The notes under the pieces: generated by a model
Seen by the model: only the letters and a program-made list of their open reading frames with translations
Told to the model about the DNA's origin: nothing
Databases searched by the model: none
NCBI GenBank assembly: GCA_015060925.1
Contig: SUXM01000007.1
Location: 1 to 64,000, forward strand
From: Parabacteroides distasonis
GTDB taxonomy: Bacteria; Bacteroidota; Bacteroidia; Bacteroidales; Tannerellaceae
Direction: 5' to 3'
DNA length: 64,000 nucleotides
Translations under genes and position numbers: made by a program
In this document: positions 1-64,000 of the stretch, in pieces
Numbering within the stretch: the first letter of the stretch is position 1
Layout: the number at the start of each line of letters is the position of its first letter

Positions 1-207
1 TTATTTTGATGAATTGAGTAGTTCCTTTATATCCACATCAAGCAAATTCGCCACCTGACGTAAAGTGTCAAGTGTTGGCTGTACAGTATTTGTACACCAT
101 TTAGAGACAGTGGCAGGGTCTCGACCAATTTGTTCAGCCAACCATTTTGCTGTACGTTTCTGTTCTATAAGAACTATTTTTAATCTGTTTATATCTTCCT
201 TGCTCAT
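1..207 (-). CDS. XRE-family helix-turn-helix transcriptional regulator (68 aa from internal start MSKEDINRLK...)
   Basis: ORF 1..327; HTH pattern WLAEQIGRDPATVSKWCTNTVQPTLDTLRQVANLL; a -7 element (TAATTTTG on minus strand, 232-239) lies inside the longer ORF, favouring start at 207. Confidence 0.8.
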   Translation of the reverse strand: MSKEDINRLKIVLIEQKRTAKWLAEQIGRDPATVSKWCTNTVQPTLDTLRQVANLLDVDIKELLNSSK

Positions 208-415
208 GATGCAACTTCTTTGCGTTTGGTGCAAAATTATAAGTATTTTTTGTAAACTATGAATATTTATAGATGTTAATAATAAGAACTCTGTAAAAGT
301 ACCCAAGAAAATTGAGTTGATACCCAAGAAATAATGAGAGTATAGAGGTGATTTAATAAAGCTGTACCTAATTTGGCTATGTTGAATAATGATTGTTTGA
401 GCCTTTCTTGATTTA

Positions 416-441
416 GATTGTGAACACGCGTGTTCACAATC
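416..441. repeat. perfect 26-bp palindrome GATTGTGAACACGCGTGTTCACAATC
   Basis: read directly; both 13-nt halves are exact reverse complements with no spacer. Confidence 0.95.
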
Positions 442-689
442 CGAATTTGTAGCTGAAGAATATTGGTTTATATATAAAGTTGGATATTCATATACAGACT
501 TTGCAATTACAGATTATTTCAAATTTAGTTGCTGGTATATCTTATATTTGGTATATTATAACCTATCTTAAAGCGGATTTTGTATTTGTTGTCACATTTT
601 CTACTTTTAAGTGTCGGTACAATTATGGTATATAATATACAACAATATTTCAACATACAAGCATAATTGAAGAAAAATTGTATAAAAAG

Positions 690-723
690 AAATAGGATGT
701 AACTCATTGAGCTACACCCTATT
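690..723 (-). terminator. intrinsic terminator downstream of dnaK
   Basis: AATAGGATGTA...TACACCCTATT stem followed by a T-rich tract on the minus strand. Confidence 0.75.
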
Positions 724-756
724 TAGTTATTGATTTTTATTGTTTGTTATCTCAGA

Positions 757-2670
757 CTACTTAACTTCTTCGAAATCAACATCTGTTACACCACCATCTT
801 GTTTGTTGTTTCCTGCATTACCAGCTTGTTGGCCACCGAAATTAGCACCTTGTGCACCACCTTGTGCATTCTGTGCGTTATACATTTCTTGGCTTGCAGC
901 CTGGAATACACTGTTCAATTCTGCCATAGCGGCATCAATACCTGCTATATCTTGAGCTTTATGAGCATCTTTTAATTTACCCAAAGCAGCTTCGATAGGC
1001 GCCTTCTTATCTGCTGGAATCTTATCGCCAAGATCTTTCAATTGTTTTTCAGTTTGGAAGATCATACTGTCAGCTTGGTTTAGCTTGTCGATACGTTCTT
1101 TTTCCTTTTTGTCTGCTTCAGCGTTAGCTTGAGCTTCTTCCTTCATTCGTTTAACTTCTTCGTCGCTCAAACCACTTGAAGCTTCAATGCGGATACTCTG
1201 AATTTTACCTGTTCCTTTATCCTTGGCAGATACATTTAAGATACCGTTCGCATCGATGTCAAATGTCACTTCAATCTGAGGAACACCACGTTGGGCAGCA
1301 GGGATGCCATCTAAATGGAAACGACCGATAGACTTGTTGTCTTTAGCCATAGAACGTTCACCCTGTAAAACGTGGATTTCTACAGAAGGCTGATTGTCAA
1401 CAGCTGTAGTAAATGTCTCAGATTTCTTTGTAGGGATGGTTGTATTTGCTTCAATCAATTTAGTCATTACGCCACCCATTGTTTCGATACCCAATGATAA
1501 CGGAGTAACATCCAACAAAAGAACATCTTTTACTTCACCAGTCAATACACCTCCTTGGATAGCTGCACCTACAGCAACTACTTCGTCAGGGTTCACGCCT
1601 TTAGAAGGTGCTTTTCCAAAGAACTGTTCTACGATAGCCTGAACAGCCGGGATACGAGTAGAACCACCTACCAAGATAACTTCGTCAATATCAGATGTAC
1701 TTAAACCTGCGTCTTTCAAAGATTGGCGGCATGGTTCGATACAAGCCTGAATCAAGCTGTCTGCCAACTGTTCGAATTTTGCACGAGTCAAAGTCTTAAC
1801 CAAGTGCTTTGGCACACCATTTACCGGCATGATGTATGGCAAGTTGATTTCTGTACTTGTTGTGCTTGAAAGCTCAATTTTTGCTTTTTCTGCAGCCTCT
1901 TTCAAACGTTGCAATGCCATTGGGTCTTGACGTAAGTCAACACCTTCTTCACGTAAGAACTCTTCTGCTAACCAGTCGATAATCACATGGTCAAAGTCAT
2001 CACCTCCCAAGTGGGTATCACCGTTAGTTGATTTTACTTCAAAAACACCGTCACCTAATTCCAAGATAGAGATATCAAAAGTACCACCACCTAAGTCAAA
2101 AACGGCGATCTTCATGTCTTTGTTTGTTTTATCCAAACCGTAAGCCAAAGAAGCAGCTGTCGGTTCGTTTACGATACGGCGGACAGTCAAACCTGCAATT
2201 TCGCCAGCTTCTTTTGTTGCCTGGCGTTGAGCGTCACTGAAGTATGCCGGAACAGTAATGACTGCTTCTGTCACTTCTTGACCTAAATAATCTTCAGCTG
2301 TTTTCTTCATTTTCTGGAGAACCATTGCTGAAATTTCCTGCGGAGTGTATAAGCGACCGTCAATATCTACGCGCGGAGTGTTGTTCTCTCCACGAACTAC
2401 CTTATAAGGTACGCGAGTGATTTCTTTTTGAACTTGGTCGTATGTTTCACCCATGAAACGTTTGATCGAGAATATTGTCTTTTCCGGATTCGTGATTGCC
2501 TGGCGTTTTGCCGGGTCACCTACTTTACGTTCACCACCTTCAACAAATGCTACAATAGAAGGGGTTGTTCTTTTACCTTCACTGTTTGTAATAACAACCG
2601 GTTCGTTACCTTCTAATACGGCAACACATGAGTTGGTTGTTCCTAAGTCGATACCAATAATTTTTCCCAT
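757..2670 (-). CDS. dnaK: molecular chaperone DnaK (Hsp70)
   Basis: [18 protein letters not shown], ATPase motifs, C-terminal GG-rich tail. Confidence 0.99.
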
Positions 2671-2834
2671 AATGAAAATATTTTATCGTTATTATTCTTT
2701 TTCTTTTTATTTGTTTTTAATCTTTTGTTCTTTGCGAACTCGTTATTCATTGTACAAATGGTATGCCAAAGTAGGTGATGAGGATTTATAATAGTCGTGC
2801 TGGCAGGAAAATGTGACAATAAGTCAGTCTGAGG

Positions 2835-2961
2835 TTTCTCAGTATGGGATTTTTGTTTCAACCTATGAAACTTTTAGTTTCTCACCTGAAATTTCAGGTT
2901 TCATGGGCAGAAACTTTTTTCTCATCGGTATGAGAATTTTTTCTCATGGGGAGGGGATTTT
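2835..2961. repeat. array 1: about six contiguous degenerate ~20-22-bp hyphenated-palindrome units
   Basis: units start at 2835, 2855, 2877, 2898, 2919, 2941, e.g. GTTTCAACCTATGAAAC, TTCTCATCGGTATGAGAA. Confidence 0.85.
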
Positions 2962-3020
2962 ATAAAACTAAGGTTTGACAAAATGGCAGAACCTGAAAGG
3001 AAAAACTGGTAGTTAAAGTA

Positions 3021-3058
3021 AAAAGCCTTGGAATTTACATGTGATTCCAAAGCTTTTT
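3021..3058 (-). terminator. intrinsic terminator after the small membrane protein gene
   Basis: AAAGCCTTGGAAT...ATTCCAAAGCTTTTTT hairpin. Confidence 0.75.
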
Positions 3059-3102
3059 TATAAACATTAGGTTGTTAAATACAGTTAGATTTTTTTTGTC
3101 GG

Positions 3103-3288
3103 TTATTTAAACCATTCTTCAATGTGGTTTTTGGCAAATAAATAATAAACCAAAAGACCAATCCAACCTGTAACCAATAATAAAACAGTACAGATGATTT
3201 TACCGACTGTAGAAATGTTTTTCTTGAATACATCAACCACTGCCAAGATAGCAAGTATCGTACCCGCGAGCCAAATAATAGTACCCAT
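3103..3288 (-). CDS. small two-TM membrane protein, PLDc_N-like
   Basis: 61 aa, two hydrophobic helices, pattern GWIGLLVYYLFAKNHIEEWFK. Confidence 0.6.
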   Translation of the reverse strand: MGTIIWLAGTILAILAVVDVFKKNISTVGKIICTVLLLVTGWIGLLVYYLFAKNHIEEWFK

Positions 3289-3472
3289 AATCTTTAATTT
3301 ATTAAGTATAAAAATATTTTTGGTTGCAAATTAAGTGATTTATATTCTAATAGCCTTTATAATTGCCTATATTTTAACTTGAATTTCAAATTACGTAGAA
3401 TGTTTTATTATCTTTGTCCTTTAACAAATTATAGAATAAAGTGCTTATTAATAACTTAATATATATCATAGA

Positions 3473-4873
3473 ATGAAAAAATATTTAGTGTATTCTGTGG
3501 CAGCATTGTTGGTGGGTTCTTCTTGTGGAACCAAACAAGAAAAGGGTGTTGGTGGCTTTACTGGCGCAGCTGGGGAGGTCAAGTTGGTTACTTTGGATCC
3601 GGGGCATTTCCACGCGGCATTAGTTCAAAAGGTCTCTTATCCTCAAGTATCTAAGGATGTTTATGTCTATGCTCCAGGAGGGTTTGATGTGAATGAACAT
3701 TTAAAACGTATTGAAGGCTTTAATTCTCGTGCTGAAAATCCTACTGACTGGAATGAAATTGTATACTCCGGAGATGACTTTTTGGAAAAGATGTTGTCTG
3801 AAAAGAGGGGGAACGTGATGGTGCAAGCCGGTAATAATGGCAAAAAGACTGAATATATAAAGAAGACATTGGAAGCTGGTATCAATGTCCTTTCGGATAA
3901 ACCGATGGCTATTAATAGTCAAAATTTCCGATTGCTGGAACAATGTTTTGAGATAGCTAAGGAAAAGAATGTCATGCTATATGATATTATGACAGAAAGA
4001 AATGAGATTACAACGATGTTACAACGGGAACTTTCTACAATTCCAGCTATTTATGGCGAACAATTGGTTGGAACGCCTGAAGAACCTGCCATTGTGAAAG
4101 AAAGTGTCCATCATTTATTGAAATTTGTGGATAATAAACCTTTGACCCGCCCGGTTTGGTATTTTGACGTTACTCAACAAGGAGAGGGTATTGTGGATGT
4201 GACTACCCATTTGGTTGACCTTGTGCAGTGGGAGGCTTTTCCTGAACAAATTATTGATTATAAAAAGGATATTGAATTGTTGGATGCAAACCGTTGGGCT
4301 ACTTCTATCAGCTTGGATGAATTTAAACAGGTGACAGGGACAGATGCTTATCCTGACTTTTTGAAGAAAGATGTCGTGAGTGATACGTTGAAACTTTTTT
4401 GCAATGGAGATATTTTATATAAGATAAAAGGAGTGACAGCTAAAGTGTCAGTTATTTGGAATTATACCTTCCCGGAAGGAGGTGGCGATACCCATTTTTC
4501 TGTCATGAGAGGAAGTAAGGCAGATTTGGTTATCCGTCAAGGAAAAGAACAAAACTATCGTCCGGAATTATTTATAGAGGTTGCTAAGAATATAGATAAG
4601 ACCTCTTATGAAAAAGACTTGAGTAGTGCAATGGAGAAAGTAATGGCTGCATATCCTGGAGTGGCTTTAAAGAAAGTGGCAGATGGTATATGGTTGGTTG
4701 ATATCCCTGTAGAATATCGTGTTGGGCATGAGGCTCATTTCGGACAGGTTACCGAACATTTTTTACAGTATTTAAAAGATGGTAAATTGCCGGATTGGGA
4801 AGTTCCCAATATGTTAGCTAAGTATTATACTACTACAGCAGCATTAGATTTGGCAAAGGCAAAAACAAAATAA
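3473..4873 (+). CDS. Gfo/Idh/MocA-family oxidoreductase-like lipoprotein
   Basis: lipobox VGSSCG; NAD-binding oxidoreductase pattern (VLSDKPMAI...); TATCTTTG -7 element at 3409-3416. Confidence 0.8.
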   Translation: MKKYLVYSVAALLVGSSCGTKQEKGVGGFTGAAGEVKLVTLDPGHFHAALVQKVSYPQVSKDVYVYAPGGFDVNEHLKRIEGFNSRAENPTDWNEIVYSGDDFLEKMLSEKRGNVMVQAGNNGKKTEYIKKTLEAGINVLSDKPMAINSQNFRLLEQCFEIAKEKNVMLYDIMTERNEITTMLQRELSTIPAIYGEQLVGTPEEPAIVKESVHHLLKFVDNKPLTRPVWYFDVTQQGEGIVDVTTHLVDLVQWEAFPEQIIDYKKDIELLDANRWATSISLDEFKQVTGTDAYPDFLKKDVVSDTLKLFCNGDILYKIKGVTAKVSVIWNYTFPEGGGDTHFSVMRGSKADLVIRQGKEQNYRPELFIEVAKNIDKTSYEKDLSSAMEKVMAAYPGVALKKVADGIWLVDIPVEYRVGHEAHFGQVTEHFLQYLKDGKLPDWEVPNMLAKYYTTTAALDLAKAKTK

Positions 4874-4881
4874 GGAACGAA

Positions 4882-4918
4882 AGAAAGCCCCTAAAGTTAC
4901 AAACTTTAGGGGCTTTCT
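4882..4918. terminator. bidirectional terminator between convergent genes
   Basis: 17-bp perfect stem AGAAAGCCCCTAAAGTT/AACTTTAGGGGCTTTCT. Confidence 0.9.
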
Positions 4919-4926
4919 ATTAAAGA

Positions 4927-6507
4927 CTATTTGATCTCTTTTTCCTCCATCATGTCTAATTCATTTTTGTCTGAATCAATGAATTTGTATTCTAAGAAAC
5001 TTAGACTTTGGTTTGGAATAACTTTGATACCAAATGAATATTTGAATTTCCATTTCCAATCAAGAGGAAATATCCCGCTTTTAATAAATGCTGCAACATA
5101 CGGATGTATATGCAAGGCAAATTTCTTCACTTTATGTTTGTTTACCAAGCAATCAATTTTTCCTTCTAAACTATCCGTAAATAAAATAGAAGGTTTGATT
5201 GTCCCTGTCCCGAAACAGGTGGGGCAAGATTCTGAAGTGTCGACATCCATTGCAGGACGAACACGTTGACGAGTGATTTGCATTAATCCAAACTTGCTTA
5301 GTGGCAAAATGTTGTGTTTGGCTCGGTCATTAGACATCGCTTTTGTCATGTGCTCAAATAACTTTTGCCGGTTGGCAGCTTCTGTCATATCAATGAAGTC
5401 GATGACGATAATACCTCCCATATCACGTAGACGTAATTGGCGTGCAATTTCATCTGCGGCAGCGGTGTTGACATCTATGGCTGTCTTTTCTTGGGCATCG
5501 CTCCCTTTTGAACGGTTTCCGCTATTTACGTCAATCACATGCATTGCTTCTGTATGTTCGATAATTAAATAAGCCCCACTCTTATATGTAACGGTGCGTC
5601 CAAACAATGATTTGATTTGTTTAGTAATAGCAAAATTGTCAAATATAGGAAGCTCTCCGGTGTATCGTTGTACAATCTCTTCTCGCCCAGGAGCTATTAA
5701 ACTGACATAATCACGAATATTGTTATATACTTCAGCATCGTTTACATAAATATTTTGAAAAGAGGGGTTGAATATATCACGAAGTAAAGCCACTGCTCTT
5801 GCTGTCTCTTCATAAATAAGAGCTGGTGCTTTTAATTTGGTTATTTTAGTGATATTATCTTCCCAACGTTTCACTAATGTCTTTAATTCATGATCGAGTT
5901 CGGCAACTCGTTTTCCTTCTGAGGATGTACGGACGATTACGCTGAAATTCTTTGGTTTAATGCTTTGTATTAATTGGCGTAAACGTGCACGCTCTTCATT
6001 TGATTTGATTTTAGTGGAGACTGATACTTTATCTGCAAATGGGATCAAGACAATGTATCTTCCTGCAAATGATAGTTCGGATGTTAACCGAGGACCTTTA
6101 GTTGAAATAGGTTCTTTGGCAATTTGTACCAATACTTCTTGACCAACTTTTAGCACATCACTGATGCTTCCCTCTTTTTCTATTTCGGGAAGAATATGCA
6201 TTTTGGAAATAGAAGGAATTTTCTTTTCCCCTTTTTGTTCGTCTAATGCTTGTTTAAGGAATTTTTGTTGAGTGTTGAAGTTAGGACCTAAATCCAAATA
6301 GTGAAGAAACGCATCTTTTTTATAACCAACATCAATGAATGCAGCATTCAACCCAGGCATAATTTTTTTTACTTTGCCTAAGTATATATCACCAACAGAA
6401 AAAGAGACATTACGAGCCTCCCTTTGAAGCTCAACAAGACTCTTATCCTCCAAAACGGCGATAGATACCTCTTTGGGTTGTACATCAACTACTAATTCAC
6501 TTATCAC
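4927..6507 (-). CDS. rng: ribonuclease E/G family (RNase G-like)
   Basis: S1-like N-terminus, GGIIVIDFIDM motif, CPTCFGTG zinc-link; GTG start. Confidence 0.95.
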   Translation of the reverse strand: MISELVVDVQPKEVSIAVLEDKSLVELQREARNVSFSVGDIYLGKVKKIMPGLNAAFIDVGYKKDAFLHYLDLGPNFNTQQKFLKQALDEQKGEKKIPSISKMHILPEIEKEGSISDVLKVGQEVLVQIAKEPISTKGPRLTSELSFAGRYIVLIPFADKVSVSTKIKSNEERARLRQLIQSIKPKNFSVIVRTSSEGKRVAELDHELKTLVKRWEDNITKITKLKAPALIYEETARAVALLRDIFNPSFQNIYVNDAEVYNNIRDYVSLIAPGREEIVQRYTGELPIFDNFAITKQIKSLFGRTVTYKSGAYLIIEHTEAMHVIDVNSGNRSKGSDAQEKTAIDVNTAAADEIARQLRLRDMGGIIVIDFIDMTEAANRQKLFEHMTKAMSNDRAKHNILPLSKFGLMQITRQRVRPAMDVDTSESCPTCFGTGTIKPSILFTDSLEGKIDCLVNKHKVKKFALHIHPYVAAFIKSGIFPLDWKWKFKYSFGIKVIPNQSLSFLEYKFIDSDKNELDMMEEKEIK

Positions 6508-6529
6508 TTATAAAAAGAGGTTTAAATGA

Positions 6530-6588
6530 AGACCTTATTAAATACGCAAAGAACAAACTTAAAAGGTCTCTTATTAAGTTTGTTCTTT
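6530..6588 (-). promoter_or_regulatory. structured rng leader: 15-bp perfect hairpin with possible pseudoknot
   Basis: arms 6548-6562 and 6574-6588 exactly complementary; loop AGACCTT complementary to AAGGTCT (both as minus-strand RNA) near the rng start. Confidence 0.65.
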
Positions 6589-6603
6589 AGAGTTTCGATA
6601 GAC

Positions 6604-6693
6604 TTATTTCTTTTTATGTCTATTCTTTTTTAGTCTCTTTTTGCGCTTGTGCGTAGACATTTTATGTCTTTTTCTTTTCTTTCCGCTAGGCAT
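6604..6693 (-). CDS. 29-aa AURKAIP1/COX24-domain-like small basic protein (candidate ribosomal protein)
   Basis: ATG...TAA encodes MPSGKKRKRHKMSTHKRKKRLKKNRHKKK; below the 60-aa cutoff of the ORF track. Confidence 0.8.
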   Translation of the reverse strand: MPSGKKRKRHKMSTHKRKKRLKKNRHKKK

Positions 6694-6730
6694 AGTCTTA
6701 AAATTTTTAAATTAAACTATTATTAATTAA

Positions 6731-7003
6731 TTACTTTACGTCGTTCAAGAATGTTTTAGCCGGCTTAAATGACGGTATGTTATGTTCAGGAATAATGATC
6801 GTAGTATTTTTTGAAATATTACGAGCAGTTTTCTGAGCTCTCTTTTTTATAACGAAACTTCCAAACCCTCTTAAATAAACATTTTCACCTTGAGATAAAG
6901 CACCTTTTACAATGTCCATAAATGATTCAACACTATTTAAAACAGTCTGTTTATCAATACCTGTGCTTTTTGAAATCTCGCTAACAATATCTGCCTTAGT
7001 CAT
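6731..7003 (-). CDS. HU-family DNA-binding protein
   Basis: MTKADIVSEISKSTG...GFGSF; -7 TATATTTG at 7058-7065 (minus) overlaps the longer ORF start, favouring start at 7003. Confidence 0.9.
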   Translation of the reverse strand: MTKADIVSEISKSTGIDKQTVLNSVESFMDIVKGALSQGENVYLRGFGSFVIKKRAQKTARNISKNTTIIIPEHNIPSFKPAKTFLNDVK

Positions 7004-7197
7004 GTCTTTTATTTTAAATTTAATTAATTGATTTGAATCTATTAATTTTTTGGATTGCAAATATATAGCTTTTTATTTAAGTGTAAAAAGAAATACGAAT
7101 CAAATTTTGAGAAAAAGTTTCCTTGTATTTCATAGGATCTTATGTATGTTTGCAGTTGTCAATTGATTATTTGTCTTGATTAGATAAAAAAGATGAT

Positions 7198-8283
7198 ATG
7201 TATAAAGAAGGTAATGTCTTAGAAATAAGTAGGTTGTTAAGGGAGTGGTATCAAATATATAAACGTGATTTACCATGGCGTTCGACTTCAGATCCTTATA
7301 TTATATGGGTTTCCGAGATTATACTTCAGCAAACGAGGGTATCACAGGGCTTGGATTATTTTCTCCGTTTTACAGAGCGTTTTCCGGACGTAAGTTCTTT
7401 GGCAATAGCAGAAGAAGATGAGGTGTTAAAATATTGGCAAGGTTTAGGATATTATAGTCGTGCGAGAAATTTACATGCTGCAGCGAAAGATATAAAGGAA
7501 CGATTCGGTGGGGTTTTCCCAAGGGATTATAAGGATATTCTTTCATTAAAAGGTGTAGGAGAATATACAGCAGCTGCTATAGTCTCTTTTGCTTGGAATG
7601 AGCCTTATCCTGTTGTTGATGGAAATGTGTTTCGTGTTCTTTCAAGATTATATGCCTTAGATACTCCTATAGATACTCTTAAAGGGAAAAAAGAGTTTAC
7701 GGTTTTAGCAGAAATGATTATGGATTCTTTATATGCAGGAATCCATAATCAAGCGATGATGGAATTAGGAGCATTGCAGTGTCTTCCTTTAAATCCGGAT
7801 TGTGCAAATTGCCCTATACATGGATATTGTTTAGCTTATGCTAAAAATGAAGTGTCTTTATATCCGGTAAAACAGCATAAAACGAAAACTCGTAATCGGT
7901 ATTTTCATTATTTATATATAAAATGTAAGGGAAGAACATGGTTGCATAGAAGAAATAACCAGGATATATGGAAGGGTCTTTATGAATTTCCTCTGATAGA
8001 AACAGAATTCGCAATGGATTTTGTGGAGTTGCAACGAAGCGAACCTTTTCGTAAACTTTTTGAGGGGATAACAAATATGCAGATATCTGTCGATTTGGTT
8101 AATGTCAAACATATCTTATCTCATCAAGTTTTATATGCGACATTTTATCAAATAGAGATAGAACAGGAAAATAATATATTGCAAACTTATCTCTCAATAC
8201 CTGTGGACGAGTTGGAGATGTATGCTATGCCTCGTTTAATTCATATTTATTTAGAGAAAATGAAAGGAAATTTGTTTGAATGA
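7198..8283 (+). CDS. mutY: A/G-specific adenine glycosylase MutY
   Basis: HhH-GPD (LKGVGEYTAAAIVSFAW), C-x6-C-x2-C-x5-C Fe-S cluster, NUDIX-like C-terminus. Confidence 0.96.
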   Translation: MYKEGNVLEISRLLREWYQIYKRDLPWRSTSDPYIIWVSEIILQQTRVSQGLDYFLRFTERFPDVSSLAIAEEDEVLKYWQGLGYYSRARNLHAAAKDIKERFGGVFPRDYKDILSLKGVGEYTAAAIVSFAWNEPYPVVDGNVFRVLSRLYALDTPIDTLKGKKEFTVLAEMIMDSLYAGIHNQAMMELGALQCLPLNPDCANCPIHGYCLAYAKNEVSLYPVKQHKTKTRNRYFHYLYIKCKGRTWLHRRNNQDIWKGLYEFPLIETEFAMDFVELQRSEPFRKLFEGITNMQISVDLVNVKHILSHQVLYATFYQIEIEQENNILQTYLSIPVDELEMYAMPRLIHIYLEKMKGNLFE

Positions 8284-8327
8284 TTGAATTTGTGTTTCTT
8301 TGTGAGGCAATTATAAAAGAAAGTCGT

Positions 8328-8810
8328 ATGTCTTTAAATAAAGTAATCTTAATTGGAAATGTAGGGCGTGATCCAGATGTCCGTTATTTTGATAGTGGTG
8401 CAGCAGTGGCTAATTTCCCTTTAGCTACTTCAGAAAGAGGGTATACATTAGCTAATGGAACAGTTGTACCGGAACGAACAGAATGGCATAATGTTGTTGT
8501 TCGCCGTGACTTGGTGCCATTTGTTGAAAAATGGGTAAAGAAAGGTTCAGGATTATATGTGGAAGGTAAAATTCGTACACGTAATTATGATGATCAAAGC
8601 GGAATTAAACGTTATGTAACTGAAATACATGCTGATAGGGTTGAATTTTATAGTACGGGATCAGGCAACAGGGAAAATTCTGCAGGATCATATCAACAGG
8701 GAAATCAAACTGTAAATCCGCAGTCTATAACTCCTGGATATCAGCAACCGACAACTATGCAATCGGATGCATCTTTAGATACGGAAAGTGCGGATGATTT
8801 ACCGTTCTGA
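8328..8810 (+). CDS. ssb: single-stranded DNA-binding protein
   Basis: MSLNKVILIGNVGRDPDVRY...; acidic C-terminal tip SADDLPF. Confidence 0.96.
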   Translation: MSLNKVILIGNVGRDPDVRYFDSGAAVANFPLATSERGYTLANGTVVPERTEWHNVVVRRDLVPFVEKWVKKGSGLYVEGKIRTRNYDDQSGIKRYVTEIHADRVEFYSTGSGNRENSAGSYQQGNQTVNPQSITPGYQQPTTMQSDASLDTESADDLPF

Positions 8811-8835
8811 TATTGTTTAATTAATACTGAAATCC

Positions 8836-10152
8836 TTGGACTTAGATAGTTTTTTTACAGGCTTATTTGATCAAATATATATACAACCTCTTACTGCTGG
8901 AGCTATTATTTCTTTAGCTCTTGCTATGTTGTTGTTGTTAGTTTCAAGTTTTATGTCTGCTTCTGAAGTTGCTTTTTTCTCTTTAACACCGAGTGATATA
9001 AATGAAATTAGAGAGGAAAACAATTCTTCAGATGTGTTGATACAGCGTTTGTTAAATCGTTCGGAATATCTGTTGGCTGCCATATTGATAGGAAACAATT
9101 TTGTGAATGTGGCGGTTGTTATGCTTTGTACTTTTGGGATCCATTTGATTTTTGATTTCTCGGCATCTCCTTTGTTTGGATTTATATTAGAAACGATTGT
9201 ATTGACGTTTATGCTTTTGCTGTTTGGGGAGATTATGCCAAAAATCTATGCACAAAAGAATTCATTGCGCTTTGTTCGTCGTTCAGCTCCTATAATGAAT
9301 GTTGTGGAGCGTATTTGTCGCCCATTCTCAAAGATATTGGTTACTTCAACCAGTATAATAAATCGTTCATTAGTCAAGAAGAAACATGATTTATCGGTAG
9401 ACGAACTCTCTAAAGCATTGGAGTTAACTTCTACTGAAATGCCAGAGGAAAAAGAGATGCTTTCCGAAATTATTAAGTTCTATAATAAAACTGCTGATGA
9501 AATAATGACTCCCCGTTTGGATATTGAGGATATTGATCTCAAAACAAATTTTCGCTCAGTTATAGACTTTATTATAAATTCTGGTTATTCTCGTATTCCG
9601 GTATATGCAGAATCTGAAGATAATATTAAGGGTATCCTGTATATTAAGGATCTTCTTCCTTATATTGATAAACCAGATACTTTTCGTTGGCAGAGTTTGA
9701 TTCGTCCGGCTTATTTTGTGCCTGAGACAAAAAAAATTGATGATTTGTTGGAAGAATTCCGGACGAATAAGATACACATGGCTATTGTGGTGGATGAATT
9801 TGGGGGAACTTCTGGTATTGTTACGATGGAAGATATTTTGGAGGAGATTGTAGGTGAGATTTCGGATGAATATGATGAAGATGAAAAGCAATATATTCGT
9901 TTGGCTGATGGAAGCCTTATCTTTGAGGCCAAGATCCTTTTGACTGATTTCTTCCGTGTGATAGATACAGATCCTGTCGAGTTTGACAAATTGACTGAAG
10001 AGGTAGAAACTTTGGCTGGCTTATTGCTTGAAATAAAAGGTGATTTCCCTCGCCGTAGGGAGATTATAGAGTATAAAGACTGTCGTTTCCAAATTTTGGA
10101 GATTGATAATCGACGTATTTTGAAAGTTAAGTTTAATCGCATTTCTGAATAA
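8836..10152 (+). CDS. gldE: gliding-motility-associated protein GldE (CNNM/CBS/CorC-like)
   Basis: DUF21-like TM region, two CBS domains, transporter-associated domain; next to gldD; TTG start likely. Confidence 0.85.
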   Translation: MDLDSFFTGLFDQIYIQPLTAGAIISLALAMLLLLVSSFMSASEVAFFSLTPSDINEIREENNSSDVLIQRLLNRSEYLLAAILIGNNFVNVAVVMLCTFGIHLIFDFSASPLFGFILETIVLTFMLLLFGEIMPKIYAQKNSLRFVRRSAPIMNVVERICRPFSKILVTSTSIINRSLVKKKHDLSVDELSKALELTSTEMPEEKEMLSEIIKFYNKTADEIMTPRLDIEDIDLKTNFRSVIDFIINSGYSRIPVYAESEDNIKGILYIKDLLPYIDKPDTFRWQSLIRPAYFVPETKKIDDLLEEFRTNKIHMAIVVDEFGGTSGIVTMEDILEEIVGEISDEYDEDEKQYIRLADGSLIFEAKILLTDFFRVIDTDPVEFDKLTEEVETLAGLLLEIKGDFPRRREIIEYKDCRFQILEIDNRRILKVKFNRISE

Positions 10153-10727
10153 TGCGTGCTTGGTGTGGTATATGGTTGTTGATAGTGATATGGATTAGTA
10201 TCTCTTGTGTTGAATATATGCCTAAACCTCGTGGCTATTTTCGTATAGATCTGCCTCAACCTGCTTATAAGTCTTTGCCTGAATTGAGTTTGCCTTATAC
10301 ATTTCAAATATCTCATTTGGCAGAAGTAGAATTATCTCCGATAGGGAATCCTATAGGTTGGATTAATATAAACTATCCTTCAATGAGAGTTAGACTTTAT
10401 TGTAGTTATTTACCTATTACCCCCGTAACATTAGAGAAAACGGAGATTGAAAGTCGTAAGATGGTTGTACGACAAACCAAATATCCGAATCAAATAATGG
10501 AGCAAGAGTATAATAATGCAGAGGAGAAGGTGTATGGTTCTCTATTTATGTTAGGGGAGGAGTCTGCTTCTCCTATCCAATTTATGTTGACGGATAGTGT
10601 TTCTCATTTTTTTAGAGGAGCTTTGTATTATGACTGTATAATAAATGCAGACTCTTTGGCTCCTGTCACCCATTATTTGAAGCAAGATATTGTGGAATTG
10701 ATACAGTCTTTTAAATGGAATAGGTAA
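10152..10727 (+). CDS. gldD: gliding motility lipoprotein GldD
   Basis: lipobox ISISC; PKPRGYFRIDLP motif; adjacent to gldE. Confidence 0.88.
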   Translation: MRAWCGIWLLIVIWISISCVEYMPKPRGYFRIDLPQPAYKSLPELSLPYTFQISHLAEVELSPIGNPIGWININYPSMRVRLYCSYLPITPVTLEKTEIESRKMVVRQTKYPNQIMEQEYNNAEEKVYGSLFMLGEESASPIQFMLTDSVSHFFRGALYYDCIINADSLAPVTHYLKQDIVELIQSFKWNR

Positions 10728-11368
10728 TGGCACTCCTGTTTAAATATAACAATCCTTTATGGGGAATATGGAAGCTGGAAGAGGCATCTGATGAACTTCT
10801 TTCTCTTTTGAAGAATAAAGAGTCATATAAGTCACAATTGGATTTGATTCATTCGGAATCTCGTAGGAGAGAGTGGTTGGCTTGTCGTGTTTTGCTTCAA
10901 GAATTAGTAGGCTCTTCAGTGTTGATTGCTTATCGTTCAAATGGCGCTCCATATCTTTTGAATAGTCCATTGCATATCAGTATATCTCATACGAAAGGAT
11001 ATGTAGCAGTGTTGTTGCAGGCACAATCTGTTGTGGGTATTGATATAGAGTACCGTTCGGCTCGCGTGCAAAAGATCCGTAGTCGTTTTATGAGCGAGAA
11101 GGAAGAAAGAGCTTTGGATAAAAGGAATGAAACAGAACACCTACTGCTACATTGGTGCGCGAAAGAGACCTTGTTTAAGATGATTGGTCAAGAGAATGTT
11201 GATTTCCAAAAACACCTGCATGTTTGTCCTTTTTTTTATAATTCTGAAGGAACTCTTCAAGTACAGGAGACACGGACAGAAAAGAATGAGGTCTTTGATT
11301 TGAATTATTGGGTACAACCTGATTTTGTGGTTGTTTATAGCCAGGAAATAAAAAAGGAGAATTATTGA
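10727..11368 (+). CDS. 4'-phosphopantetheinyl transferase superfamily protein
   Basis: ISHTKGYVAVLL...VGIDIEYRS and WCAKETLFKM motifs. Confidence 0.9.
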   Translation: MALLFKYNNPLWGIWKLEEASDELLSLLKNKESYKSQLDLIHSESRRREWLACRVLLQELVGSSVLIAYRSNGAPYLLNSPLHISISHTKGYVAVLLQAQSVVGIDIEYRSARVQKIRSRFMSEKEERALDKRNETEHLLLHWCAKETLFKMIGQENVDFQKHLHVCPFFYNSEGTLQVQETRTEKNEVFDLNYWVQPDFVVVYSQEIKKENY

Positions 11369-11381
11369 AATTCTCCTTTTT
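11351..11381. terminator. convergent terminator containing the PPTase stop codon in its loop
   Basis: 13-bp perfect stem AAAAAGGAGAATT/AATTCTCCTTTTT; TGA at 11366-11368 in the loop. Confidence 0.88.
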
Positions 11382-11389
11382 TATGTATA

Positions 11390-12883
11390 TTAGTTTTGTT
11401 CTTTCAAGATGACGTCATGTGCACCACCTTCAACAATACTGGTCGAAGAGACCAAAGTTATCTTTGCGTTATTTTGTAATTCCGGTATCGTAATAGCACC
11501 GCAACTACACATGGTTGCAATCATCTTTCCTAAAGTAACATTTAAGTTGTCTTTCATCTTGCCAGCGTACGGCACGTAACTATCAACACCTTCTTCAAAT
11601 TTAAGAGCTTCATTGCCTCCCATGTCATAACGTTGCCAGTTCTTAGCGCGATTAGAACCTTCTCCCCAATATTCTTTCACGAAGTTGTTTCCGATCTTTA
11701 ATTTCTTGGTCGGAGATTCATCAAAACGAGCGAAATAACGTCCCATCATCAAGAAGTCTGCACCCATTGCTAAAGCTAAAACCATGTGGTAATCGTGTAC
11801 TAACCCACCATCACTACAGATAGGCACATAAATACCTGTTTTCTTCATGTATTCATCACGAGCTTGAGCTACATCAATTAATGCGGTCGCTTGTCCACGT
11901 CCGATACCTTTCTGTTCACGGGTAATACAGATAGAACCTCCACCGATACCCACTTTGATAAAATCAGCTCCGGCTTCTACCAAATAGTTGAAACCTTCTT
12001 TGTCCACAACATTACCAGCACCAACTAATACTTTGTCTCCGTAGTTTTGTTTGATCCAACGTAATGTCTCTTGTTGCCATTCAGAATAACCATCGGAAGA
12101 GTCGATACAAACGACATCAACGCCTGCCTCTACTAATGCAGGAACACGTTCCATATAGTCACGAGTATTAATACCCGCACCTACCAATAATTTTTTGTCG
12201 CTACCGGATAGTTCTCTTGGGTTTTCACGATGGCTATCATAATCCTTACGGAATACGAAGTATTGTAAATTTTGATCCTTGTCAATGATAGGTAATGTAT
12301 TTAGCTTATTCTCCCAAATAATTGTATTAGCGTCACTTAAAGTGATACCTAACTCTCCTACGATTAATTTAGAGAACGGTGTCATGAAATCCTTTACCTT
12401 TTTATCCATTGGATCTTTACCGATACGGTAGTCACGGCTGGTCACCATTCCTAATAATTTACCGTTAGGCGTACCATCTTCTGTCACACCGATTGTAGAA
12501 TGTTCAGTACGTTGTACCAATTCAATTACATCAGCCAATGTATTATCGGGGGTCAGATTTGAATCACTGATAACGAATCCGGCTTTGAATTTCTTTACTT
12601 TGCGAACCATTTCAGCTTGGCTGGCGATAGGTTGTGAACCGAAAATAAAAGATAATCCTCCATTGCGAGCTAATTCGATAGCCAACTTAGGACCGGAAAC
12701 AGATTGCATAATTGCAGAAACGAAAGGAATGTTTAGCTCAATCGCAGGTTTTTCTCCTACTTTATGTTTCACAAGTGGAGTTTTAAGTGAAACATTGTTA
12801 GGTACACATTGTTTGGTTGTTAAACCAGGAATAAGCAAATATTCACCAAAGGTTCTTGAAACATCGTTTAAGAAAACTGCCAT
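11390..12883 (-). CDS. guaB: IMP dehydrogenase
   Basis: catalytic loop [23 protein letters not shown]-like insert; -7 TACATTTG on minus at 12921-12928. Confidence 0.96.
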
Positions 12884-12908
12884 AAGTGTTTATTTTTACA
12901 GGATGAAT

Positions 12909-14237
12909 TTAATTTGCATGCAAATGTACAGAAATCTTTTTGTTCTCATACGTTCTATCCGTCAAAAAATCAATCATTCGTGTGATGGCACGGCTACAAG
13001 CTGGACAAAAAGGGGCGTAATCACGCATCATGCAGTGGTCAACCGGACGATAAATACCTTTGGCAAGGTATCCTCCACCTTCAAAAACACCTATTCCATC
13101 TTTGTATTTGGTATCTAGTGGAGTAGGGATAGGCATGTCTGAAGGAAGAAGGTCTTTCCATTTACGATCAAAATCGATCAAGGTCGTGATGTTAGGTTCC
13201 CATGGCTCGTGTTTTAGATTATAAAAGTCTTCATAAGCCACTTCGGATGTGAAATATTCATCAGCCAGACCTGCAAAGCTATGTCCGAATTCATGGGTAA
13301 AGACTACCGGAGTTTGAGGATGGTCGGCCGTACCGCAAGCATAAAAATTGTACATGCCACCACCTCCATATTCGTCTGTATTGATCAATAGGAAGATTGC
13401 ATCACATGGCACATTCCAGATGGCATCACGGATGGATTTCATGTCTGGGGTTGTTAGGTAACGATCTACCCCGAAAGTGTAAAATCCTGAGTTTAAAGCT
13501 GTGTTTTTGTAGATACCTTTTCCCGAGATGTCCGTACCCGACTCCTCTGATATTAGTCCGACGGCCCATACGTTAAAGTCTTGAATGCGTGTGTCAAAAG
13601 GAGAAGTCTTAAATAAAGCCTCCGTGAATCGTTTGGCATCAGCTACAAATTTATCTTGTTCGTCTGCCGTATATCCTTCTGCAATGAATACGATATCCAC
13701 CTTTTCAGAGGAATTACCATGTTTTAGGATTGGATAAGTTTTGTGTTTTCTTAAAGGACTTCGGTCAATAAAGATACTTTTAGGGTCAACCTCCTGTTTT
13801 AGTAATGGATGAAATTGCATATCGTCTTTATCCCTGGCTGTTAATTCTATGTAAACAGGCACTTTCGGATAAGGGATAGAGATGCTGTTTGTCCACGATT
13901 GTGTCTCCCTTTTAGCTTGTTCGGTTGTTCGCCATTCCTCAAAAAGGGTATTAAACCCTCTGGAGTAGATCAAACAGTTGCTACCTTTGTCATATACATT
14001 TATATAATAGCCTCCATAAAAGAATGTATCGATAAGGTTCCAGGTAGGTCCACCCCATACAGGTTCTTCCCGTAGTTGTTGGATGGCAGCCTGTTGTTGT
14101 TCCGAATTTCCATGTAGGGAAAAATCTATCCGTAAACTTTTCCTTTCAAAGAAAGAATCGAAATTTGTTTGTGAGTAGGTTGAGATGCTAAGTAGCAGAA
14201 ACAGAAGAGGTAATAACCTTTTTACTTTCTTTTTCAT
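12909..14237 (-). CDS. peptidase M64 (IgA-peptidase-like) family protein
   Basis: secretion signal MKKKVKRLLPLLFLLLS; zinc motif HEFGHSFAGLADEY; -7 TATCTTTG on minus at 14261-14268 fixes start at 14237. Confidence 0.88.
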   Translation of the reverse strand: MKKKVKRLLPLLFLLLSISTYSQTNFDSFFERKSLRIDFSLHGNSEQQQAAIQQLREEPVWGGPTWNLIDTFFYGGYYINVYDKGSNCLIYSRGFNTLFEEWRTTEQAKRETQSWTNSISIPYPKVPVYIELTARDKDDMQFHPLLKQEVDPKSIFIDRSPLRKHKTYPILKHGNSSEKVDIVFIAEGYTADEQDKFVADAKRFTEALFKTSPFDTRIQDFNVWAVGLISEESGTDISGKGIYKNTALNSGFYTFGVDRYLTTPDMKSIRDAIWNVPCDAIFLLINTDEYGGGGMYNFYACGTADHPQTPVVFTHEFGHSFAGLADEYFTSEVAYEDFYNLKHEPWEPNITTLIDFDRKWKDLLPSDMPIPTPLDTKYKDGIGVFEGGGYLAKGIYRPVDHCMMRDYAPFCPACSRAITRMIDFLTDRTYENKKISVHLHAN

Positions 14238-14312
14238 ATATGTATCATATTGTTTGGCTACAAAGATAAAAACAAAAGGCAACGGATGAACCATACCATT
14301 GCCTTTTCTCTA

Positions 14313-14771
14313 TTATTTGATTTCGATAACCTTCTCTACCCTTTTGGCATCCGCCTTGTTTTTCTTGGGTACGCAGATATTTAAGACACCATGTTCCACT
14401 TTGGCTTCGATTTTGTCTTGTTCTACATTTTCGGGCAAGACTATGGTTTGTTGAAATTTGCTGTAAGAAAATTCACGCCGTAGGTAACGTCCGTCTTTTT
14501 TCTCTTCGTTTTTTTCTTCTCGTTTTTCCATGGAAACAACTAAATTATCATTCTCATCAATACGAATATTAAAGTCATCCTTGGTCATACCCGGAGCCGC
14601 AACTTCTACTCGGTATTCTTTCTCAGATTCAATCACATTGATTGCTGGAGCTGTGGAATTGGCTTTGACCATCCAGTTATTGTCAAACAGATCATTAAAC
14701 ACATAAGGCAACCAATTCTGCCCTCTTTTCATTGGCATCATAATACTTCCTCCAATTATTTTGTTAAACAT
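14313..14771 (-). CDS. Hsp20/alpha-crystallin small heat shock protein
   Basis: alpha-crystallin domain ...YRVEVAAPGMTKDDFNIRI...GVLNICVPKK. Confidence 0.95.
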   Translation of the reverse strand: MFNKIIGGSIMMPMKRGQNWLPYVFNDLFDNNWMVKANSTAPAINVIESEKEYRVEVAAPGMTKDDFNIRIDENDNLVVSMEKREEKNEEKKDGRYLRREFSYSKFQQTIVLPENVEQDKIEAKVEHGVLNICVPKKNKADAKRVEKVIEIK

Positions 14772-14899
14772 TAGTCTGTTCTAATAACAGGAGAGTTGCT
14801 TAAAAGGTTCATTAGAATCTTTTATAGGGATAATTGAGGAAAGAAACGGTATTTATTCTAAATAAAAGCGTATATTTGAAGTTTAAAAAATGTACGATT

Positions 14900-16333
14900 A
14901 TGATTAAACAATTTTTATCTACGCTTTTATTTATGGCCTTTACTTTCTCATTGAGTGCAAAGGTTCAGCTTCCTGCTATTTTTAGTGATGGCATGGTGAT
15001 GCAACAGTCTACTCAAGTGAGAATTTGGGGTAAGTCTAAGGCTAATTCTAATGTTGAAATTCGTTGTTCATGGGATAATCAAGCCATTCAAGCACGTAGT
15101 AATGCAAATGGAGAATGGAAGGCTTCATTAAAAACTCCTGCCGGAGGTTATCAATTGCAGCAGATCACTTTCTCGGATGGTGAGACATTGACTTTGAATA
15201 ATATATTGATTGGAGAAGTTTGGCTTTGTGCTGGACAGAGTAATATGGAGATGCCGGTCAGAGGTTTTCAAAACTCTCCGATTGAAGATGCCAGTGATTT
15301 GGTAGCAGATGCTGGTTTGTATAAAGGAAAGATTCGAGAAATCAAAATAAAGAAATCTTTGGCTACTACTCCTAAGGATGATTGTCCGGGTATTTGGAAA
15401 GAGTCGATACCTGAAAATGTGCCTTTGTTTACTGCTTTGGGTTACTCGTTTGCGATCGCATTGCAGAAGGTATTGGATGTGCCGGTAGGAATTATAAATT
15501 GTACTTATGGCGGGACAGATGTCGAATGTTGGATCTCTGAAGATATAACAGCTAAATATACCGATATCAGTAAGGAAAAGGGCAAAGCGAAGTATCATTC
15601 GGCTAATATCTCTGAAGTTTATAATTCCATGGTTCACCCGATTAAAGGTTATACTATTCGTGGAACAATCTGGTTCCAAGGTGAAAATAATGTACATCGT
15701 TTCCAAACATATCAAGATCGTCTGACAGATCTTATTGGTATGTGGAGAACAAAATGGGAACAACCCGATATGCCTTTTTATCTTATTGAAATAGCACCTT
15801 ATCGTTTTAAACAGGATGATAAGTCGGCTTATTTGAGAGAAATGCAATTTAAGGTGTTTCAAACATTACCGAATGTGCAATATGTAGGAACCAATGATAT
15901 GATAAAGCCGTTTGAGGTAAATCAAGTTCATCCGATGAGAAAGATAGGAATTGGTAAGCGTACGGCTTGGTTAGCATTAGATAAGACTTATCAAAAAGAT
16001 TGTTTCTTTGGTGAATGTCCCTCTTACAAAGCTATGAGAGTGGAGGGGGAGCGTGTAATCTTGAGTTTTAATAACGCAAAGGCTGGATTTAACCTGTTTG
16101 ACGGGATGGTCGGTTTTGAGATTGCCGGAGAAGATCGTGTTTTTTATCCGGCAACAGCTCGTATTGTCGGAACAATGCATCTTTCAGAAATCGAACTGTT
16201 CTCCAGAGATGTTAAGAATCCGGTTGCCGCCCGTTATTGTTTCCATGATTTTATGCTAGGGAATGTCACAAATGTATGGGGGAAGCCGTTAATTCCGTTT
16301 AGAACTGATAACTGGGAATATCCAAGGAAATAA
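14900..16333 (+). CDS. sialate O-acetylesterase-like protein
   Basis: AIFSDGMVMQQ, GQSNMEMPV, QGENN motifs; -7 TATATTTG at 14871-14878 favours start at 14900 over 14834. Confidence 0.9.
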   Translation: MIKQFLSTLLFMAFTFSLSAKVQLPAIFSDGMVMQQSTQVRIWGKSKANSNVEIRCSWDNQAIQARSNANGEWKASLKTPAGGYQLQQITFSDGETLTLNNILIGEVWLCAGQSNMEMPVRGFQNSPIEDASDLVADAGLYKGKIREIKIKKSLATTPKDDCPGIWKESIPENVPLFTALGYSFAIALQKVLDVPVGIINCTYGGTDVECWISEDITAKYTDISKEKGKAKYHSANISEVYNSMVHPIKGYTIRGTIWFQGENNVHRFQTYQDRLTDLIGMWRTKWEQPDMPFYLIEIAPYRFKQDDKSAYLREMQFKVFQTLPNVQYVGTNDMIKPFEVNQVHPMRKIGIGKRTAWLALDKTYQKDCFFGECPSYKAMRVEGERVILSFNNAKAGFNLFDGMVGFEIAGEDRVFYPATARIVGTMHLSEIELFSRDVKNPVAARYCFHDFMLGNVTNVWGKPLIPFRTDNWEYPRK

Positions 16334-16341
16334 TAATTAGG

Positions 16342-17145
16342 ATGAGATACCTCTGTTTAATCCTGTTATCCCTGTTGGTTATGATTGGGGAGATACAGGC
16401 TCAAATCAAATGGCCGCAAAATAAAAAGGCTGCTATAGTATTGACCTATGATGATGGTTTGCCTTCACAAATACAATATGTTATTCCCCAATTAGAAAAG
16501 GCTGGTTTCTGTGCTACCTTTTATCTGATGGGGAAGATGTTGAAAGAAACTGACATCCCTGTATGGCGTGAGGTCAGCCGGAAAGGACATGAATTGGGGA
16601 ATCATAGCGTGTATCATCCCTGTTGGGCGAAACTCGGATCAAAGAGGTCTGAACCCTGTCGTGCCTTACAATGTTATTCTTTAAAAGAGATGCTATCAGA
16701 GGTTGGGATGATGAATGCTTTCCTGCATGCCATTGATGGGAAGACTGAACGCTCGTACGCCTATCCTTGTGGGAAAAGTGTGGTAGGAGAGGAAGAGATA
16801 GACTACTCCCTTCCGATGTTGGAGGCGGGCTTAGTCAAGTCCGCTCGATCAGTTTATGGAGGAGTTGTGAATAATGTGGATGAGATACGTATGGAGATGG
16901 CTCCTGTTGTGGTGGTGAACAATAAGATGAAAGCAGAGGAGTTGATTCCCTATGTCAAAGAGGCGATAGATAAGCAAGGGCTTTGTGTGTTCCTGTTTCA
17001 CGGTGTAGGAGATGATTTCCATTATACCATAGATAAAGAGGAACATCAGAAATTGATTGATTATCTGCAAGAACATAAAGATGAATTGTGGGTGGATACC
17101 TTCTTGAATGTGATGAACCATGTGGCATACTTGAAGGGTAAATGA
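16342..17145 (+). CDS. polysaccharide deacetylase (NodB-like) family protein
   Basis: VLTYDDGLPSQ, GNHSVYHP motifs, signal peptide. Confidence 0.88.
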   Translation: MRYLCLILLSLLVMIGEIQAQIKWPQNKKAAIVLTYDDGLPSQIQYVIPQLEKAGFCATFYLMGKMLKETDIPVWREVSRKGHELGNHSVYHPCWAKLGSKRSEPCRALQCYSLKEMLSEVGMMNAFLHAIDGKTERSYAYPCGKSVVGEEEIDYSLPMLEAGLVKSARSVYGGVVNNVDEIRMEMAPVVVVNNKMKAEELIPYVKEAIDKQGLCVFLFHGVGDDFHYTIDKEEHQKLIDYLQEHKDELWVDTFLNVMNHVAYLKGK

Positions 17146-17173
17146 AGGTTGTTTGATGATAATAAATATACAC

Positions 17174-17707
17174 AAGATGAACAAGTTGATAGTTAGATTG
17201 GGCGTTGCCATGCTTTTTTCTGTTATGGCAACCCTATTATGGGCATCCGATACGGATAACAATACCTATCCTACCAAAAACAGGTTATTTTATATAGCCC
17301 GTAGCTTAAACCGTAACCTGGTTTGTTATGATGCCCATATAGAGAATGGAGTATTAGATACTCAAGAGCCTTTGGATATCTATTGGTTGAACAGGGAGGA
17401 AAACCCAGGGAAGACCAATGGGCTGAATTATTTCCAAAAGAAGATGGCTTATGGTTATAAATTAATTTCCAAAGGGGATGGATACAGCGAAATATCTTTG
17501 ACAGCTTATCCGAAAAGAACCATGAAGATTTGCAAGCATGAAGGGAAGTATGTCTGTATGGTTTCAATTAATGGACAGACCGCTGTTTTATCTTTTATTT
17601 ATGTGAAGACTAAACCCTCCAATTCCCTGTCAGTAGAATATGTGGAGCTAAACGGAACGGATGTTAAGACTGGTGAAGCGTTGAAAGAGAGGGTCGTGAA
17701 TGATTAA
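17174..17707 (+). CDS. DUF4833-like domain protein
   Basis: secreted ~180-aa protein, FYIARSLNRNLVCYDAHIE...DIYWLNREENPGK. Confidence 0.6.
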   Translation, partial: KMNKLIVRLGVAMLFSVMATLLWASDTDNNTYPTKNRLFYIARSLNRNLVCYDAHIENGVLDTQEPLDIYWLNREENPGKTNGLNYFQKKMAYGYKLISKGDGYSEISLTAYPKRTMKICKHEGKYVCMVSINGQTAVLSFIYVKTKPSNSLSVEYVELNGTDVKTGEALKERVVND

Positions 17708-17745
17708 TATTTAATAAATAAAGAAGAGGGGATAGGGTAAAAATA

Positions 17746-17809
17746 AAACTACTTCGGATGTAAGTTCAACTTATGTCCGAAGTAGTTTTTTTTATGTCCG
17801 AGGTAATTT
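17746..17809. terminator. convergent hairpin terminator plus an extra copy of its arm (21-bp period)
   Basis: AAACTACTTCGGA...TCCGAAGTAGTTT stem; next 21 bp TTTTTATGTCCGAGGTAATTT repeat the right arm. Confidence 0.85.
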
Positions 17810-17813
17810 TAGT

Positions 17814-19127
17814 TTAAATAAATTGTATAATTAACAACCCTAAACCGACAGAGACGATAGTGGCAATCAAGCCAGGCATCATGAAAGAGTGGTTGAGGAT
17901 GTATTTGCCTATATGGGTCGTGCCGGTACGGTCAAAGTTGATGGCAGCCACAACAGTCGGATAGTTCGGGATGAAGAAGTAGCCATTAACAGCCGGGAAA
18001 AGGGCTATCAACATATAGGGAGAGATGCCCAAGGCGATACCTAAAGGCAAGAGGGCGCGGATGGTCGCTGCCTGGCTGAACAACAGGATAGACATCACGA
18101 ATAGTGCCAAGCCGAATAACCAAGGCATTTGGGTCACGATCTCTTCAATAGAACCTTTTAACTCGGTCATGTTACCTGCGATGAAGGTGTCTCCCATCCA
18201 AGCAATACCGAAAATGGCGATAACAGCCTGCATGCCGGCAGAAAATACGGAACCATGAGCTGCTTTGATACCATTTGTGCGAGTTAGTAACAAAATAAGA
18301 GCTGCAGCAGAAAACATTAAGATTTCAATAATGTGGGACATTTGCATTTGTGCCATTGTTCCATCTGCCTGTTTGAACATTGGACGAATGGATGCTATGG
18401 ATCCAAAAAGAACAATGCCAATAGTGGCAACGATAAAGATGATTATAGATAAAAGGGCTGATTTTCTGTTCTCTATTTTTCTTTCTACAACCTTGTTGTT
18501 AAATAACTCACCTTTTGCCAAACGACGTTGATATTTAGGATCATCTTCCAGCTCTTTTCCTACTCGTAAAGAGTAGAATGCTCCTGCTAATACTCCAATT
18601 AAAGTACAAGGAATAGAGATTAATAAAATATCCATTAAAGAGATATTATATCCGGCTAACATGCTTAAAAGAGCTACTGTCGCGGCCGATATGGGACTGG
18701 CTGTAATAGCTTGTTGAGATGCAATGACTGCAATACCTAATGGACGTTCGGGACGAACTTTTGTTTCAGTTGCAACTTCAGCTATAACAGGGAGAACAGA
18801 ATAGGCAACATGACCTGTTCCGGCAATAAAAGTAAAGAAATAGGTAACTAATGGACTTAATATGGTAATTTTTGAAGGGTTCTTTCTTAATAATTTTTCA
18901 GCCCATTCGACCATTAAATTAAGGCCTCCGGCTGCTTGCATACAACTTGCACCGGCAATTACAGCCATGATCATTAACATCACATCAATAGGGGGAGTTG
19001 TAGGCTGTAAACCAAAAATAAAAGTTAGGACGGCTAATCCTAAACCTCCTAATATACCTAATCCAATACCTCCAATACGAGCTCCAATAATAATAGCGAC
19101 TAAAACGATAAGTAATTGTAATAACAT
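17814..19127 (-). CDS. anaerobic C4-dicarboxylate transporter, DcuA/DcuB family
   Basis: AGTGHVAYSVLPVIAEVA, FPAVNGYFFIPNYPT; -7 TACATTTG (minus, 19158-19165) makes the 19160 start implausible. Confidence 0.92.
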   Translation of the reverse strand: MLLQLLIVLVAIIIGARIGGIGLGILGGLGLAVLTFIFGLQPTTPPIDVMLMIMAVIAGASCMQAAGGLNLMVEWAEKLLRKNPSKITILSPLVTYFFTFIAGTGHVAYSVLPVIAEVATETKVRPERPLGIAVIASQQAITASPISAATVALLSMLAGYNISLMDILLISIPCTLIGVLAGAFYSLRVGKELEDDPKYQRRLAKGELFNNKVVERKIENRKSALLSIIIFIVATIGIVLFGSIASIRPMFKQADGTMAQMQMSHIIEILMFSAAALILLLTRTNGIKAAHGSVFSAGMQAVIAIFGIAWMGDTFIAGNMTELKGSIEEIVTQMPWLFGLALFVMSILLFSQAATIRALLPLGIALGISPYMLIALFPAVNGYFFIPNYPTVVAAINFDRTGTTHIGKYILNHSFMMPGLIATIVSVGLGLLIIQFI

Positions 19128-19249
19128 GTGTATAAATAGATTTAAGTTGAAACCGAACAAATGTAAGGAATTAATTGTGAAGTTGGATACTTTTTAAGTG
19201 CTTTTCTCTAAAATGTCCAACTCTCTTTTGGATGAAGTTTTAGGCAAAA

Positions 19250-19280
19250 AAAATCCTGAAAGTTGTTCTTTCAGGATTTT
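19250..19280 (-). terminator. intrinsic terminator
   Basis: 13-bp perfect stem AAAATCCTGAAAG/CTTTCAGGATTTT with T-tract on minus. Confidence 0.88.
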
Positions 19281-19296
19281 AGGAGTGAATGATGTT

Positions 19297-19515
19297 TTAT
19301 TTGCTTTTACTAAGAATAATACGGCTGATACGAGCCTGTATTTGAATGAGTGTATTCAAGTCTAATTCTTCAAAATCAATGTTTGATAATTTGATTTTCT
19401 CTTTTTTAGGAGCAGGAGGTACAGGTGTAGGTGTCTGTATAAGTTCTTGAATTAATTCGTCAATAGCTCCTTTGATCTTTTCTGCTCGTTTGTTGTAATT
19501 AACCGTTCTAGCCAT
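19297..19515 (-). CDS. hypothetical protein (72 aa)
   Basis: MARTVNYNKRAEKIKGAIDELIQE; -7 TATATTTG on minus at 19558-19565. Confidence 0.6.
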   Translation of the reverse strand: MARTVNYNKRAEKIKGAIDELIQELIQTPTPVPPAPKKEKIKLSNIDFEELDLNTLIQIQARISRIILSKSK

Positions 19516-19663
19516 AATGTCTTGTTTTAATAATATCAAATAATTCTTTTGAAAAGACAAATATACATAAAGTATTTATAATAAACCAATAATATTCATG
19601 GATATGCCCTTAAAAAACAGGCAGGTTTAATGTCATAAACGCTGCCTATTTTTTTATTTCTTT

Positions 19664-20764
19664 TTATGAAAGCCATTCGCTCATGAATTGATCCATCTCT
19701 TCAGCGTGTGCTTCCAAGCTCTGCAATAACTTGAACTGTGCTTTTGTGCGGATCAAATTGTGTTTAGGACTATGGATCTTGTAGTAGGTGTCCCCGTTGA
19801 TGTAGTCTGTAAGGAAACGAACAGTCTGCATATAGGTCAACAAGCGGCCACCGTAAGGGAGCAATTTGATTTCGGTTGGAGTCAGGAATGATTTCGCTTT
19901 TTCCATGTAACCACGTGTATAGGCCTTGAAGATCTCCATATTTACATTTACATTATCCAAGTTTTCATCATCTTCAGCTCCGGTGTTTGCACCTGTGCGG
20001 ATAAAGTCTCCTATATCTGAAAGGACGAAACCTGGCATTACTGTATCCAAATCAATCACACACAATACTTTGTCGCTTTCAGCATCGAACATCATGTTGT
20101 TAACCTTGGTATCGCAGTGGTTAGTACGTTTTTTCAAAGTGCCTTCCCTGTATAGGCGTTCTTGAATACACATGGCTTCAGCTCGTTTTTCTATCTCTTC
20201 AATCAACTCTTTGACTTCGTCGAGTCGGCCGGCTACATTGGCTTCGATTGCTTCATGGAATTGTTGCAAGCGGAACTCCATATTGTGGAAGTTAGGGATG
20301 GTTTCACCCAAAGTGCCTTCGGGAATGTCGGCCAACATGGATTGGAAGTCACCAAAAGCCTTTCCTGCTTCGTATGAGAGTTCGGGGGTAACCTCTTCGT
20401 AGCTTTTACTGTTCGGGATGAATAGGCAGGCACGCCAGTAACTGTCGCCGTCAAAATAATATAACTTGTTGTCTTTGGTCGGCAAGAAGGTCAACACCTT
20501 GCGGTCGATATCAGTCTCACCCTTTTCTTCCAATTTTTTGCGGATATGGGAAGTCACAACATGGATGTTGTTTTGTAACATCTCTACGTTTGTGAAGATA
20601 AGATGGTTGATTCGTTGTAAGACATATTTGATTTCACCCTTTTCATTGGTGACCTTTAATGTGTCATTGATATGACCGTTTCCGAAAGGTTCAGCAGAAA
20701 CAACCTTTTCTGCCAATAGGAACTGATCTAAAATGTTTAATAATTGCTCTTTTGTTTTAGCCAT
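19664..20764 (-). CDS. aminoglycoside phosphotransferase-fold sugar kinase (N-acetylhexosamine kinase-like)
   Basis: NGHINDTLKV...HCDTKVNNMMFD...CVIDLDTVMPGFVLSDIGDFIR; -7 TACATTTG on minus at 20836-20843. Confidence 0.8.
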   Translation of the reverse strand: MAKTKEQLLNILDQFLLAEKVVSAEPFGNGHINDTLKVTNEKGEIKYVLQRINHLIFTNVEMLQNNIHVVTSHIRKKLEEKGETDIDRKVLTFLPTKDNKLYYFDGDSYWRACLFIPNSKSYEEVTPELSYEAGKAFGDFQSMLADIPEGTLGETIPNFHNMEFRLQQFHEAIEANVAGRLDEVKELIEEIEKRAEAMCIQERLYREGTLKKRTNHCDTKVNNMMFDAESDKVLCVIDLDTVMPGFVLSDIGDFIRTGANTGAEDDENLDNVNVNMEIFKAYTRGYMEKAKSFLTPTEIKLLPYGGRLLTYMQTVRFLTDYINGDTYYKIHSPKHNLIRTKAQFKLLQSLEAHAEEMDQFMSEWLS

Positions 20765-20860
20765 GGTATGATATTGATTGAAAAATAATTGAATATCTGA
20801 ACATCTGAACATCATTAAGCCAAATGTTTCTGTTGCAAATGTAGGAATTATTTGATAATA

Positions 20861-20894
20861 AAAAAGGTCATCTTGTATTTAAGATGACCTTTTT
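20861..20894 (-). terminator. intrinsic terminator after rpmE
   Basis: 14-bp perfect stem AAAAAGGTCATCTT/AAGATGACCTTTTT. Confidence 0.88.
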
Positions 20895-20911
20895 ATGATA
20901 GTTGAAAGAAT

Positions 20912-21169
20912 TTATTTCTTTTTGTTACGGTTACCGTAGCGGCTCATGAACTTATCAACACGTCCTGCAGTATCGACCAATTTAGCCTTACCAGTATAGA
21001 ACGGGTGAGAAGTGTTAGAGATTTCGACCTTTACCAATGGATAAGTAACACCATCGATTTCGATTGTTTCTTTAGCATTGATTGTTGAACGAGTGATAAA
21101 TGTATCATCGTTAGACATGTCCTTGAATACTACAGGACGATAATTTTCAGGATGAAGTCCTTTTTTCAT
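20912..21169 (-). CDS. rpmE2: 50S ribosomal protein L31 type B
   Basis: [22 protein letters not shown]...[23 protein letters not shown]. Confidence 0.95.
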
Positions 21170-21342
21170 TTCTTTATCTATTAATTTATTATTTCTACTA
21201 CTTAGTTTGGTAACCGGTATTTTCGGACTGCAAAGGTATAGATTCGTATCAAACAAACAAAGTATTTGAGGCTATTTTTTTTAAAATGAATAGTTTTGTG
21301 TGTTTTTTATGCTAAAAAGCAGTTTGTTTCAATGATTGTTAT

Positions 21343-21350
21343 TATCTTTG
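21343..21350 (+). promoter_or_regulatory. -7 element TATCTTTG of fba
   Basis: matches Bacteroidetes TAnnTTTG consensus 55 bp upstream of start. Confidence 0.65.
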
Positions 21351-21404
21351 CAGAGCAATTAAGGATTTCGCAGACGAAAATACAACGTAATATAATATAA
21401 GATT

Positions 21405-22403
21405 ATGGTAAGTTACAAAGATTTAGGTTTGGTAAACACGAAAGAAATGTTTGCTAAAGCAATCGAAGGTGGATATGCTATCCCTGCTTTCAACTTTAAT
21501 AACATGGAACAGATGCAAGCAATCATTAAGGCTGCTGTTGAAACAAAGTCTCCGGTGATCTTGCAGGTGTCAAAAGGCGCTCGCCAGTATGCTAATGCTA
21601 CATTGTTGCGTTATATGGCTCAGGGCGCTGTTGAATATGCAAAAGAATTGGGTTGCGCAAATCCTCAAATTGTTCTTCATTTGGATCATGGTGATACATT
21701 TGAAACTTGTAAGAGCTGTATCGATTCAGGTTTCTCTTCTGTCATGATTGACGGTTCTCATCTTCCGTATGAAGAAAACGTGGCTTTGACAAAGAAAGTT
21801 GTTGAATATGCTCATCAGTTTGATGTAACAGTAGAAGGAGAATTAGGTGTATTGGCAGGTGTTGAAGATGAAGTTTCTTCTGATCATCATACATATACAA
21901 ACCCGGAAGAGGTAATTGATTTTGCAACTCGTACAGGTTGTGATTCTTTGGCTATCTCAATCGGTACTTCTCATGGTGCATACAAGTTTACTCCGGAACA
22001 GTGTACGATTGATCCTGAAACAGGTCGTATGGTGCCTCCTCCATTGGCATTCGATGTATTGAAAGCTGTTGAAGAAAAATTGCCGGGATTCCCTATCGTG
22101 CTTCATGGATCTTCTTCTGTACCTCAGGATGAAGTTGAAACAATCAATAAATATGGTGGCGCATTGAAAGCTGCTATCGGTATTCCTGAAGAATGGTTGC
22201 GTGAATCAGCTAAGTCTGCAGTATGTAAGATCAATATCGACTCTGACTCTCGTTTGGCTATGACTGCTGCTATCCGTAAGACATTTGTTGAAAAACCAGC
22301 TGAATTCGACCCTCGTAAATATTTAGGTCCGGCTCGTGACAACATGGAAAAGATGTACAAGCATAAAATTATTAACGTGCTTGGTTCTAATGACAAACTT
22401 TAA
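21405..22403 (+). CDS. fba: class II fructose-bisphosphate aldolase
   Basis: AIPAFNFNNMEQ, LHLDHGDTFE, GELGVLAGVEDEV, LHGSSSVPQD. Confidence 0.95.
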   Translation: MVSYKDLGLVNTKEMFAKAIEGGYAIPAFNFNNMEQMQAIIKAAVETKSPVILQVSKGARQYANATLLRYMAQGAVEYAKELGCANPQIVLHLDHGDTFETCKSCIDSGFSSVMIDGSHLPYEENVALTKKVVEYAHQFDVTVEGELGVLAGVEDEVSSDHHTYTNPEEVIDFATRTGCDSLAISIGTSHGAYKFTPEQCTIDPETGRMVPPPLAFDVLKAVEEKLPGFPIVLHGSSSVPQDEVETINKYGGALKAAIGIPEEWLRESAKSAVCKINIDSDSRLAMTAAIRKTFVEKPAEFDPRKYLGPARDNMEKMYKHKIINVLGSNDKL

Positions 22404-22433
22404 TTAGAACCCATCATAGTTATCGTTTTTTTG

Positions 22434-22466
22434 AAAGGGGATGTGCGGAAGCATGTCCTCTTTTTT
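22434..22466 (+). terminator. intrinsic terminator after fba
   Basis: AGGGGATGTGC-GGAA-GCATGTCCTCT followed by T7. Confidence 0.75.
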
Positions 22467-22727
22467 TGTCAATATGTTAAAGAACGCATTTTTGTTTTTG
22501 CACCACCCTGTGCTATCAGGACGACGGTATCGTTAATTACTTCAGCTCCACGATGTGAAGATACGACAGGAAGGCAGGGGGCAAGTTTTGGGCATGTTCG
22601 TTTTGAAATTAACTACATTGATATTTATTAATAATTAAGCCGTGATTCCGCATGCTCTTTCGTGAGTCTTTAAAGATTAATGAGAGATTTGTATATTTGC
22701 CCCTCTATTAACAAGCAAGTTACAGGT

Positions 22728-23351
22728 ATGAAGAAAAAAAGTTTTTGGGGAATGGCTCTGTTGGGCCTGTTGTTAGTGTCAGGAAATGTTTCGGCACAAT
22801 CGTTGAAGGATATTTTGAACTCTTCGGCAGTGAAAGGGGCGGTCGCATCTATCACTGGGGGAATGAAGTTAACCATGGAGAGTATTTTGGGAACATGGAC
22901 ATATGTTAACCCTTCTGTGAGTTTGGATGGCGACAATGCTTTGAAGAATGTGGCAGGGAGTTTGGCTACATCAGAGTTGGAAAAGAAGCTGAAAGAAACT
23001 TGTGCGAAAGTAGGGATTGTAGAGGGTATGTTCAGCTATACGTTCAATGCAGACAGTACTTTTCGTTGTAATCTCAAAGGGAAGTCATTGAGTGGAACCT
23101 ATTCATTGGATACGAATGCCAACACCGTAACATTGAACTTCGGAAGCAAGAGTGGCAAGTTGAAGCTCTTGAAGATGAATGCTTCGGTAGTCTTGATGGG
23201 CGATCAACTCTCTTTGCTTTTTGATGCGGACAAATTGTTGGACTTTATTTCCAAATTATCCTCCTTATCCGGTAGTACAACGTTGCAATCTATTACCAAG
23301 TTGACCGATCAATATGATGGCGTAAAACTGGGGTTCGAACTGAAAAAATAG
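22728..23351 (+). CDS. DUF4923-like secreted protein
   Basis: signal peptide MKKKSFWGMALLGLLLVSGNVSAQ; -7 TATATTTG at 22692-22699 fixes start at 22728. Confidence 0.7.
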   Translation: MKKKSFWGMALLGLLLVSGNVSAQSLKDILNSSAVKGAVASITGGMKLTMESILGTWTYVNPSVSLDGDNALKNVAGSLATSELEKKLKETCAKVGIVEGMFSYTFNADSTFRCNLKGKSLSGTYSLDTNANTVTLNFGSKSGKLKLLKMNASVVLMGDQLSLLFDADKLLDFISKLSSLSGSTTLQSITKLTDQYDGVKLGFELKK

Positions 23352-23375
23352 CATTTTTAACCCCTGAAATAGGGT

Positions 23376-23422
23376 GAAAACGACAGGAAAAAGTCCTTTT
23401 TTGGACTTTTTCTGTCGTTTTC
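23376..23422. terminator. convergent terminator
   Basis: near-perfect stem GAAAACGACAG...CTGTCGTTTTC. Confidence 0.88.
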
Positions 23423-23429
23423 TTTATGT

Positions 23430-24164
23430 TTAATAGATAGGTTTTAGTCGTGCTAAATAATCATAGTGTGTTCCATCTTTGACCTTCTCTGCTATAAAAC
23501 CGTTTTGCGCAGCATAAAGACTGAGGGTCTGGAAGTCTATATAAAGCCAATCAAATGGTTCTCCTTTGATCTGTTTGTATTGCATTTGGAAGTCGATTTC
23601 ACCGTAATAATCGCCGGCCAGATCTATGGCTATACTTCCATCCTCCTCTTCAAAAAGGTAGCGAAGGTCGCTTGAATCCATATAGATGCAGCCTCCGGGG
23701 TTAAGCAATTGTTTCATCTTCTCGAAGAAAAGTGCCATTTGCTTAACTTTTCCTATGATACCCGAACCGTTCATTAACATTAAGATCGTATCGAATTTCT
23801 CCACGAAATAAGGGTCAAATAGGTTCATTTGATAAGTCTGCTTGACCCCCCGCTGCCTCATTGTCTCTACCGACAGGGGGGAGATGTCGATGGCTTGTAC
23901 CTCTTTGCCCATCGCTTGTAAGGCCAAACTATGGCAGCCACTTCCTGCCCCACAATCCAAAATCTTCCCTGATGCCAGCTCCAGGGCTGTCTGTTCCAAT
24001 AACGGCATCTCTTCGAAAGAACGGAAGAGTTGTTCCACAGGGATCTCGTCTTCTTCAAAAAAAGAGGAGAAAACACGTAGTTTGGCAGCCTTGCCTCGTT
24101 TGTGATAATCAGCAATGGCTGTTCCCATGGGATCTTTATTTGGAGATAAAAGTGGATGATTCAT
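23430..24164 (-). CDS. class I SAM-dependent methyltransferase
   Basis: ILDCGAGSGCHSLALQAMGKEVQAIDIS motif I. Confidence 0.85.
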   Translation of the reverse strand: MNHPLLSPNKDPMGTAIADYHKRGKAAKLRVFSSFFEEDEIPVEQLFRSFEEMPLLEQTALELASGKILDCGAGSGCHSLALQAMGKEVQAIDISPLSVETMRQRGVKQTYQMNLFDPYFVEKFDTILMLMNGSGIIGKVKQMALFFEKMKQLLNPGGCIYMDSSDLRYLFEEEDGSIAIDLAGDYYGEIDFQMQYKQIKGEPFDWLYIDFQTLSLYAAQNGFIAEKVKDGTHYDYLARLKPIY

Positions 24165-24278
24165 GGAATAAAAGCGATGTTTTCAGTTACAAAACTACGC
24201 TTTTATGTTTATATTAGCAATTATCTGGCAAGAATTCTGTTACCTTTGCAACTTGAATGTATGAAAGAGTTGTAAGAA

Positions 24279-25040
24279 GTGAACAGATATTTTGTCTATT
24301 TGGGATATAACGGAAAGCCTTTTTGCGGCTGGCAGATCCAACCCAATGGGGTGACTGTGCAGCAATGCATAGAAGAAGCGTTGACCACATTGTTGCGTCA
24401 ACCGGTTTCTATCGTGGGTGCCGGGCGTACGGATGCGGGGGTGCACGCTCGGCAGATGGTGGCTCATTTTGATTGGCATGAACCAATTGCAGACCTCCCT
24501 TTTTTGGTGGAAAAGCTGAACCGGCTTCTCTCGAAAGCGATTGCGGTTTATCGGATTGTTCCGGTACGGCCTGATGCCCATGCTCGTTTTGATGCGACTT
24601 CACGTACGTACAAGTATTATGTGACCTTGCAAAAAGACCCTTTTAATCATGAATTGGTCTATAAAATCCCAGGAAAGCTTGATTTTGAGGCTATGAACAA
24701 AGTTTGTCCGATCCTGTTTGAATACGTTGATTTTACCAGTTTTAGCAAGTTACACACCGATGTCAAGACCAATAACTGCCATATTTACCAAGCAGGCTGG
24801 CAGCGGGAGGGGGATGTTTGGGTGTTTACTATCCAAGCCGACCGTTTTTTGCGTAACATGGTTCGTGCGATTGTAGGGACGCTATTGGAGGTAGGAAGAG
24901 GCAAGTTGAATATGGAGGGGTTCCGCCGCGTCATAGAGGCCAAAGACCGTGGGAAAGCTGGGACCTCGGTGCCTGGTCATGCGCTGTATTTAGTGGATGT
25001 TACCTATCCAGATGAACTTTTTACCGTTGAATCCATTTGA
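24279..25040 (+). CDS. truA: tRNA pseudouridine(38-40) synthase TruA
   Basis: [19 protein letters not shown]; -7 TACCTTTG at 24241-24248. Confidence 0.95.
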
Positions 25041-25046
25041 TCCGTT

Positions 25047-25946
25047 ATGTGGTTAGCTCTTGCTTTTCTGTCGGCCTTCCTGCTGGGTTGTTATGAAGTC
25101 AATAAAAAGATATCCTTGAATGGGAATGCGGTTATCCCTGTCCTGTTCCTTAATACATTTATCAGCAGCTTGATCTTTGCCCCCTTTATCTTTCTCTCTT
25201 TGGGTACGGATTTGTTGGATGGAACTCTGCTGTATGTGCCAAAAGTCTCTTGGGAGGCTCATGTGGCGGTGTTTATAAAGGCGGTGATTGTACTTACATC
25301 GTGGATGTGCGGTTATTTTGCATTGAAACATTTGCCGCTGACCATTACTGGCCCGATCAAGGCGACCCAGCCGGTCGTGACCCTGTTGGGGGCTATGTTG
25401 CTTTTCGGTGAACGGCTGAACCTTTACCAATGGATGGGGGTTATACTCTCCATCGCCTCTTTTTATCTGCTCTCCTATTCCGGCAGAAAGGAGGGGATTC
25501 GTTTTGCTCATAATCGATGGATCTTTTTTACGGTATTGTCCGTCTTGACCGGTGCGGCAAGTGGTTTGTATGACAAGCATTTGATGGCGCATCTGGATGT
25601 GATGACTGTACAGGTCTGGTTTACCTTCTACCAATGTCTGATGATGTTACCCATCTTGCTTTTTATATGGTATCCGAGGCGGAAGACAACCACCCCCTTT
25701 GTTTGGCATTGGAATATCGTGTTTATCTCTCTGTTCCTTTGTCTGGCTGATTGGGTCTATTTTTATGCGCTCTCTTTTCCCGATTCCATGATTTCCATTG
25801 TTTCAATGGTGCGGAGAAGCAATGTGTTGGTTACTTTCATGGCCGGCGCTCTATTCTTTCATGAGAAAAATCTGAAAAGCAAAGCGGTGGATTTGTTGTT
25901 AGTGCTGATAGGCATGATCTTTTTGTATATAGGAACACGTTCGTAA
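25047..25946 (+). CDS. EamA/DMT-family transporter
   Basis: ten hydrophobic helices in two repeats. Confidence 0.85.
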   Translation: MWLALAFLSAFLLGCYEVNKKISLNGNAVIPVLFLNTFISSLIFAPFIFLSLGTDLLDGTLLYVPKVSWEAHVAVFIKAVIVLTSWMCGYFALKHLPLTITGPIKATQPVVTLLGAMLLFGERLNLYQWMGVILSIASFYLLSYSGRKEGIRFAHNRWIFFTVLSVLTGAASGLYDKHLMAHLDVMTVQVWFTFYQCLMMLPILLFIWYPRRKTTTPFVWHWNIVFISLFLCLADWVYFYALSFPDSMISIVSMVRRSNVLVTFMAGALFFHEKNLKSKAVDLLLVLIGMIFLYIGTRS

Positions 25947-26002
25947 AGAATGGGTGAATTTAACCGATTATTTATTATTTTTGCTGGATAAATAAGATAA
26001 TT

Positions 26003-26635
26003 ATGAAGCGTATATTCCTTGTAATATGGTTGAGTGTGTTGACGGTGGGGCTGGCAGCCCAAGGTATGGGAGAGATTTTTGAATCCATGCCGGATCAGTT
26101 TGTCCCCCAGTTAGAAAGTGCATGGAGAAAGGATTTGGTGGACCTCTATAAGAATGGCAAGGAGGCCAAGTTGAAAAATACAATGAATGGTTTTTCGGTG
26201 TTGAAACAACTGACCGATGACTACCTGTTGTTGCAGTCGACAGAACGCAGTATCATCGAGATGAGGCTGCTCCCTTTGGTCAATCATACGCATCTCATCT
26301 GCATGGTGACTACCATATATGCCCCTGCCCCCGATAGCCGTATCGATTTTTTTACTACCGATTGGAAACCATTGGATGCTTCTGCCCTTTTTACCCCTGT
26401 GCCTAAGGAATGGTTTATGAAAGAGGATGCAGATCCCCAAAGTACGGCCTATATAGAGGCGCTTGCACGTTTGGATATGAATTTGCAAAAGTATTCCCTC
26501 GATCCGGAACAGCTGACGTTGACAATCGAATGGGCTACTCCTCAATATCTCTCTGATGCTGATGCTAAATATGTGGCGCCTTTTTTGAAGCAAGAACCCA
26601 AAGTGTACCGGTGGGAAAACCATCGTTTTCAATAA
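26003..26635 (+). CDS. DUF3256-like secreted protein
   Basis: signal peptide; -7 TATTTTTG at 25976-25983. Confidence 0.65.
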   Translation: MKRIFLVIWLSVLTVGLAAQGMGEIFESMPDQFVPQLESAWRKDLVDLYKNGKEAKLKNTMNGFSVLKQLTDDYLLLQSTERSIIEMRLLPLVNHTHLICMVTTIYAPAPDSRIDFFTTDWKPLDASALFTPVPKEWFMKEDADPQSTAYIEALARLDMNLQKYSLDPEQLTLTIEWATPQYLSDADAKYVAPFLKQEPKVYRWENHRFQ

Positions 26636-26691
26636 ACTAAATCGATGTTTTAATTGTTTTTACTTTAGTTAATAGGCTAAATTCGAGTAAT

Positions 26692-26880
26692 ATGACTGAA
26701 GTAATGAAAACGTTATGGAGTGAAAGTTCAGACTTAGAAGAGGAGATGATGGGCACTCGCTCTGTCTTGTCGGATGATTATACATCGCACGACATAAAGA
26801 GATTGGCGGATATCATCGAAGAGCAAAAAAGAGAGGATGAACAGTTGGAAAATGACTTGCATGTAGGGGAAGATGAGTAA
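26692..26880 (+). CDS. small acidic hypothetical protein
   Basis: 62-aa ORF, highly acidic, ATG start. Confidence 0.5.
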   Translation: MTEVMKTLWSESSDLEEEMMGTRSVLSDDYTSHDIKRLADIIEEQKREDEQLENDLHVGEDE

Positions 26881-26930
26881 AAATAGGTGGTAAAATGCTG
26901 CTTATTTATGTTTTAGAACATTTTTTTTGG

Positions 26931-26963
26931 TGCCAAGGTGGGAAATAATTGCTTACCTTGGCA
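26931..26963. promoter_or_regulatory. inverted repeat TGCCAAGGT-n15-ACCTTGGCA upstream of purH
   Basis: 9-bp perfect arms just upstream of -7 TACTTTTG (26984-26991); no following T-tract. Confidence 0.6.
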
Positions 26964-27023
26964 TATATATTGAAATAAATAGCTACTTTTGTGCTCTAAA
27001 ACATTCAATTAAACCCAAGAAAG

Positions 27024-28547
27024 ATGGCTGTAACAAAACGAATTAAACGTGCATTGGTATCTGTTTACCATAAAGATGGATTAGATGAGATTTTAAAGAA
27101 ACTTCACCAGGAAGGTGTGACTTTTGTATCAACCGGTGGTACTCAGAAGTTTATCGAAGAATTAGGTATCCCTTGTGATGCCGTTGAAGATTTAACGGGT
27201 TATCCTTCTATTTTAGGCGGACGTGTGAAAACCCTTCACCCAAAGGTGTTTGGAGGTATCTTGGCACGTCGTGAAAACGAAACAGATCAGGCGCAGATCG
27301 CTCAGTATGAAATTCCTGAGATTGATTTGGTTATTGTAGATTTATATCCATTTGAAGAAACAGTCGCTTCTGGAGCAGAAGAACAAGCAATTATTGAAAA
27401 GATCGATATAGGCGGTATCTCTTTGATCCGTGCCGCTGCAAAGAATTTCAAAGATGTGGTGATTGTGGCATCTAAGGCTCAATACCAGCCGTTGATGCAA
27501 TTGTTAAATGAAAAGGGTGCAGAGACAACCATTGAGGAACGCAAATGGTTTGCTAAAGAGGCTTTCGCTGTCTCTTCCGGTTATGATTCTGCTATCTTCA
27601 ACTATTTTGATGCTTGCGAAGGTTCTTACTTCCGTGCGACAGATGATACTCCAATGCCTTTGCGCTACGGTGAAAATCCTCACCAGGCTGCTAAGTTCTA
27701 TGGAAAATTCAATGATATGTTTGAACAGATCCACGGAAAAGAGATCTCATACAACAACTTGTTGGATATCGATGCGGCAGTTAATTTGATTGATGAGTTC
27801 GATGAGTTGACTTTCGCTATTTTAAAACACAACAATGCATGTGGTATCGCTTCTCGTGGTACGGTTGTTGACGCTTGGAAAGATGCATTGGCTGGTGACC
27901 CAGTCTCTGCTTTCGGTGGCATCTTGGTTACGAATACAACAATTAACAAAGAGGTTGCTGAAGAGATCAACAAAATTTTCTTTGAAGTGATCATTGCTCC
28001 GGCTTATGATGCTGATGCTTTGGAAGTGTTGAAACAGAAGAAGAACCGTATCATCTTGGTTCGTAAGGATTGTAAGACCTCTACTGTACAGTTCCGCTCA
28101 CTGTTGAATGGTGTCTTGATGCAACAGAAAGACTTGAGTATCCAAGTGGCTGCTGATTTGGAACCGATGACTGATAAACAACCGACAGCTCAGGAGGTGG
28201 AAGATCTGTTGTTCGCTAATAAGATTGTGAAGAACAGCAAGTCTAACGCTATCACATTGGTTAAGAACAAACAACTTTGTGCAAGCGGTATCGGACAGAC
28301 TTCACGTGTGGATGCTTTGAGACAGGCTATCGAAAAAGCCCATTCTTTCAACTTTGATTTGAAGGGGGCGGTGATGGCTTCTGATGCTTTCTTCCCGTTC
28401 GCAGATTGTGTGGAAATTGCGGATAATGCAGGTATCACTGCTGTGATCCAACCGGGAGGTTCTATTAACGATAAACTGTCTGTTGATTATTGCAATGAAC
28501 ATGGTATTGCGATGGTTAAGACAGGTGTCCGTCATTTTAAACATTAA
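27024..28547 (+). CDS. purH: bifunctional AICAR formyltransferase/IMP cyclohydrolase PurH
   Basis: STGGTQKFIEELG, HPKVFGGILARR, KHNNACGIA, FPFADCVE. Confidence 0.97.
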   Translation: MAVTKRIKRALVSVYHKDGLDEILKKLHQEGVTFVSTGGTQKFIEELGIPCDAVEDLTGYPSILGGRVKTLHPKVFGGILARRENETDQAQIAQYEIPEIDLVIVDLYPFEETVASGAEEQAIIEKIDIGGISLIRAAAKNFKDVVIVASKAQYQPLMQLLNEKGAETTIEERKWFAKEAFAVSSGYDSAIFNYFDACEGSYFRATDDTPMPLRYGENPHQAAKFYGKFNDMFEQIHGKEISYNNLLDIDAAVNLIDEFDELTFAILKHNNACGIASRGTVVDAWKDALAGDPVSAFGGILVTNTTINKEVAEEINKIFFEVIIAPAYDADALEVLKQKKNRIILVRKDCKTSTVQFRSLLNGVLMQQKDLSIQVAADLEPMTDKQPTAQEVEDLLFANKIVKNSKSNAITLVKNKQLCASGIGQTSRVDALRQAIEKAHSFNFDLKGAVMASDAFFPFADCVEIADNAGITAVIQPGGSINDKLSVDYCNEHGIAMVKTGVRHFKH

Positions 28548-28555
28548 TTATAAAA

Positions 28556-29575
28556 ATGGGATTATTTTCTTTCACACAAGAATTGGCAATGGACTTGGGT
28601 ACGGCCAATACCATCATTACTTGTAATGATAAGATGGTAGTGGATGAGCCTTCTGTCATCGCTTTGGAAGCTCGTTCGGACAAAGTCTTGGCTGTAGGAC
28701 GTCAAGCCCGTGAAATGCACGAAAAGACCAATCCGAATATCCGTACGATCCGTCCGCTTCGTGAAGGGGTTATTGCCGACTTCTATGCTGCTGAGCAGAT
28801 GATGCGTGGATTGATCAAAATGGCCAGTGGACGTAAACGGTGGTTCGCACCCTCTTTGCGCATGGTGATTGGTATCCCTTCCGGTAGTACGGAAGTGGAA
28901 ATCCGTGCGGTTCGTGACTCTGCTGAACATGCAGGTGGACGTGAAATTTATATGGTTTTTGAACCAATGGCTGCAGCTATTGGTGTCGGAATGGATGTGT
29001 TGGCCCCGGAAGGGAATATGATTGTGGATATAGGTGGTGGTACTACGGAGATTGCCGTAATCTCTTTGGGGGGTATCGTCTCCAATAAATCCATTAAGAT
29101 GGCCGGTGATGATTTCACAAAAGATATAGTGGATTACATGAGTCGCCAACATAATATTAAAGTCAGCGAACGTATGGCTGAACGTATCAAAATCAAGGTT
29201 GGTTCTGCTTTGAGCGTCTTGGAGGAAGAACCGGAAGACTTCGAGGTGTGCGGCCCGAACAAGATGACTGCTTTGCCTATGAAGGTGCCTGTCTCTTATC
29301 AAGATATTGCTCATTGCCTGGATAAGTCTATCTCACGAATCGAGGTGGCTATTTTAAGTGCTTTGGAAGATACGCCTCCTGAATTGTATGCTGACATTGT
29401 GAAGAATGGTATCTATTTGGCCGGTGGTGGTGCGTTGTTACGTGGGTTGGATAAACGTTTCCGTGATAAGATGGGAATTGAGTTCCATGTGGCAGATGAT
29501 CCTTTGCACGCGGTGGCAAGAGGTACCGGTATCGCTTTGAAGAACGTTGACAAATTTAACTTCTTAATCCGATAA
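28556..29575 (+). CDS. mreB: rod shape-determining protein MreB
   Basis: AMDLGTANTIITC, VDIGGGTTEIAVISLGGIV. Confidence 0.98.
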   Translation: MGLFSFTQELAMDLGTANTIITCNDKMVVDEPSVIALEARSDKVLAVGRQAREMHEKTNPNIRTIRPLREGVIADFYAAEQMMRGLIKMASGRKRWFAPSLRMVIGIPSGSTEVEIRAVRDSAEHAGGREIYMVFEPMAAAIGVGMDVLAPEGNMIVDIGGGTTEIAVISLGGIVSNKSIKMAGDDFTKDIVDYMSRQHNIKVSERMAERIKIKVGSALSVLEEEPEDFEVCGPNKMTALPMKVPVSYQDIAHCLDKSISRIEVAILSALEDTPPELYADIVKNGIYLAGGGALLRGLDKRFRDKMGIEFHVADDPLHAVARGTGIALKNVDKFNFLIR

Positions 29576-29596
29576 TCATTAATGCGCTAATAAACC

Positions 29597-29655
29597 ATGT
29601 GCCAATAGGCCATTTCTATCTGTGGGTATCAGTAGATAAGGGCATATTGGCACAT
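29597..29655 (+). other. two-tier hairpin in the mreB-mreC spacer
   Basis: 11-bp perfect arms ATGTGCCAATA/TATTGGCACAT with inner TATCT/AGATA; no T-tract. Confidence 0.65.
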
Positions 29656-29701
29656 TATTATTGGGTGCATTGGCTTTCGGTTTATTGGTTTCTTATTCGC
29701 T

Positions 29702-30556
29702 ATGCGGAAACTCCTGGATTTTTTACTTAGAAAAAGGCATTGGTTTCTCTTTGTTTTACTTGAGGTTATCTCTTTTGTTTTGCTTTATAACCATAAGGCA
29801 TATCATCGGAATATCATGCTTGGCTCGGCAAATGTCATTACTGGTCATCTGACCTCCATAACCGGCAACCTCTTTGCCTACTTGAACTTACGGGAAATCA
29901 ATCGGGGATTGTTGGTGCGTAATGGACAGTTGGAAATGGAGATCCTTGAGTTACGAGACCAATTGGATATGATGCGGGCGGATACGGCTCTCTTTTCCGG
30001 ATTTGCTGCTGATTCAACGGAACAATTCCCTTATAGCTTTATAACGGCGGATGTTGTGAATAACAATATCTCTTATTTGTCTAATTATATTACGATAAAT
30101 AAAGGAAGAAAAGCTGGGATAGAACCGGATATGGGGGTAGTCTCTGACAAAGGGGTGGTCGGTATCGTCTCTACAGTCTCTGACCATTTTGCAGTCATCA
30201 TTCCTCTACTAAATCCTAAGTTTAGATTGAGTTGTAAGGTGTTGGGTAGCAATTATTTCGGAACGTTGGGATGGAATGGACGGGATATCCGTTTGGCTAA
30301 TTTAGATGAATTGCCTCGCCATGTGGAGTTTGAAATTGGAGATACGATTGTGACAACCGGATATTCGGCTGTCTTCCCTGCTGGTATCATTGTAGGTAAA
30401 GTGGTCGATTTTAAAAAACAGCATGATGATAATTTCTATTCGTTGGAGGTAGAATTGGCTACTTATTTTGAAACGTTGAATCAGGTTCGGGTAATCAAGA
30501 ATTACTATCAAGACGAACAAAAAGGAGTCGAGCAGGAGGCTAAGAAGAATGATTAA
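29702..30556 (+). CDS. mreC: rod shape-determining protein MreC
   Basis: N-terminal TM, coiled coil, MreC beta core; operon position. Confidence 0.95.
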   Translation: MRKLLDFLLRKRHWFLFVLLEVISFVLLYNHKAYHRNIMLGSANVITGHLTSITGNLFAYLNLREINRGLLVRNGQLEMEILELRDQLDMMRADTALFSGFAADSTEQFPYSFITADVVNNNISYLSNYITINKGRKAGIEPDMGVVSDKGVVGIVSTVSDHFAVIIPLLNPKFRLSCKVLGSNYFGTLGWNGRDIRLANLDELPRHVEFEIGDTIVTTGYSAVFPAGIIVGKVVDFKKQHDDNFYSLEVELATYFETLNQVRVIKNYYQDEQKGVEQEAKKND

Positions 30557-31067
30557 TCATATTTTAAGGGGATTTATCTATTTTGTGGTGTTGGTGTTGA
30601 TACAGGTGCTCATTTTGAACAACATCCAGTTCCTTCGGGTGGCTACCCCTTTCCTTTATCTCTATTTTATTTTGAAGATGCCGGTGGGAACTTCGCGGAT
30701 GAAGGTGATTTTTTTCTCTTTCTTGATCGGGTTATGTATTGATATTTTTGCCAATACGCCGGGAATGCATGCCGCAGCCTGTACATTGGGCGGTTTTCTT
30801 CGTCCCTTGTTGATTCAATTGTTCATGGGTAAAGACCTTCCTGAAGATATGATCCCTTCTTTCTCTTCCTTTGGTTATGGTGTATTCCTTCGTTATACGT
30901 TGACTTTTGTCTTGATCCATCATCTGGCTCTTTTCTTGATTGAATCTTTGACTTTTTTTGATCCGCTCTTTTTGCTTGTCCGTATCGTAGCAAGTGTCTT
31001 GATGACTACCTTGTTTATTTGTCTAATCGAAATATTTAATGTGAAGTTTTTGAAAAGTGGGGAGTAG
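30549..31067 (+). CDS. mreD: rod shape-determining protein MreD
   Basis: multi-TM protein between mreC and mrdA. Confidence 0.92.
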   Translation: MINHILRGFIYFVVLVLIQVLILNNIQFLRVATPFLYLYFILKMPVGTSRMKVIFFSFLIGLCIDIFANTPGMHAAACTLGGFLRPLLIQLFMGKDLPEDMIPSFSSFGYGVFLRYTLTFVLIHHLALFLIESLTFFDPLFLLVRIVASVLMTTLFICLIEIFNVKFLKSGE

Positions 31068-32940
31068 TAATACAAAGTATATGCTTGAGAACAGACAGTA
31101 TGTGATAGGTGGCTCTGTCGTGCTCGTGGTCCTTATCTTTATTATTCGGTTATTTTTCTTGCAGATTGTGGAAAACGATTATAAAGCTTGGGCTGACAGC
31201 AATGCGTTTTTAAAGAAGACTTTGTATCCTTCCCGAGGGATCATTTATGATCGGAATGGCAAGCTTTTGGTTTATAATCAGCCCTCTTATGAGGTGATGT
31301 TGATCATGCGTGAGGTACAGAAGCAACCTTTTGACACGTTGGACTTCTGTAACATTTTGAATATCACGAAGGAACAATTTATTAAAAGAATTAAAGACAT
31401 AAAGAACCGCCGCTTGAATCCCGGCTATTCCTCTTATGTCCCTCAAGTGTTTATGAACCATCTATCGGCTAAAGAGTGTGGGGTCTTGCAGGAGAAGTTG
31501 TATAAGTTTCCCGGCTTCTATATCCAGAACCGAACTATACGAGAATATGAATATCCGAATGGTGCCCATCTGTTGGGTAATATCGGGGAGGTGAATAGGA
31601 AAGATATTGAGAAAGACCCTTATTATGTGCAAGGGGATAACTCCGGACGGTCAGGGGTTGAACAGTCATACGAAACCTTCTTGCGTGGAGAAAAGGGGGT
31701 GGAGATCCTATTGCGTGATGCGCATGGACGTATAAAGGGACGATATGAGGAGGGACGCTATGATATTGCTCCTGTATCGGGAAAGAACCTGACCCTCTCG
31801 GTCGATATGGAATTGCAGGCTTTGGGTGAAAAGTTGATGCGAAACAAGCGAGGAAGCATTGTGATGATTGAACCGGAAACGGGTGAGGTGTTGTGTATGG
31901 TTTCTTCTCCGGCTTATGATCCCGGATTGTTGGTCGGACGCCAGCGGGGAAAAAATCATAACATGCTTTCCAAAAACTCTGATACGCCTTTGCTGAACCG
32001 GGCTACCATGGGGTATTATCCTCCGGGTTCAACCTTTAAACCAACACAGGCTTTGACTTTCTTACAGGAAGATGTCATTACTCCGGACACCAAATATACC
32101 TGTGCGCATGGCTACACCTATCGGGGAGGGAAACCTGCCTGTCACGGGCATGGATCGCCTTTGGAGGTGACATACGCTTTGGCCACTTCCTGTAATTCTT
32201 ATTTTTGTTGGGGGTTACATGATATGATTGATAGCCGGAAACGTTATCCGAATGTACAGGAGGCGTTTGAGGTTTGGAAGAACTATCTGGTCTCGATGGG
32301 ATATGGATACAAGTTGGGTATCGACCTGCCGGGAGAGAAGCGGGGCTTTATTCCTAATAGTAAGTATTATGATAAGTATTATAGGGGGCGTTGGAACTCC
32401 AGCACGGTAATTTCTATCGCTATCGGGCAGGGAGAAATCCTGGCTACTCCTTTGCAGATTTGTAACTTGGCGGCAACCATTGCTAATCGGGGGTATTTTG
32501 TGACACCGCATGTGGTGAAAGAGATCCAAGACACCCCTCTTGATACGCTTTATACCCAGAAACGTTATACGATGGTGGATCGTGAACATTATGAGGTGGT
32601 GGCTAAAGGAATGCGGGATGCCGTATTGGGGGGGACTTGCTTCAGTGCAGCCATCCCGGGAATAGAGGTCTGCGGTAAGACCGGTACGGCTGAGAACCCT
32701 CATGGGAAAGACCATTCAGCCTTCATTGGGTTTGCCCCTTATCATAATCCTAAGGTCTCTATATGTGTTTATGTGGAAAATGGGGGCTTCGGGGCTACGT
32801 ATGGGGTTCCTATCGGTAAGTTGATGATGGAAAAGTATCTGACTGGGGAACTTTCGGAAATGAGCAAGTTGATTGAAGAGAATATGGCTAACGCTGTTGT
32901 TTCACCTAACATCTTATCTATGTCCGGTCATGAGTTATAG
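31057..32940 (+). CDS. mrdA: penicillin-binding protein 2
   Basis: STFK, SCN and KTGT transpeptidase motifs. Confidence 0.97.
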   Translation: MGSSNTKYMLENRQYVIGGSVVLVVLIFIIRLFFLQIVENDYKAWADSNAFLKKTLYPSRGIIYDRNGKLLVYNQPSYEVMLIMREVQKQPFDTLDFCNILNITKEQFIKRIKDIKNRRLNPGYSSYVPQVFMNHLSAKECGVLQEKLYKFPGFYIQNRTIREYEYPNGAHLLGNIGEVNRKDIEKDPYYVQGDNSGRSGVEQSYETFLRGEKGVEILLRDAHGRIKGRYEEGRYDIAPVSGKNLTLSVDMELQALGEKLMRNKRGSIVMIEPETGEVLCMVSSPAYDPGLLVGRQRGKNHNMLSKNSDTPLLNRATMGYYPPGSTFKPTQALTFLQEDVITPDTKYTCAHGYTYRGGKPACHGHGSPLEVTYALATSCNSYFCWGLHDMIDSRKRYPNVQEAFEVWKNYLVSMGYGYKLGIDLPGEKRGFIPNSKYYDKYYRGRWNSSTVISIAIGQGEILATPLQICNLAATIANRGYFVTPHVVKEIQDTPLDTLYTQKRYTMVDREHYEVVAKGMRDAVLGGTCFSAAIPGIEVCGKTGTAENPHGKDHSAFIGFAPYHNPKVSICVYVENGGFGATYGVPIGKLMMEKYLTGELSEMSKLIEENMANAVVSPNILSMSGHEL

Positions 32941-34372
32941 GAATACTGATATATGGAAGACAGTGGATTGGTTCACTATTGTTCTCTATCTGTTGTTAAT
33001 AGTGTTTGGTTGGTTCAGCATTTGTGGAGCCAGCTACGAATTTGATAATGTCGGTTTGTTTGACCCTTCCGGTCGCCCCGGATCACAGCTGATATGGATG
33101 GGGTTGTCTTTCGGATTGATCTTTGTTATCTTGATGCTGGAGAGTGACTTCTTTGATGTCTTTGCCTATCTGATTTATGGAATGATTATCGCTCTGTTGG
33201 TCGCTACAATCTTTCTTGCTCCTGATATAAAGGGGTCTCGCTCTTGGTTGGTTTTGGGTCCGCTTCGGTTACAGCCGGCGGAGTTTGCCAAGTTTGCTAC
33301 CGCACTTGCCGTGGCGAAGTTGATGGGGAGTTATGGTTTCCAACTGACCACACTTAAGAACTTTACCTTGACACTCTTCTTGATACTCCTGCCTATGGGT
33401 TGTATCTTGCTTCAAAAGGAGACCGGTTCGGCATTGGTTTATTTAGCCTTTTTCTTCATGCTTTACCGGGAGGGAATGTCCGGATATATTTTGTTGTTAG
33501 GAGTTTGTGCCGTTCTCTTTTTTGTAACCGGCATGAAGTATGCGGAGGTACTTGTGGGGGATACGGTAATGGGGGAATGGTTGGTCTCCACGATGATTTG
33601 GGGGATTACGTTGTTGTTAGTACACATTGAACGGAAAGATAAACGAGCGATTCGTTTGATCGTATGGACTACTGTTGTTGCCTATTTAGGTGGGTATGCA
33701 GCCTCTTTTTTTGTCCCTGTTAATTATGCGTGGATTTCGATAGGGATTGTCTTGTTGTCGATCGGTTATCTCTTCTTCCTATCCTATAAGTATTGGGTAA
33801 GGCATTATGCCTTGATCGCCCTTTTTGCTTTAGGTTCTTTGGCGTTTATGTTCTCTGTCGATTATGTCTTTACAGATATATTGGAACCCCACCAGCAGGT
33901 ACGTATCCAGGTCTCTTTGGGCATGAAAGAAGATCCCAGTGGTGCCGGATATAATGTCAACCAGTCAAAGATCGCTATCGGGTCAGGAGGGTTCAGTGGC
34001 AAGGGGTTCTTGAATGGGACACAGACGAAGTTGAAATATGTGCCGGAACAAGACACTGACTTCATCTTTTGTACGGTAGGAGAGGAGCAGGGGTTTGTTG
34101 GAGCTACGGCTGTCCTGTTGTTGTTTGGTATTTTTATCTTGCGGCTGATCTATTTGTCGGAAAGGCAGAAGCGTACCTTTAACCGGGTTTATGGTTATAG
34201 TGTCGCCTCTATCTTCTTTTTCCATTTGGCGATCAATATCGGGATGGTGACGGGGCTTACGCCTGTGATTGGGATTCCTTTGCCCTTTTTTAGTTATGGA
34301 GGCTCTTCTCTGTGGGGTTTTACGATCCTGCTGTTTATCTTCTTGCGCCTTGATGCCTCCCGGCGGGAATAG
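32930..34372 (+). CDS. rodA: rod shape-determining protein RodA (SEDS)
   Basis: SEDS multi-TM, SYGGSSLWGF; start ATG at 32930 overlaps the mrdA stop. Confidence 0.96.
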   Translation: MSYRNTDIWKTVDWFTIVLYLLLIVFGWFSICGASYEFDNVGLFDPSGRPGSQLIWMGLSFGLIFVILMLESDFFDVFAYLIYGMIIALLVATIFLAPDIKGSRSWLVLGPLRLQPAEFAKFATALAVAKLMGSYGFQLTTLKNFTLTLFLILLPMGCILLQKETGSALVYLAFFFMLYREGMSGYILLLGVCAVLFFVTGMKYAEVLVGDTVMGEWLVSTMIWGITLLLVHIERKDKRAIRLIVWTTVVAYLGGYAASFFVPVNYAWISIGIVLLSIGYLFFLSYKYWVRHYALIALFALGSLAFMFSVDYVFTDILEPHQQVRIQVSLGMKEDPSGAGYNVNQSKIAIGSGGFSGKGFLNGTQTKLKYVPEQDTDFIFCTVGEEQGFVGATAVLLLFGIFILRLIYLSERQKRTFNRVYGYSVASIFFFHLAINIGMVTGLTPVIGIPLPFFSYGGSSLWGFTILLFIFLRLDASRRE

Positions 34373-34375
34373 GTC

Positions 34376-34834
34376 TTATTTTGAAGGTTCTACCCTTAAT
34401 CCGATCTCTTGGATGCCTTTTAGTACATCGTCCCGCATCCCTTGACGGATGCTGTATGTGTATTGGCCGGCATGTGGGAACTTATGTGCTTTGCGTAGCA
34501 GGAAGCTGCTATGGAACAAAGAGAACCCCTCTCCATGCCATTTGCCGAACTCATCGGCCAACATGCATTCTGTTGTGTCTTTGTATAAAGATCCGATAGG
34601 TGGTTCTTCGCTATAGAAAATCCATAGGTTCTGGTAGGGGTATAGGTTGTTATTCCTGACCTCAAAGTAGATGTCGTATAGGCAGGTGGCATCTTCAATC
34701 TCAAATGTGAAATAATACTCCTTATCCTTTTCCCATTTGGTCTGTTCGATGGCTTGATATTGATGGTATAAAGCCGGATTGACACAGGAAAAGAATAAGA
34801 AGTGAATCGCTATGAAGAATATCTTTTTAAGCAT
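34376..34834 (-). CDS. gldH: gliding motility lipoprotein GldH
   Basis: lipobox FFSC; GldH-like sequence; overlaps ricT 3' end. Confidence 0.85.
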   Translation of the reverse strand: MLKKIFFIAIHFLFFSCVNPALYHQYQAIEQTKWEKDKEYYFTFEIEDATCLYDIYFEVRNNNLYPYQNLWIFYSEEPPIGSLYKDTTECMLADEFGKWHGEGFSLFHSSFLLRKAHKFPHAGQYTYSIRQGMRDDVLKGIQEIGLRVEPSK

Positions 34835-36209
34835 CCTTATGCGGTTCGGGATGATTTGATGGGTTCATTTGTTGTTGCCCTTTCTCGTTATGGGGGCGGT
34901 TCGGACGATTCCCGTTTCCTTTGCCCGAATGGTTATGGTTGTTGCTTCTGTTGCGGTTCCCATTCCGGTTTCCCCTTACGTTCCGGTTTTCATGCTCACC
35001 ATTCTTGTTGCCTCGTTCCTCTCTGTTACGGGGCTTGGTATCTTCCTCTTGGAGATTGACCATCTCTTGTTGCGGTTGGTTGTTGCGGTTCGTGTTGTTG
35101 TCACGATTGTTGTTACTCCGTTTCTTTTTCTTCTTTTTCATAGAAGCATCAAATCGGGTAACGCTGTCTTGTCCTAAGATGTCTTGGGCATCCCGTTTTT
35201 GCGGTTGTTGTCTGCTTTCATCCAACAGGGAATCCGGCTTAATCCCTCTTTTATTGAGGTTGATGACTTCAAAAACGCGTCTGGCAGGGAGTGTTACCAA
35301 ATTAGCCGCAAGTACTTTGTCGGTCGAGTAGGTGATCTCTCGTTTGAAAATATCAGTTTTGAAATGGTAATAGGTGTTATCTAAAGTTTCCAACACAATC
35401 TCTCTGGATGGCAAGCGTTTATGTGCTTCCACATAGGTGTCAACCTCATAGTTGATGCAACATTTCAACTTGGCACACTGGCCGGCTAACTTCTGTGGGT
35501 TTAAGGATATGTCTTGGTAACGGGCAGCTCCTGTTGCTACTGATATGAAACTGGTCATCCAGCTGGAACAACATAACTCACGTCCGCAAGGCCCGATTCC
35601 TCCGATACGTCCGGCCTCCTGTCGTGCCCCAATTTGCTTCATTTCGATGCGCACACGGAAAGCTTCTGCCAAAACCTTAATTAAGACACGAAAATCCACG
35701 CGCTCATCTGCAATGTAATAAAAGATAGCCTTGTTACCGTCTCCCTGGTATTCCACGTCCCCAATCTTCATGTCCAACCCCAAGTCGGCTGCAATCTGCC
35801 GGGAGCGGATCATTGTTTCATGTTCCCTGGCTTTAGCTTCCTCATATTTCTCAATGTCTGTAGGTCGGGCGATGCGGTACAATTTTTTTGGCTCATATCC
35901 TTCTCCCATCCGGAAGTTGGTTTTTTTCATTTGGAGTAAAACCAACTTGCCGGTCAAAGTGACCATGCCGATGTCATGTCCGGGATTGGCTTCTACTGCC
36001 ACCATGTCTCCTTTCTCTACCGGTATCTTGTTACTGTTGAGATAATAACCTTTACGGGTGTTTTTAAACTGAACCTCCACATAATCAGTTGCATTTGCGG
36101 CGTCAGGAACGTCGCAAAGCCAGTCGTAGGTGTTCAGTTTGGTATTTTGTCTTTTGCTGCATCCTTTACTACTCATGCAGCAACTGCCTGTATTCAATTT
36201 GAAATCCAT
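34827..36209 (-). CDS. ricT: RicT/PSP1-domain Fe-S regulatory protein with a long N/R-rich C-terminal tail
   Basis: PSP1 core IGGIGPCGRELCCSSW...CAKLKCCINYE; -7 TACATTTG (minus) at 36260-36267 fixes start at 36209. Confidence 0.88.
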   Translation of the reverse strand: MDFKLNTGSCCMSSKGCSKRQNTKLNTYDWLCDVPDAANATDYVEVQFKNTRKGYYLNSNKIPVEKGDMVAVEANPGHDIGMVTLTGKLVLLQMKKTNFRMGEGYEPKKLYRIARPTDIEKYEEAKAREHETMIRSRQIAADLGLDMKIGDVEYQGDGNKAIFYYIADERVDFRVLIKVLAEAFRVRIEMKQIGARQEAGRIGGIGPCGRELCCSSWMTSFISVATGAARYQDISLNPQKLAGQCAKLKCCINYEVDTYVEAHKRLPSREIVLETLDNTYYHFKTDIFKREITYSTDKVLAANLVTLPARRVFEVINLNKRGIKPDSLLDESRQQPQKRDAQDILGQDSVTRFDASMKKKKKKRSNNNRDNNTNRNNQPQQEMVNLQEEDTKPRNREERGNKNGEHENRNVRGNRNGNRNRSNNHNHSGKGNGNRPNRPHNEKGQQQMNPSNHPEPHKDA

Positions 36210-36325
36210 TTTCCGGTATATATCGATTATATAGGTATAAGATTCTATTCTCTCATCTGCAAATGTAATTAAAATATTTGGTACGATGCAAGTGATAGGA
36301 ATTTTCAGCCGAAAAAATAAACAAA

Positions 36326-36410
36326 GTTTCTGTCTTTGAGAAAAAGTTTCATTCGATGGAACTTTTTTCTCATTAGTATGAGAATTTTTTCTCATCCGAT
36401 GAAACTGACG
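36326..36410. repeat. array 2: four ~20-22-bp hyphenated-palindrome units
   Basis: units at 36326, 36346, 36367, 36389; 36360-36395 matches 2912-2947 of array 1 at 34/36 positions. Confidence 0.88.
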
Positions 36411-36649
36411 ATTATCTCCGATGTGATTTAATTATCATCTGGAATAATAGAAGATTTTTAAATGGAGTTCTAAAACTACTTATAGGTTGTTCCTTTTTTT
36501 AAAAAACAGGAGTTATTTTTTTATAAATATTATTTCGTAATTTCTTTTTTTTTTCTTTCTTTTGTAATTAGTTAAATTGCGAATTTATAACGATTTTTAT
36601 TTAAAAAGACTAAGATTGTATAGATTAATAACTTAATACTAAAAGTCCA

Positions 36650-37240
36650 ATGAGAAAGTGTTACTACATGTTACTGTTGTGCTGTCTGAGTCTGGTCTGC
36701 TACGCCCAGAAAGATTTGTCAGCAAGTAAAGGTTCAGTAGTGGGATTGAAAACGAATATTCCATACTGGGGAACCGCTACGTTTAATGCAGGTGTTGAAT
36801 TCCGACTTGCGAAAAAATGGACCTTGGATGTCGAAGCCGGTTTGAACCCTTTTGACGGGAAAAAAGATGATGGTAGTTACGATAAATCTTTAAAGCATTT
36901 ACGTGTACATCCTGAACTACGTTATTGGTTCTGTGAAAGCTTCTATAAGCATTTCATCGGCTTGCATGTCCCTTATTTGCTTTATAATATTGCCGATATC
37001 AAGATCTTGGGTACTGAAGGCGAACGCCACCAGGGTTGGGGTACCGGTGTCGGTTTGAGTTATGGTTACTCTTGGTTGTTGTCCAAGCATTGGAACTTGG
37101 AAGCCACTGTTGGTGTGGGTTACCTTTATTTGGAATCTGAAAAATATCCGTGTACCAATTGCGGACGTAAGCAGGAGACCATTAAGAAACATTATTTCGG
37201 CCCAACACAGGCTGCTATTAATTTGATTTATCAATTTTAA
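36650..37240 (+). CDS. DUF3575-like outer-membrane beta-barrel protein
   Basis: signal peptide, VGLKTNIPYWGTATFNAGVEFRLAKKWTLDVEAGLNPF, C-terminal aromatic residue; start of fimbrial operon. Confidence 0.8.
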   Translation: MRKCYYMLLLCCLSLVCYAQKDLSASKGSVVGLKTNIPYWGTATFNAGVEFRLAKKWTLDVEAGLNPFDGKKDDGSYDKSLKHLRVHPELRYWFCESFYKHFIGLHVPYLLYNIADIKILGTEGERHQGWGTGVGLSYGYSWLLSKHWNLEATVGVGYLYLESEKYPCTNCGRKQETIKKHYFGPTQAAINLIYQF

Positions 37241-37258
37241 AAGAGGGAGGAGACAAAT

Positions 37259-38698
37259 ATGAATAAAAGAATTAGAACCCAATTGATGGTTTGCGGTGCA
37301 TTTCTTGGAGTCTTCTCATTGCAGGCGCAAGAAAATGTGGAACAAATAGTAATCAAACAAAAGTTGGTAGAGCGTGTGGATACCTCTTTGATGGTCAATA
37401 TGACGATGGATTTGAGCCGGTTAGAGGTCTCTTCCGGACAGAGCGTGGTCTATACCCCGGTTATCGAACGGGGAGATAGCATTGTAGCGCTTACTCCGTT
37501 GATCGTCAATGGGCGTGCACGCCATATTTTATATCAGCGTACGGATCGCAATTTGACAGAAAATAAGGAGTTTGAAATCCGTAGATTCAATGAAACGGAA
37601 CAGACGTTTGATTATCACGCGCGTGTACCTTTTAAAAAATGGATGGAAAAGTCAGAAGTGTCGATGGTGACAGACCTTTGTGGATGCGGTTGGGAAGCTT
37701 TGCAGAACGATAAATCTCCATTGTTCCCTATTAATATGGCGAAACCGGTGGTCTTAACACCGATCATGGCCTATGTTGCTCCGCAAGTAGAAGCGGTTAA
37801 AGCTCGTTCATTAGAAGGTAGTGCCTTTTTGGATTTCCCGGTGAACAAGATTGTCATCTACCCGGATTATCGTAACAACCCGGTGGAATTGAGAAAAATA
37901 CGTGAGACAGTAGAATCTGTCCGTAATGATAAATATGCAACCATTACAGAAGTGTATATCAAAGGGTGGGCTTCTCCGGAAGGTACTTATGCTAATAATA
38001 CCTATTTGGCTGAAAACCGTGCCAAGGCGTTGCGTAACTATGTGGAAGGTTTGTATGATTTCAAGGACGCTCGTTTCACTGTAGACTTTGAACCGGAAAA
38101 CTGGGAAGGGTTGACCAAGCGGGTGGAAGCATCCAACTTGCCGGATAAGGATAAGATTTTGGAAATCATCCATGCTGACGAGCCGAAAGATTGGGATGCA
38201 CGTGAATGGAAATTGAAGGCGTTACCTTCTTACCAGACGATCTTGCGGGATATCTATCCGGCTCTTCGCCATTCTGACTATGTGGTGAAATATACCATCC
38301 GCAACTTCTCTGTAGATGAAGCGAAGGAATTGATCTATAGTGATCCGAAGCAGTTGAGCTTGAACGAAATGTTCCAGGTGGCTCAGACTTACGAACCGGG
38401 TAGCGACCGTTTTAATGAAGTGTTTGAAATCGCTGTCCGTATGTATCCGGATGATCCTGTATCAAATTTGAATGCTGCGTTGAGTGCTATTTCTACCGGC
38501 CGTTATGACGCTGCTCGTCGTTATTTGGCTAAAGCACAAGAGTGTCCGCAAAAGCAGTTGGCTGAAGCGAATTTGTTGATGATGGAAGGCAAGTTGAATG
38601 AGGCAGAACAGCTCTTGAATGGCTTGAAAGGTAATACATTTGTGGCTAAACAGGTGGAAGATAACCTGAAGCAGATTGAAGCAAAACGTAACGAATAA
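37259..38698 (+). CDS. DUF3868-like protein with OmpA-like domain and C-terminal helical repeats
   Basis: OmpA-like signature WASPEGTYANNTYLAENRAKALRNYV. Confidence 0.75.
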   Translation: MNKRIRTQLMVCGAFLGVFSLQAQENVEQIVIKQKLVERVDTSLMVNMTMDLSRLEVSSGQSVVYTPVIERGDSIVALTPLIVNGRARHILYQRTDRNLTENKEFEIRRFNETEQTFDYHARVPFKKWMEKSEVSMVTDLCGCGWEALQNDKSPLFPINMAKPVVLTPIMAYVAPQVEAVKARSLEGSAFLDFPVNKIVIYPDYRNNPVELRKIRETVESVRNDKYATITEVYIKGWASPEGTYANNTYLAENRAKALRNYVEGLYDFKDARFTVDFEPENWEGLTKRVEASNLPDKDKILEIIHADEPKDWDAREWKLKALPSYQTILRDIYPALRHSDYVVKYTIRNFSVDEAKELIYSDPKQLSLNEMFQVAQTYEPGSDRFNEVFEIAVRMYPDDPVSNLNAALSAISTGRYDAARRYLAKAQECPQKQLAEANLLMMEGKLNEAEQLLNGLKGNTFVAKQVEDNLKQIEAKRNE

Positions 38699-38711
38699 AA
38701 ACTGGAGCTTT

Positions 38712-40619
38712 ATGATGAATAAGATAACAACAGGTCTCTTTGTTTCTTTGTTATGGCTCTTCTCCGCTTGTACAAATGAGAATTTATTTGTACCGGAAGA
38801 ACAACCGTTGACGCCGGAAGCAGAAGGACCCTATTTCAAATTGACGGTGCATTGCCCGGAAGCCAATGAGGCAGGGGGCTTGCAGACCCGTTCCAATCCG
38901 ACCGGGGGAGAAAATGGCGATGGCCATGAAGCCGGTCAGGATTATGAAACCTCTATCGAGGATATCATGTTGCTTTTCTATCAGGGTACGGAGGGGGTTA
39001 ACTCGCCTGCTTCTACCCCGATCAAGAAGGTGATGTTTTTCAGCCGTGCCGATATGGTGGAAGAGGGTGAAACCGAACCGGTTCGTGTCGGTCTTCCAGG
39101 TGGTGAATATGACCTATTGGTCATTACCAATACCGGTGATTTGCGTGCGCAGTTGCAGGGGAAGAACTTGGGCGAGGTGCGTGATTATCTGCAAAAAGTT
39201 GCTTGGACGGAAAAAAATGGTGCATATAGCCGTTTCGTGATGTCATCAAACGGACACTCTGTGGATAAGGTTACTTTATGTGGTGAAAATTATCGGGCAG
39301 AAACACCGGCTACTGCTGTCGTAGAGGTAGAACGTCATGCCGCACGTGTCGATATGCAATTGAGATATGAGGTGTATGATGTGAACGATGTAACATCGGG
39401 TAAGGCTTTTGCTGTTGTGACCGGCGCTATGATTGTCAATAAGTTGGATGCCGGGTCGTATATGTTGAAACGGGTACAAGCAGCCAATACCACAACCGGT
39501 GGGTATGGCTTGGCTAACACGCGTGAGTACTTGGGATTGGAGTTGCCGGAGTTTGGTGACCATCAGACCAATTACGTGATAGACCCGTGGAGCTTTACCA
39601 AGACAATTGTGAATATCAACCGTAACCTCTTCAACCCCAATGCACCCGGAGAGGGTAGCAGCCCGCTCTCTTCGTTGTATGCGAACTATTTGACAAGCTT
39701 TGGAACTTCAACCTCCAATTGGAAGTTCGAAACGGGCTTTGGCGAGAAGATCGGGGATTGGTATCGCATCGGTTATACGATGGAAAATGCGGTGGAGAAT
39801 GATGAACAGAGCCGTTTTATCAATACAGGAGTGGTTTTTAAAGCCTCTTACGTGCCGGCTAAATACATCACTTATGATGCTTCTGGCAAAGTGATTGTGC
39901 CGGAAGAGGTGGCAAATGAAAAACCGTTTACCTTTTTTGCTTTCAATGGTAAGATCTATCAGACAGCGGAAGCGGTTATGGCTGCCTATATGCCGAATGC
40001 GGTTGGTTATCTCTTTAACTATTCGTTTGCAGGTTTTACATGGGCTCAGGTACAACATTACATCTCCGGAATCAAGGATAATGACCCGACCGGATATAAG
40101 AATTACTTGCGCCGCCAACTGGGTGGTAAATTGCTTACTGCTACCTTGACGGATGCACAGGCTCAAGCTCTTACTTGGGAGGCTTTCATGTGGAATGAAT
40201 ATGGTTATGCTTATGACAATGGTACATTGAAGGTGAATCGAAACGGCAAAGAAACCCGTCGTCTGTTGGCTCGGCACGGATTACATACCTATGTGGATGG
40301 AGTCTGCTACTATCCTTATTGGATCCGCCATTCCAACAACAATGCGGATACAAAGGGAATCATGGAGTATGCAATCGTTCGTAACAATATCTATAAGTTA
40401 CGTTTGGATGGCATTCATGGGTTAGGGTATGACATCCCGTATGAACCGCCGTTTGAGGATGAACCGGAACCGGAAAAACCGGTTATTCCTACGCCTGATC
40501 CTGAACCAACACCTGATCCTGAACCAACGCCTGATCCGGATCCTGTTCCGCAGTTGATTCAGGTGGAAGTGGTTGTAAAGGCTTGGAATGCGTTAACTAA
40601 AGAGACTATCATTTTTTAA
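38712..40619 (+). CDS. Mfa1/FimA-family major fimbrillin lipoprotein precursor
   Basis: lipobox LFSAC; possible Arg-processing site LQTR|S; proline-rich C-terminal linker before VEVVVKAWN. Confidence 0.8.
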   Translation: MMNKITTGLFVSLLWLFSACTNENLFVPEEQPLTPEAEGPYFKLTVHCPEANEAGGLQTRSNPTGGENGDGHEAGQDYETSIEDIMLLFYQGTEGVNSPASTPIKKVMFFSRADMVEEGETEPVRVGLPGGEYDLLVITNTGDLRAQLQGKNLGEVRDYLQKVAWTEKNGAYSRFVMSSNGHSVDKVTLCGENYRAETPATAVVEVERHAARVDMQLRYEVYDVNDVTSGKAFAVVTGAMIVNKLDAGSYMLKRVQAANTTTGGYGLANTREYLGLELPEFGDHQTNYVIDPWSFTKTIVNINRNLFNPNAPGEGSSPLSSLYANYLTSFGTSTSNWKFETGFGEKIGDWYRIGYTMENAVENDEQSRFINTGVVFKASYVPAKYITYDASGKVIVPEEVANEKPFTFFAFNGKIYQTAEAVMAAYMPNAVGYLFNYSFAGFTWAQVQHYISGIKDNDPTGYKNYLRRQLGGKLLTATLTDAQAQALTWEAFMWNEYGYAYDNGTLKVNRNGKETRRLLARHGLHTYVDGVCYYPYWIRHSNNNADTKGIMEYAIVRNNIYKLRLDGIHGLGYDIPYEPPFEDEPEPEKPVIPTPDPEPTPDPEPTPDPDPVPQLIQVEVVVKAWNALTKETIIF

Positions 40620-40638
40620 TCCATAAAATCGTAAAAGA

Positions 40639-41652
40639 ATGAAACGATATAAAACACTATATAAAATATTACCGGTGTGGGTTTTGATGCTTTTGGCCGG
40701 TTTGTCGAGTTGTGATTACATTCACGATGATATCGACCCTTGTGATCATTACTTCCGTTTTGCTTACACTTATAACATGAAGTTTGCGGATGCATTCACG
40801 CATGAGATGATTAATCAAGAGAGAGCTAAGAATGTGCAGCTTTTCATCTTTGATAAAGAAGGTAAGTTCTTGCAAACGAAAATCTTTGAAGGAGAGGCTT
40901 TGCAGACTAACCGTTTCAAATTGGATCTCGAACCGGGTACTTATCGTTTTTTGGCTTGGGGGGGCTTGAATGAAACCGATTATGCTTGGAATGAACCGGC
41001 TACGGGAAGTACTATCGAAGAGTTCAAGATGAGCGTGAAACGTTCAGCCCAAAACAGTGTCAGCCGTGAGTTGTTAGGTCTGTTCCAAGGGGAGATGACT
41101 TTCACGATTCCGGAAGAGACCTCTGAACATGTGATGTATTTGGTGAAGAACACCAATAAAATCCGCTTTGTTTTTATCGACCCGAATACCGGTACTGAAA
41201 ACTGGACAAAGGAGAGCTTCGAAGTGAAGGTGGTGACAAACAATGGAGATTTGGCCTATAACAATGCTCCGGTTTCCAATACGGCAATGACTTGGTTACC
41301 TTATTACAGTGCTTTGGAAAATGTAAGGGGAACGGATGCAGGTACGGTTTATCAGGCTTTGTGTATGGAACTGAATACCTTACGTTTGATGGATAATACT
41401 AACGGACGTTTGCAACTTCGTTATACGGAAGAGGATGAACCCTTTTTGAATGTCAACCTGACTGACTTCCTTTTGTTGACACAGATGGAGTCACATAAGC
41501 TGGGCGCACAGGAATATTTGGATCGCCAGGATGAATATACTGTCATGGTCTATGTCGATGTGATGGGCGGTAAGGCTCATTGCTTGGAGGTGATTGTGAA
41601 TGATTGGGTGATTCGTTTAAACGATATTGATCTGGGAAAGGAGGAGTTGTAA
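40639..41652 (+). CDS. FimB/Mfa2-family fimbrial anchor lipoprotein
   Basis: lipobox GLSSC; CDYIHDDIDPCDHYFRFAYTYNMKFADAF; LEPGTYRFLAWGG. Confidence 0.85.
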   Translation: MKRYKTLYKILPVWVLMLLAGLSSCDYIHDDIDPCDHYFRFAYTYNMKFADAFTHEMINQERAKNVQLFIFDKEGKFLQTKIFEGEALQTNRFKLDLEPGTYRFLAWGGLNETDYAWNEPATGSTIEEFKMSVKRSAQNSVSRELLGLFQGEMTFTIPEETSEHVMYLVKNTNKIRFVFIDPNTGTENWTKESFEVKVVTNNGDLAYNNAPVSNTAMTWLPYYSALENVRGTDAGTVYQALCMELNTLRLMDNTNGRLQLRYTEEDEPFLNVNLTDFLLLTQMESHKLGAQEYLDRQDEYTVMVYVDVMGGKAHCLEVIVNDWVIRLNDIDLGKEEL

Positions 41653-41656
41653 GCCT

Positions 41657-42985
41657 ATGACTGGACGATTTAATTATGTAATGGCTCTCTTCTTACCGGT
41701 TTGGCTCTTGTTGAGCGCCTGTGTAAAAGAAGAGATGGAGGGTGGTGGTGTCCCCGCCGGTGAAAGGGTGGCACTTGCCTTGCAGATTGCTGTGGATGAG
41801 GGTAATGGCCTATTGCCTCAGACTAAAGCGGATGTATATTTGGAAAAGGGGGAATTGATCAACTCTTTGACCGCTTTCATTGTCGATGAGTATGGTTATA
41901 TCGAAACGGTGGTTCCTTTTTCCTTTACGGATGCGCAAAAGGGGTTGATGGCTACCGGTGATTTGGATGGATGTGTGTCGGATAAGTTCTTGATTTATCC
42001 GGGTTCTTATACGATTTATGCTTTTGCTAATTGTGATAAGTTGATCGAGATGGCTGAGGTGTTGACGATGAAGAATGGTCGGTTAACTGCTTATCTGCCG
42101 GAAACAATCACTTGGAACGGTGGTGCCGATTTCCAACCGGGTACAACAACGGGCTTTATTCCGATGTCGGGAACAAAAGGATTTACGGTAAGTAACCAAG
42201 GGGGGACAGTGACTGTTTCGTTGGAACGTTTGCTCAGTAAGATACAACTGTCATTCCGTAATTCGACAGATCAAGAGGTGATGGTGAATAGTTGGAAGTT
42301 GGATGGTTTCAATACCAAGATAAACCTGTTTAAACAGAATGCTATTCAAGCGATGGTAAACGCTTGGCCGATAGGACAAACGTATAGTTCGGCTTTATCT
42401 GTAACCTCAAAAGCTACTGTTAATGTTACTGAACCAACATGGTTCTATGTCAGTGAATCCAAATCTGCTGGTGGTTTTGCGATGACATTGAATGCTTCAA
42501 AGACAGGAGGGCAAGACAAAACTGAGTCGACAAGTCGGAAAGAGTTGCCGCGTAACAGTGTATGGCCTATTGAAATCCTGTTCTCTGATTATTATTTGAC
42601 TTTAGCGGTTCAAGGGGAAAATCCTCCGATTGGTGGATATCCGGCTTTGACGACTCAAGAGAGCTTGACAAATTCATTAACTTGTGCAATCATTGGTGGA
42701 GGGCCATTCACGTTGACACCGACATTGAAAGCTACAGCATCGGAAAAGACTGTCCCTGCTGTGACTTGGAGTATCGGAACTGTTAGTAATAGTTTGGTTA
42801 CAGGTTTAACTGTTTCCGAAAACACAATTGTAGGCCGTATGGCTGGTTCGCCTATCATGGGTGGTGAAGGTAATAGTACTCTGATTTCTGAATGTACTTT
42901 TACATTAACAGCAAGCAGCAGTGGTACAACGATCGCCTCTTTTGATATAACGTTAACATTCAAGGATATATTTAGTAACCCATAA
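41657..42985 (+). CDS. fimbrial ancillary (tip/accessory, FimA-fold) lipoprotein
   Basis: lipobox LLSAC; IYPGSYTIYAFANCDKL and LERLLSKIQLSF patterns; in operon. Confidence 0.7.
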   Translation: MTGRFNYVMALFLPVWLLLSACVKEEMEGGGVPAGERVALALQIAVDEGNGLLPQTKADVYLEKGELINSLTAFIVDEYGYIETVVPFSFTDAQKGLMATGDLDGCVSDKFLIYPGSYTIYAFANCDKLIEMAEVLTMKNGRLTAYLPETITWNGGADFQPGTTTGFIPMSGTKGFTVSNQGGTVTVSLERLLSKIQLSFRNSTDQEVMVNSWKLDGFNTKINLFKQNAIQAMVNAWPIGQTYSSALSVTSKATVNVTEPTWFYVSESKSAGGFAMTLNASKTGGQDKTESTSRKELPRNSVWPIEILFSDYYLTLAVQGENPPIGGYPALTTQESLTNSLTCAIIGGGPFTLTPTLKATASEKTVPAVTWSIGTVSNSLVTGLTVSENTIVGRMAGSPIMGGEGNSTLISECTFTLTASSSGTTIASFDITLTFKDIFSNP

Positions 42986-42997
42986 ATATAGGAAAAG

Positions 42998-45900
42998 ATG
43001 CAAACAAGATATAAATATAAATTTCGTCCGCTCTGGGCATTGCTGCTCCTTCTCCTAACAGGAAACAGTAACCTTTGGGGACAGGAACAATGGAAAATAA
43101 CACCTCATACGCATACGGCAAATGAGCATATTCCCATCATTGAACGTACGTTCTATGTACCGGAGGGGGCTACACGCGAATGGTATTTACGAGAAATATA
43201 TAGCCATTCGGGTTTGTATGGAAATGGTTCATATGATGACATGAATTACATTTGGTATCGTCGTTGGTATAGGATGGATACTAATGGTAATGTTATAGAG
43301 TTATCTTCTAATTTAAAGAAACCGACTGGCTCAACGTTGAAAAATGGTATTATAGGATCGGGTAATAGTACAAATGCATGGTTTTGGATTATTGATTTAG
43401 AAACTGAGGACGCTATCAGAAAAGAGAATTCAAAAAATGCTTCTATTATCCAATATACGATGCCTTCTGGAGGTCAGGAGGATGTGATTTATTGTGATGT
43501 GAGTATCAACGGTAATTATACTTTTAATGAAGGTAATCGAACATTAAAAGAACCAACTGTCTCGGCACGATATAAATACATCATAAAACCTGCATCTCAA
43601 GCTCCTTTAAAAAATAATTATCCGACAGAAAAATATACTATTGAGGCTCCAAAAGGAGATACTTTAGTAAATATTCAGATGAATATGTTGCCTGTTGATT
43701 ATTATTGGAAAGATGGAAGTACTATTTATCCAGCACCTCCTTCTGATAAAATTTTAAAAATTGATACAAGAGAATTTGATGCAACTGTTAAAAAACTTAA
43801 TGATGAAACTGTCTCTAGAGATACAGCTACAGCTACCTATGTGAGTGAGTCTGGAGGATCAAGTGTGATTATGGTACATTTTTCAGGTGGTTTTCAGCAA
43901 CCTGTAAAAGTAGAGGTTAAGTTAAAAGATGTATCTGATTGTCCTCTTTTAGGAGAGTTTATCATTAAGCCGCAAGAGTATTCCGGATTTGTATTGGAAG
44001 AAAATATTAAAGAAAATGATGAATTGCGTCATCCGGAGAACTTCCCTAATTTATATGATTTGGTCGGCTCTTTTGACTTTGATTTCAATGAAACTGTGGA
44101 ACAATTAACTCGGGTGAATAATGCTCGAACAATACCGATGACACCGGAACAAACAACCTATGCGTTCTGTTATCCGGATGCTGTACATAAAAGTAAAAGT
44201 TTTAAAGTAAATCCTTTACAAAATCAATATGGACTTTATCGCTCTGCTCAAGTAGAAGATATATCAACGTCTGATGCTACAGGAGGAATAGAAATAGAAG
44301 AGGGGGTTCCTCCTTATAAATGGTTTTTTAATAAAGATGTGGCAGAAGGAAGAAATGAAGTATATGATAGAACTTATGAACGAACAAAAAATACGTATGG
44401 ATATTTCTATTATATTGATGCCTCTTTGGAACGTGGACGTATCGTCAATGTGCCGATTGAAATGTTGTGTGCAAGAACTGAATTGGTTGTAACGGCATGG
44501 GTTAATAACATGACAAGTACAACTGCTGAAACAGTACCTCATTTATTGATTAATTTGCTTGGTCATAAACAAAATGGAGAATATGATGTTTTGCATCAGT
44601 TTGTATCAGGTGATACGTATATTGATTCTAATGCAAGTACAACAGCTAATGCTTATTTAACAAAATGGCAACAGCTGGCGTATAAGTGTGTCATTGACCT
44701 TTCTGATTATACTACTTCATATCAATCTTATTCTGTTGAAATTCTTAATAATGCAGAAAACAGTGGAGGTAATGACTTTGCCATTGATGATATTCGTATT
44801 TATAAGACCTTGCCGAATATTCAGGCTGTACAGACTGATTTTTGTGAGATAAATACAGGTGAAGGGTCGTCTAATACGGCAGAAATAAAGTCTTATATTC
44901 GTGTTCGTACTCCATTTGACCTATTACTTCGTAACTTAGGTTTAGAGGAAATGACTGGAAATCCTATTCTAACATCGTCTGAAGAGTCTAAAGAATTACA
45001 TGACAACACTGAGTCTGAGTATAGACATGGTGAACATCCTCGTCATTATCACTTGTACTATTCGGTTGCAACACAAATCCATGGCGAATGGCAATATTTG
45101 AATTTGGATTATCATAATAATCCGGATAAGTCTGGTTATTTAGTTGGCTATCAAGATGATGATATTAGGTATGGTACATCTGTTATTTCAGCTAATTTTG
45201 GCGATATGCCAACCAGTGGAAAGGATTTAGAAAGAAAGGATGCTTTAGCTTGGACTGAAATTGAAGATGGAGTTAGGTATATTGTGTTTGATAGTATCCC
45301 AATTCATCCTCATCGGTATGAGATAGTAGATGGTAGTGGAAATGGAACCGGAACTTATGCTTGGTATGACACATTACATTTGGGTACTGAATATCATATA
45401 CAGGTTTATCCTCATACCGGTGATCCTCATACTCGTCCTTTACCGGATGATCCATGTGCTTTGGCTACTTCTTTTAAGGTTCATAAATCATTAGAATTGA
45501 TGTATGGAAATGTGCAATTAGAAGATGCAGTTATTTTGCAACCGGGGAAAACGATTACAGGTAAACTTCGTTTTTATAATAAAAGTACGTATGAATGGTC
45601 TGAAGTAAAATCTCCTGAATTTTATTGGTTTTATGGAGAAATAAGTACCATGACTGATCAAGAAATCCAGGAACATTTATTAAATGGAAAATTGGATGAG
45701 TTTACAGAGTCTGTTCATTATAAAAAAGGAACAGATTTCGTTATCCCTTCTCTTTTTCATCGATTGATAGTTGTTCCTACTCAAGAGACTCTTAAAGATA
45801 ACTCCTTACAAAATACAGACATTGGTTTTTGTGTGGATGGTCGTGTCTTGACTTTTGATCCGATTCTTGAACCGGGTGATCCGGAGGTAGATTATCCGGA

Positions 45901-48445
45901 TCCGGATGATCCAGACCCGGACGATCCGGGAGATGATCCGGATGATCCTAATCCAGATCCAGATCCGAAAGATCCAAATGACCCTGAACCGGATGAAGAT
46001 CCTGATCATCCCGGACGATATGTACGTTCAGTTCGTATCATGTTGGAACAGATTCAGGATATGATTAAAAATGTAGATGGTAAGAAAGGTACATTGCGTA
46101 TTCCTATCCATTCAAGAGCAACATCTGATGGACGTAAATTTGTGTTAGATCCGAATAATACTGCTATTCGATTGGTAAGAACTTCGGATCGTGAAGCTCA
46201 TAATTTGAATCATAATTTGGAGGGGATGAGTCGAATTCAGATAGGAACATTGAAAGAACTTGTTTTAAGTAATGACAATACCCTTTCATGGGATACTGAT
46301 TATTTTACAATTTCATTTGAATCAGCTATTACTGACGGTGATAAAAATAATATCGAATTCCGTGAAGGTTTCTGGTATATGGTAGAAGTACCGTTTATGG
46401 AAGTACCAGATAATTATAGTGCAACTACATCAGTAGATGAAATTTATCGTGGTGAATTTAAGTTGACATTCAAGATTGTACCGAAGTATGTGACTTGGAT
46501 TGGAACTGACGCGAAAATGCACAACTGGAATAATGATGGCCCGAAACATTGGCGTCGTTCTACCAATGATGAATTATATTTTGCAGATAATGGTAGTACT
46601 CCGAATGCTGAAGCTAATGGTACTCATACAGAGGCTTACACTCCGATGCGATTCACGAATGTGACAGTTAGTCCTAAATCGAAAGTGTATGACGCTTATC
46701 CTTATTTGTATAAATTGGAAAATAAGGCTCAATCTATTGGTAATATAGTATTATTGGATCTGTCTCCGATTGGCCTATCTAATGAAATTGGTTTGCCTAC
46801 TACTGCTATTGAGTTTGATTTGGTGGCAGACCCGGATTGGCAAAAGATTTTAAAGACAGGAACTAAATTTACTAATTCTGACCATAATTACGCATGTGTT
46901 CGTTTCTATGGCAATGAATGTAATGAAATCTACTTCAAGCCGAATGCAGCGATGTTGCATACTGAGTATCTGACTTACAATAAGGCTTGGGTGGATTATG
47001 AATTGGATGCGAATCGTTGGTACACGTTGGCTTCTCCGTTGAAGGGTATCGTGGCTGGTGATATGTATTTGCCAACATCAGCTCGTCAAGAAACTCCTGC
47101 ATTTACGGATATAAGATATGATGAGACTGGGGGTACTCGTTGGAATCCAGCGGTGTATATGCGAGGATGGAATAAATCCGGTGAAGAAACGGTCATTGTA
47201 AAAGAAGGTACAGGTAACAAATATGCGATCTCTGGTTCATGGAGTAACTTATATAATAAGGTAAGTGAACCGTTTGCAGCTGGAACAGGTTTCTCTATTG
47301 GTGTGGATTATGATCAATCTTCTGCAACAGCTAATAAGGTCTTGTTCCGTTTGCCAAAAGCGGATGTGTCTTATCTGTATTATGAAAATACGACTAACAC
47401 AACAGGAGGAAATAGTGATCCTTTAACCGGTTTTGTTGAAAACAGTCAACGTGTCGGTTATGCTCGCTTAGTTACAGATGGTTTATCTCCTAATGGAATT
47501 TCAAGTTCAACGACTGTAAGTGGTGATTATCAGTTAGTCGGTAATCCATTTATGTCACACTTGGATATGACTAAATACTTTGGAAACAATGGTGGTAGTT
47601 ACTATATCTTGACGAATGAGGGTATTCAGTCTCATATTTTAGGACAGAACTTTGTTCTTTCAACAGGAAGTAATAATGCTTCGGCTAAGAAGGTGGCTCC
47701 CTTACAGTCTTTTATTACGGATAAAGTTGAAAAGATTACTTCTGAGATGATGATAGTACCTTATGATGGAACTGTAACAACAGAACTTCGATCTGCTTCC
47801 GTTCAAGAAACGTTACCGGAAATCCGTATCTCTACAGAGAAAGATGGTGTGAAGAATACGGCCGTAGTAGCTTATTATGGTACGGCTTCTGAAGGATATG
47901 CTCCAAATGAAGATGCTGTATTGTTTATCGATAAGCAGATAAATATCCCTCAGATCTATACTGTAGCCGGAAATAAGTTGACAGCCATCAATGTCACTCC
48001 GGAATTGAATGATGTGCCATTAGGTATCTATAGTGCCGATAATAGTCCGGTTGAGTTGCGTTTCTCGGTATCAGCGAGTATGGGTAATGTCTCTTTGTTC
48101 GACAATTATACTAAGAAGAGTTATACATTAACTGACGGCATGACAATCTCTGTAGCCGGAAATACTTCAGGTCGTTACTTCTTGAGAGGAACGATGGCAA
48201 CCTCTAATGAACTTGTTGCTAAGAAGGAGGCTCTTTGTTACAGTGGTGCTCCGGGACGTATTGATGTGATCCATTCGGAATCTTTACGTCAAGTGGCTAT
48301 TTATAGCTTGAATGGCCAACGTGTCCGTTTCTTGGATAACTTGAATACTTCGGTATTGACGCTTGATGGTTTTGCTTCCGGTTTGTATATTGTCCGTATG
48401 GAAGGTCCGAACGGTGTTTGTACCGAAAAGGTAGAAGTGAAGTAA
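42998..48445 (+). CDS. giant (1815 aa) fimbria-associated surface adhesin with Asp-Pro linker and T9SS-type-A-like C-terminal domain
   Basis: signal peptide; DPDDPDPDDPGDDPDDPNPDPDP linker; C-terminus VAIYSLNGQRVRFLDNL...LTLDGFASGLYIVRMEGPNGVCTEKVEVK. Confidence 0.75.
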   Translation: MQTRYKYKFRPLWALLLLLLTGNSNLWGQEQWKITPHTHTANEHIPIIERTFYVPEGATREWYLREIYSHSGLYGNGSYDDMNYIWYRRWYRMDTNGNVIELSSNLKKPTGSTLKNGIIGSGNSTNAWFWIIDLETEDAIRKENSKNASIIQYTMPSGGQEDVIYCDVSINGNYTFNEGNRTLKEPTVSARYKYIIKPASQAPLKNNYPTEKYTIEAPKGDTLVNIQMNMLPVDYYWKDGSTIYPAPPSDKILKIDTREFDATVKKLNDETVSRDTATATYVSESGGSSVIMVHFSGGFQQPVKVEVKLKDVSDCPLLGEFIIKPQEYSGFVLEENIKENDELRHPENFPNLYDLVGSFDFDFNETVEQLTRVNNARTIPMTPEQTTYAFCYPDAVHKSKSFKVNPLQNQYGLYRSAQVEDISTSDATGGIEIEEGVPPYKWFFNKDVAEGRNEVYDRTYERTKNTYGYFYYIDASLERGRIVNVPIEMLCARTELVVTAWVNNMTSTTAETVPHLLINLLGHKQNGEYDVLHQFVSGDTYIDSNASTTANAYLTKWQQLAYKCVIDLSDYTTSYQSYSVEILNNAENSGGNDFAIDDIRIYKTLPNIQAVQTDFCEINTGEGSSNTAEIKSYIRVRTPFDLLLRNLGLEEMTGNPILTSSEESKELHDNTESEYRHGEHPRHYHLYYSVATQIHGEWQYLNLDYHNNPDKSGYLVGYQDDDIRYGTSVISANFGDMPTSGKDLERKDALAWTEIEDGVRYIVFDSIPIHPHRYEIVDGSGNGTGTYAWYDTLHLGTEYHIQVYPHTGDPHTRPLPDDPCALATSFKVHKSLELMYGNVQLEDAVILQPGKTITGKLRFYNKSTYEWSEVKSPEFYWFYGEISTMTDQEIQEHLLNGKLDEFTESVHYKKGTDFVIPSLFHRLIVVPTQETLKDNSLQNTDIGFCVDGRVLTFDPILEPGDPEVDYPDPDDPDPDDPGDDPDDPNPDPDPKDPNDPEPDEDPDHPGRYVRSVRIMLEQIQDMIKNVDGKKGTLRIPIHSRATSDGRKFVLDPNNTAIRLVRTSDREAHNLNHNLEGMSRIQIGTLKELVLSNDNTLSWDTDYFTISFESAITDGDKNNIEFREGFWYMVEVPFMEVPDNYSATTSVDEIYRGEFKLTFKIVPKYVTWIGTDAKMHNWNNDGPKHWRRSTNDELYFADNGSTPNAEANGTHTEAYTPMRFTNVTVSPKSKVYDAYPYLYKLENKAQSIGNIVLLDLSPIGLSNEIGLPTTAIEFDLVADPDWQKILKTGTKFTNSDHNYACVRFYGNECNEIYFKPNAAMLHTEYLTYNKAWVDYELDANRWYTLASPLKGIVAGDMYLPTSARQETPAFTDIRYDETGGTRWNPAVYMRGWNKSGEETVIVKEGTGNKYAISGSWSNLYNKVSEPFAAGTGFSIGVDYDQSSATANKVLFRLPKADVSYLYYENTTNTTGGNSDPLTGFVENSQRVGYARLVTDGLSPNGISSSTTVSGDYQLVGNPFMSHLDMTKYFGNNGGSYYILTNEGIQSHILGQNFVLSTGSNNASAKKVAPLQSFITDKVEKITSEMMIVPYDGTVTTELRSASVQETLPEIRISTEKDGVKNTAVVAYYGTASEGYAPNEDAVLFIDKQINIPQIYTVAGNKLTAINVTPELNDVPLGIYSADNSPVELRFSVSASMGNVSLFDNYTKKSYTLTDGMTISVAGNTSGRYFLRGTMATSNELVAKKEALCYSGAPGRIDVIHSESLRQVAIYSLNGQRVRFLDNLNTSVLTLDGFASGLYIVRMEGPNGVCTEKVEVK

Positions 48446-48470
48446 ATTCTTTTTTCCCTTTCATATTTCA

Positions 48471-48515
48471 GGAAAGCCCTTGTCTGTTCTCTTACAGACG
48501 GGGCTTCCTTTTTTA
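48471..48515 (+). terminator. terminator of the fimbrial operon
   Basis: GGAAAGCCC...GTCTGT...ACAGAC...GGGCTTCC then T-tract. Confidence 0.8.
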
Positions 48516-48596
48516 TAGTGCTTTCCTGTTTCTCGATTGGAACTTGTTTTAGTGGCATTTTATGGAGGAAAGAACTGGCCTAAAGTAGATACAAAA

Positions 48597-48624
48597 AAAG
48601 GTTGCCTCGAAAGAAGCAACCTTT
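48597..48624 (-). terminator. terminator of SPT-like gene
   Basis: AAAGGTTGC...GCAACCTTT. Confidence 0.8.
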
Positions 48625-48644
48625 GTCTTATATGAAAGGATCTT

Positions 48645-49832
48645 TTACTTGATGATGTTGTATTTCTTGAATACCTTTTGGATGGCTTCCAATGCGTAAT
48701 CCAATTGAGGTTTAGTATGGGTAGCCATCAATGAGAAACGTATCAATGTATCTTCAGATGCAACTGCCGGAGAAACTACCGGGTTGACGAATATACCTGC
48801 TTCAAACAACTCTTTTACGATTAAGAAAGTCAAGTTGTTGTCACGGATATACAAAGGAATGATAGGGGTAGATGTGTTTCCGATTTCACATCCCATGTTA
48901 CGGAATCCATCCAAAGCGTAACGGGTAAGTTCCCATAAGTTATCCAAACGTTCCGGTTCGTTTAACATGATGTCCAATGCAGCGTTGGCAGCAGCTGTAG
49001 CCGCCGGGGTGTTACTTGCACTGAAGATATAGGAACGTGAATGATGACGTAGGTAATTGATGATAGAAGAATCAGCGGCAATGAAACCTCCGATGGAAGC
49101 AAAAGACTTACTGAATGTACCCATAATCAAGTCCACATCCTTCGTTACACCGAAATGATCACAAGTACCACGTCCGCATTTACCGAATACTCCGATACCA
49201 TGAGCTTCGTCAACCATGACGTTTGCATTGTATTTTTTCGCTAATTCAATAATCTCAGGAAGTTTTGCAACATCTCCTTCCATACTGAAGACGCCATCTG
49301 TTACAATTAATTTAACCTTATCCGGAGCACACTTTTGGAGTTGTTTCTCCAATGACTCCATGTCATTGTGTTTGTATTTTAATTTGGTAGAGAAAGAAAG
49401 GCGATGTCCTTCAATAATGGAAGCATGGTCTAATTCGTCCCAAAGGATATAGTCTTCACGTCCGGTAAGGCAAGAAACAACCCCTAAGTTTACTTGGAAT
49501 CCGGTAGAATAAACAATGGCTTCTTCTTTTCCTACAAATTCAGCTAATCGGTTTTCTAACTGAATATGCAAATCTAATGTTCCGTTCAAGAAACGAGAAC
49601 CGGCACAACCTGTACCGTATTTCTTTGTAGCCTCAATGGCTGCTTCTTTTACTTTTGGATGGTTGGTCAATCCTAAATAGGCATTGGAACCAAACATCAA
49701 GACTTTCTTCCCGCTGATGGTTACTTCTGTGTCTTGATCACTTTCAATCATTCTGAAGTAAGGATAAATGCCTGCAGCCATAGCTACTTGGGGGGCATCA
49801 TACTTGGATAATTTCTCTTGTAAAAGTTTCAT
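48645..49832 (-). CDS. spt: alpha-oxoamine synthase family, probable serine palmitoyltransferase
   Basis: PLP-lysine motif GTFSKSFASIGGFIA; YGTGCAGSRFLNGTLDLHIQLE; Bacteroidales SPT-like. Confidence 0.8.
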   Translation of the reverse strand: MKLLQEKLSKYDAPQVAMAAGIYPYFRMIESDQDTEVTISGKKVLMFGSNAYLGLTNHPKVKEAAIEATKKYGTGCAGSRFLNGTLDLHIQLENRLAEFVGKEEAIVYSTGFQVNLGVVSCLTGREDYILWDELDHASIIEGHRLSFSTKLKYKHNDMESLEKQLQKCAPDKVKLIVTDGVFSMEGDVAKLPEIIELAKKYNANVMVDEAHGIGVFGKCGRGTCDHFGVTKDVDLIMGTFSKSFASIGGFIAADSSIINYLRHHSRSYIFSASNTPAATAAANAALDIMLNEPERLDNLWELTRYALDGFRNMGCEIGNTSTPIIPLYIRDNNLTFLIVKELFEAGIFVNPVVSPAVASEDTLIRFSLMATHTKPQLDYALEAIQKVFKKYNIIK

Positions 49833-50011
49833 ATTGTATTTGATCGAGAGTTGGAACTCTCTATTTGTTATTCTTAAAAGAGCCTAAAAAAGTTTAGGTA
49901 ACTGTAAACCTGGCTGCAAAAATAGTAAAAAATAACTTATTAATAGGCTAAATGCTTTAAAAGTTTTACAAAAGCATTACATTTGCCCTCTCAAAATTTG
50001 AAACAGCAAGG

Positions 50012-50983
50012 ATGGAGGAAAAAGCAACGAAGATACGAGCGATTATAAATCCTATATCAGGTGTCGGTTCCAAAAGGAAGATACCCAAGATGATAGAGCA
50101 GGCGTTTGCAGAAACGGACTACTCTGTTGAGATTGCTTTTACCGAATATCCTGGTCATGCCAGTGAGTTGACCCGTGATGCTCTTGATAAGGGAATTCGT
50201 TGTGTGATTGCTGTAGGAGGGGATGGTACGGTTAATGAGATTGCTCGGACTATGGTTCATTCGGATGCGATCTTAGGGATAATTCCTAAAGGTTCGGGTA
50301 ATGGATTAGCACGTGAGTTGCATATCCCGATGGATGTACGTCGGGCTATAGACTTGATTGTGAAGGGACATATCTCGACTATCGATTGTTGCAAGGCAAA
50401 TGACCGTATCTTTTTTTGTACCTGTGGAGTTGGTTTTGATGCGGCTGTCAGTCAAAAATTTGCCGGAGAAAAGAGACGTGGCTCACTTACTTATATTAAA
50501 AATACAGTAGAGGAATATTTGAGTTACCAACCGGAGTCATATGAATTACTAATTGATGACCAGACGGTAAAAGAACAGGCTTTCTTAGTGGCTTGTGGAA
50601 ATGCCTCTCAATATGGGAATAATGCTTTCATTGCTCCTCATGCCAATATTCAGGATGGTGAAATGGATATTACGATTCTTTCACCTTTTGGACCTTTGGA
50701 TATTGCGCCGTTGGCAATCCAACTATTTGCCAAGCAGATAGACAAGCATAGTAAGATTAAAACGTTTAAAGGGAAAAATGTTACGATTATTCGTCAACAT
50801 CCAGGAGTTATGCATTTGGATGGGGAGCCTATTATGGCGAATGGACGGATTGATATTTCTGTGATTCCTAAATCGTTGCATGTCATTACTCCGGAAACAA
50901 TCTCTTTTACAGAGGAGGTTCAACATCTGTTTGGGGAAGTAACCCGCTTTTTCGATAAGAAACTCCCTTACATCTTTAGATAA
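50012..50983 (+). CDS. DAGK-catalytic-domain lipid kinase (YegS/diacylglycerol/sphingosine kinase superfamily)
   Basis: GGDGTVNEIA, GSGNGLARELHIP; -7 TACATTTG at 49978-49985. Confidence 0.92.
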   Translation: MEEKATKIRAIINPISGVGSKRKIPKMIEQAFAETDYSVEIAFTEYPGHASELTRDALDKGIRCVIAVGGDGTVNEIARTMVHSDAILGIIPKGSGNGLARELHIPMDVRRAIDLIVKGHISTIDCCKANDRIFFCTCGVGFDAAVSQKFAGEKRRGSLTYIKNTVEEYLSYQPESYELLIDDQTVKEQAFLVACGNASQYGNNAFIAPHANIQDGEMDITILSPFGPLDIAPLAIQLFAKQIDKHSKIKTFKGKNVTIIRQHPGVMHLDGEPIMANGRIDISVIPKSLHVITPETISFTEEVQHLFGEVTRFFDKKLPYIFR

Positions 50984-51672
50984 AAAGCTTTGGTTAATTC
51001 GATGTATGCCTCTGTATACTGATGTCGGGCAATTTCGATGGTCAATGTGGTAGGAACCACAGGTTCTATTGGTTGTTCTTTTCTTAGTTCTATTAACATC
51101 CGTTTAGGAAGTGCACCAATAACCGGGACTACATCAACCTCTTTGGAAAGAAAAAGTTGTTCTTTACCTATACCTTGTAGAAGGGATTCTTTTCTATCGT
51201 ATGGAAGGATAAGCGCAATGACTCCTTTTGGTGTTAATAGTTGATGGCAATCCCGTAATAGAGACTCCAATGAAAGAGTGTCGGTATGGCGAGCTGTACT
51301 ACGTTGATGATCTGGACATTTAAGTGAATCAACGAAGTAGGGTGGATTTGATACAATTAGGTCATATTGAGAGGAGCAGGAGTGACAATAAGTCTCTAAA
51401 TCCTTATGGATAATCTCTACTCGCTTTGAAAAAGGAGAATTTGCAACATTTTCAGTGGCCTGTAAACAAGCTGCCTCATCGATATCTATTGCATGGATCT
51501 GAGCACTGCTTCGTTGGGCCAACATTAAGGCAATAAGTCCGGTTCCGGTTCCCACATCTAAAATACGTTGGCAACCGATCACATTCGCCCATGCACCTAA
51601 TAAAACCCCATCGGTTCCGACCTTCATGGCGCATCGGTCGTGGTGGATTGTGAATTGTTTAAATTGAAACAT
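50968..51672 (-). CDS. tRNA1(Val) (adenine-N6)-methyltransferase TrmN6-like
   Basis: ILDVGTGTGLIALMLAQR, SNPPYF motif. Confidence 0.88.
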   Translation of the reverse strand: MFQFKQFTIHHDRCAMKVGTDGVLLGAWANVIGCQRILDVGTGTGLIALMLAQRSSAQIHAIDIDEAACLQATENVANSPFSKRVEIIHKDLETYCHSCSSQYDLIVSNPPYFVDSLKCPDHQRSTARHTDTLSLESLLRDCHQLLTPKGVIALILPYDRKESLLQGIGKEQLFLSKEVDVVPVIGALPKRMLIELRKEQPIEPVVPTTLTIEIARHQYTEAYIELTKAFYLKM

Positions 51673-51706
51673 CGTTGCAAAAGTATATTATTTGTTTGAA
51701 AAAGCG

Positions 51707-51714
51707 TAACTTTG
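51707..51714 (+). promoter_or_regulatory. -7 element TAACTTTG of lon (trmN6 -7 at 51678-51685 on minus)
   Basis: TAnnTTTG matches on both strands of the divergent spacer. Confidence 0.65.
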
Positions 51715-51785
51715 GCACGTTTATTGCTATACTTAATATATTTAAAGAGGATAAAGTTGTACAACATTGTGAAGGTGTATAATAT

Positions 51786-54251
51786 ATGAAGAAGACAAAA
51801 GTAAAGATGTATGCTGATAGTTCCTATAATGATTTGGAGGATAGTATCGGCATTGTGATGCCAATCTTGACAGAATGTGATGTGGATGAGGATTTTTCAG
51901 CTGGCATAGAAACTGTAGGAGAGGTATTGCCTATTCTTCCATTACGAAATATGGTTTTGTTCCCCGGTGTGGCTATGCCGGTTATGATAGGACGTCCTAA
52001 ATCGTTGCGTTTGGTGAAGGATGCCGTGATGAATAAACAGATGGTCGGTGTCGTTTGTCAGAAAGATATGGAAACAGAAGAACCGGGCATCAAAGATCTT
52101 TATACCACAGGTGTTGTTGCTGAGATTGTTCGTGTCTTAGAGATGCCAGATGGAACGACTACGGCTATTTTGCAAGGAAAGAGACGTTTTCGTTTGGAAG
52201 AACTTACGGAGAAAGAGCCGTTTTTGAAAGGGCGTATTTCCATGTTGGAGGATAAGATGCCGGAAAAGAAAGACCGGGAATTTGAAGCTCTTGTTTCGAC
52301 TATCAAGGATTTGACTATAAAAATGTTGAGTGCAATGTCTGAAGCTCCTCAAGAGTTGATCTTTTCCATTAAGAATAATCGGAATTTGATTTATCTTATC
52401 AACTTTTCTTGTTGTAATATCCCAAGTGGATCAGCTGTAGAGAAACAGGAATTGCTACTTATCGGTAAATTGAAAGATCGAGCGTATCGTTTGTTATATA
52501 TCTTAAACAGGGAATATCAGTTGGTAGAGTTGAAGAAGTCTATCCAGATGAAGACTCATGAGGATATCAACCAACAACAAAAAGAGTATTTCTTACAACA
52601 ACAGATCAAAACCATCCAAGAAGAGTTGGGTGGAAATATCAATGAATTGGAGATAAAGGAACTTCGGGAAAAGGCGGCCAAGAAGAAATGGTCTTTGGCT
52701 GTGGCTGAAGTCTTTGAAAAGGAGATCCGTAAATTGGAACGTTTACATCCTCAATCTCCCGATTTTTCTATCCAAAGCCAATATGTGCAGACTATTATCA
52801 ATTTGCCATGGAATGAATACAGCAAGGATAATTTCAATTTAGGACATGCTCAAAAGATATTGGATCGTGACCATTACGGATTGGAAAAGGTAAAGGAGCG
52901 TATCATAGAACACTTGGCTGTCTTAAAATTAAAAGGAGACATGAAATCTCCGATTATCTGTCTTTATGGCCCTCCAGGGGTTGGAAAAACCTCTTTGGGA
53001 CGTTCTATCGCAGAGGCTTTAAACCGTAAGTATGTACGTATTTCGTTGGGCGGTTTACATGATGAGGCTGAGATCCGTGGGCATCGCCGTACCTATATTG
53101 GTGCTATGTCTGGACGTATCATCCAGAATTTACAGAAAGCAGGAACATCCAATCCTGTGTTTATTTTGGATGAGATTGATAAGGTAACGAATGATTTCAA
53201 GGGTGATCCCGCATCTGCTTTGCTGGAAGTGTTGGATCCGGAACAGAACAATGCTTTTCATGACAACTACTTGGATATTGATTATGATTTGAGTAAGGTG
53301 ATGTTTATTGCAACAGCTAATAATCTGAACACGATTTCCCAACCGCTGTTAGACCGTATGGAATTGATAGAGGTGAGCGGTTATATTATGGAAGAGAAGG
53401 TGGAGATTGCGGCACGTCATTTAGTTCCAAAGCAATTAGAAGCACATGGTTTGCCTAAAGGAAAGGTGAAATTCCCCAAAAAGACTTTGCAGGCTATTAT
53501 TGAATCATATACGCGTGAGAGTGGAGTGCGTGAATTAGATAAAAAAATAGCCAAGGTTATGCGTAAATTAGCTCGCAAGTTGGCGGGAGGAGAAGAACTT
53601 CCAAGCCAAGTACGTCCGGAAGATTTGTATGATTACTTAGGTGCAGTTGAATATACCCGTGATAAATATCAAGGCAATGAATATGCAGGTGTGGTGACAG
53701 GGTTAGCTTGGACTGCCGTAGGAGGAGAGATTCTTTTTGTGGAGTCAAGTCTTAGTAAAGGAAAAGGTTCAAAACTAACTTTGACAGGAAATTTGGGAGA
53801 TGTCATGAAAGAATCTGCCATGTTGGCACTTGAGTATATCCATTCGCATGCCAAGTTATTTAATATAGATGAAGAACTCTTTGAAAATTGGAATGTACAT
53901 GTTCATGTGCCGGAGGGAGCGATTCCGAAGGATGGGCCAAGTGCCGGAGTAACTATGGTGACCTCTTTGGTATCAGCTTTCACGCAGCGCAAGGTTCGTA
54001 GTAATTTGGCTATGACCGGAGAAATCACATTACGAGGTAAAGTCTTGCCGGTAGGAGGTATCAAAGAGAAAATTTTGGCGGCCAAGCGTGCCGGAATAAA
54101 GGAGTTAATCCTTTGTAAGGAAAATAAGAAGGATGTGGATGAAATCAAAGTGGACTATTTGAAAGGTTTAACATTCCATTATGTGGAAGACATTCGTCAA
54201 GTAGTTGATTTAGCTTTGCTAAAGGAAAAGGTTTCTGATCCGTTATTTTAA
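51786..54251 (+). CDS. lon: ATP-dependent protease Lon
   Basis: GPPGVGKTSLGRSIAEAL; PKDGPSAGVTMVTSLVSA catalytic serine. Confidence 0.98.
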   Translation: MKKTKVKMYADSSYNDLEDSIGIVMPILTECDVDEDFSAGIETVGEVLPILPLRNMVLFPGVAMPVMIGRPKSLRLVKDAVMNKQMVGVVCQKDMETEEPGIKDLYTTGVVAEIVRVLEMPDGTTTAILQGKRRFRLEELTEKEPFLKGRISMLEDKMPEKKDREFEALVSTIKDLTIKMLSAMSEAPQELIFSIKNNRNLIYLINFSCCNIPSGSAVEKQELLLIGKLKDRAYRLLYILNREYQLVELKKSIQMKTHEDINQQQKEYFLQQQIKTIQEELGGNINELEIKELREKAAKKKWSLAVAEVFEKEIRKLERLHPQSPDFSIQSQYVQTIINLPWNEYSKDNFNLGHAQKILDRDHYGLEKVKERIIEHLAVLKLKGDMKSPIICLYGPPGVGKTSLGRSIAEALNRKYVRISLGGLHDEAEIRGHRRTYIGAMSGRIIQNLQKAGTSNPVFILDEIDKVTNDFKGDPASALLEVLDPEQNNAFHDNYLDIDYDLSKVMFIATANNLNTISQPLLDRMELIEVSGYIMEEKVEIAARHLVPKQLEAHGLPKGKVKFPKKTLQAIIESYTRESGVRELDKKIAKVMRKLARKLAGGEELPSQVRPEDLYDYLGAVEYTRDKYQGNEYAGVVTGLAWTAVGGEILFVESSLSKGKGSKLTLTGNLGDVMKESAMLALEYIHSHAKLFNIDEELFENWNVHVHVPEGAIPKDGPSAGVTMVTSLVSAFTQRKVRSNLAMTGEITLRGKVLPVGGIKEKILAAKRAGIKELILCKENKKDVDEIKVDYLKGLTFHYVEDIRQVVDLALLKEKVSDPLF

Positions 54252-54275
54252 GATGTAGTTATATTTTTAGATAAT

Positions 54276-54308
54276 AAGAGAGGGCTCATTCAAAATGAGC
54301 CCTCTCTT
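54276..54308. terminator. convergent terminator
   Basis: AAGAGAGGGCTCATT/AATGAGCCCTCTCTT. Confidence 0.9.
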
Positions 54309-54319
54309 GTTTATTCTGT

Positions 54320-56923
54320 TTATTGGATTTCTAAAGCAATGCTTTGTAATGCTTTGTCGTCTGATGATGAACCGTACAATATCTGGTATTTACCCGGTCG
54401 TACTTCGAATGATTGTGTCTGGTCATTGAATGAGTAAAAAGCTTTGGGTGTCAACTCGATACTAACCTTTTCAGATTGTCCGGCTTTGACAGGTACTCGT
54501 TTATAAGCTTTCAATGACTTGATAGGCCCGTTAGGATCATTCGGGTTTTTAATATATACCTGAGCCACTTCATCACCATCCATATTGCCGGTATTGGCAA
54601 TATCGAAAGAGAGGGTGACAGTTTGCTCTTTTGTTATTTTATTGGCAGAAAGAGCTGCGTTTTGATATGTATAAGTGGTGTAGCTCAAGCCGTAGCCAAA
54701 TGGATAAAGTGGCTTTTCTGTCATGTAACGATAGGTACGTCCTTTCATGCTGTAATCTTCAAAATCAGGAAGTTGGTCAACTGATTTGTAGAAAGTAATA
54801 GGCAAACGTCCGGAAGGATTGTAATCACCGAATAAAATATCAGCTACCGCAGTTCCAGCCTCTTGACCACCATACCATGCGTTTAGTATTGCATCCACAT
54901 TTGCCTCTTCCCAATTCAAAGCCAACGCACTACCGGTACAAAGCACATAAATGACAGGTTTTCCTGTTGCTTTCAATGCTTTGATCATATCCTTTTGAAC
55001 TTTAGGTATTTCGATGTTAGTGCGGTCACCTTTCTTGAATCCTTCTACATTTACAGGCATTTCTTCACCTTCCAGTCGGGGAGAAATACCACCTACATAC
55101 ACAATGACATCCGCATCTTTTACCTTAGCAGCTGTTGCTTGACAATTCACTGGTTGACGTACTCCTACCAAGAAGTTCAAGTCTGCACTACCGATCTTTT
55201 GCATGTATTCAATCTTAAGCGGATACTTTTTCCCCTTTTCTGCGTTGAGTTTATAGATACGTTCAGTACCGTAAGAAGTACCCCATACCTCGATTACCTT
55301 TTCTTCTCCGATAAATAAACGGAAACCATCATTGCCGGATAGTTTGAACTCAATCTCTTCTGTTGCCGGAGCTTCAAATACACCGGTGAAGCGAGCCGAG
55401 AAGTTAGTTAAATTAACGTTTGGGGCAAATTGGGTGTTACCGCCTGTTGTATAATGTAAATGGACTGCAGACCCTTTATGTACCGGTTCACCTTCAAACT
55501 CAATATTGTTGAAAAATTCAGAAGCAAAACCTTGTCCGGCAGAAGAAGTGATGTAATTCCCTAAATCCTGGATAACAAAATCAGACGCATGGTTGCACCC
55601 CAATTCATAAATGACTTCCGCATTTGGCAATTTGTTTTGAATACCTTCTAAGATAGTTACGGTATGAGTAGGGAATCCGTTGTAGTTTGCCCAAAGCATT
55701 GTGGAGTCTGCTGCATTCGGACCTACAAGTGCTATTTTTTTGATCTCTTTGCTTAATGGAAGAATATTGTTCTTATTTTTAAGCAACACCATACTTTTCT
55801 GTGCCATTTCAAGCGCTTGAGCCACATGTTCCGGACATTCTACCACGCTTAAAGGTATCTTTGTGTATGGATTGTTATCTGCCGGATCGAACATACCCAG
55901 TTCAAAACGTCCTTTGAATAGGCGGCGGAGTGAAATATCCAAATCCTTTTCCGCAATCTTTCCCTCTTCAACTGCTTTGATCAAGGCCTTGTAACTGTTT
56001 CCGCATTCCAAGTCAGTGCCACTTAACACCGCATCTGCAGAGGCACTCTCTGCATCCGGATGAGTTTCATGGCGAGGTGTTTTCTCGTCTCTGACCCAGA
56101 AGTCATTGATGGCTCCACAGTCAGAAAGTACAATTCCCTTATATCCCCAACTATTACGCAGAATATCAGTTAATAACTTATCACTACCGCAACAAGGTTT
56201 ATCTTCGTAGCGGTTATAAGCACACATAACCTCTTGTACATTTCCCTCCTTTACCAATGCCTCGAAAGCCGGTAAATAGGTTTCCCATAAATCCCGAGGA
56301 GTCACTTCAGCTTCAAACTCATGACGGTTCCATTCCGGACCGCTATGGATTGCATAATGTTTGGCACAAGCATGAGTTTTGAAATAGTTTGGATCATCTC
56401 CCTGTAACCCCTTCACTACAGCAACACCCATCCGCTCTGTTAAATAGGGGTCTTCGCCGTAAGTTTCCATTCCACGTCCCCAGCGAGGATCACGGAAGAT
56501 GTTTACGTTGGGAGTCCAGAAAGTAAGTCCTTTATAGCGGTCATATTCTTTAACCTTTTGATATTGATGGAATTTAGCACGGGCTTCATCACTTACCATG
56601 CTGAATGTTTCATATAATGCGGCATCGTCAAAAGTAGCGGCCATAGCGATTGCTTGAGGGAAAACAGTTGCTTGTCCGGCACGAGCTACTCCATGCAAAG
56701 CTTCGTTCCACCAGTCATATTCAGGAATGCCCAATCGTTCGATAGCCGGAGTTACGTTCATCATTTGAGCCACCTTTTCTTCAAGAGTCAAGCGGCCGAT
56801 TAAATCATCTACTCGCTCGTCAACCGGAAGTTCCGGGTTTTGGAACGGGTAGTCATACTTTTCAGCACAAGACGCAGAAAGTAAAAGCGTTAATGCTGCT
56901 ACTGTTATGTGTTTGATTTTCAT
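54320..56923 (-). CDS. glycoside hydrolase family 3 lipoprotein with PA14-like insert
   Basis: GH3 nucleophile region GIVLSDCGAI; PA14-like region FASEFFNNIEFEGEPVHKG; C-terminal Fn3-like. Confidence 0.92.
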   Translation of the reverse strand: MKIKHITVAALTLLLSASCAEKYDYPFQNPELPVDERVDDLIGRLTLEEKVAQMMNVTPAIERLGIPEYDWWNEALHGVARAGQATVFPQAIAMAATFDDAALYETFSMVSDEARAKFHQYQKVKEYDRYKGLTFWTPNVNIFRDPRWGRGMETYGEDPYLTERMGVAVVKGLQGDDPNYFKTHACAKHYAIHSGPEWNRHEFEAEVTPRDLWETYLPAFEALVKEGNVQEVMCAYNRYEDKPCCGSDKLLTDILRNSWGYKGIVLSDCGAINDFWVRDEKTPRHETHPDAESASADAVLSGTDLECGNSYKALIKAVEEGKIAEKDLDISLRRLFKGRFELGMFDPADNNPYTKIPLSVVECPEHVAQALEMAQKSMVLLKNKNNILPLSKEIKKIALVGPNAADSTMLWANYNGFPTHTVTILEGIQNKLPNAEVIYELGCNHASDFVIQDLGNYITSSAGQGFASEFFNNIEFEGEPVHKGSAVHLHYTTGGNTQFAPNVNLTNFSARFTGVFEAPATEEIEFKLSGNDGFRLFIGEEKVIEVWGTSYGTERIYKLNAEKGKKYPLKIEYMQKIGSADLNFLVGVRQPVNCQATAAKVKDADVIVYVGGISPRLEGEEMPVNVEGFKKGDRTNIEIPKVQKDMIKALKATGKPVIYVLCTGSALALNWEEANVDAILNAWYGGQEAGTAVADILFGDYNPSGRLPITFYKSVDQLPDFEDYSMKGRTYRYMTEKPLYPFGYGLSYTTYTYQNAALSANKITKEQTVTLSFDIANTGNMDGDEVAQVYIKNPNDPNGPIKSLKAYKRVPVKAGQSEKVSIELTPKAFYSFNDQTQSFEVRPGKYQILYGSSSDDKALQSIALEIQ

Positions 56924-56958
56924 AAGGTGATATTATTTGATATTAGAATACAAAGTTG

Positions 56959-57642
56959 TTATTTCAACAGATCGGGACGAAGTTTGGCAGTACGTTCCTG
57001 AGCCTGTTGCAAACGCCATTCTTCGATTTTGCGTTGATGACCGGAAAGTAATACTTCTGGTACTTTCCAACCGTTGTAATCTGCCGGACGGGTATAGACC
57101 GGAGGTGCCAACAGGTTGTCTTGGAATGAGTCGGAAAGAGCACTTTGTTCATCGCCGATAGCACCCGGGATAAGGCGGACGACAGCGTCTGTTATGATTG
57201 CTGCAGCCAATTCTCCACCGGTTAAAACATAATCACCTACCGAAATCTCTTTGGTAATCAGATGTTCGCGGATACGGTAGTCGATACCTTTGTAATGCCC
57301 GCAAAGGATGATCAAGTTATCTAACATCGACATGCTGTTTGCCATAGGCTGGTTGAATGTTTCACCATCGGGAGAGGTATAGATTACCTCGTCATATTCC
57401 CGTTCACTCTTTAATACAGAGATGGCACGGTCGATTGGTTCGATTTGCATCACCATGCCCGCTTCACCTCCGAAAGGGTAATCATCCACTCGGCGCCACT
57501 TGTTGGTTGTATAATCCCGAAGATTATGCAGGTGTATCTCTGCCAACCCTTTGTCTTGAGCACGTTTTACAATCGAACAGTTTACCATTCCCTCGATCAT
57601 TTCAGGGAGCACTGTCAATATATCTATGCGCATACGATTCAA
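56959..57642 (-). CDS. trmD: tRNA (guanine-N1)-methyltransferase TrmD
   Basis: [33 protein letters not shown]. Confidence 0.97.
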
Positions 57643-57683
57643 ATTTGATTAAAAAAGCAAAGATAGAATGAAAAATCTGTTTG

Positions 57684-58301
57684 CTAAATATTATGACACA
57701 ATTTCGTTAGTAAAGCTTTATCCTTGGCACATTCATTGCTTAGTTCGATATGCCAGTTTACCTCCTCTTTCAAGAAAGGAGAGGTGGAGGATTGTTTGCC
57801 CATATTCCAGGTTAAAAGAAGTACCCGGCTTTTTAACGCTTTCAGTTTGCGGGCGATCATTTCGTGGTCGGCATCACCGGTGATTAGAACCACGACTTCG
57901 AATTGACGGAGCAGGGTCAACTCGAAAGTTTCCAATGCATACCAGGTGTCAATACCCTTTTCGATGATTGTTATTTCACCGTTTTTCTTTACTTCACGCA
58001 GATGCTTGTAATGGAAAACGACATCGTTTTCTATCAAGGTGTCTTCAAATTTCCTTTCCGAGAAAAGAAGATGCTTGTTGTTGGCATCTTGTACCCGGTA
58101 ACGGCCACGAAAATAATGGCTTTCAGTGATTTGGCAGTCCTCTAAGTCTATCCGGTATTTGGTGGAAATCTGTTGCCGGATGTAAGTGAAAAGATTACCA
58201 AGGTTAACTTGTAAAGATAAATTTCTTTTTAACCCTTCGTCTATTTTGGCATAGTAACCTCCGTCAATGAAGATGCCTATTGATATTTGTCTGTTTTCCA
58301 T
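57684..58301 (-). CDS. NYN-domain (PIN-like/LabA-like) protein
   Basis: GIFIDGGYY ... VVLITGDADHEMIARKLKA. Confidence 0.85.
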   Translation of the reverse strand: MENRQISIGIFIDGGYYAKIDEGLKRNLSLQVNLGNLFTYIRQQISTKYRIDLEDCQITESHYFRGRYRVQDANNKHLLFSERKFEDTLIENDVVFHYKHLREVKKNGEITIIEKGIDTWYALETFELTLLRQFEVVVLITGDADHEMIARKLKALKSRVLLLTWNMGKQSSTSPFLKEEVNWHIELSNECAKDKALLTKLCHNI

Positions 58302-58396
58302 AATCGTAGAATCTGAATGTTTTTATTTCGCGAAAATAGTGATTTCATGGAAAAAGTTCATATCTTTAATGCTTTTAATTCGATAGTAGATACATT

Positions 58397-58831
58397 ATGG
58401 ATGCAGATTTTAATTATCAATCAGTCCCGGTAAGCTTTGTCCATTGTCTGAAAGGAGAATGCAAGTTTGCAGCGGACTGCCTACGTTACCAAATTACCTT
58501 ACGTATGCCTGCCGATAGGCCATTTGTGACAGTTGTGAATCCTGGGAGCATACAAGCGGATGGGGAGAATTGCCCGCACTTCCGGGAAGATAAAAAGATA
58601 CGGTTCGCCTATGGAATGACTCATTTGTATGATGCCCTTCCATACAAGTTGGCTAATACCATAAAGAGGCAATTATATAATTATTTCGGGCGAAGCATGT
58701 ATTACCGCATTCGTAACAAGGAACGGGCGATTACTCCGCAGGAACAGACCTATATTCAGACCGTTTTTGAAAAGCAAGGGGTGGAGGAGAAACCTCTCTT
58801 TGATGAATATCGGGAGCAATACGATTGGTGA
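58397..58831 (+). CDS. DUF6078-like protein
   Basis: 144-aa ORF with conserved-looking Cys (HCLKGECKFAADCLRY). Confidence 0.6.
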   Translation: MDADFNYQSVPVSFVHCLKGECKFAADCLRYQITLRMPADRPFVTVVNPGSIQADGENCPHFREDKKIRFAYGMTHLYDALPYKLANTIKRQLYNYFGRSMYYRIRNKERAITPQEQTYIQTVFEKQGVEEKPLFDEYREQYDW

Positions 58832-58834
58832 GAG

Positions 58835-58922
58835 TTCTCATAGGCATGAGAATCTTTTCCCATGCCTATGAGATTTTTTTCTCATGCCTATGGGAATTTA
58901 TTCTCATGCCTATGGGAAAAAG
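58835..58922. repeat. array 3: four exact-period 22-bp units, first unit inverted relative to the others
   Basis: units at 58835, 58857, 58879, 58901; consensus TTCTCATGCCTATGRGAANNNN. Confidence 0.92.
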
Positions 58923-58945
58923 TTCTCTATTTCAATAATTATTTG

Positions 58946-58953
58946 TACTTTTG
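58946..58953 (+). promoter_or_regulatory. -7 element TACTTTTG of pheT
   Basis: TAnnTTTG consensus 60 bp upstream of start. Confidence 0.65.
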
Positions 58954-59012
58954 CCCGTCATTTTGGCGTGGACTATGGAGTCCCGTCTCTTTACTGAATA
59001 AATTTTAAAACA

Positions 59013-61475
59013 ATGAATATATCTTACAACTGGCTGAAAGATTATCTTGATTTTGATTTGCAGCCTGATGAAGTAGCCGCAGCGCTTACCTCAATCGGTT
59101 TGGAAACCGGTGGTGTAGAAGAAGTTCAAACAATCAAAGGTGGATTGGAAGGACTTGTGATTGGTGAAGTCTTGACCTGTGTAGAACACCCAAACTCTGA
59201 CCATTTGCATATTACGACGGTCAATGTAGGAGGAGCGGAACCTTTGCAGATTGTGTGTGGTGCTCCGAATGTGGCTGCCGGACAGAAGGTGGTTGTGGCG
59301 GTGAACGGAACTAAATTGTATGACGGTGATGAGTGCTTTACAATTAAGCGTTCAAAGATTCGTGGCGTGGAATCAAACGGTATGATTTGCGCAGAGGATG
59401 AGATCGGTATCGGTACAGACCATGCCGGTATTATCGTATTGCCTGCGGATGCAGCTGTAGGTACTCCGGCCAAAGAATATTATAATGTAAAGAGCGATTA
59501 CGTGTTGGAGGTGGATATTACCCCGAACCGTGTGGATGCTACTTCTCATTTCGGTGTGGCTCGTGACTTGGCTGCTTATCTGAAACAAAACGGCCAGCAG
59601 GTGGCTTTGAAACGTCCGGCTGTGGATGCATTCAAGGTGGAAGATGAAACTCCGGCTATCGAAGTGGTGGTTGAAAACCAAGAGGCTTGTTTGCGTTATA
59701 GCGGTATTACCATTAAGAATGTAACCGTAAAGGAAAGTCCGGAATGGTTGCAGAACCGTTTGAAAGTGATAGGTTTGCGTCCTATTAATAATGTAGTGGA
59801 CGTAACAAACTATATTTTGCATGGTGTCGGACAGCCTTTGCATGCGTTCGATGCGGATAAGGTGAAGGGCAACAAGGTAGTGGTTCGTTCTGCGGTTGAA
59901 GGTTCTAAGTTTGTAACCTTGGATGGTGTGGAACGTACATTGACGGCTCGTGACTTGATGATTTGCAATGCCGAAGAACCGATGTGTATTGCTGGTGTGT
60001 TCGGAGGCTTGGATTCGGGTGTGACAGAACAGACTCAAAATGTATTTTTGGAATCGGCTACTTTCCATCCGACTTGGATTCGTAAGACTGCCCGTCGTTT
60101 TGCGTTGAATACAGATGCCTCTTTCCGTTTTGAACGTGGTTTGGATGCAAACCAAACAATGGATGTAATGAAGTATGCAGCTTTATTAATTCAGGAAGTG
60201 GCAGGTGGAACAATTACTGGAGCAGTTCAGGATGTTTATCCTTCTCCGGTTGCACCTTACCGTGTAGAGTTGGCTTATAGCAAGGTAAACTCATTAATCG
60301 GTAAAGAAATCCCGGCAGAAACCGTTAAGAGCATTTTGGCAAGTTTGGAAATGCAGATTGTTTCAGAGACAGTTGAGGGATTGGTAATAGATGTGCCGGT
60401 TTACCGTATTGATGTACAGCGTGATGTCGATGTGATAGAAGATATTTTGCGTATCTATGGATATAACAACGTAGAGTTTAGTGACAGTGTCAAGTCAAAT
60501 TTGAGTTATCAGACGCCGACTGACCGTAGCTACAAGTTGCAGAATTTGATTTCTGAACAGCTTTGTGGTTGTGGATTCAATGAAATATTGAACAACTCTT
60601 TAACTCGTTCGGCTTATTATGATGCGTTGGAAACATATCCAGGTTCTCATTGTGTAATGTTGATGAATCCGTTGAGTGCTGATTTGAACTGTATGCGTCA
60701 GAGCTTGTTGTTTGGTGGTTTGGAAAGTATCGAACATAATGCGAAACGTAAGAATGGTAACATCCGTTTCTTCGAATTTGGTAACTGTTATGATTATACT
60801 GCTGAAAACAAGAAAGAGGATGAAACATTGGCTCAATTTGCCGAAGATTATCGTTTGGCTTTGTGGGTGACAGGTAATCGAGTTGAAAACAGTTGGGCGC
60901 ATCCGAATGAAAAGTCTACTGTTTATGAACTGAAGGCATACGTGGAAAATATCTTGGTTCGTTTGGGCGTAAACTTGCAGAATGTGATCTTTGGAAATTT
61001 GACCAACGATATTTATGCGGCAGGTTTAAGTATCACGACTCGTGCTGGTCGCCAGTTAGGTACATTGGGTATCGTTAGCCCGAAAATCTGTAAGGCAATG
61101 GATATTGATACAGAAGTGTACTATGCAGAGTTGTCATGGACATTGTTGATGAAGGAAACCAAGAAGAGCAAAGTAACCTTTACAGAGATATCTAAGTTCC
61201 CGGCTGTTAAACGTGATTTGGCATTGCTGTTGGACAAGAATGTAAAGTTTGCAGACGTGAAAAAGATTGCTAATGAGAGCGAACGTAAGCTGTTGAAAGA
61301 GGTCACTTTGTTTGACGTTTATGAAGGTAAGAATTTGCCGGCAGGTAAGAAATCGTATGCTGTCAGCTTCTTCTTGCAGGATGAAGGAAAGACTTTGAAT
61401 GATAAGCAGATTGATGCAATCATGAAGAAGATCCAGACTAACTTAGAACAGAAGTTGGGTGCGCAGTTGAGATAA
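59013..61475 (+). CDS. pheT: phenylalanine--tRNA ligase beta subunit
   Basis: MNISYNWLKDYLDFD; B3/B4 and FDX-ACB domains. Confidence 0.98.
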   Translation: MNISYNWLKDYLDFDLQPDEVAAALTSIGLETGGVEEVQTIKGGLEGLVIGEVLTCVEHPNSDHLHITTVNVGGAEPLQIVCGAPNVAAGQKVVVAVNGTKLYDGDECFTIKRSKIRGVESNGMICAEDEIGIGTDHAGIIVLPADAAVGTPAKEYYNVKSDYVLEVDITPNRVDATSHFGVARDLAAYLKQNGQQVALKRPAVDAFKVEDETPAIEVVVENQEACLRYSGITIKNVTVKESPEWLQNRLKVIGLRPINNVVDVTNYILHGVGQPLHAFDADKVKGNKVVVRSAVEGSKFVTLDGVERTLTARDLMICNAEEPMCIAGVFGGLDSGVTEQTQNVFLESATFHPTWIRKTARRFALNTDASFRFERGLDANQTMDVMKYAALLIQEVAGGTITGAVQDVYPSPVAPYRVELAYSKVNSLIGKEIPAETVKSILASLEMQIVSETVEGLVIDVPVYRIDVQRDVDVIEDILRIYGYNNVEFSDSVKSNLSYQTPTDRSYKLQNLISEQLCGCGFNEILNNSLTRSAYYDALETYPGSHCVMLMNPLSADLNCMRQSLLFGGLESIEHNAKRKNGNIRFFEFGNCYDYTAENKKEDETLAQFAEDYRLALWVTGNRVENSWAHPNEKSTVYELKAYVENILVRLGVNLQNVIFGNLTNDIYAAGLSITTRAGRQLGTLGIVSPKICKAMDIDTEVYYAELSWTLLMKETKKSKVTFTEISKFPAVKRDLALLLDKNVKFADVKKIANESERKLLKEVTLFDVYEGKNLPAGKKSYAVSFFLQDEGKTLNDKQIDAIMKKIQTNLEQKLGAQLR

Positions 61476-61515
61476 TAAAGAGTAATAATCATTCAAATAA
61501 TAATAGTTATAAATC

Positions 61516-62247
61516 ATGGGAAGAGCGTTTGAGTTTCGCAAAGCGAGAAAGTTTAAGCGTTGGGGCAATATGGCTCGTGTGTTCACTAAATTGGGTAAGG
61601 AAATTACAATTGCAGCTAAACAAGGTGGACCGGAACCGGAAAACAACCCGCGTTTGCGTGTATTGATGCAGACTGCTAAGAAAGAAAACATGCCGAAGGA
61701 TAACGTTGAACGCGCTATCAAACGTGCAGTTTCTAAAGATTTTACAGATTATAAGGAAATGAACTACGAAGGATATGGTCCTTTCGGTATCGCTATCTTC
61801 GTTGAAACAGCAACAGATAACACTACTCGTACGGTAGCTAATGTTCGTAGCTATTTCAATAAATGTGGCGGTTCTTTAGGAACTTCCGGTAGCCTTGAGT
61901 TTTTGTTTGAACATAAATGTGTATTCCATATTGCAAAGAAAGAGGGTATGTCTTTGGAAGATTTGGAATTGGAATTGATTGACTACGGTGTGGATGAAGT
62001 AGAGGAAGACGAAGAAGAAGTAGTACTTTATGGTGAGTTTGCCCAAAACTCAGCTATCCAGAAATATTTGGAAGAAAACGGTTATGAAATCACAAGTAGT
62101 GAGTTTGTCCGTATCCCGAATGACTTGAAGGAAGTGACTGCCGAACAGCGTGAAGCAATCGAAAAGTTGATCGAAAAGTTGGAAGAGGACGAAGATGTTC
62201 AGAACGTGTTCCATAATATGAAGGAAGACGAAGAAGGAGAAGAATAA
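61516..62247 (+). CDS. YebC/PmpR-family transcriptional/translational regulator
   Basis: MGRAFEFRKARKFKRWGNMARVFTKLGKEI; NMPKDNVERAIKRA. Confidence 0.95.
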   Translation: MGRAFEFRKARKFKRWGNMARVFTKLGKEITIAAKQGGPEPENNPRLRVLMQTAKKENMPKDNVERAIKRAVSKDFTDYKEMNYEGYGPFGIAIFVETATDNTTRTVANVRSYFNKCGGSLGTSGSLEFLFEHKCVFHIAKKEGMSLEDLELELIDYGVDEVEEDEEEVVLYGEFAQNSAIQKYLEENGYEITSSEFVRIPNDLKEVTAEQREAIEKLIEKLEEDEDVQNVFHNMKEDEEGEE

Positions 62248-62263
62248 TTCGTGGGATGATAAA

Positions 62264-62306
62264 AAAAAGGAGGTTCTCAAACACTAATATTGAGAACCTC
62301 CTTTTT
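62264..62306. terminator. convergent terminator
   Basis: 17-bp perfect stem AAAAAGGAGGTTCTCAA/TTGAGAACCTCCTTTTT. Confidence 0.92.
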
Positions 62307-62323
62307 GTTGTATGGGGTGAGCT

Positions 62324-62650
62324 TTATTTTAATGCCTCATCGAATTTCTTTTTCAAGTTTAGAGCTCCTCTCTTAAGTTGAAGAGTAGCATAAGTTGCTT
62401 TTAACTTGGTGATTTCAACCATGTCATCAGTAGTTAACTCTTCGCTAAACTTATTGTAACGAGTATCTGCCAATTCTTTAAAAGTCTTGTCTGCCTTTTC
62501 CCAATCTTCAGCCGAATATTCTTCGCAATCTTCAGCTACGCTTTCTACAAACTTAGTAAAATCTTTTACATATGATTCTTTGGAATCACAGCTACTTAGG
62601 GCAAATATGGCAAAAATAGCCACAGCCATCATCATTAATTTAGTCTTCAT
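62324..62650 (-). CDS. hypothetical lipoprotein
   Basis: lipobox FALSSC; -7 TACATTTG on minus at 62682-62689. Confidence 0.65.
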   Translation of the reverse strand: MKTKLMMMAVAIFAIFALSSCDSKESYVKDFTKFVESVAEDCEEYSAEDWEKADKTFKELADTRYNKFSEELTTDDMVEITKLKATYATLQLKRGALNLKKKFDEALK

Positions 62651-62783
62651 TATTCTTTTCTGTTTTAAAATTAAGTCTCTGCAAATGTATAAAATAAAAC
62701 CTAAATGTATTTTATTTTTTTAAATGGATACACTATCTTTGTTTTACTTAATTGGTTAATCATAAATATAAGTAGCATATAAC

Positions 62784-64000
62784 ATGAGAAGGTGTGGATT
62801 TCTATTACTATTGTTGGGTATTATCTTTTTTTCTTGTAAACAAGAACAACGGAAAGTTTATAATCATTATGTAAATAAGTTTATTGGAACAGGTGGAAAT
62901 GGTTGTGTATCACCTGTTGCTTCTCTTCCTTTTGGTATGGTGCAAATAGGAGCTGATACCCATAATGGAAGTACAGGATATCGATATAAACACACTGAGA
63001 TTATAGGTTTTAGTCATGTTCATAAGAGTGGGGCAGGTTGTGGCGATTTTCTCGATATTTTGTTTTTGCCTTTACCTGCCAATATGAATACAGATAGTAT
63101 AACGACTTTGTGTACGCAAGATAATTTCTCGCCTTTTTCTCATGAGAAAGAACATGCTGAACCTGGTTATTATTCTGTGGATTTGTATAATGGAGATTTG
63201 AATGTTGAACTAACTGCCTCTTTGCGTTGTGGTATCCAGCGTTATACGTACAATACTGAAGGAAAGATGCCTCTTATTGTTGATTTAGAACATGGTGCAA
63301 AGGGTGCTTGTACGATTCTACCGGAACATAATGTAGATACAGTCTATGATGCTACAATTGAAAAGGTTGATGATTACACGATTCGTGGTTATCGTCTGAC
63401 GAATGGTTTTGCTCCGGAACAACATGTCTATTTTTATACGACCTTTTCCTCTCCGATAAAAGACTGTTCTTTTTATTTGAATAATGAACGGGTAGAGGAT
63501 GTCTCTTTAATAAAAGGACGTAATGTGAAAATGATTCTAACTTTTGAATCCAAGAATAAGGAATTAGTTGTAAAAACCGGTATTTCGCCCGTTGATATGG
63601 AAGGTGCTCATAAAAATCTTTTGTCTGAAGTGGAGGAGAAAAGTTTTGCGCAATTAAAAGAAGAGGCTTTTAATCAATGGAATGTTGTTTTAGGACAAGT
63701 AGAAATTGAAACAAAAGATGAGCAAAAGAAAGAGTTGTTTTATTCCTGTTTGCATAATGTAATGATGTATCCTGTTTTGTATTCAGATATTGATAATCGT
63801 TTTCGAGGACCGGATCGACAGATTCATCAAACAGACGGATTTCCTTATTATGGTGGCGTCGTTGGTTTATGGGATACTTTCAGAGCCGCTTGCCCCTTAA
63901 TTGCAGTATTACATCCAAATGTTATACGTGATTACATTAAGACCGCTTTAGAATTCTATAAATATGAAGGTCAATTGCCTATTTGGCCTTTAGCTGGAGT
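62784..64000 (+). CDS. GH92-family alpha-mannosidase-like lipoprotein, truncated by window end
   Basis: manual translation MRRCGFLLLLLGIIFFSCKQEQRKVYNHYVNKFIGTGGNGCVSPVASLPFGMVQIGADTHN...DGFPYYGGVVGLWDTFRAACPL; -7 TATCTTTG at 62734-62741. Confidence 0.92.
   Translation, partial: MRRCGFLLLLLGIIFFSCKQEQRKVYNHYVNKFIGTGGNGCVSPVASLPFGMVQIGADTHNGSTGYRYKHTEIIGFSHVHKSGAGCGDFLDILFLPLPANMNTDSITTLCTQDNFSPFSHEKEHAEPGYYSVDLYNGDLNVELTASLRCGIQRYTYNTEGKMPLIVDLEHGAKGACTILPEHNVDTVYDATIEKVDDYTIRGYRLTNGFAPEQHVYFYTTFSSPIKDCSFYLNNERVEDVSLIKGRNVKMILTFESKNKELVVKTGISPVDMEGAHKNLLSEVEEKSFAQLKEEAFNQWNVVLGQVEIETKDEQKKELFYSCLHNVMMYPVLYSDIDNRFRGPDRQIHQTDGFPYYGGVVGLWDTFRAACPLIAVLHPNVIRDYIKTALEFYKYEGQLPIWPLAG

Follow-up and report, generated by a model that had tools for sequence, protein, structure and literature searches.

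The window analysed here, a stretch of 64,000 nucleotides from Parabacteroides distasonis, carries an array of four palindromic units in the spacer between ricT and a fimbrial operon (Table 1). The flanking genes are divergent, with ricT on the minus strand and the DUF3575 and Mfa1 genes on the plus strand, and the operon (36650-48445) comprises genes for DUF3575 and DUF3868 proteins, an Mfa1-type fimbrillin, an Mfa2 anchor and a protein of 1815 aa. In relatives, the RicT protein aligns at full length from the start at 36209, so the gene does not start with the longer reading frame, which extends to 36395. The original prediction, made from the letters alone, had described this divergent arrangement and the units with lengths of 20, 21, 22 and 22 nt, and its coordinates and sequences check out; the distance to the ricT −7 element, given as about 60 bp, is 58 bp when measured to the −7-like box, and the end of the array is, as predicted, 240 bp from the fimbrial operon.

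Table 1. Features at and around the palindromic arrays of the window
Feature	Position	Strand	Remarks
ricT-side array	36326..36410	.	four palindromic units, starts 20, 21, 22 bp apart
Unit 1 of ricT-side array	36326-36345		20 nt; GTTTCTGTCTTTGAGAA, imperfect palindrome
Unit 2 of ricT-side array	36346-36366		21 nt; GTTTCATTCGATGGAAC
Unit 3 of ricT-side array	36367-36388		22 nt; TTCTCATTAGTATGAGAA
Unit 4 of ricT-side array	36389-36410		22 nt; TTCTCATCCGATGAAAC
ricT	34827..36209	-	left neighbour of array; NF041131
ricT −7 box	36260..36267	-	TACATTTG; matches Bacteroidota −7 TAnnTTTG; same context in array-less relatives
DUF3575 gene	36650..37240	+	first gene of right-hand operon
DUF3868 gene	37259		right-hand operon
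Mfa1-family major fimbrillin gene	38676		right-hand operon
Mfa2 anchor gene	40639		right-hand operon
dnaK-side sister array	2855..2958	.	units 2855, 2877, 2898, 2919, 2941
dnaK	757-2670	-
Small ORF	3103-3288	-	upstream of dnaK-side array
Third array	58835..58918	.	four units, exact 22-bp spacing

Palindromes of this regularity are far beyond chance: allowing one mismatch, the window holds five matches to TTCTCATN4ATGAGAA where 0.03 would be expected, three of the five being outside the ricT site and two of these in the third array. The 36 nucleotides at 36360-36395 match 2912-2947, on the dnaK side, at 34 of 36 positions, compared with 26 of 36 for the best of 100 shuffled windows, and both mismatches fall within the 4-nt core. 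The description of the ricT-side array as the second copy of a pair has to be widened, given the third array in the window and about 20 more elsewhere in the genome. The third array begins 4 bp past the stop of a DUF6078 gene (58397-58831), upstream of pheT (59013), and its first unit is an exact TTCTCATN4ATGAGAA; TACTTTTG, a −7-like box preceding pheT, is found near its end. When the window's genome is searched with a two-unit model (R1), about 25 places match, and 22 arrays, three of them in the window, are verified under a stricter definition. A block of at least 36 bp is common to five of the genome's arrays (dnaK side, ricT side, L191, L253 and L184), and in four of these the unit order further upstream is common as well, while alignment of paralogous arrays in this genome reveals no common flank, leader, tail or terminal repeat outside the units. 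The genome of a relative (G008) also has multi-unit blocks, of its own unit type, shared between unrelated loci, and there too the similarity stops at the units. No Rfam family is detected at gathering scores within the window. Two further features were observed: a 21-bp tandem pair of different sequence, ATGTCCGAAGTAGTTTTTTTT, at 17763-17807 behind the gene that ends at 17707, and, in the strongly conserved region upstream of dnaK across the genus (L324-L346), a TTTGGCATNNNNTTTGT core with TGTCA-type repeats immediately upstream of it, a possible heat-shock regulatory element.

The unit consists of a 7-bp arm, a core of 4 nt, a second 7-bp arm and an A/T-rich linker of 4 nt (KTYYCAT-N4-ATGRRAM-N4), usually 22 bp in all, and this layout means that half-site orientation alternates about every 11 bp. 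Among 170 strong neighbouring units from eight genomes, of which those in one array are not independent of each other, the linker is 4 nt in 169 and the core is 3-5 nt, mostly 4; the distance from start to start is 22 bp in 142, 23 bp in 23 and 21 bp in five, and the 23-bp steps trace to one species, in units whose core is the 5-nt AATAT. Shorter linkers that offset longer cores are absent from the 170 units, so strict helical phasing is not established. CRISPR arrays are made up of repeats with unique spacers of constant length; no such spacers are found here, where units abut with 4-nt linkers.

Within units, the states of the two arms are linked at positions 1, 3 and 6, and position 4 is uncoupled. 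Coupling at position 6 reaches z=6.0 within units versus 0.2 between neighbours; neighbouring units also resemble each other at arm positions 1 and 3, which indicates that ancestry contributes to the coupling. The coupling is consistent with a dyad preserved at the DNA level or with palindrome-templated repair, and paired arm changes can stem from copying or hairpin-templated repair rather than from selection. Over 168 pairs of neighbouring units, the cores resemble each other when read in the same orientation (z=+5) and are reverse-complementary less often than chance (z=−4), and cores at mirror positions of arrays show the same pattern; the likeness in the same orientation points to tandem duplication.

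Over 40 relatives, matches to the two-unit model lie mostly within the genus and differ greatly in number between species, with 93 in G002, 53 in G008, 40 in G014, 37 in G012 and none in several species. A strict two-unit pattern recovers 93 stretches, nearly all in Bacteroidales, from Parabacteroides, Tannerellaceae, Prevotella, Hoylesella, Segatella and Bacteroides, where fewer than 0.1 would be expected by chance, by estimate, in the whole collection. The arms are species-specific (TTCTCAT, GTTTCAT, GTTCCAT, TTTTCAT), and their pairing is kept while their sequence changes between species. Three contigs labelled Spirochaetes/Treponema (L093, L109 and L157) are among the stretches and carry TTTTCAT-type arrays, possibly through misbinning or transfer, and L093 has a 22-bp TTTACCTATGGTAAAT array besides. 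In an uncultured Prevotellaceae MAG (L103 and other bin.78 loci), GTTCCATCGTGATGGAAC units lie beside longer 22-bp repeats of the type CTCAACACTTTTGCTCAAAACT. Other repeats were noted as well: a second family in G002, a non-palindromic array of about 23 bp, GTTAGATGGTTAGAATAGGCATT, at L278 863-933 and L350 7274-7344, and a separate, microsatellite-like repeat, intergenic runs of the 7-mer ATAAATC, in several Parabacteroides (L328, L358, L424 and L425).

At orthologous sites, an array upstream of ricT is present in one of 30 genus genomes, that of the window, although the ricT promoter is conserved in many others. Most relatives have a different gene upstream of ricT, transcribed in the same direction, indicating that the neighbourhood was rearranged in the window's lineage. 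The array upstream of dnaK is likewise confined to the window's genome (one of 24), and the dnaK promoter region remains conserved where the array is missing. A test proposed with the original prediction, conservation of position or period in close relatives, thus has a divided outcome, in that the period is conserved and the position is not. The 3' end of the gene for inositol-phosphate synthase (MIPS) has arrays of 3, 3, 4 and 5 units in four sister species, each ahead of a separate terminator-like hairpin. Among 40 orthologous 3' ends, the sister-species counterparts of array-bearing loci, an array is present at 22, mostly with a different number of units, and clean empty sites also occur. 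In place, arrays expand and contract by whole units, and unit blocks recur at unrelated loci. One orthologous 3' end (L226, L428, L432) has a longer stem that reads CAGC/GCTG in one species and CTGC/GCAG in two, an apparent compensatory double change.

The arrays are unevenly placed with respect to genes, which were called with a purpose-written, simple codon-based caller in genomes several of which are drafts. Convergent, codirectional and divergent spacers account for 14, 51 and 11 arrays in the genus set, compared with 14, 102 and 46 background spacers (convergent versus divergent, p=0.005), and for 31, 35 and 6 arrays in a wide set, compared with 44, 128 and 54 (p=4e-5), where the background is drawn from spacers of 100 bp or more at the same loci and one MAG with 23 loci weighs heavily. 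Of 79 gene 3' ends that face an array, 45 are no more than 40 bp away from it (median 31), versus 12 of 73 5' ends (median 113), and a single one of 77 genus arrays lies inside a called gene. Given this preference for 3' ends and the avoidance of divergent spacers, the ricT copy is atypical.

The ricT-side array is probably a copy of a dispersed, non-coding palindromic minisatellite, similar to REP/BIME or BrickBuilt elements, which grows, contracts and disperses unit by unit and acts, if at all, on DNA. Such arrays would form by tandem duplication and by copying of unit blocks, and would be tolerated mainly just 3' of genes; the ricT copy would have been inserted upstream of the ricT promoter in this lineage alone and would have no conserved role there. 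Any action would be exerted on double-stranded DNA, through a dyad-binding nucleoid-type protein or as a topological boundary with two-turn spacing, and the arrays would serve neither as RNA terminators nor as operators of the flanking genes.

The strong placement at 3' ends and the compensatory arm changes are also what might be seen if the units were tandem hairpins in 3'-UTRs, serving as bidirectional terminators or as stabilisers of mRNA 3' ends. Arrays fold better than shuffled sequences (z −3.4 to −9.7), in some convergent gene pairs (L198, L201) the array alone separates the two genes, and the 3'-end preference and positional conservation could reflect an mRNA 3'-end function. Intrinsic terminators are GC-rich hairpins followed by a U run on the transcribed strand, and the arrays resemble them as short hairpins beside T runs behind genes, but differ in that neither the T runs nor G.U-type mismatches show a strand preference. 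RNA hairpins would favour G.U over A.C, and the transcribed-strand stems have 109 G.T and 92 A.C mismatches (p=0.26), or 78 and 62 in arrays near stops only (p=0.20); the lack of such an excess argues against terminators. The transcribed-strand linkers likewise have 263 T and 257 A and no U-rich excess, the MIPS array precedes a terminator-like hairpin of its own, and the copies at ricT and in other divergent spacers stand upstream of promoters. An RNA-level role is thus regarded as unlikely. A directional intrinsic terminator, which had not been expected at 36326-36410 in the first place, was rejected for the family because neither mismatches nor linker T content are asymmetric between strands and the stems are A/T-rich.

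Movement in trans by a transposase, as with REP/RAYT or MITE-type elements, would account for the multi-unit blocks common to unrelated loci in the window's genome and in G008, the species-specific consensus, the very unequal copy numbers between species and the clean empty sites. A search that targeted PF01797 (Y1/RAYT) only, a family that includes the RAYTs, found it in eight of nine genomes from other families and in five controls, but in none of the 16 genomes searched from the genus, two of which, G013 and G014, are closed. Furthermore, two sets of paralogues share no leader, tail or terminal inverted repeat beyond the units, and over half of the orthologous sites keep an array, so that mobility of this kind is doubtful. 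REP and BIME elements are extragenic palindromes in regular clusters, species-specific and with palindromy maintained through complementary changes (PMC2817692, PMC3733652). The present arrays share with them the short extragenic palindromes, the many dispersed copies, the species specificity and the complementary changes, but the GTAG or CGTC tag of REPs is absent from the unit consensus, a cognate RAYT, flanked by the repeats, accompanies REPs in their lineages, and separate REPs of 20-40 bp with variable linkers stand in contrast to units directly in tandem at 22 bp. In the passages searched, the REP papers (PMC2817692, PMC3733652, PMC12306157) mention neither Parabacteroides nor Prevotella.

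The closest described element to the Parabacteroides arrays, and a precedent for a mobile origin, is BrickBuilt of Porphyromonas gingivalis, a 23-nt minisatellite within a MITE, which shows promoter activity and whose leader and tail segments carry IS5-type terminal inverted repeats (PMC4596501). Both are intergenic, belong to the same bacterial order, occur at about 20 intergenic copies per genome and consist of spacer-free tandem units of near-equal length that are gained and lost (between strains in BrickBuilt, between species here), and the BrickBuilt consensus, in the rotation CCTCTCRTRTGAGAYCATARTAT, holds the palindrome TCTCATATGAGA. The BrickBuilt unit is, however, 23 nt long and of another sequence, whereas the units here are 22 bp with arms that vary by species, and the leader, tail and terminal inverted repeats of BrickBuilt have no counterpart in arrays whose likeness stops at the units.

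The original prediction implied a promoter-linked role at ricT, the fimbriae and dnaK. A rival reading takes the arrays as tandem sites of a transcription regulator for these genes. Compatible with an operator array are the dyad units themselves, which are spaced at nearly two turns and lie 58 bp upstream of the ricT −7 box, and half-site position 4, which varies independently in both arms, as recognition of double-stranded DNA predicts. The implied role was not supported: in relatives the promoters are kept and the arrays are absent, and the counts at ricT and dnaK make a conserved operator unlikely. The family as a whole is dispersed, lies behind stop codons and is scarce in divergent spacers, and its arms change from species to species, so that an operator array appears very unlikely and the ricT-side array is probably not an operator of ricT. 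That a whole array folds back into a single long hairpin, in which units on opposite sides pair by means of complementary cores, is barely conceivable, for although the array at 58831-58925 folds as one (z −9.7), the orientation of the cores, at neighbouring and at mirror positions, rejects this as a general rule.

Within the reading of the arrays as a dispersed minisatellite, the period can be considered apart from the sequence. A scan for tandem self-similarity, blind to unit sequence, over 112.6 kb of intergenic DNA from the genus found 32 segments at lags of 21-23 (8, 20 and 4) versus 10 at the remaining lags between 12 and 40, with harmonics at lags 42-44. The sample consisted of the ricT, dnaK and MIPS loci and twenty 20-kb stretches picked regardless of arrays; ricT and dnaK were fixed before the result, while MIPS was picked for its array and adds a few hits. 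Such tandem pairs are virtually absent from shuffled sequences and from 36 kb of E. coli intergenic DNA, and a small sample of 32 kb from other families gave one hit each at lags 20-23. Many repeats with a period of about 22 bp are unrelated in sequence, such as TATCTTTAGCCTAAAGATACA in G015, CTCTGCCAAGCCTGTGGCAAGA in G022 and AAGTATCTTAGGTGCGTTGGCA in G001. Tentatively, Parabacteroides, and perhaps Bacteroidales, may harbour a general class of intergenic minisatellites, with the ricT array as a member, whose period stays at 21-22 bp, or about two turns, with the sequence free to vary both between and within genomes. In this view a cellular ruler fixes the period, for instance a copying enzyme or a nucleoid protein that binds dyads. 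Instead of such a ruler, all arrays may share a common origin and have kept their length while losing their sequence.

Palindromic intergenic repeats with RAYT transposases are well described in Proteobacteria. Parabacteroides, common gut bacteria, contain an abundant palindromic family with species-specific arms and a constant period, for which no RAYT was found in the genus genomes searched, and no description of such arrays in Parabacteroides or Prevotella was found in the open-access literature. Palindromic arrays of this kind account for some assembly breaks at repeat ends, and should not be taken as operators of the genes that they adjoin. The combination of a constant period with a free sequence merits a dedicated scan and, should a protein or enzyme prove to set the period, would lead directly to a nucleoid or repeat-copying activity new to Bacteroidota.
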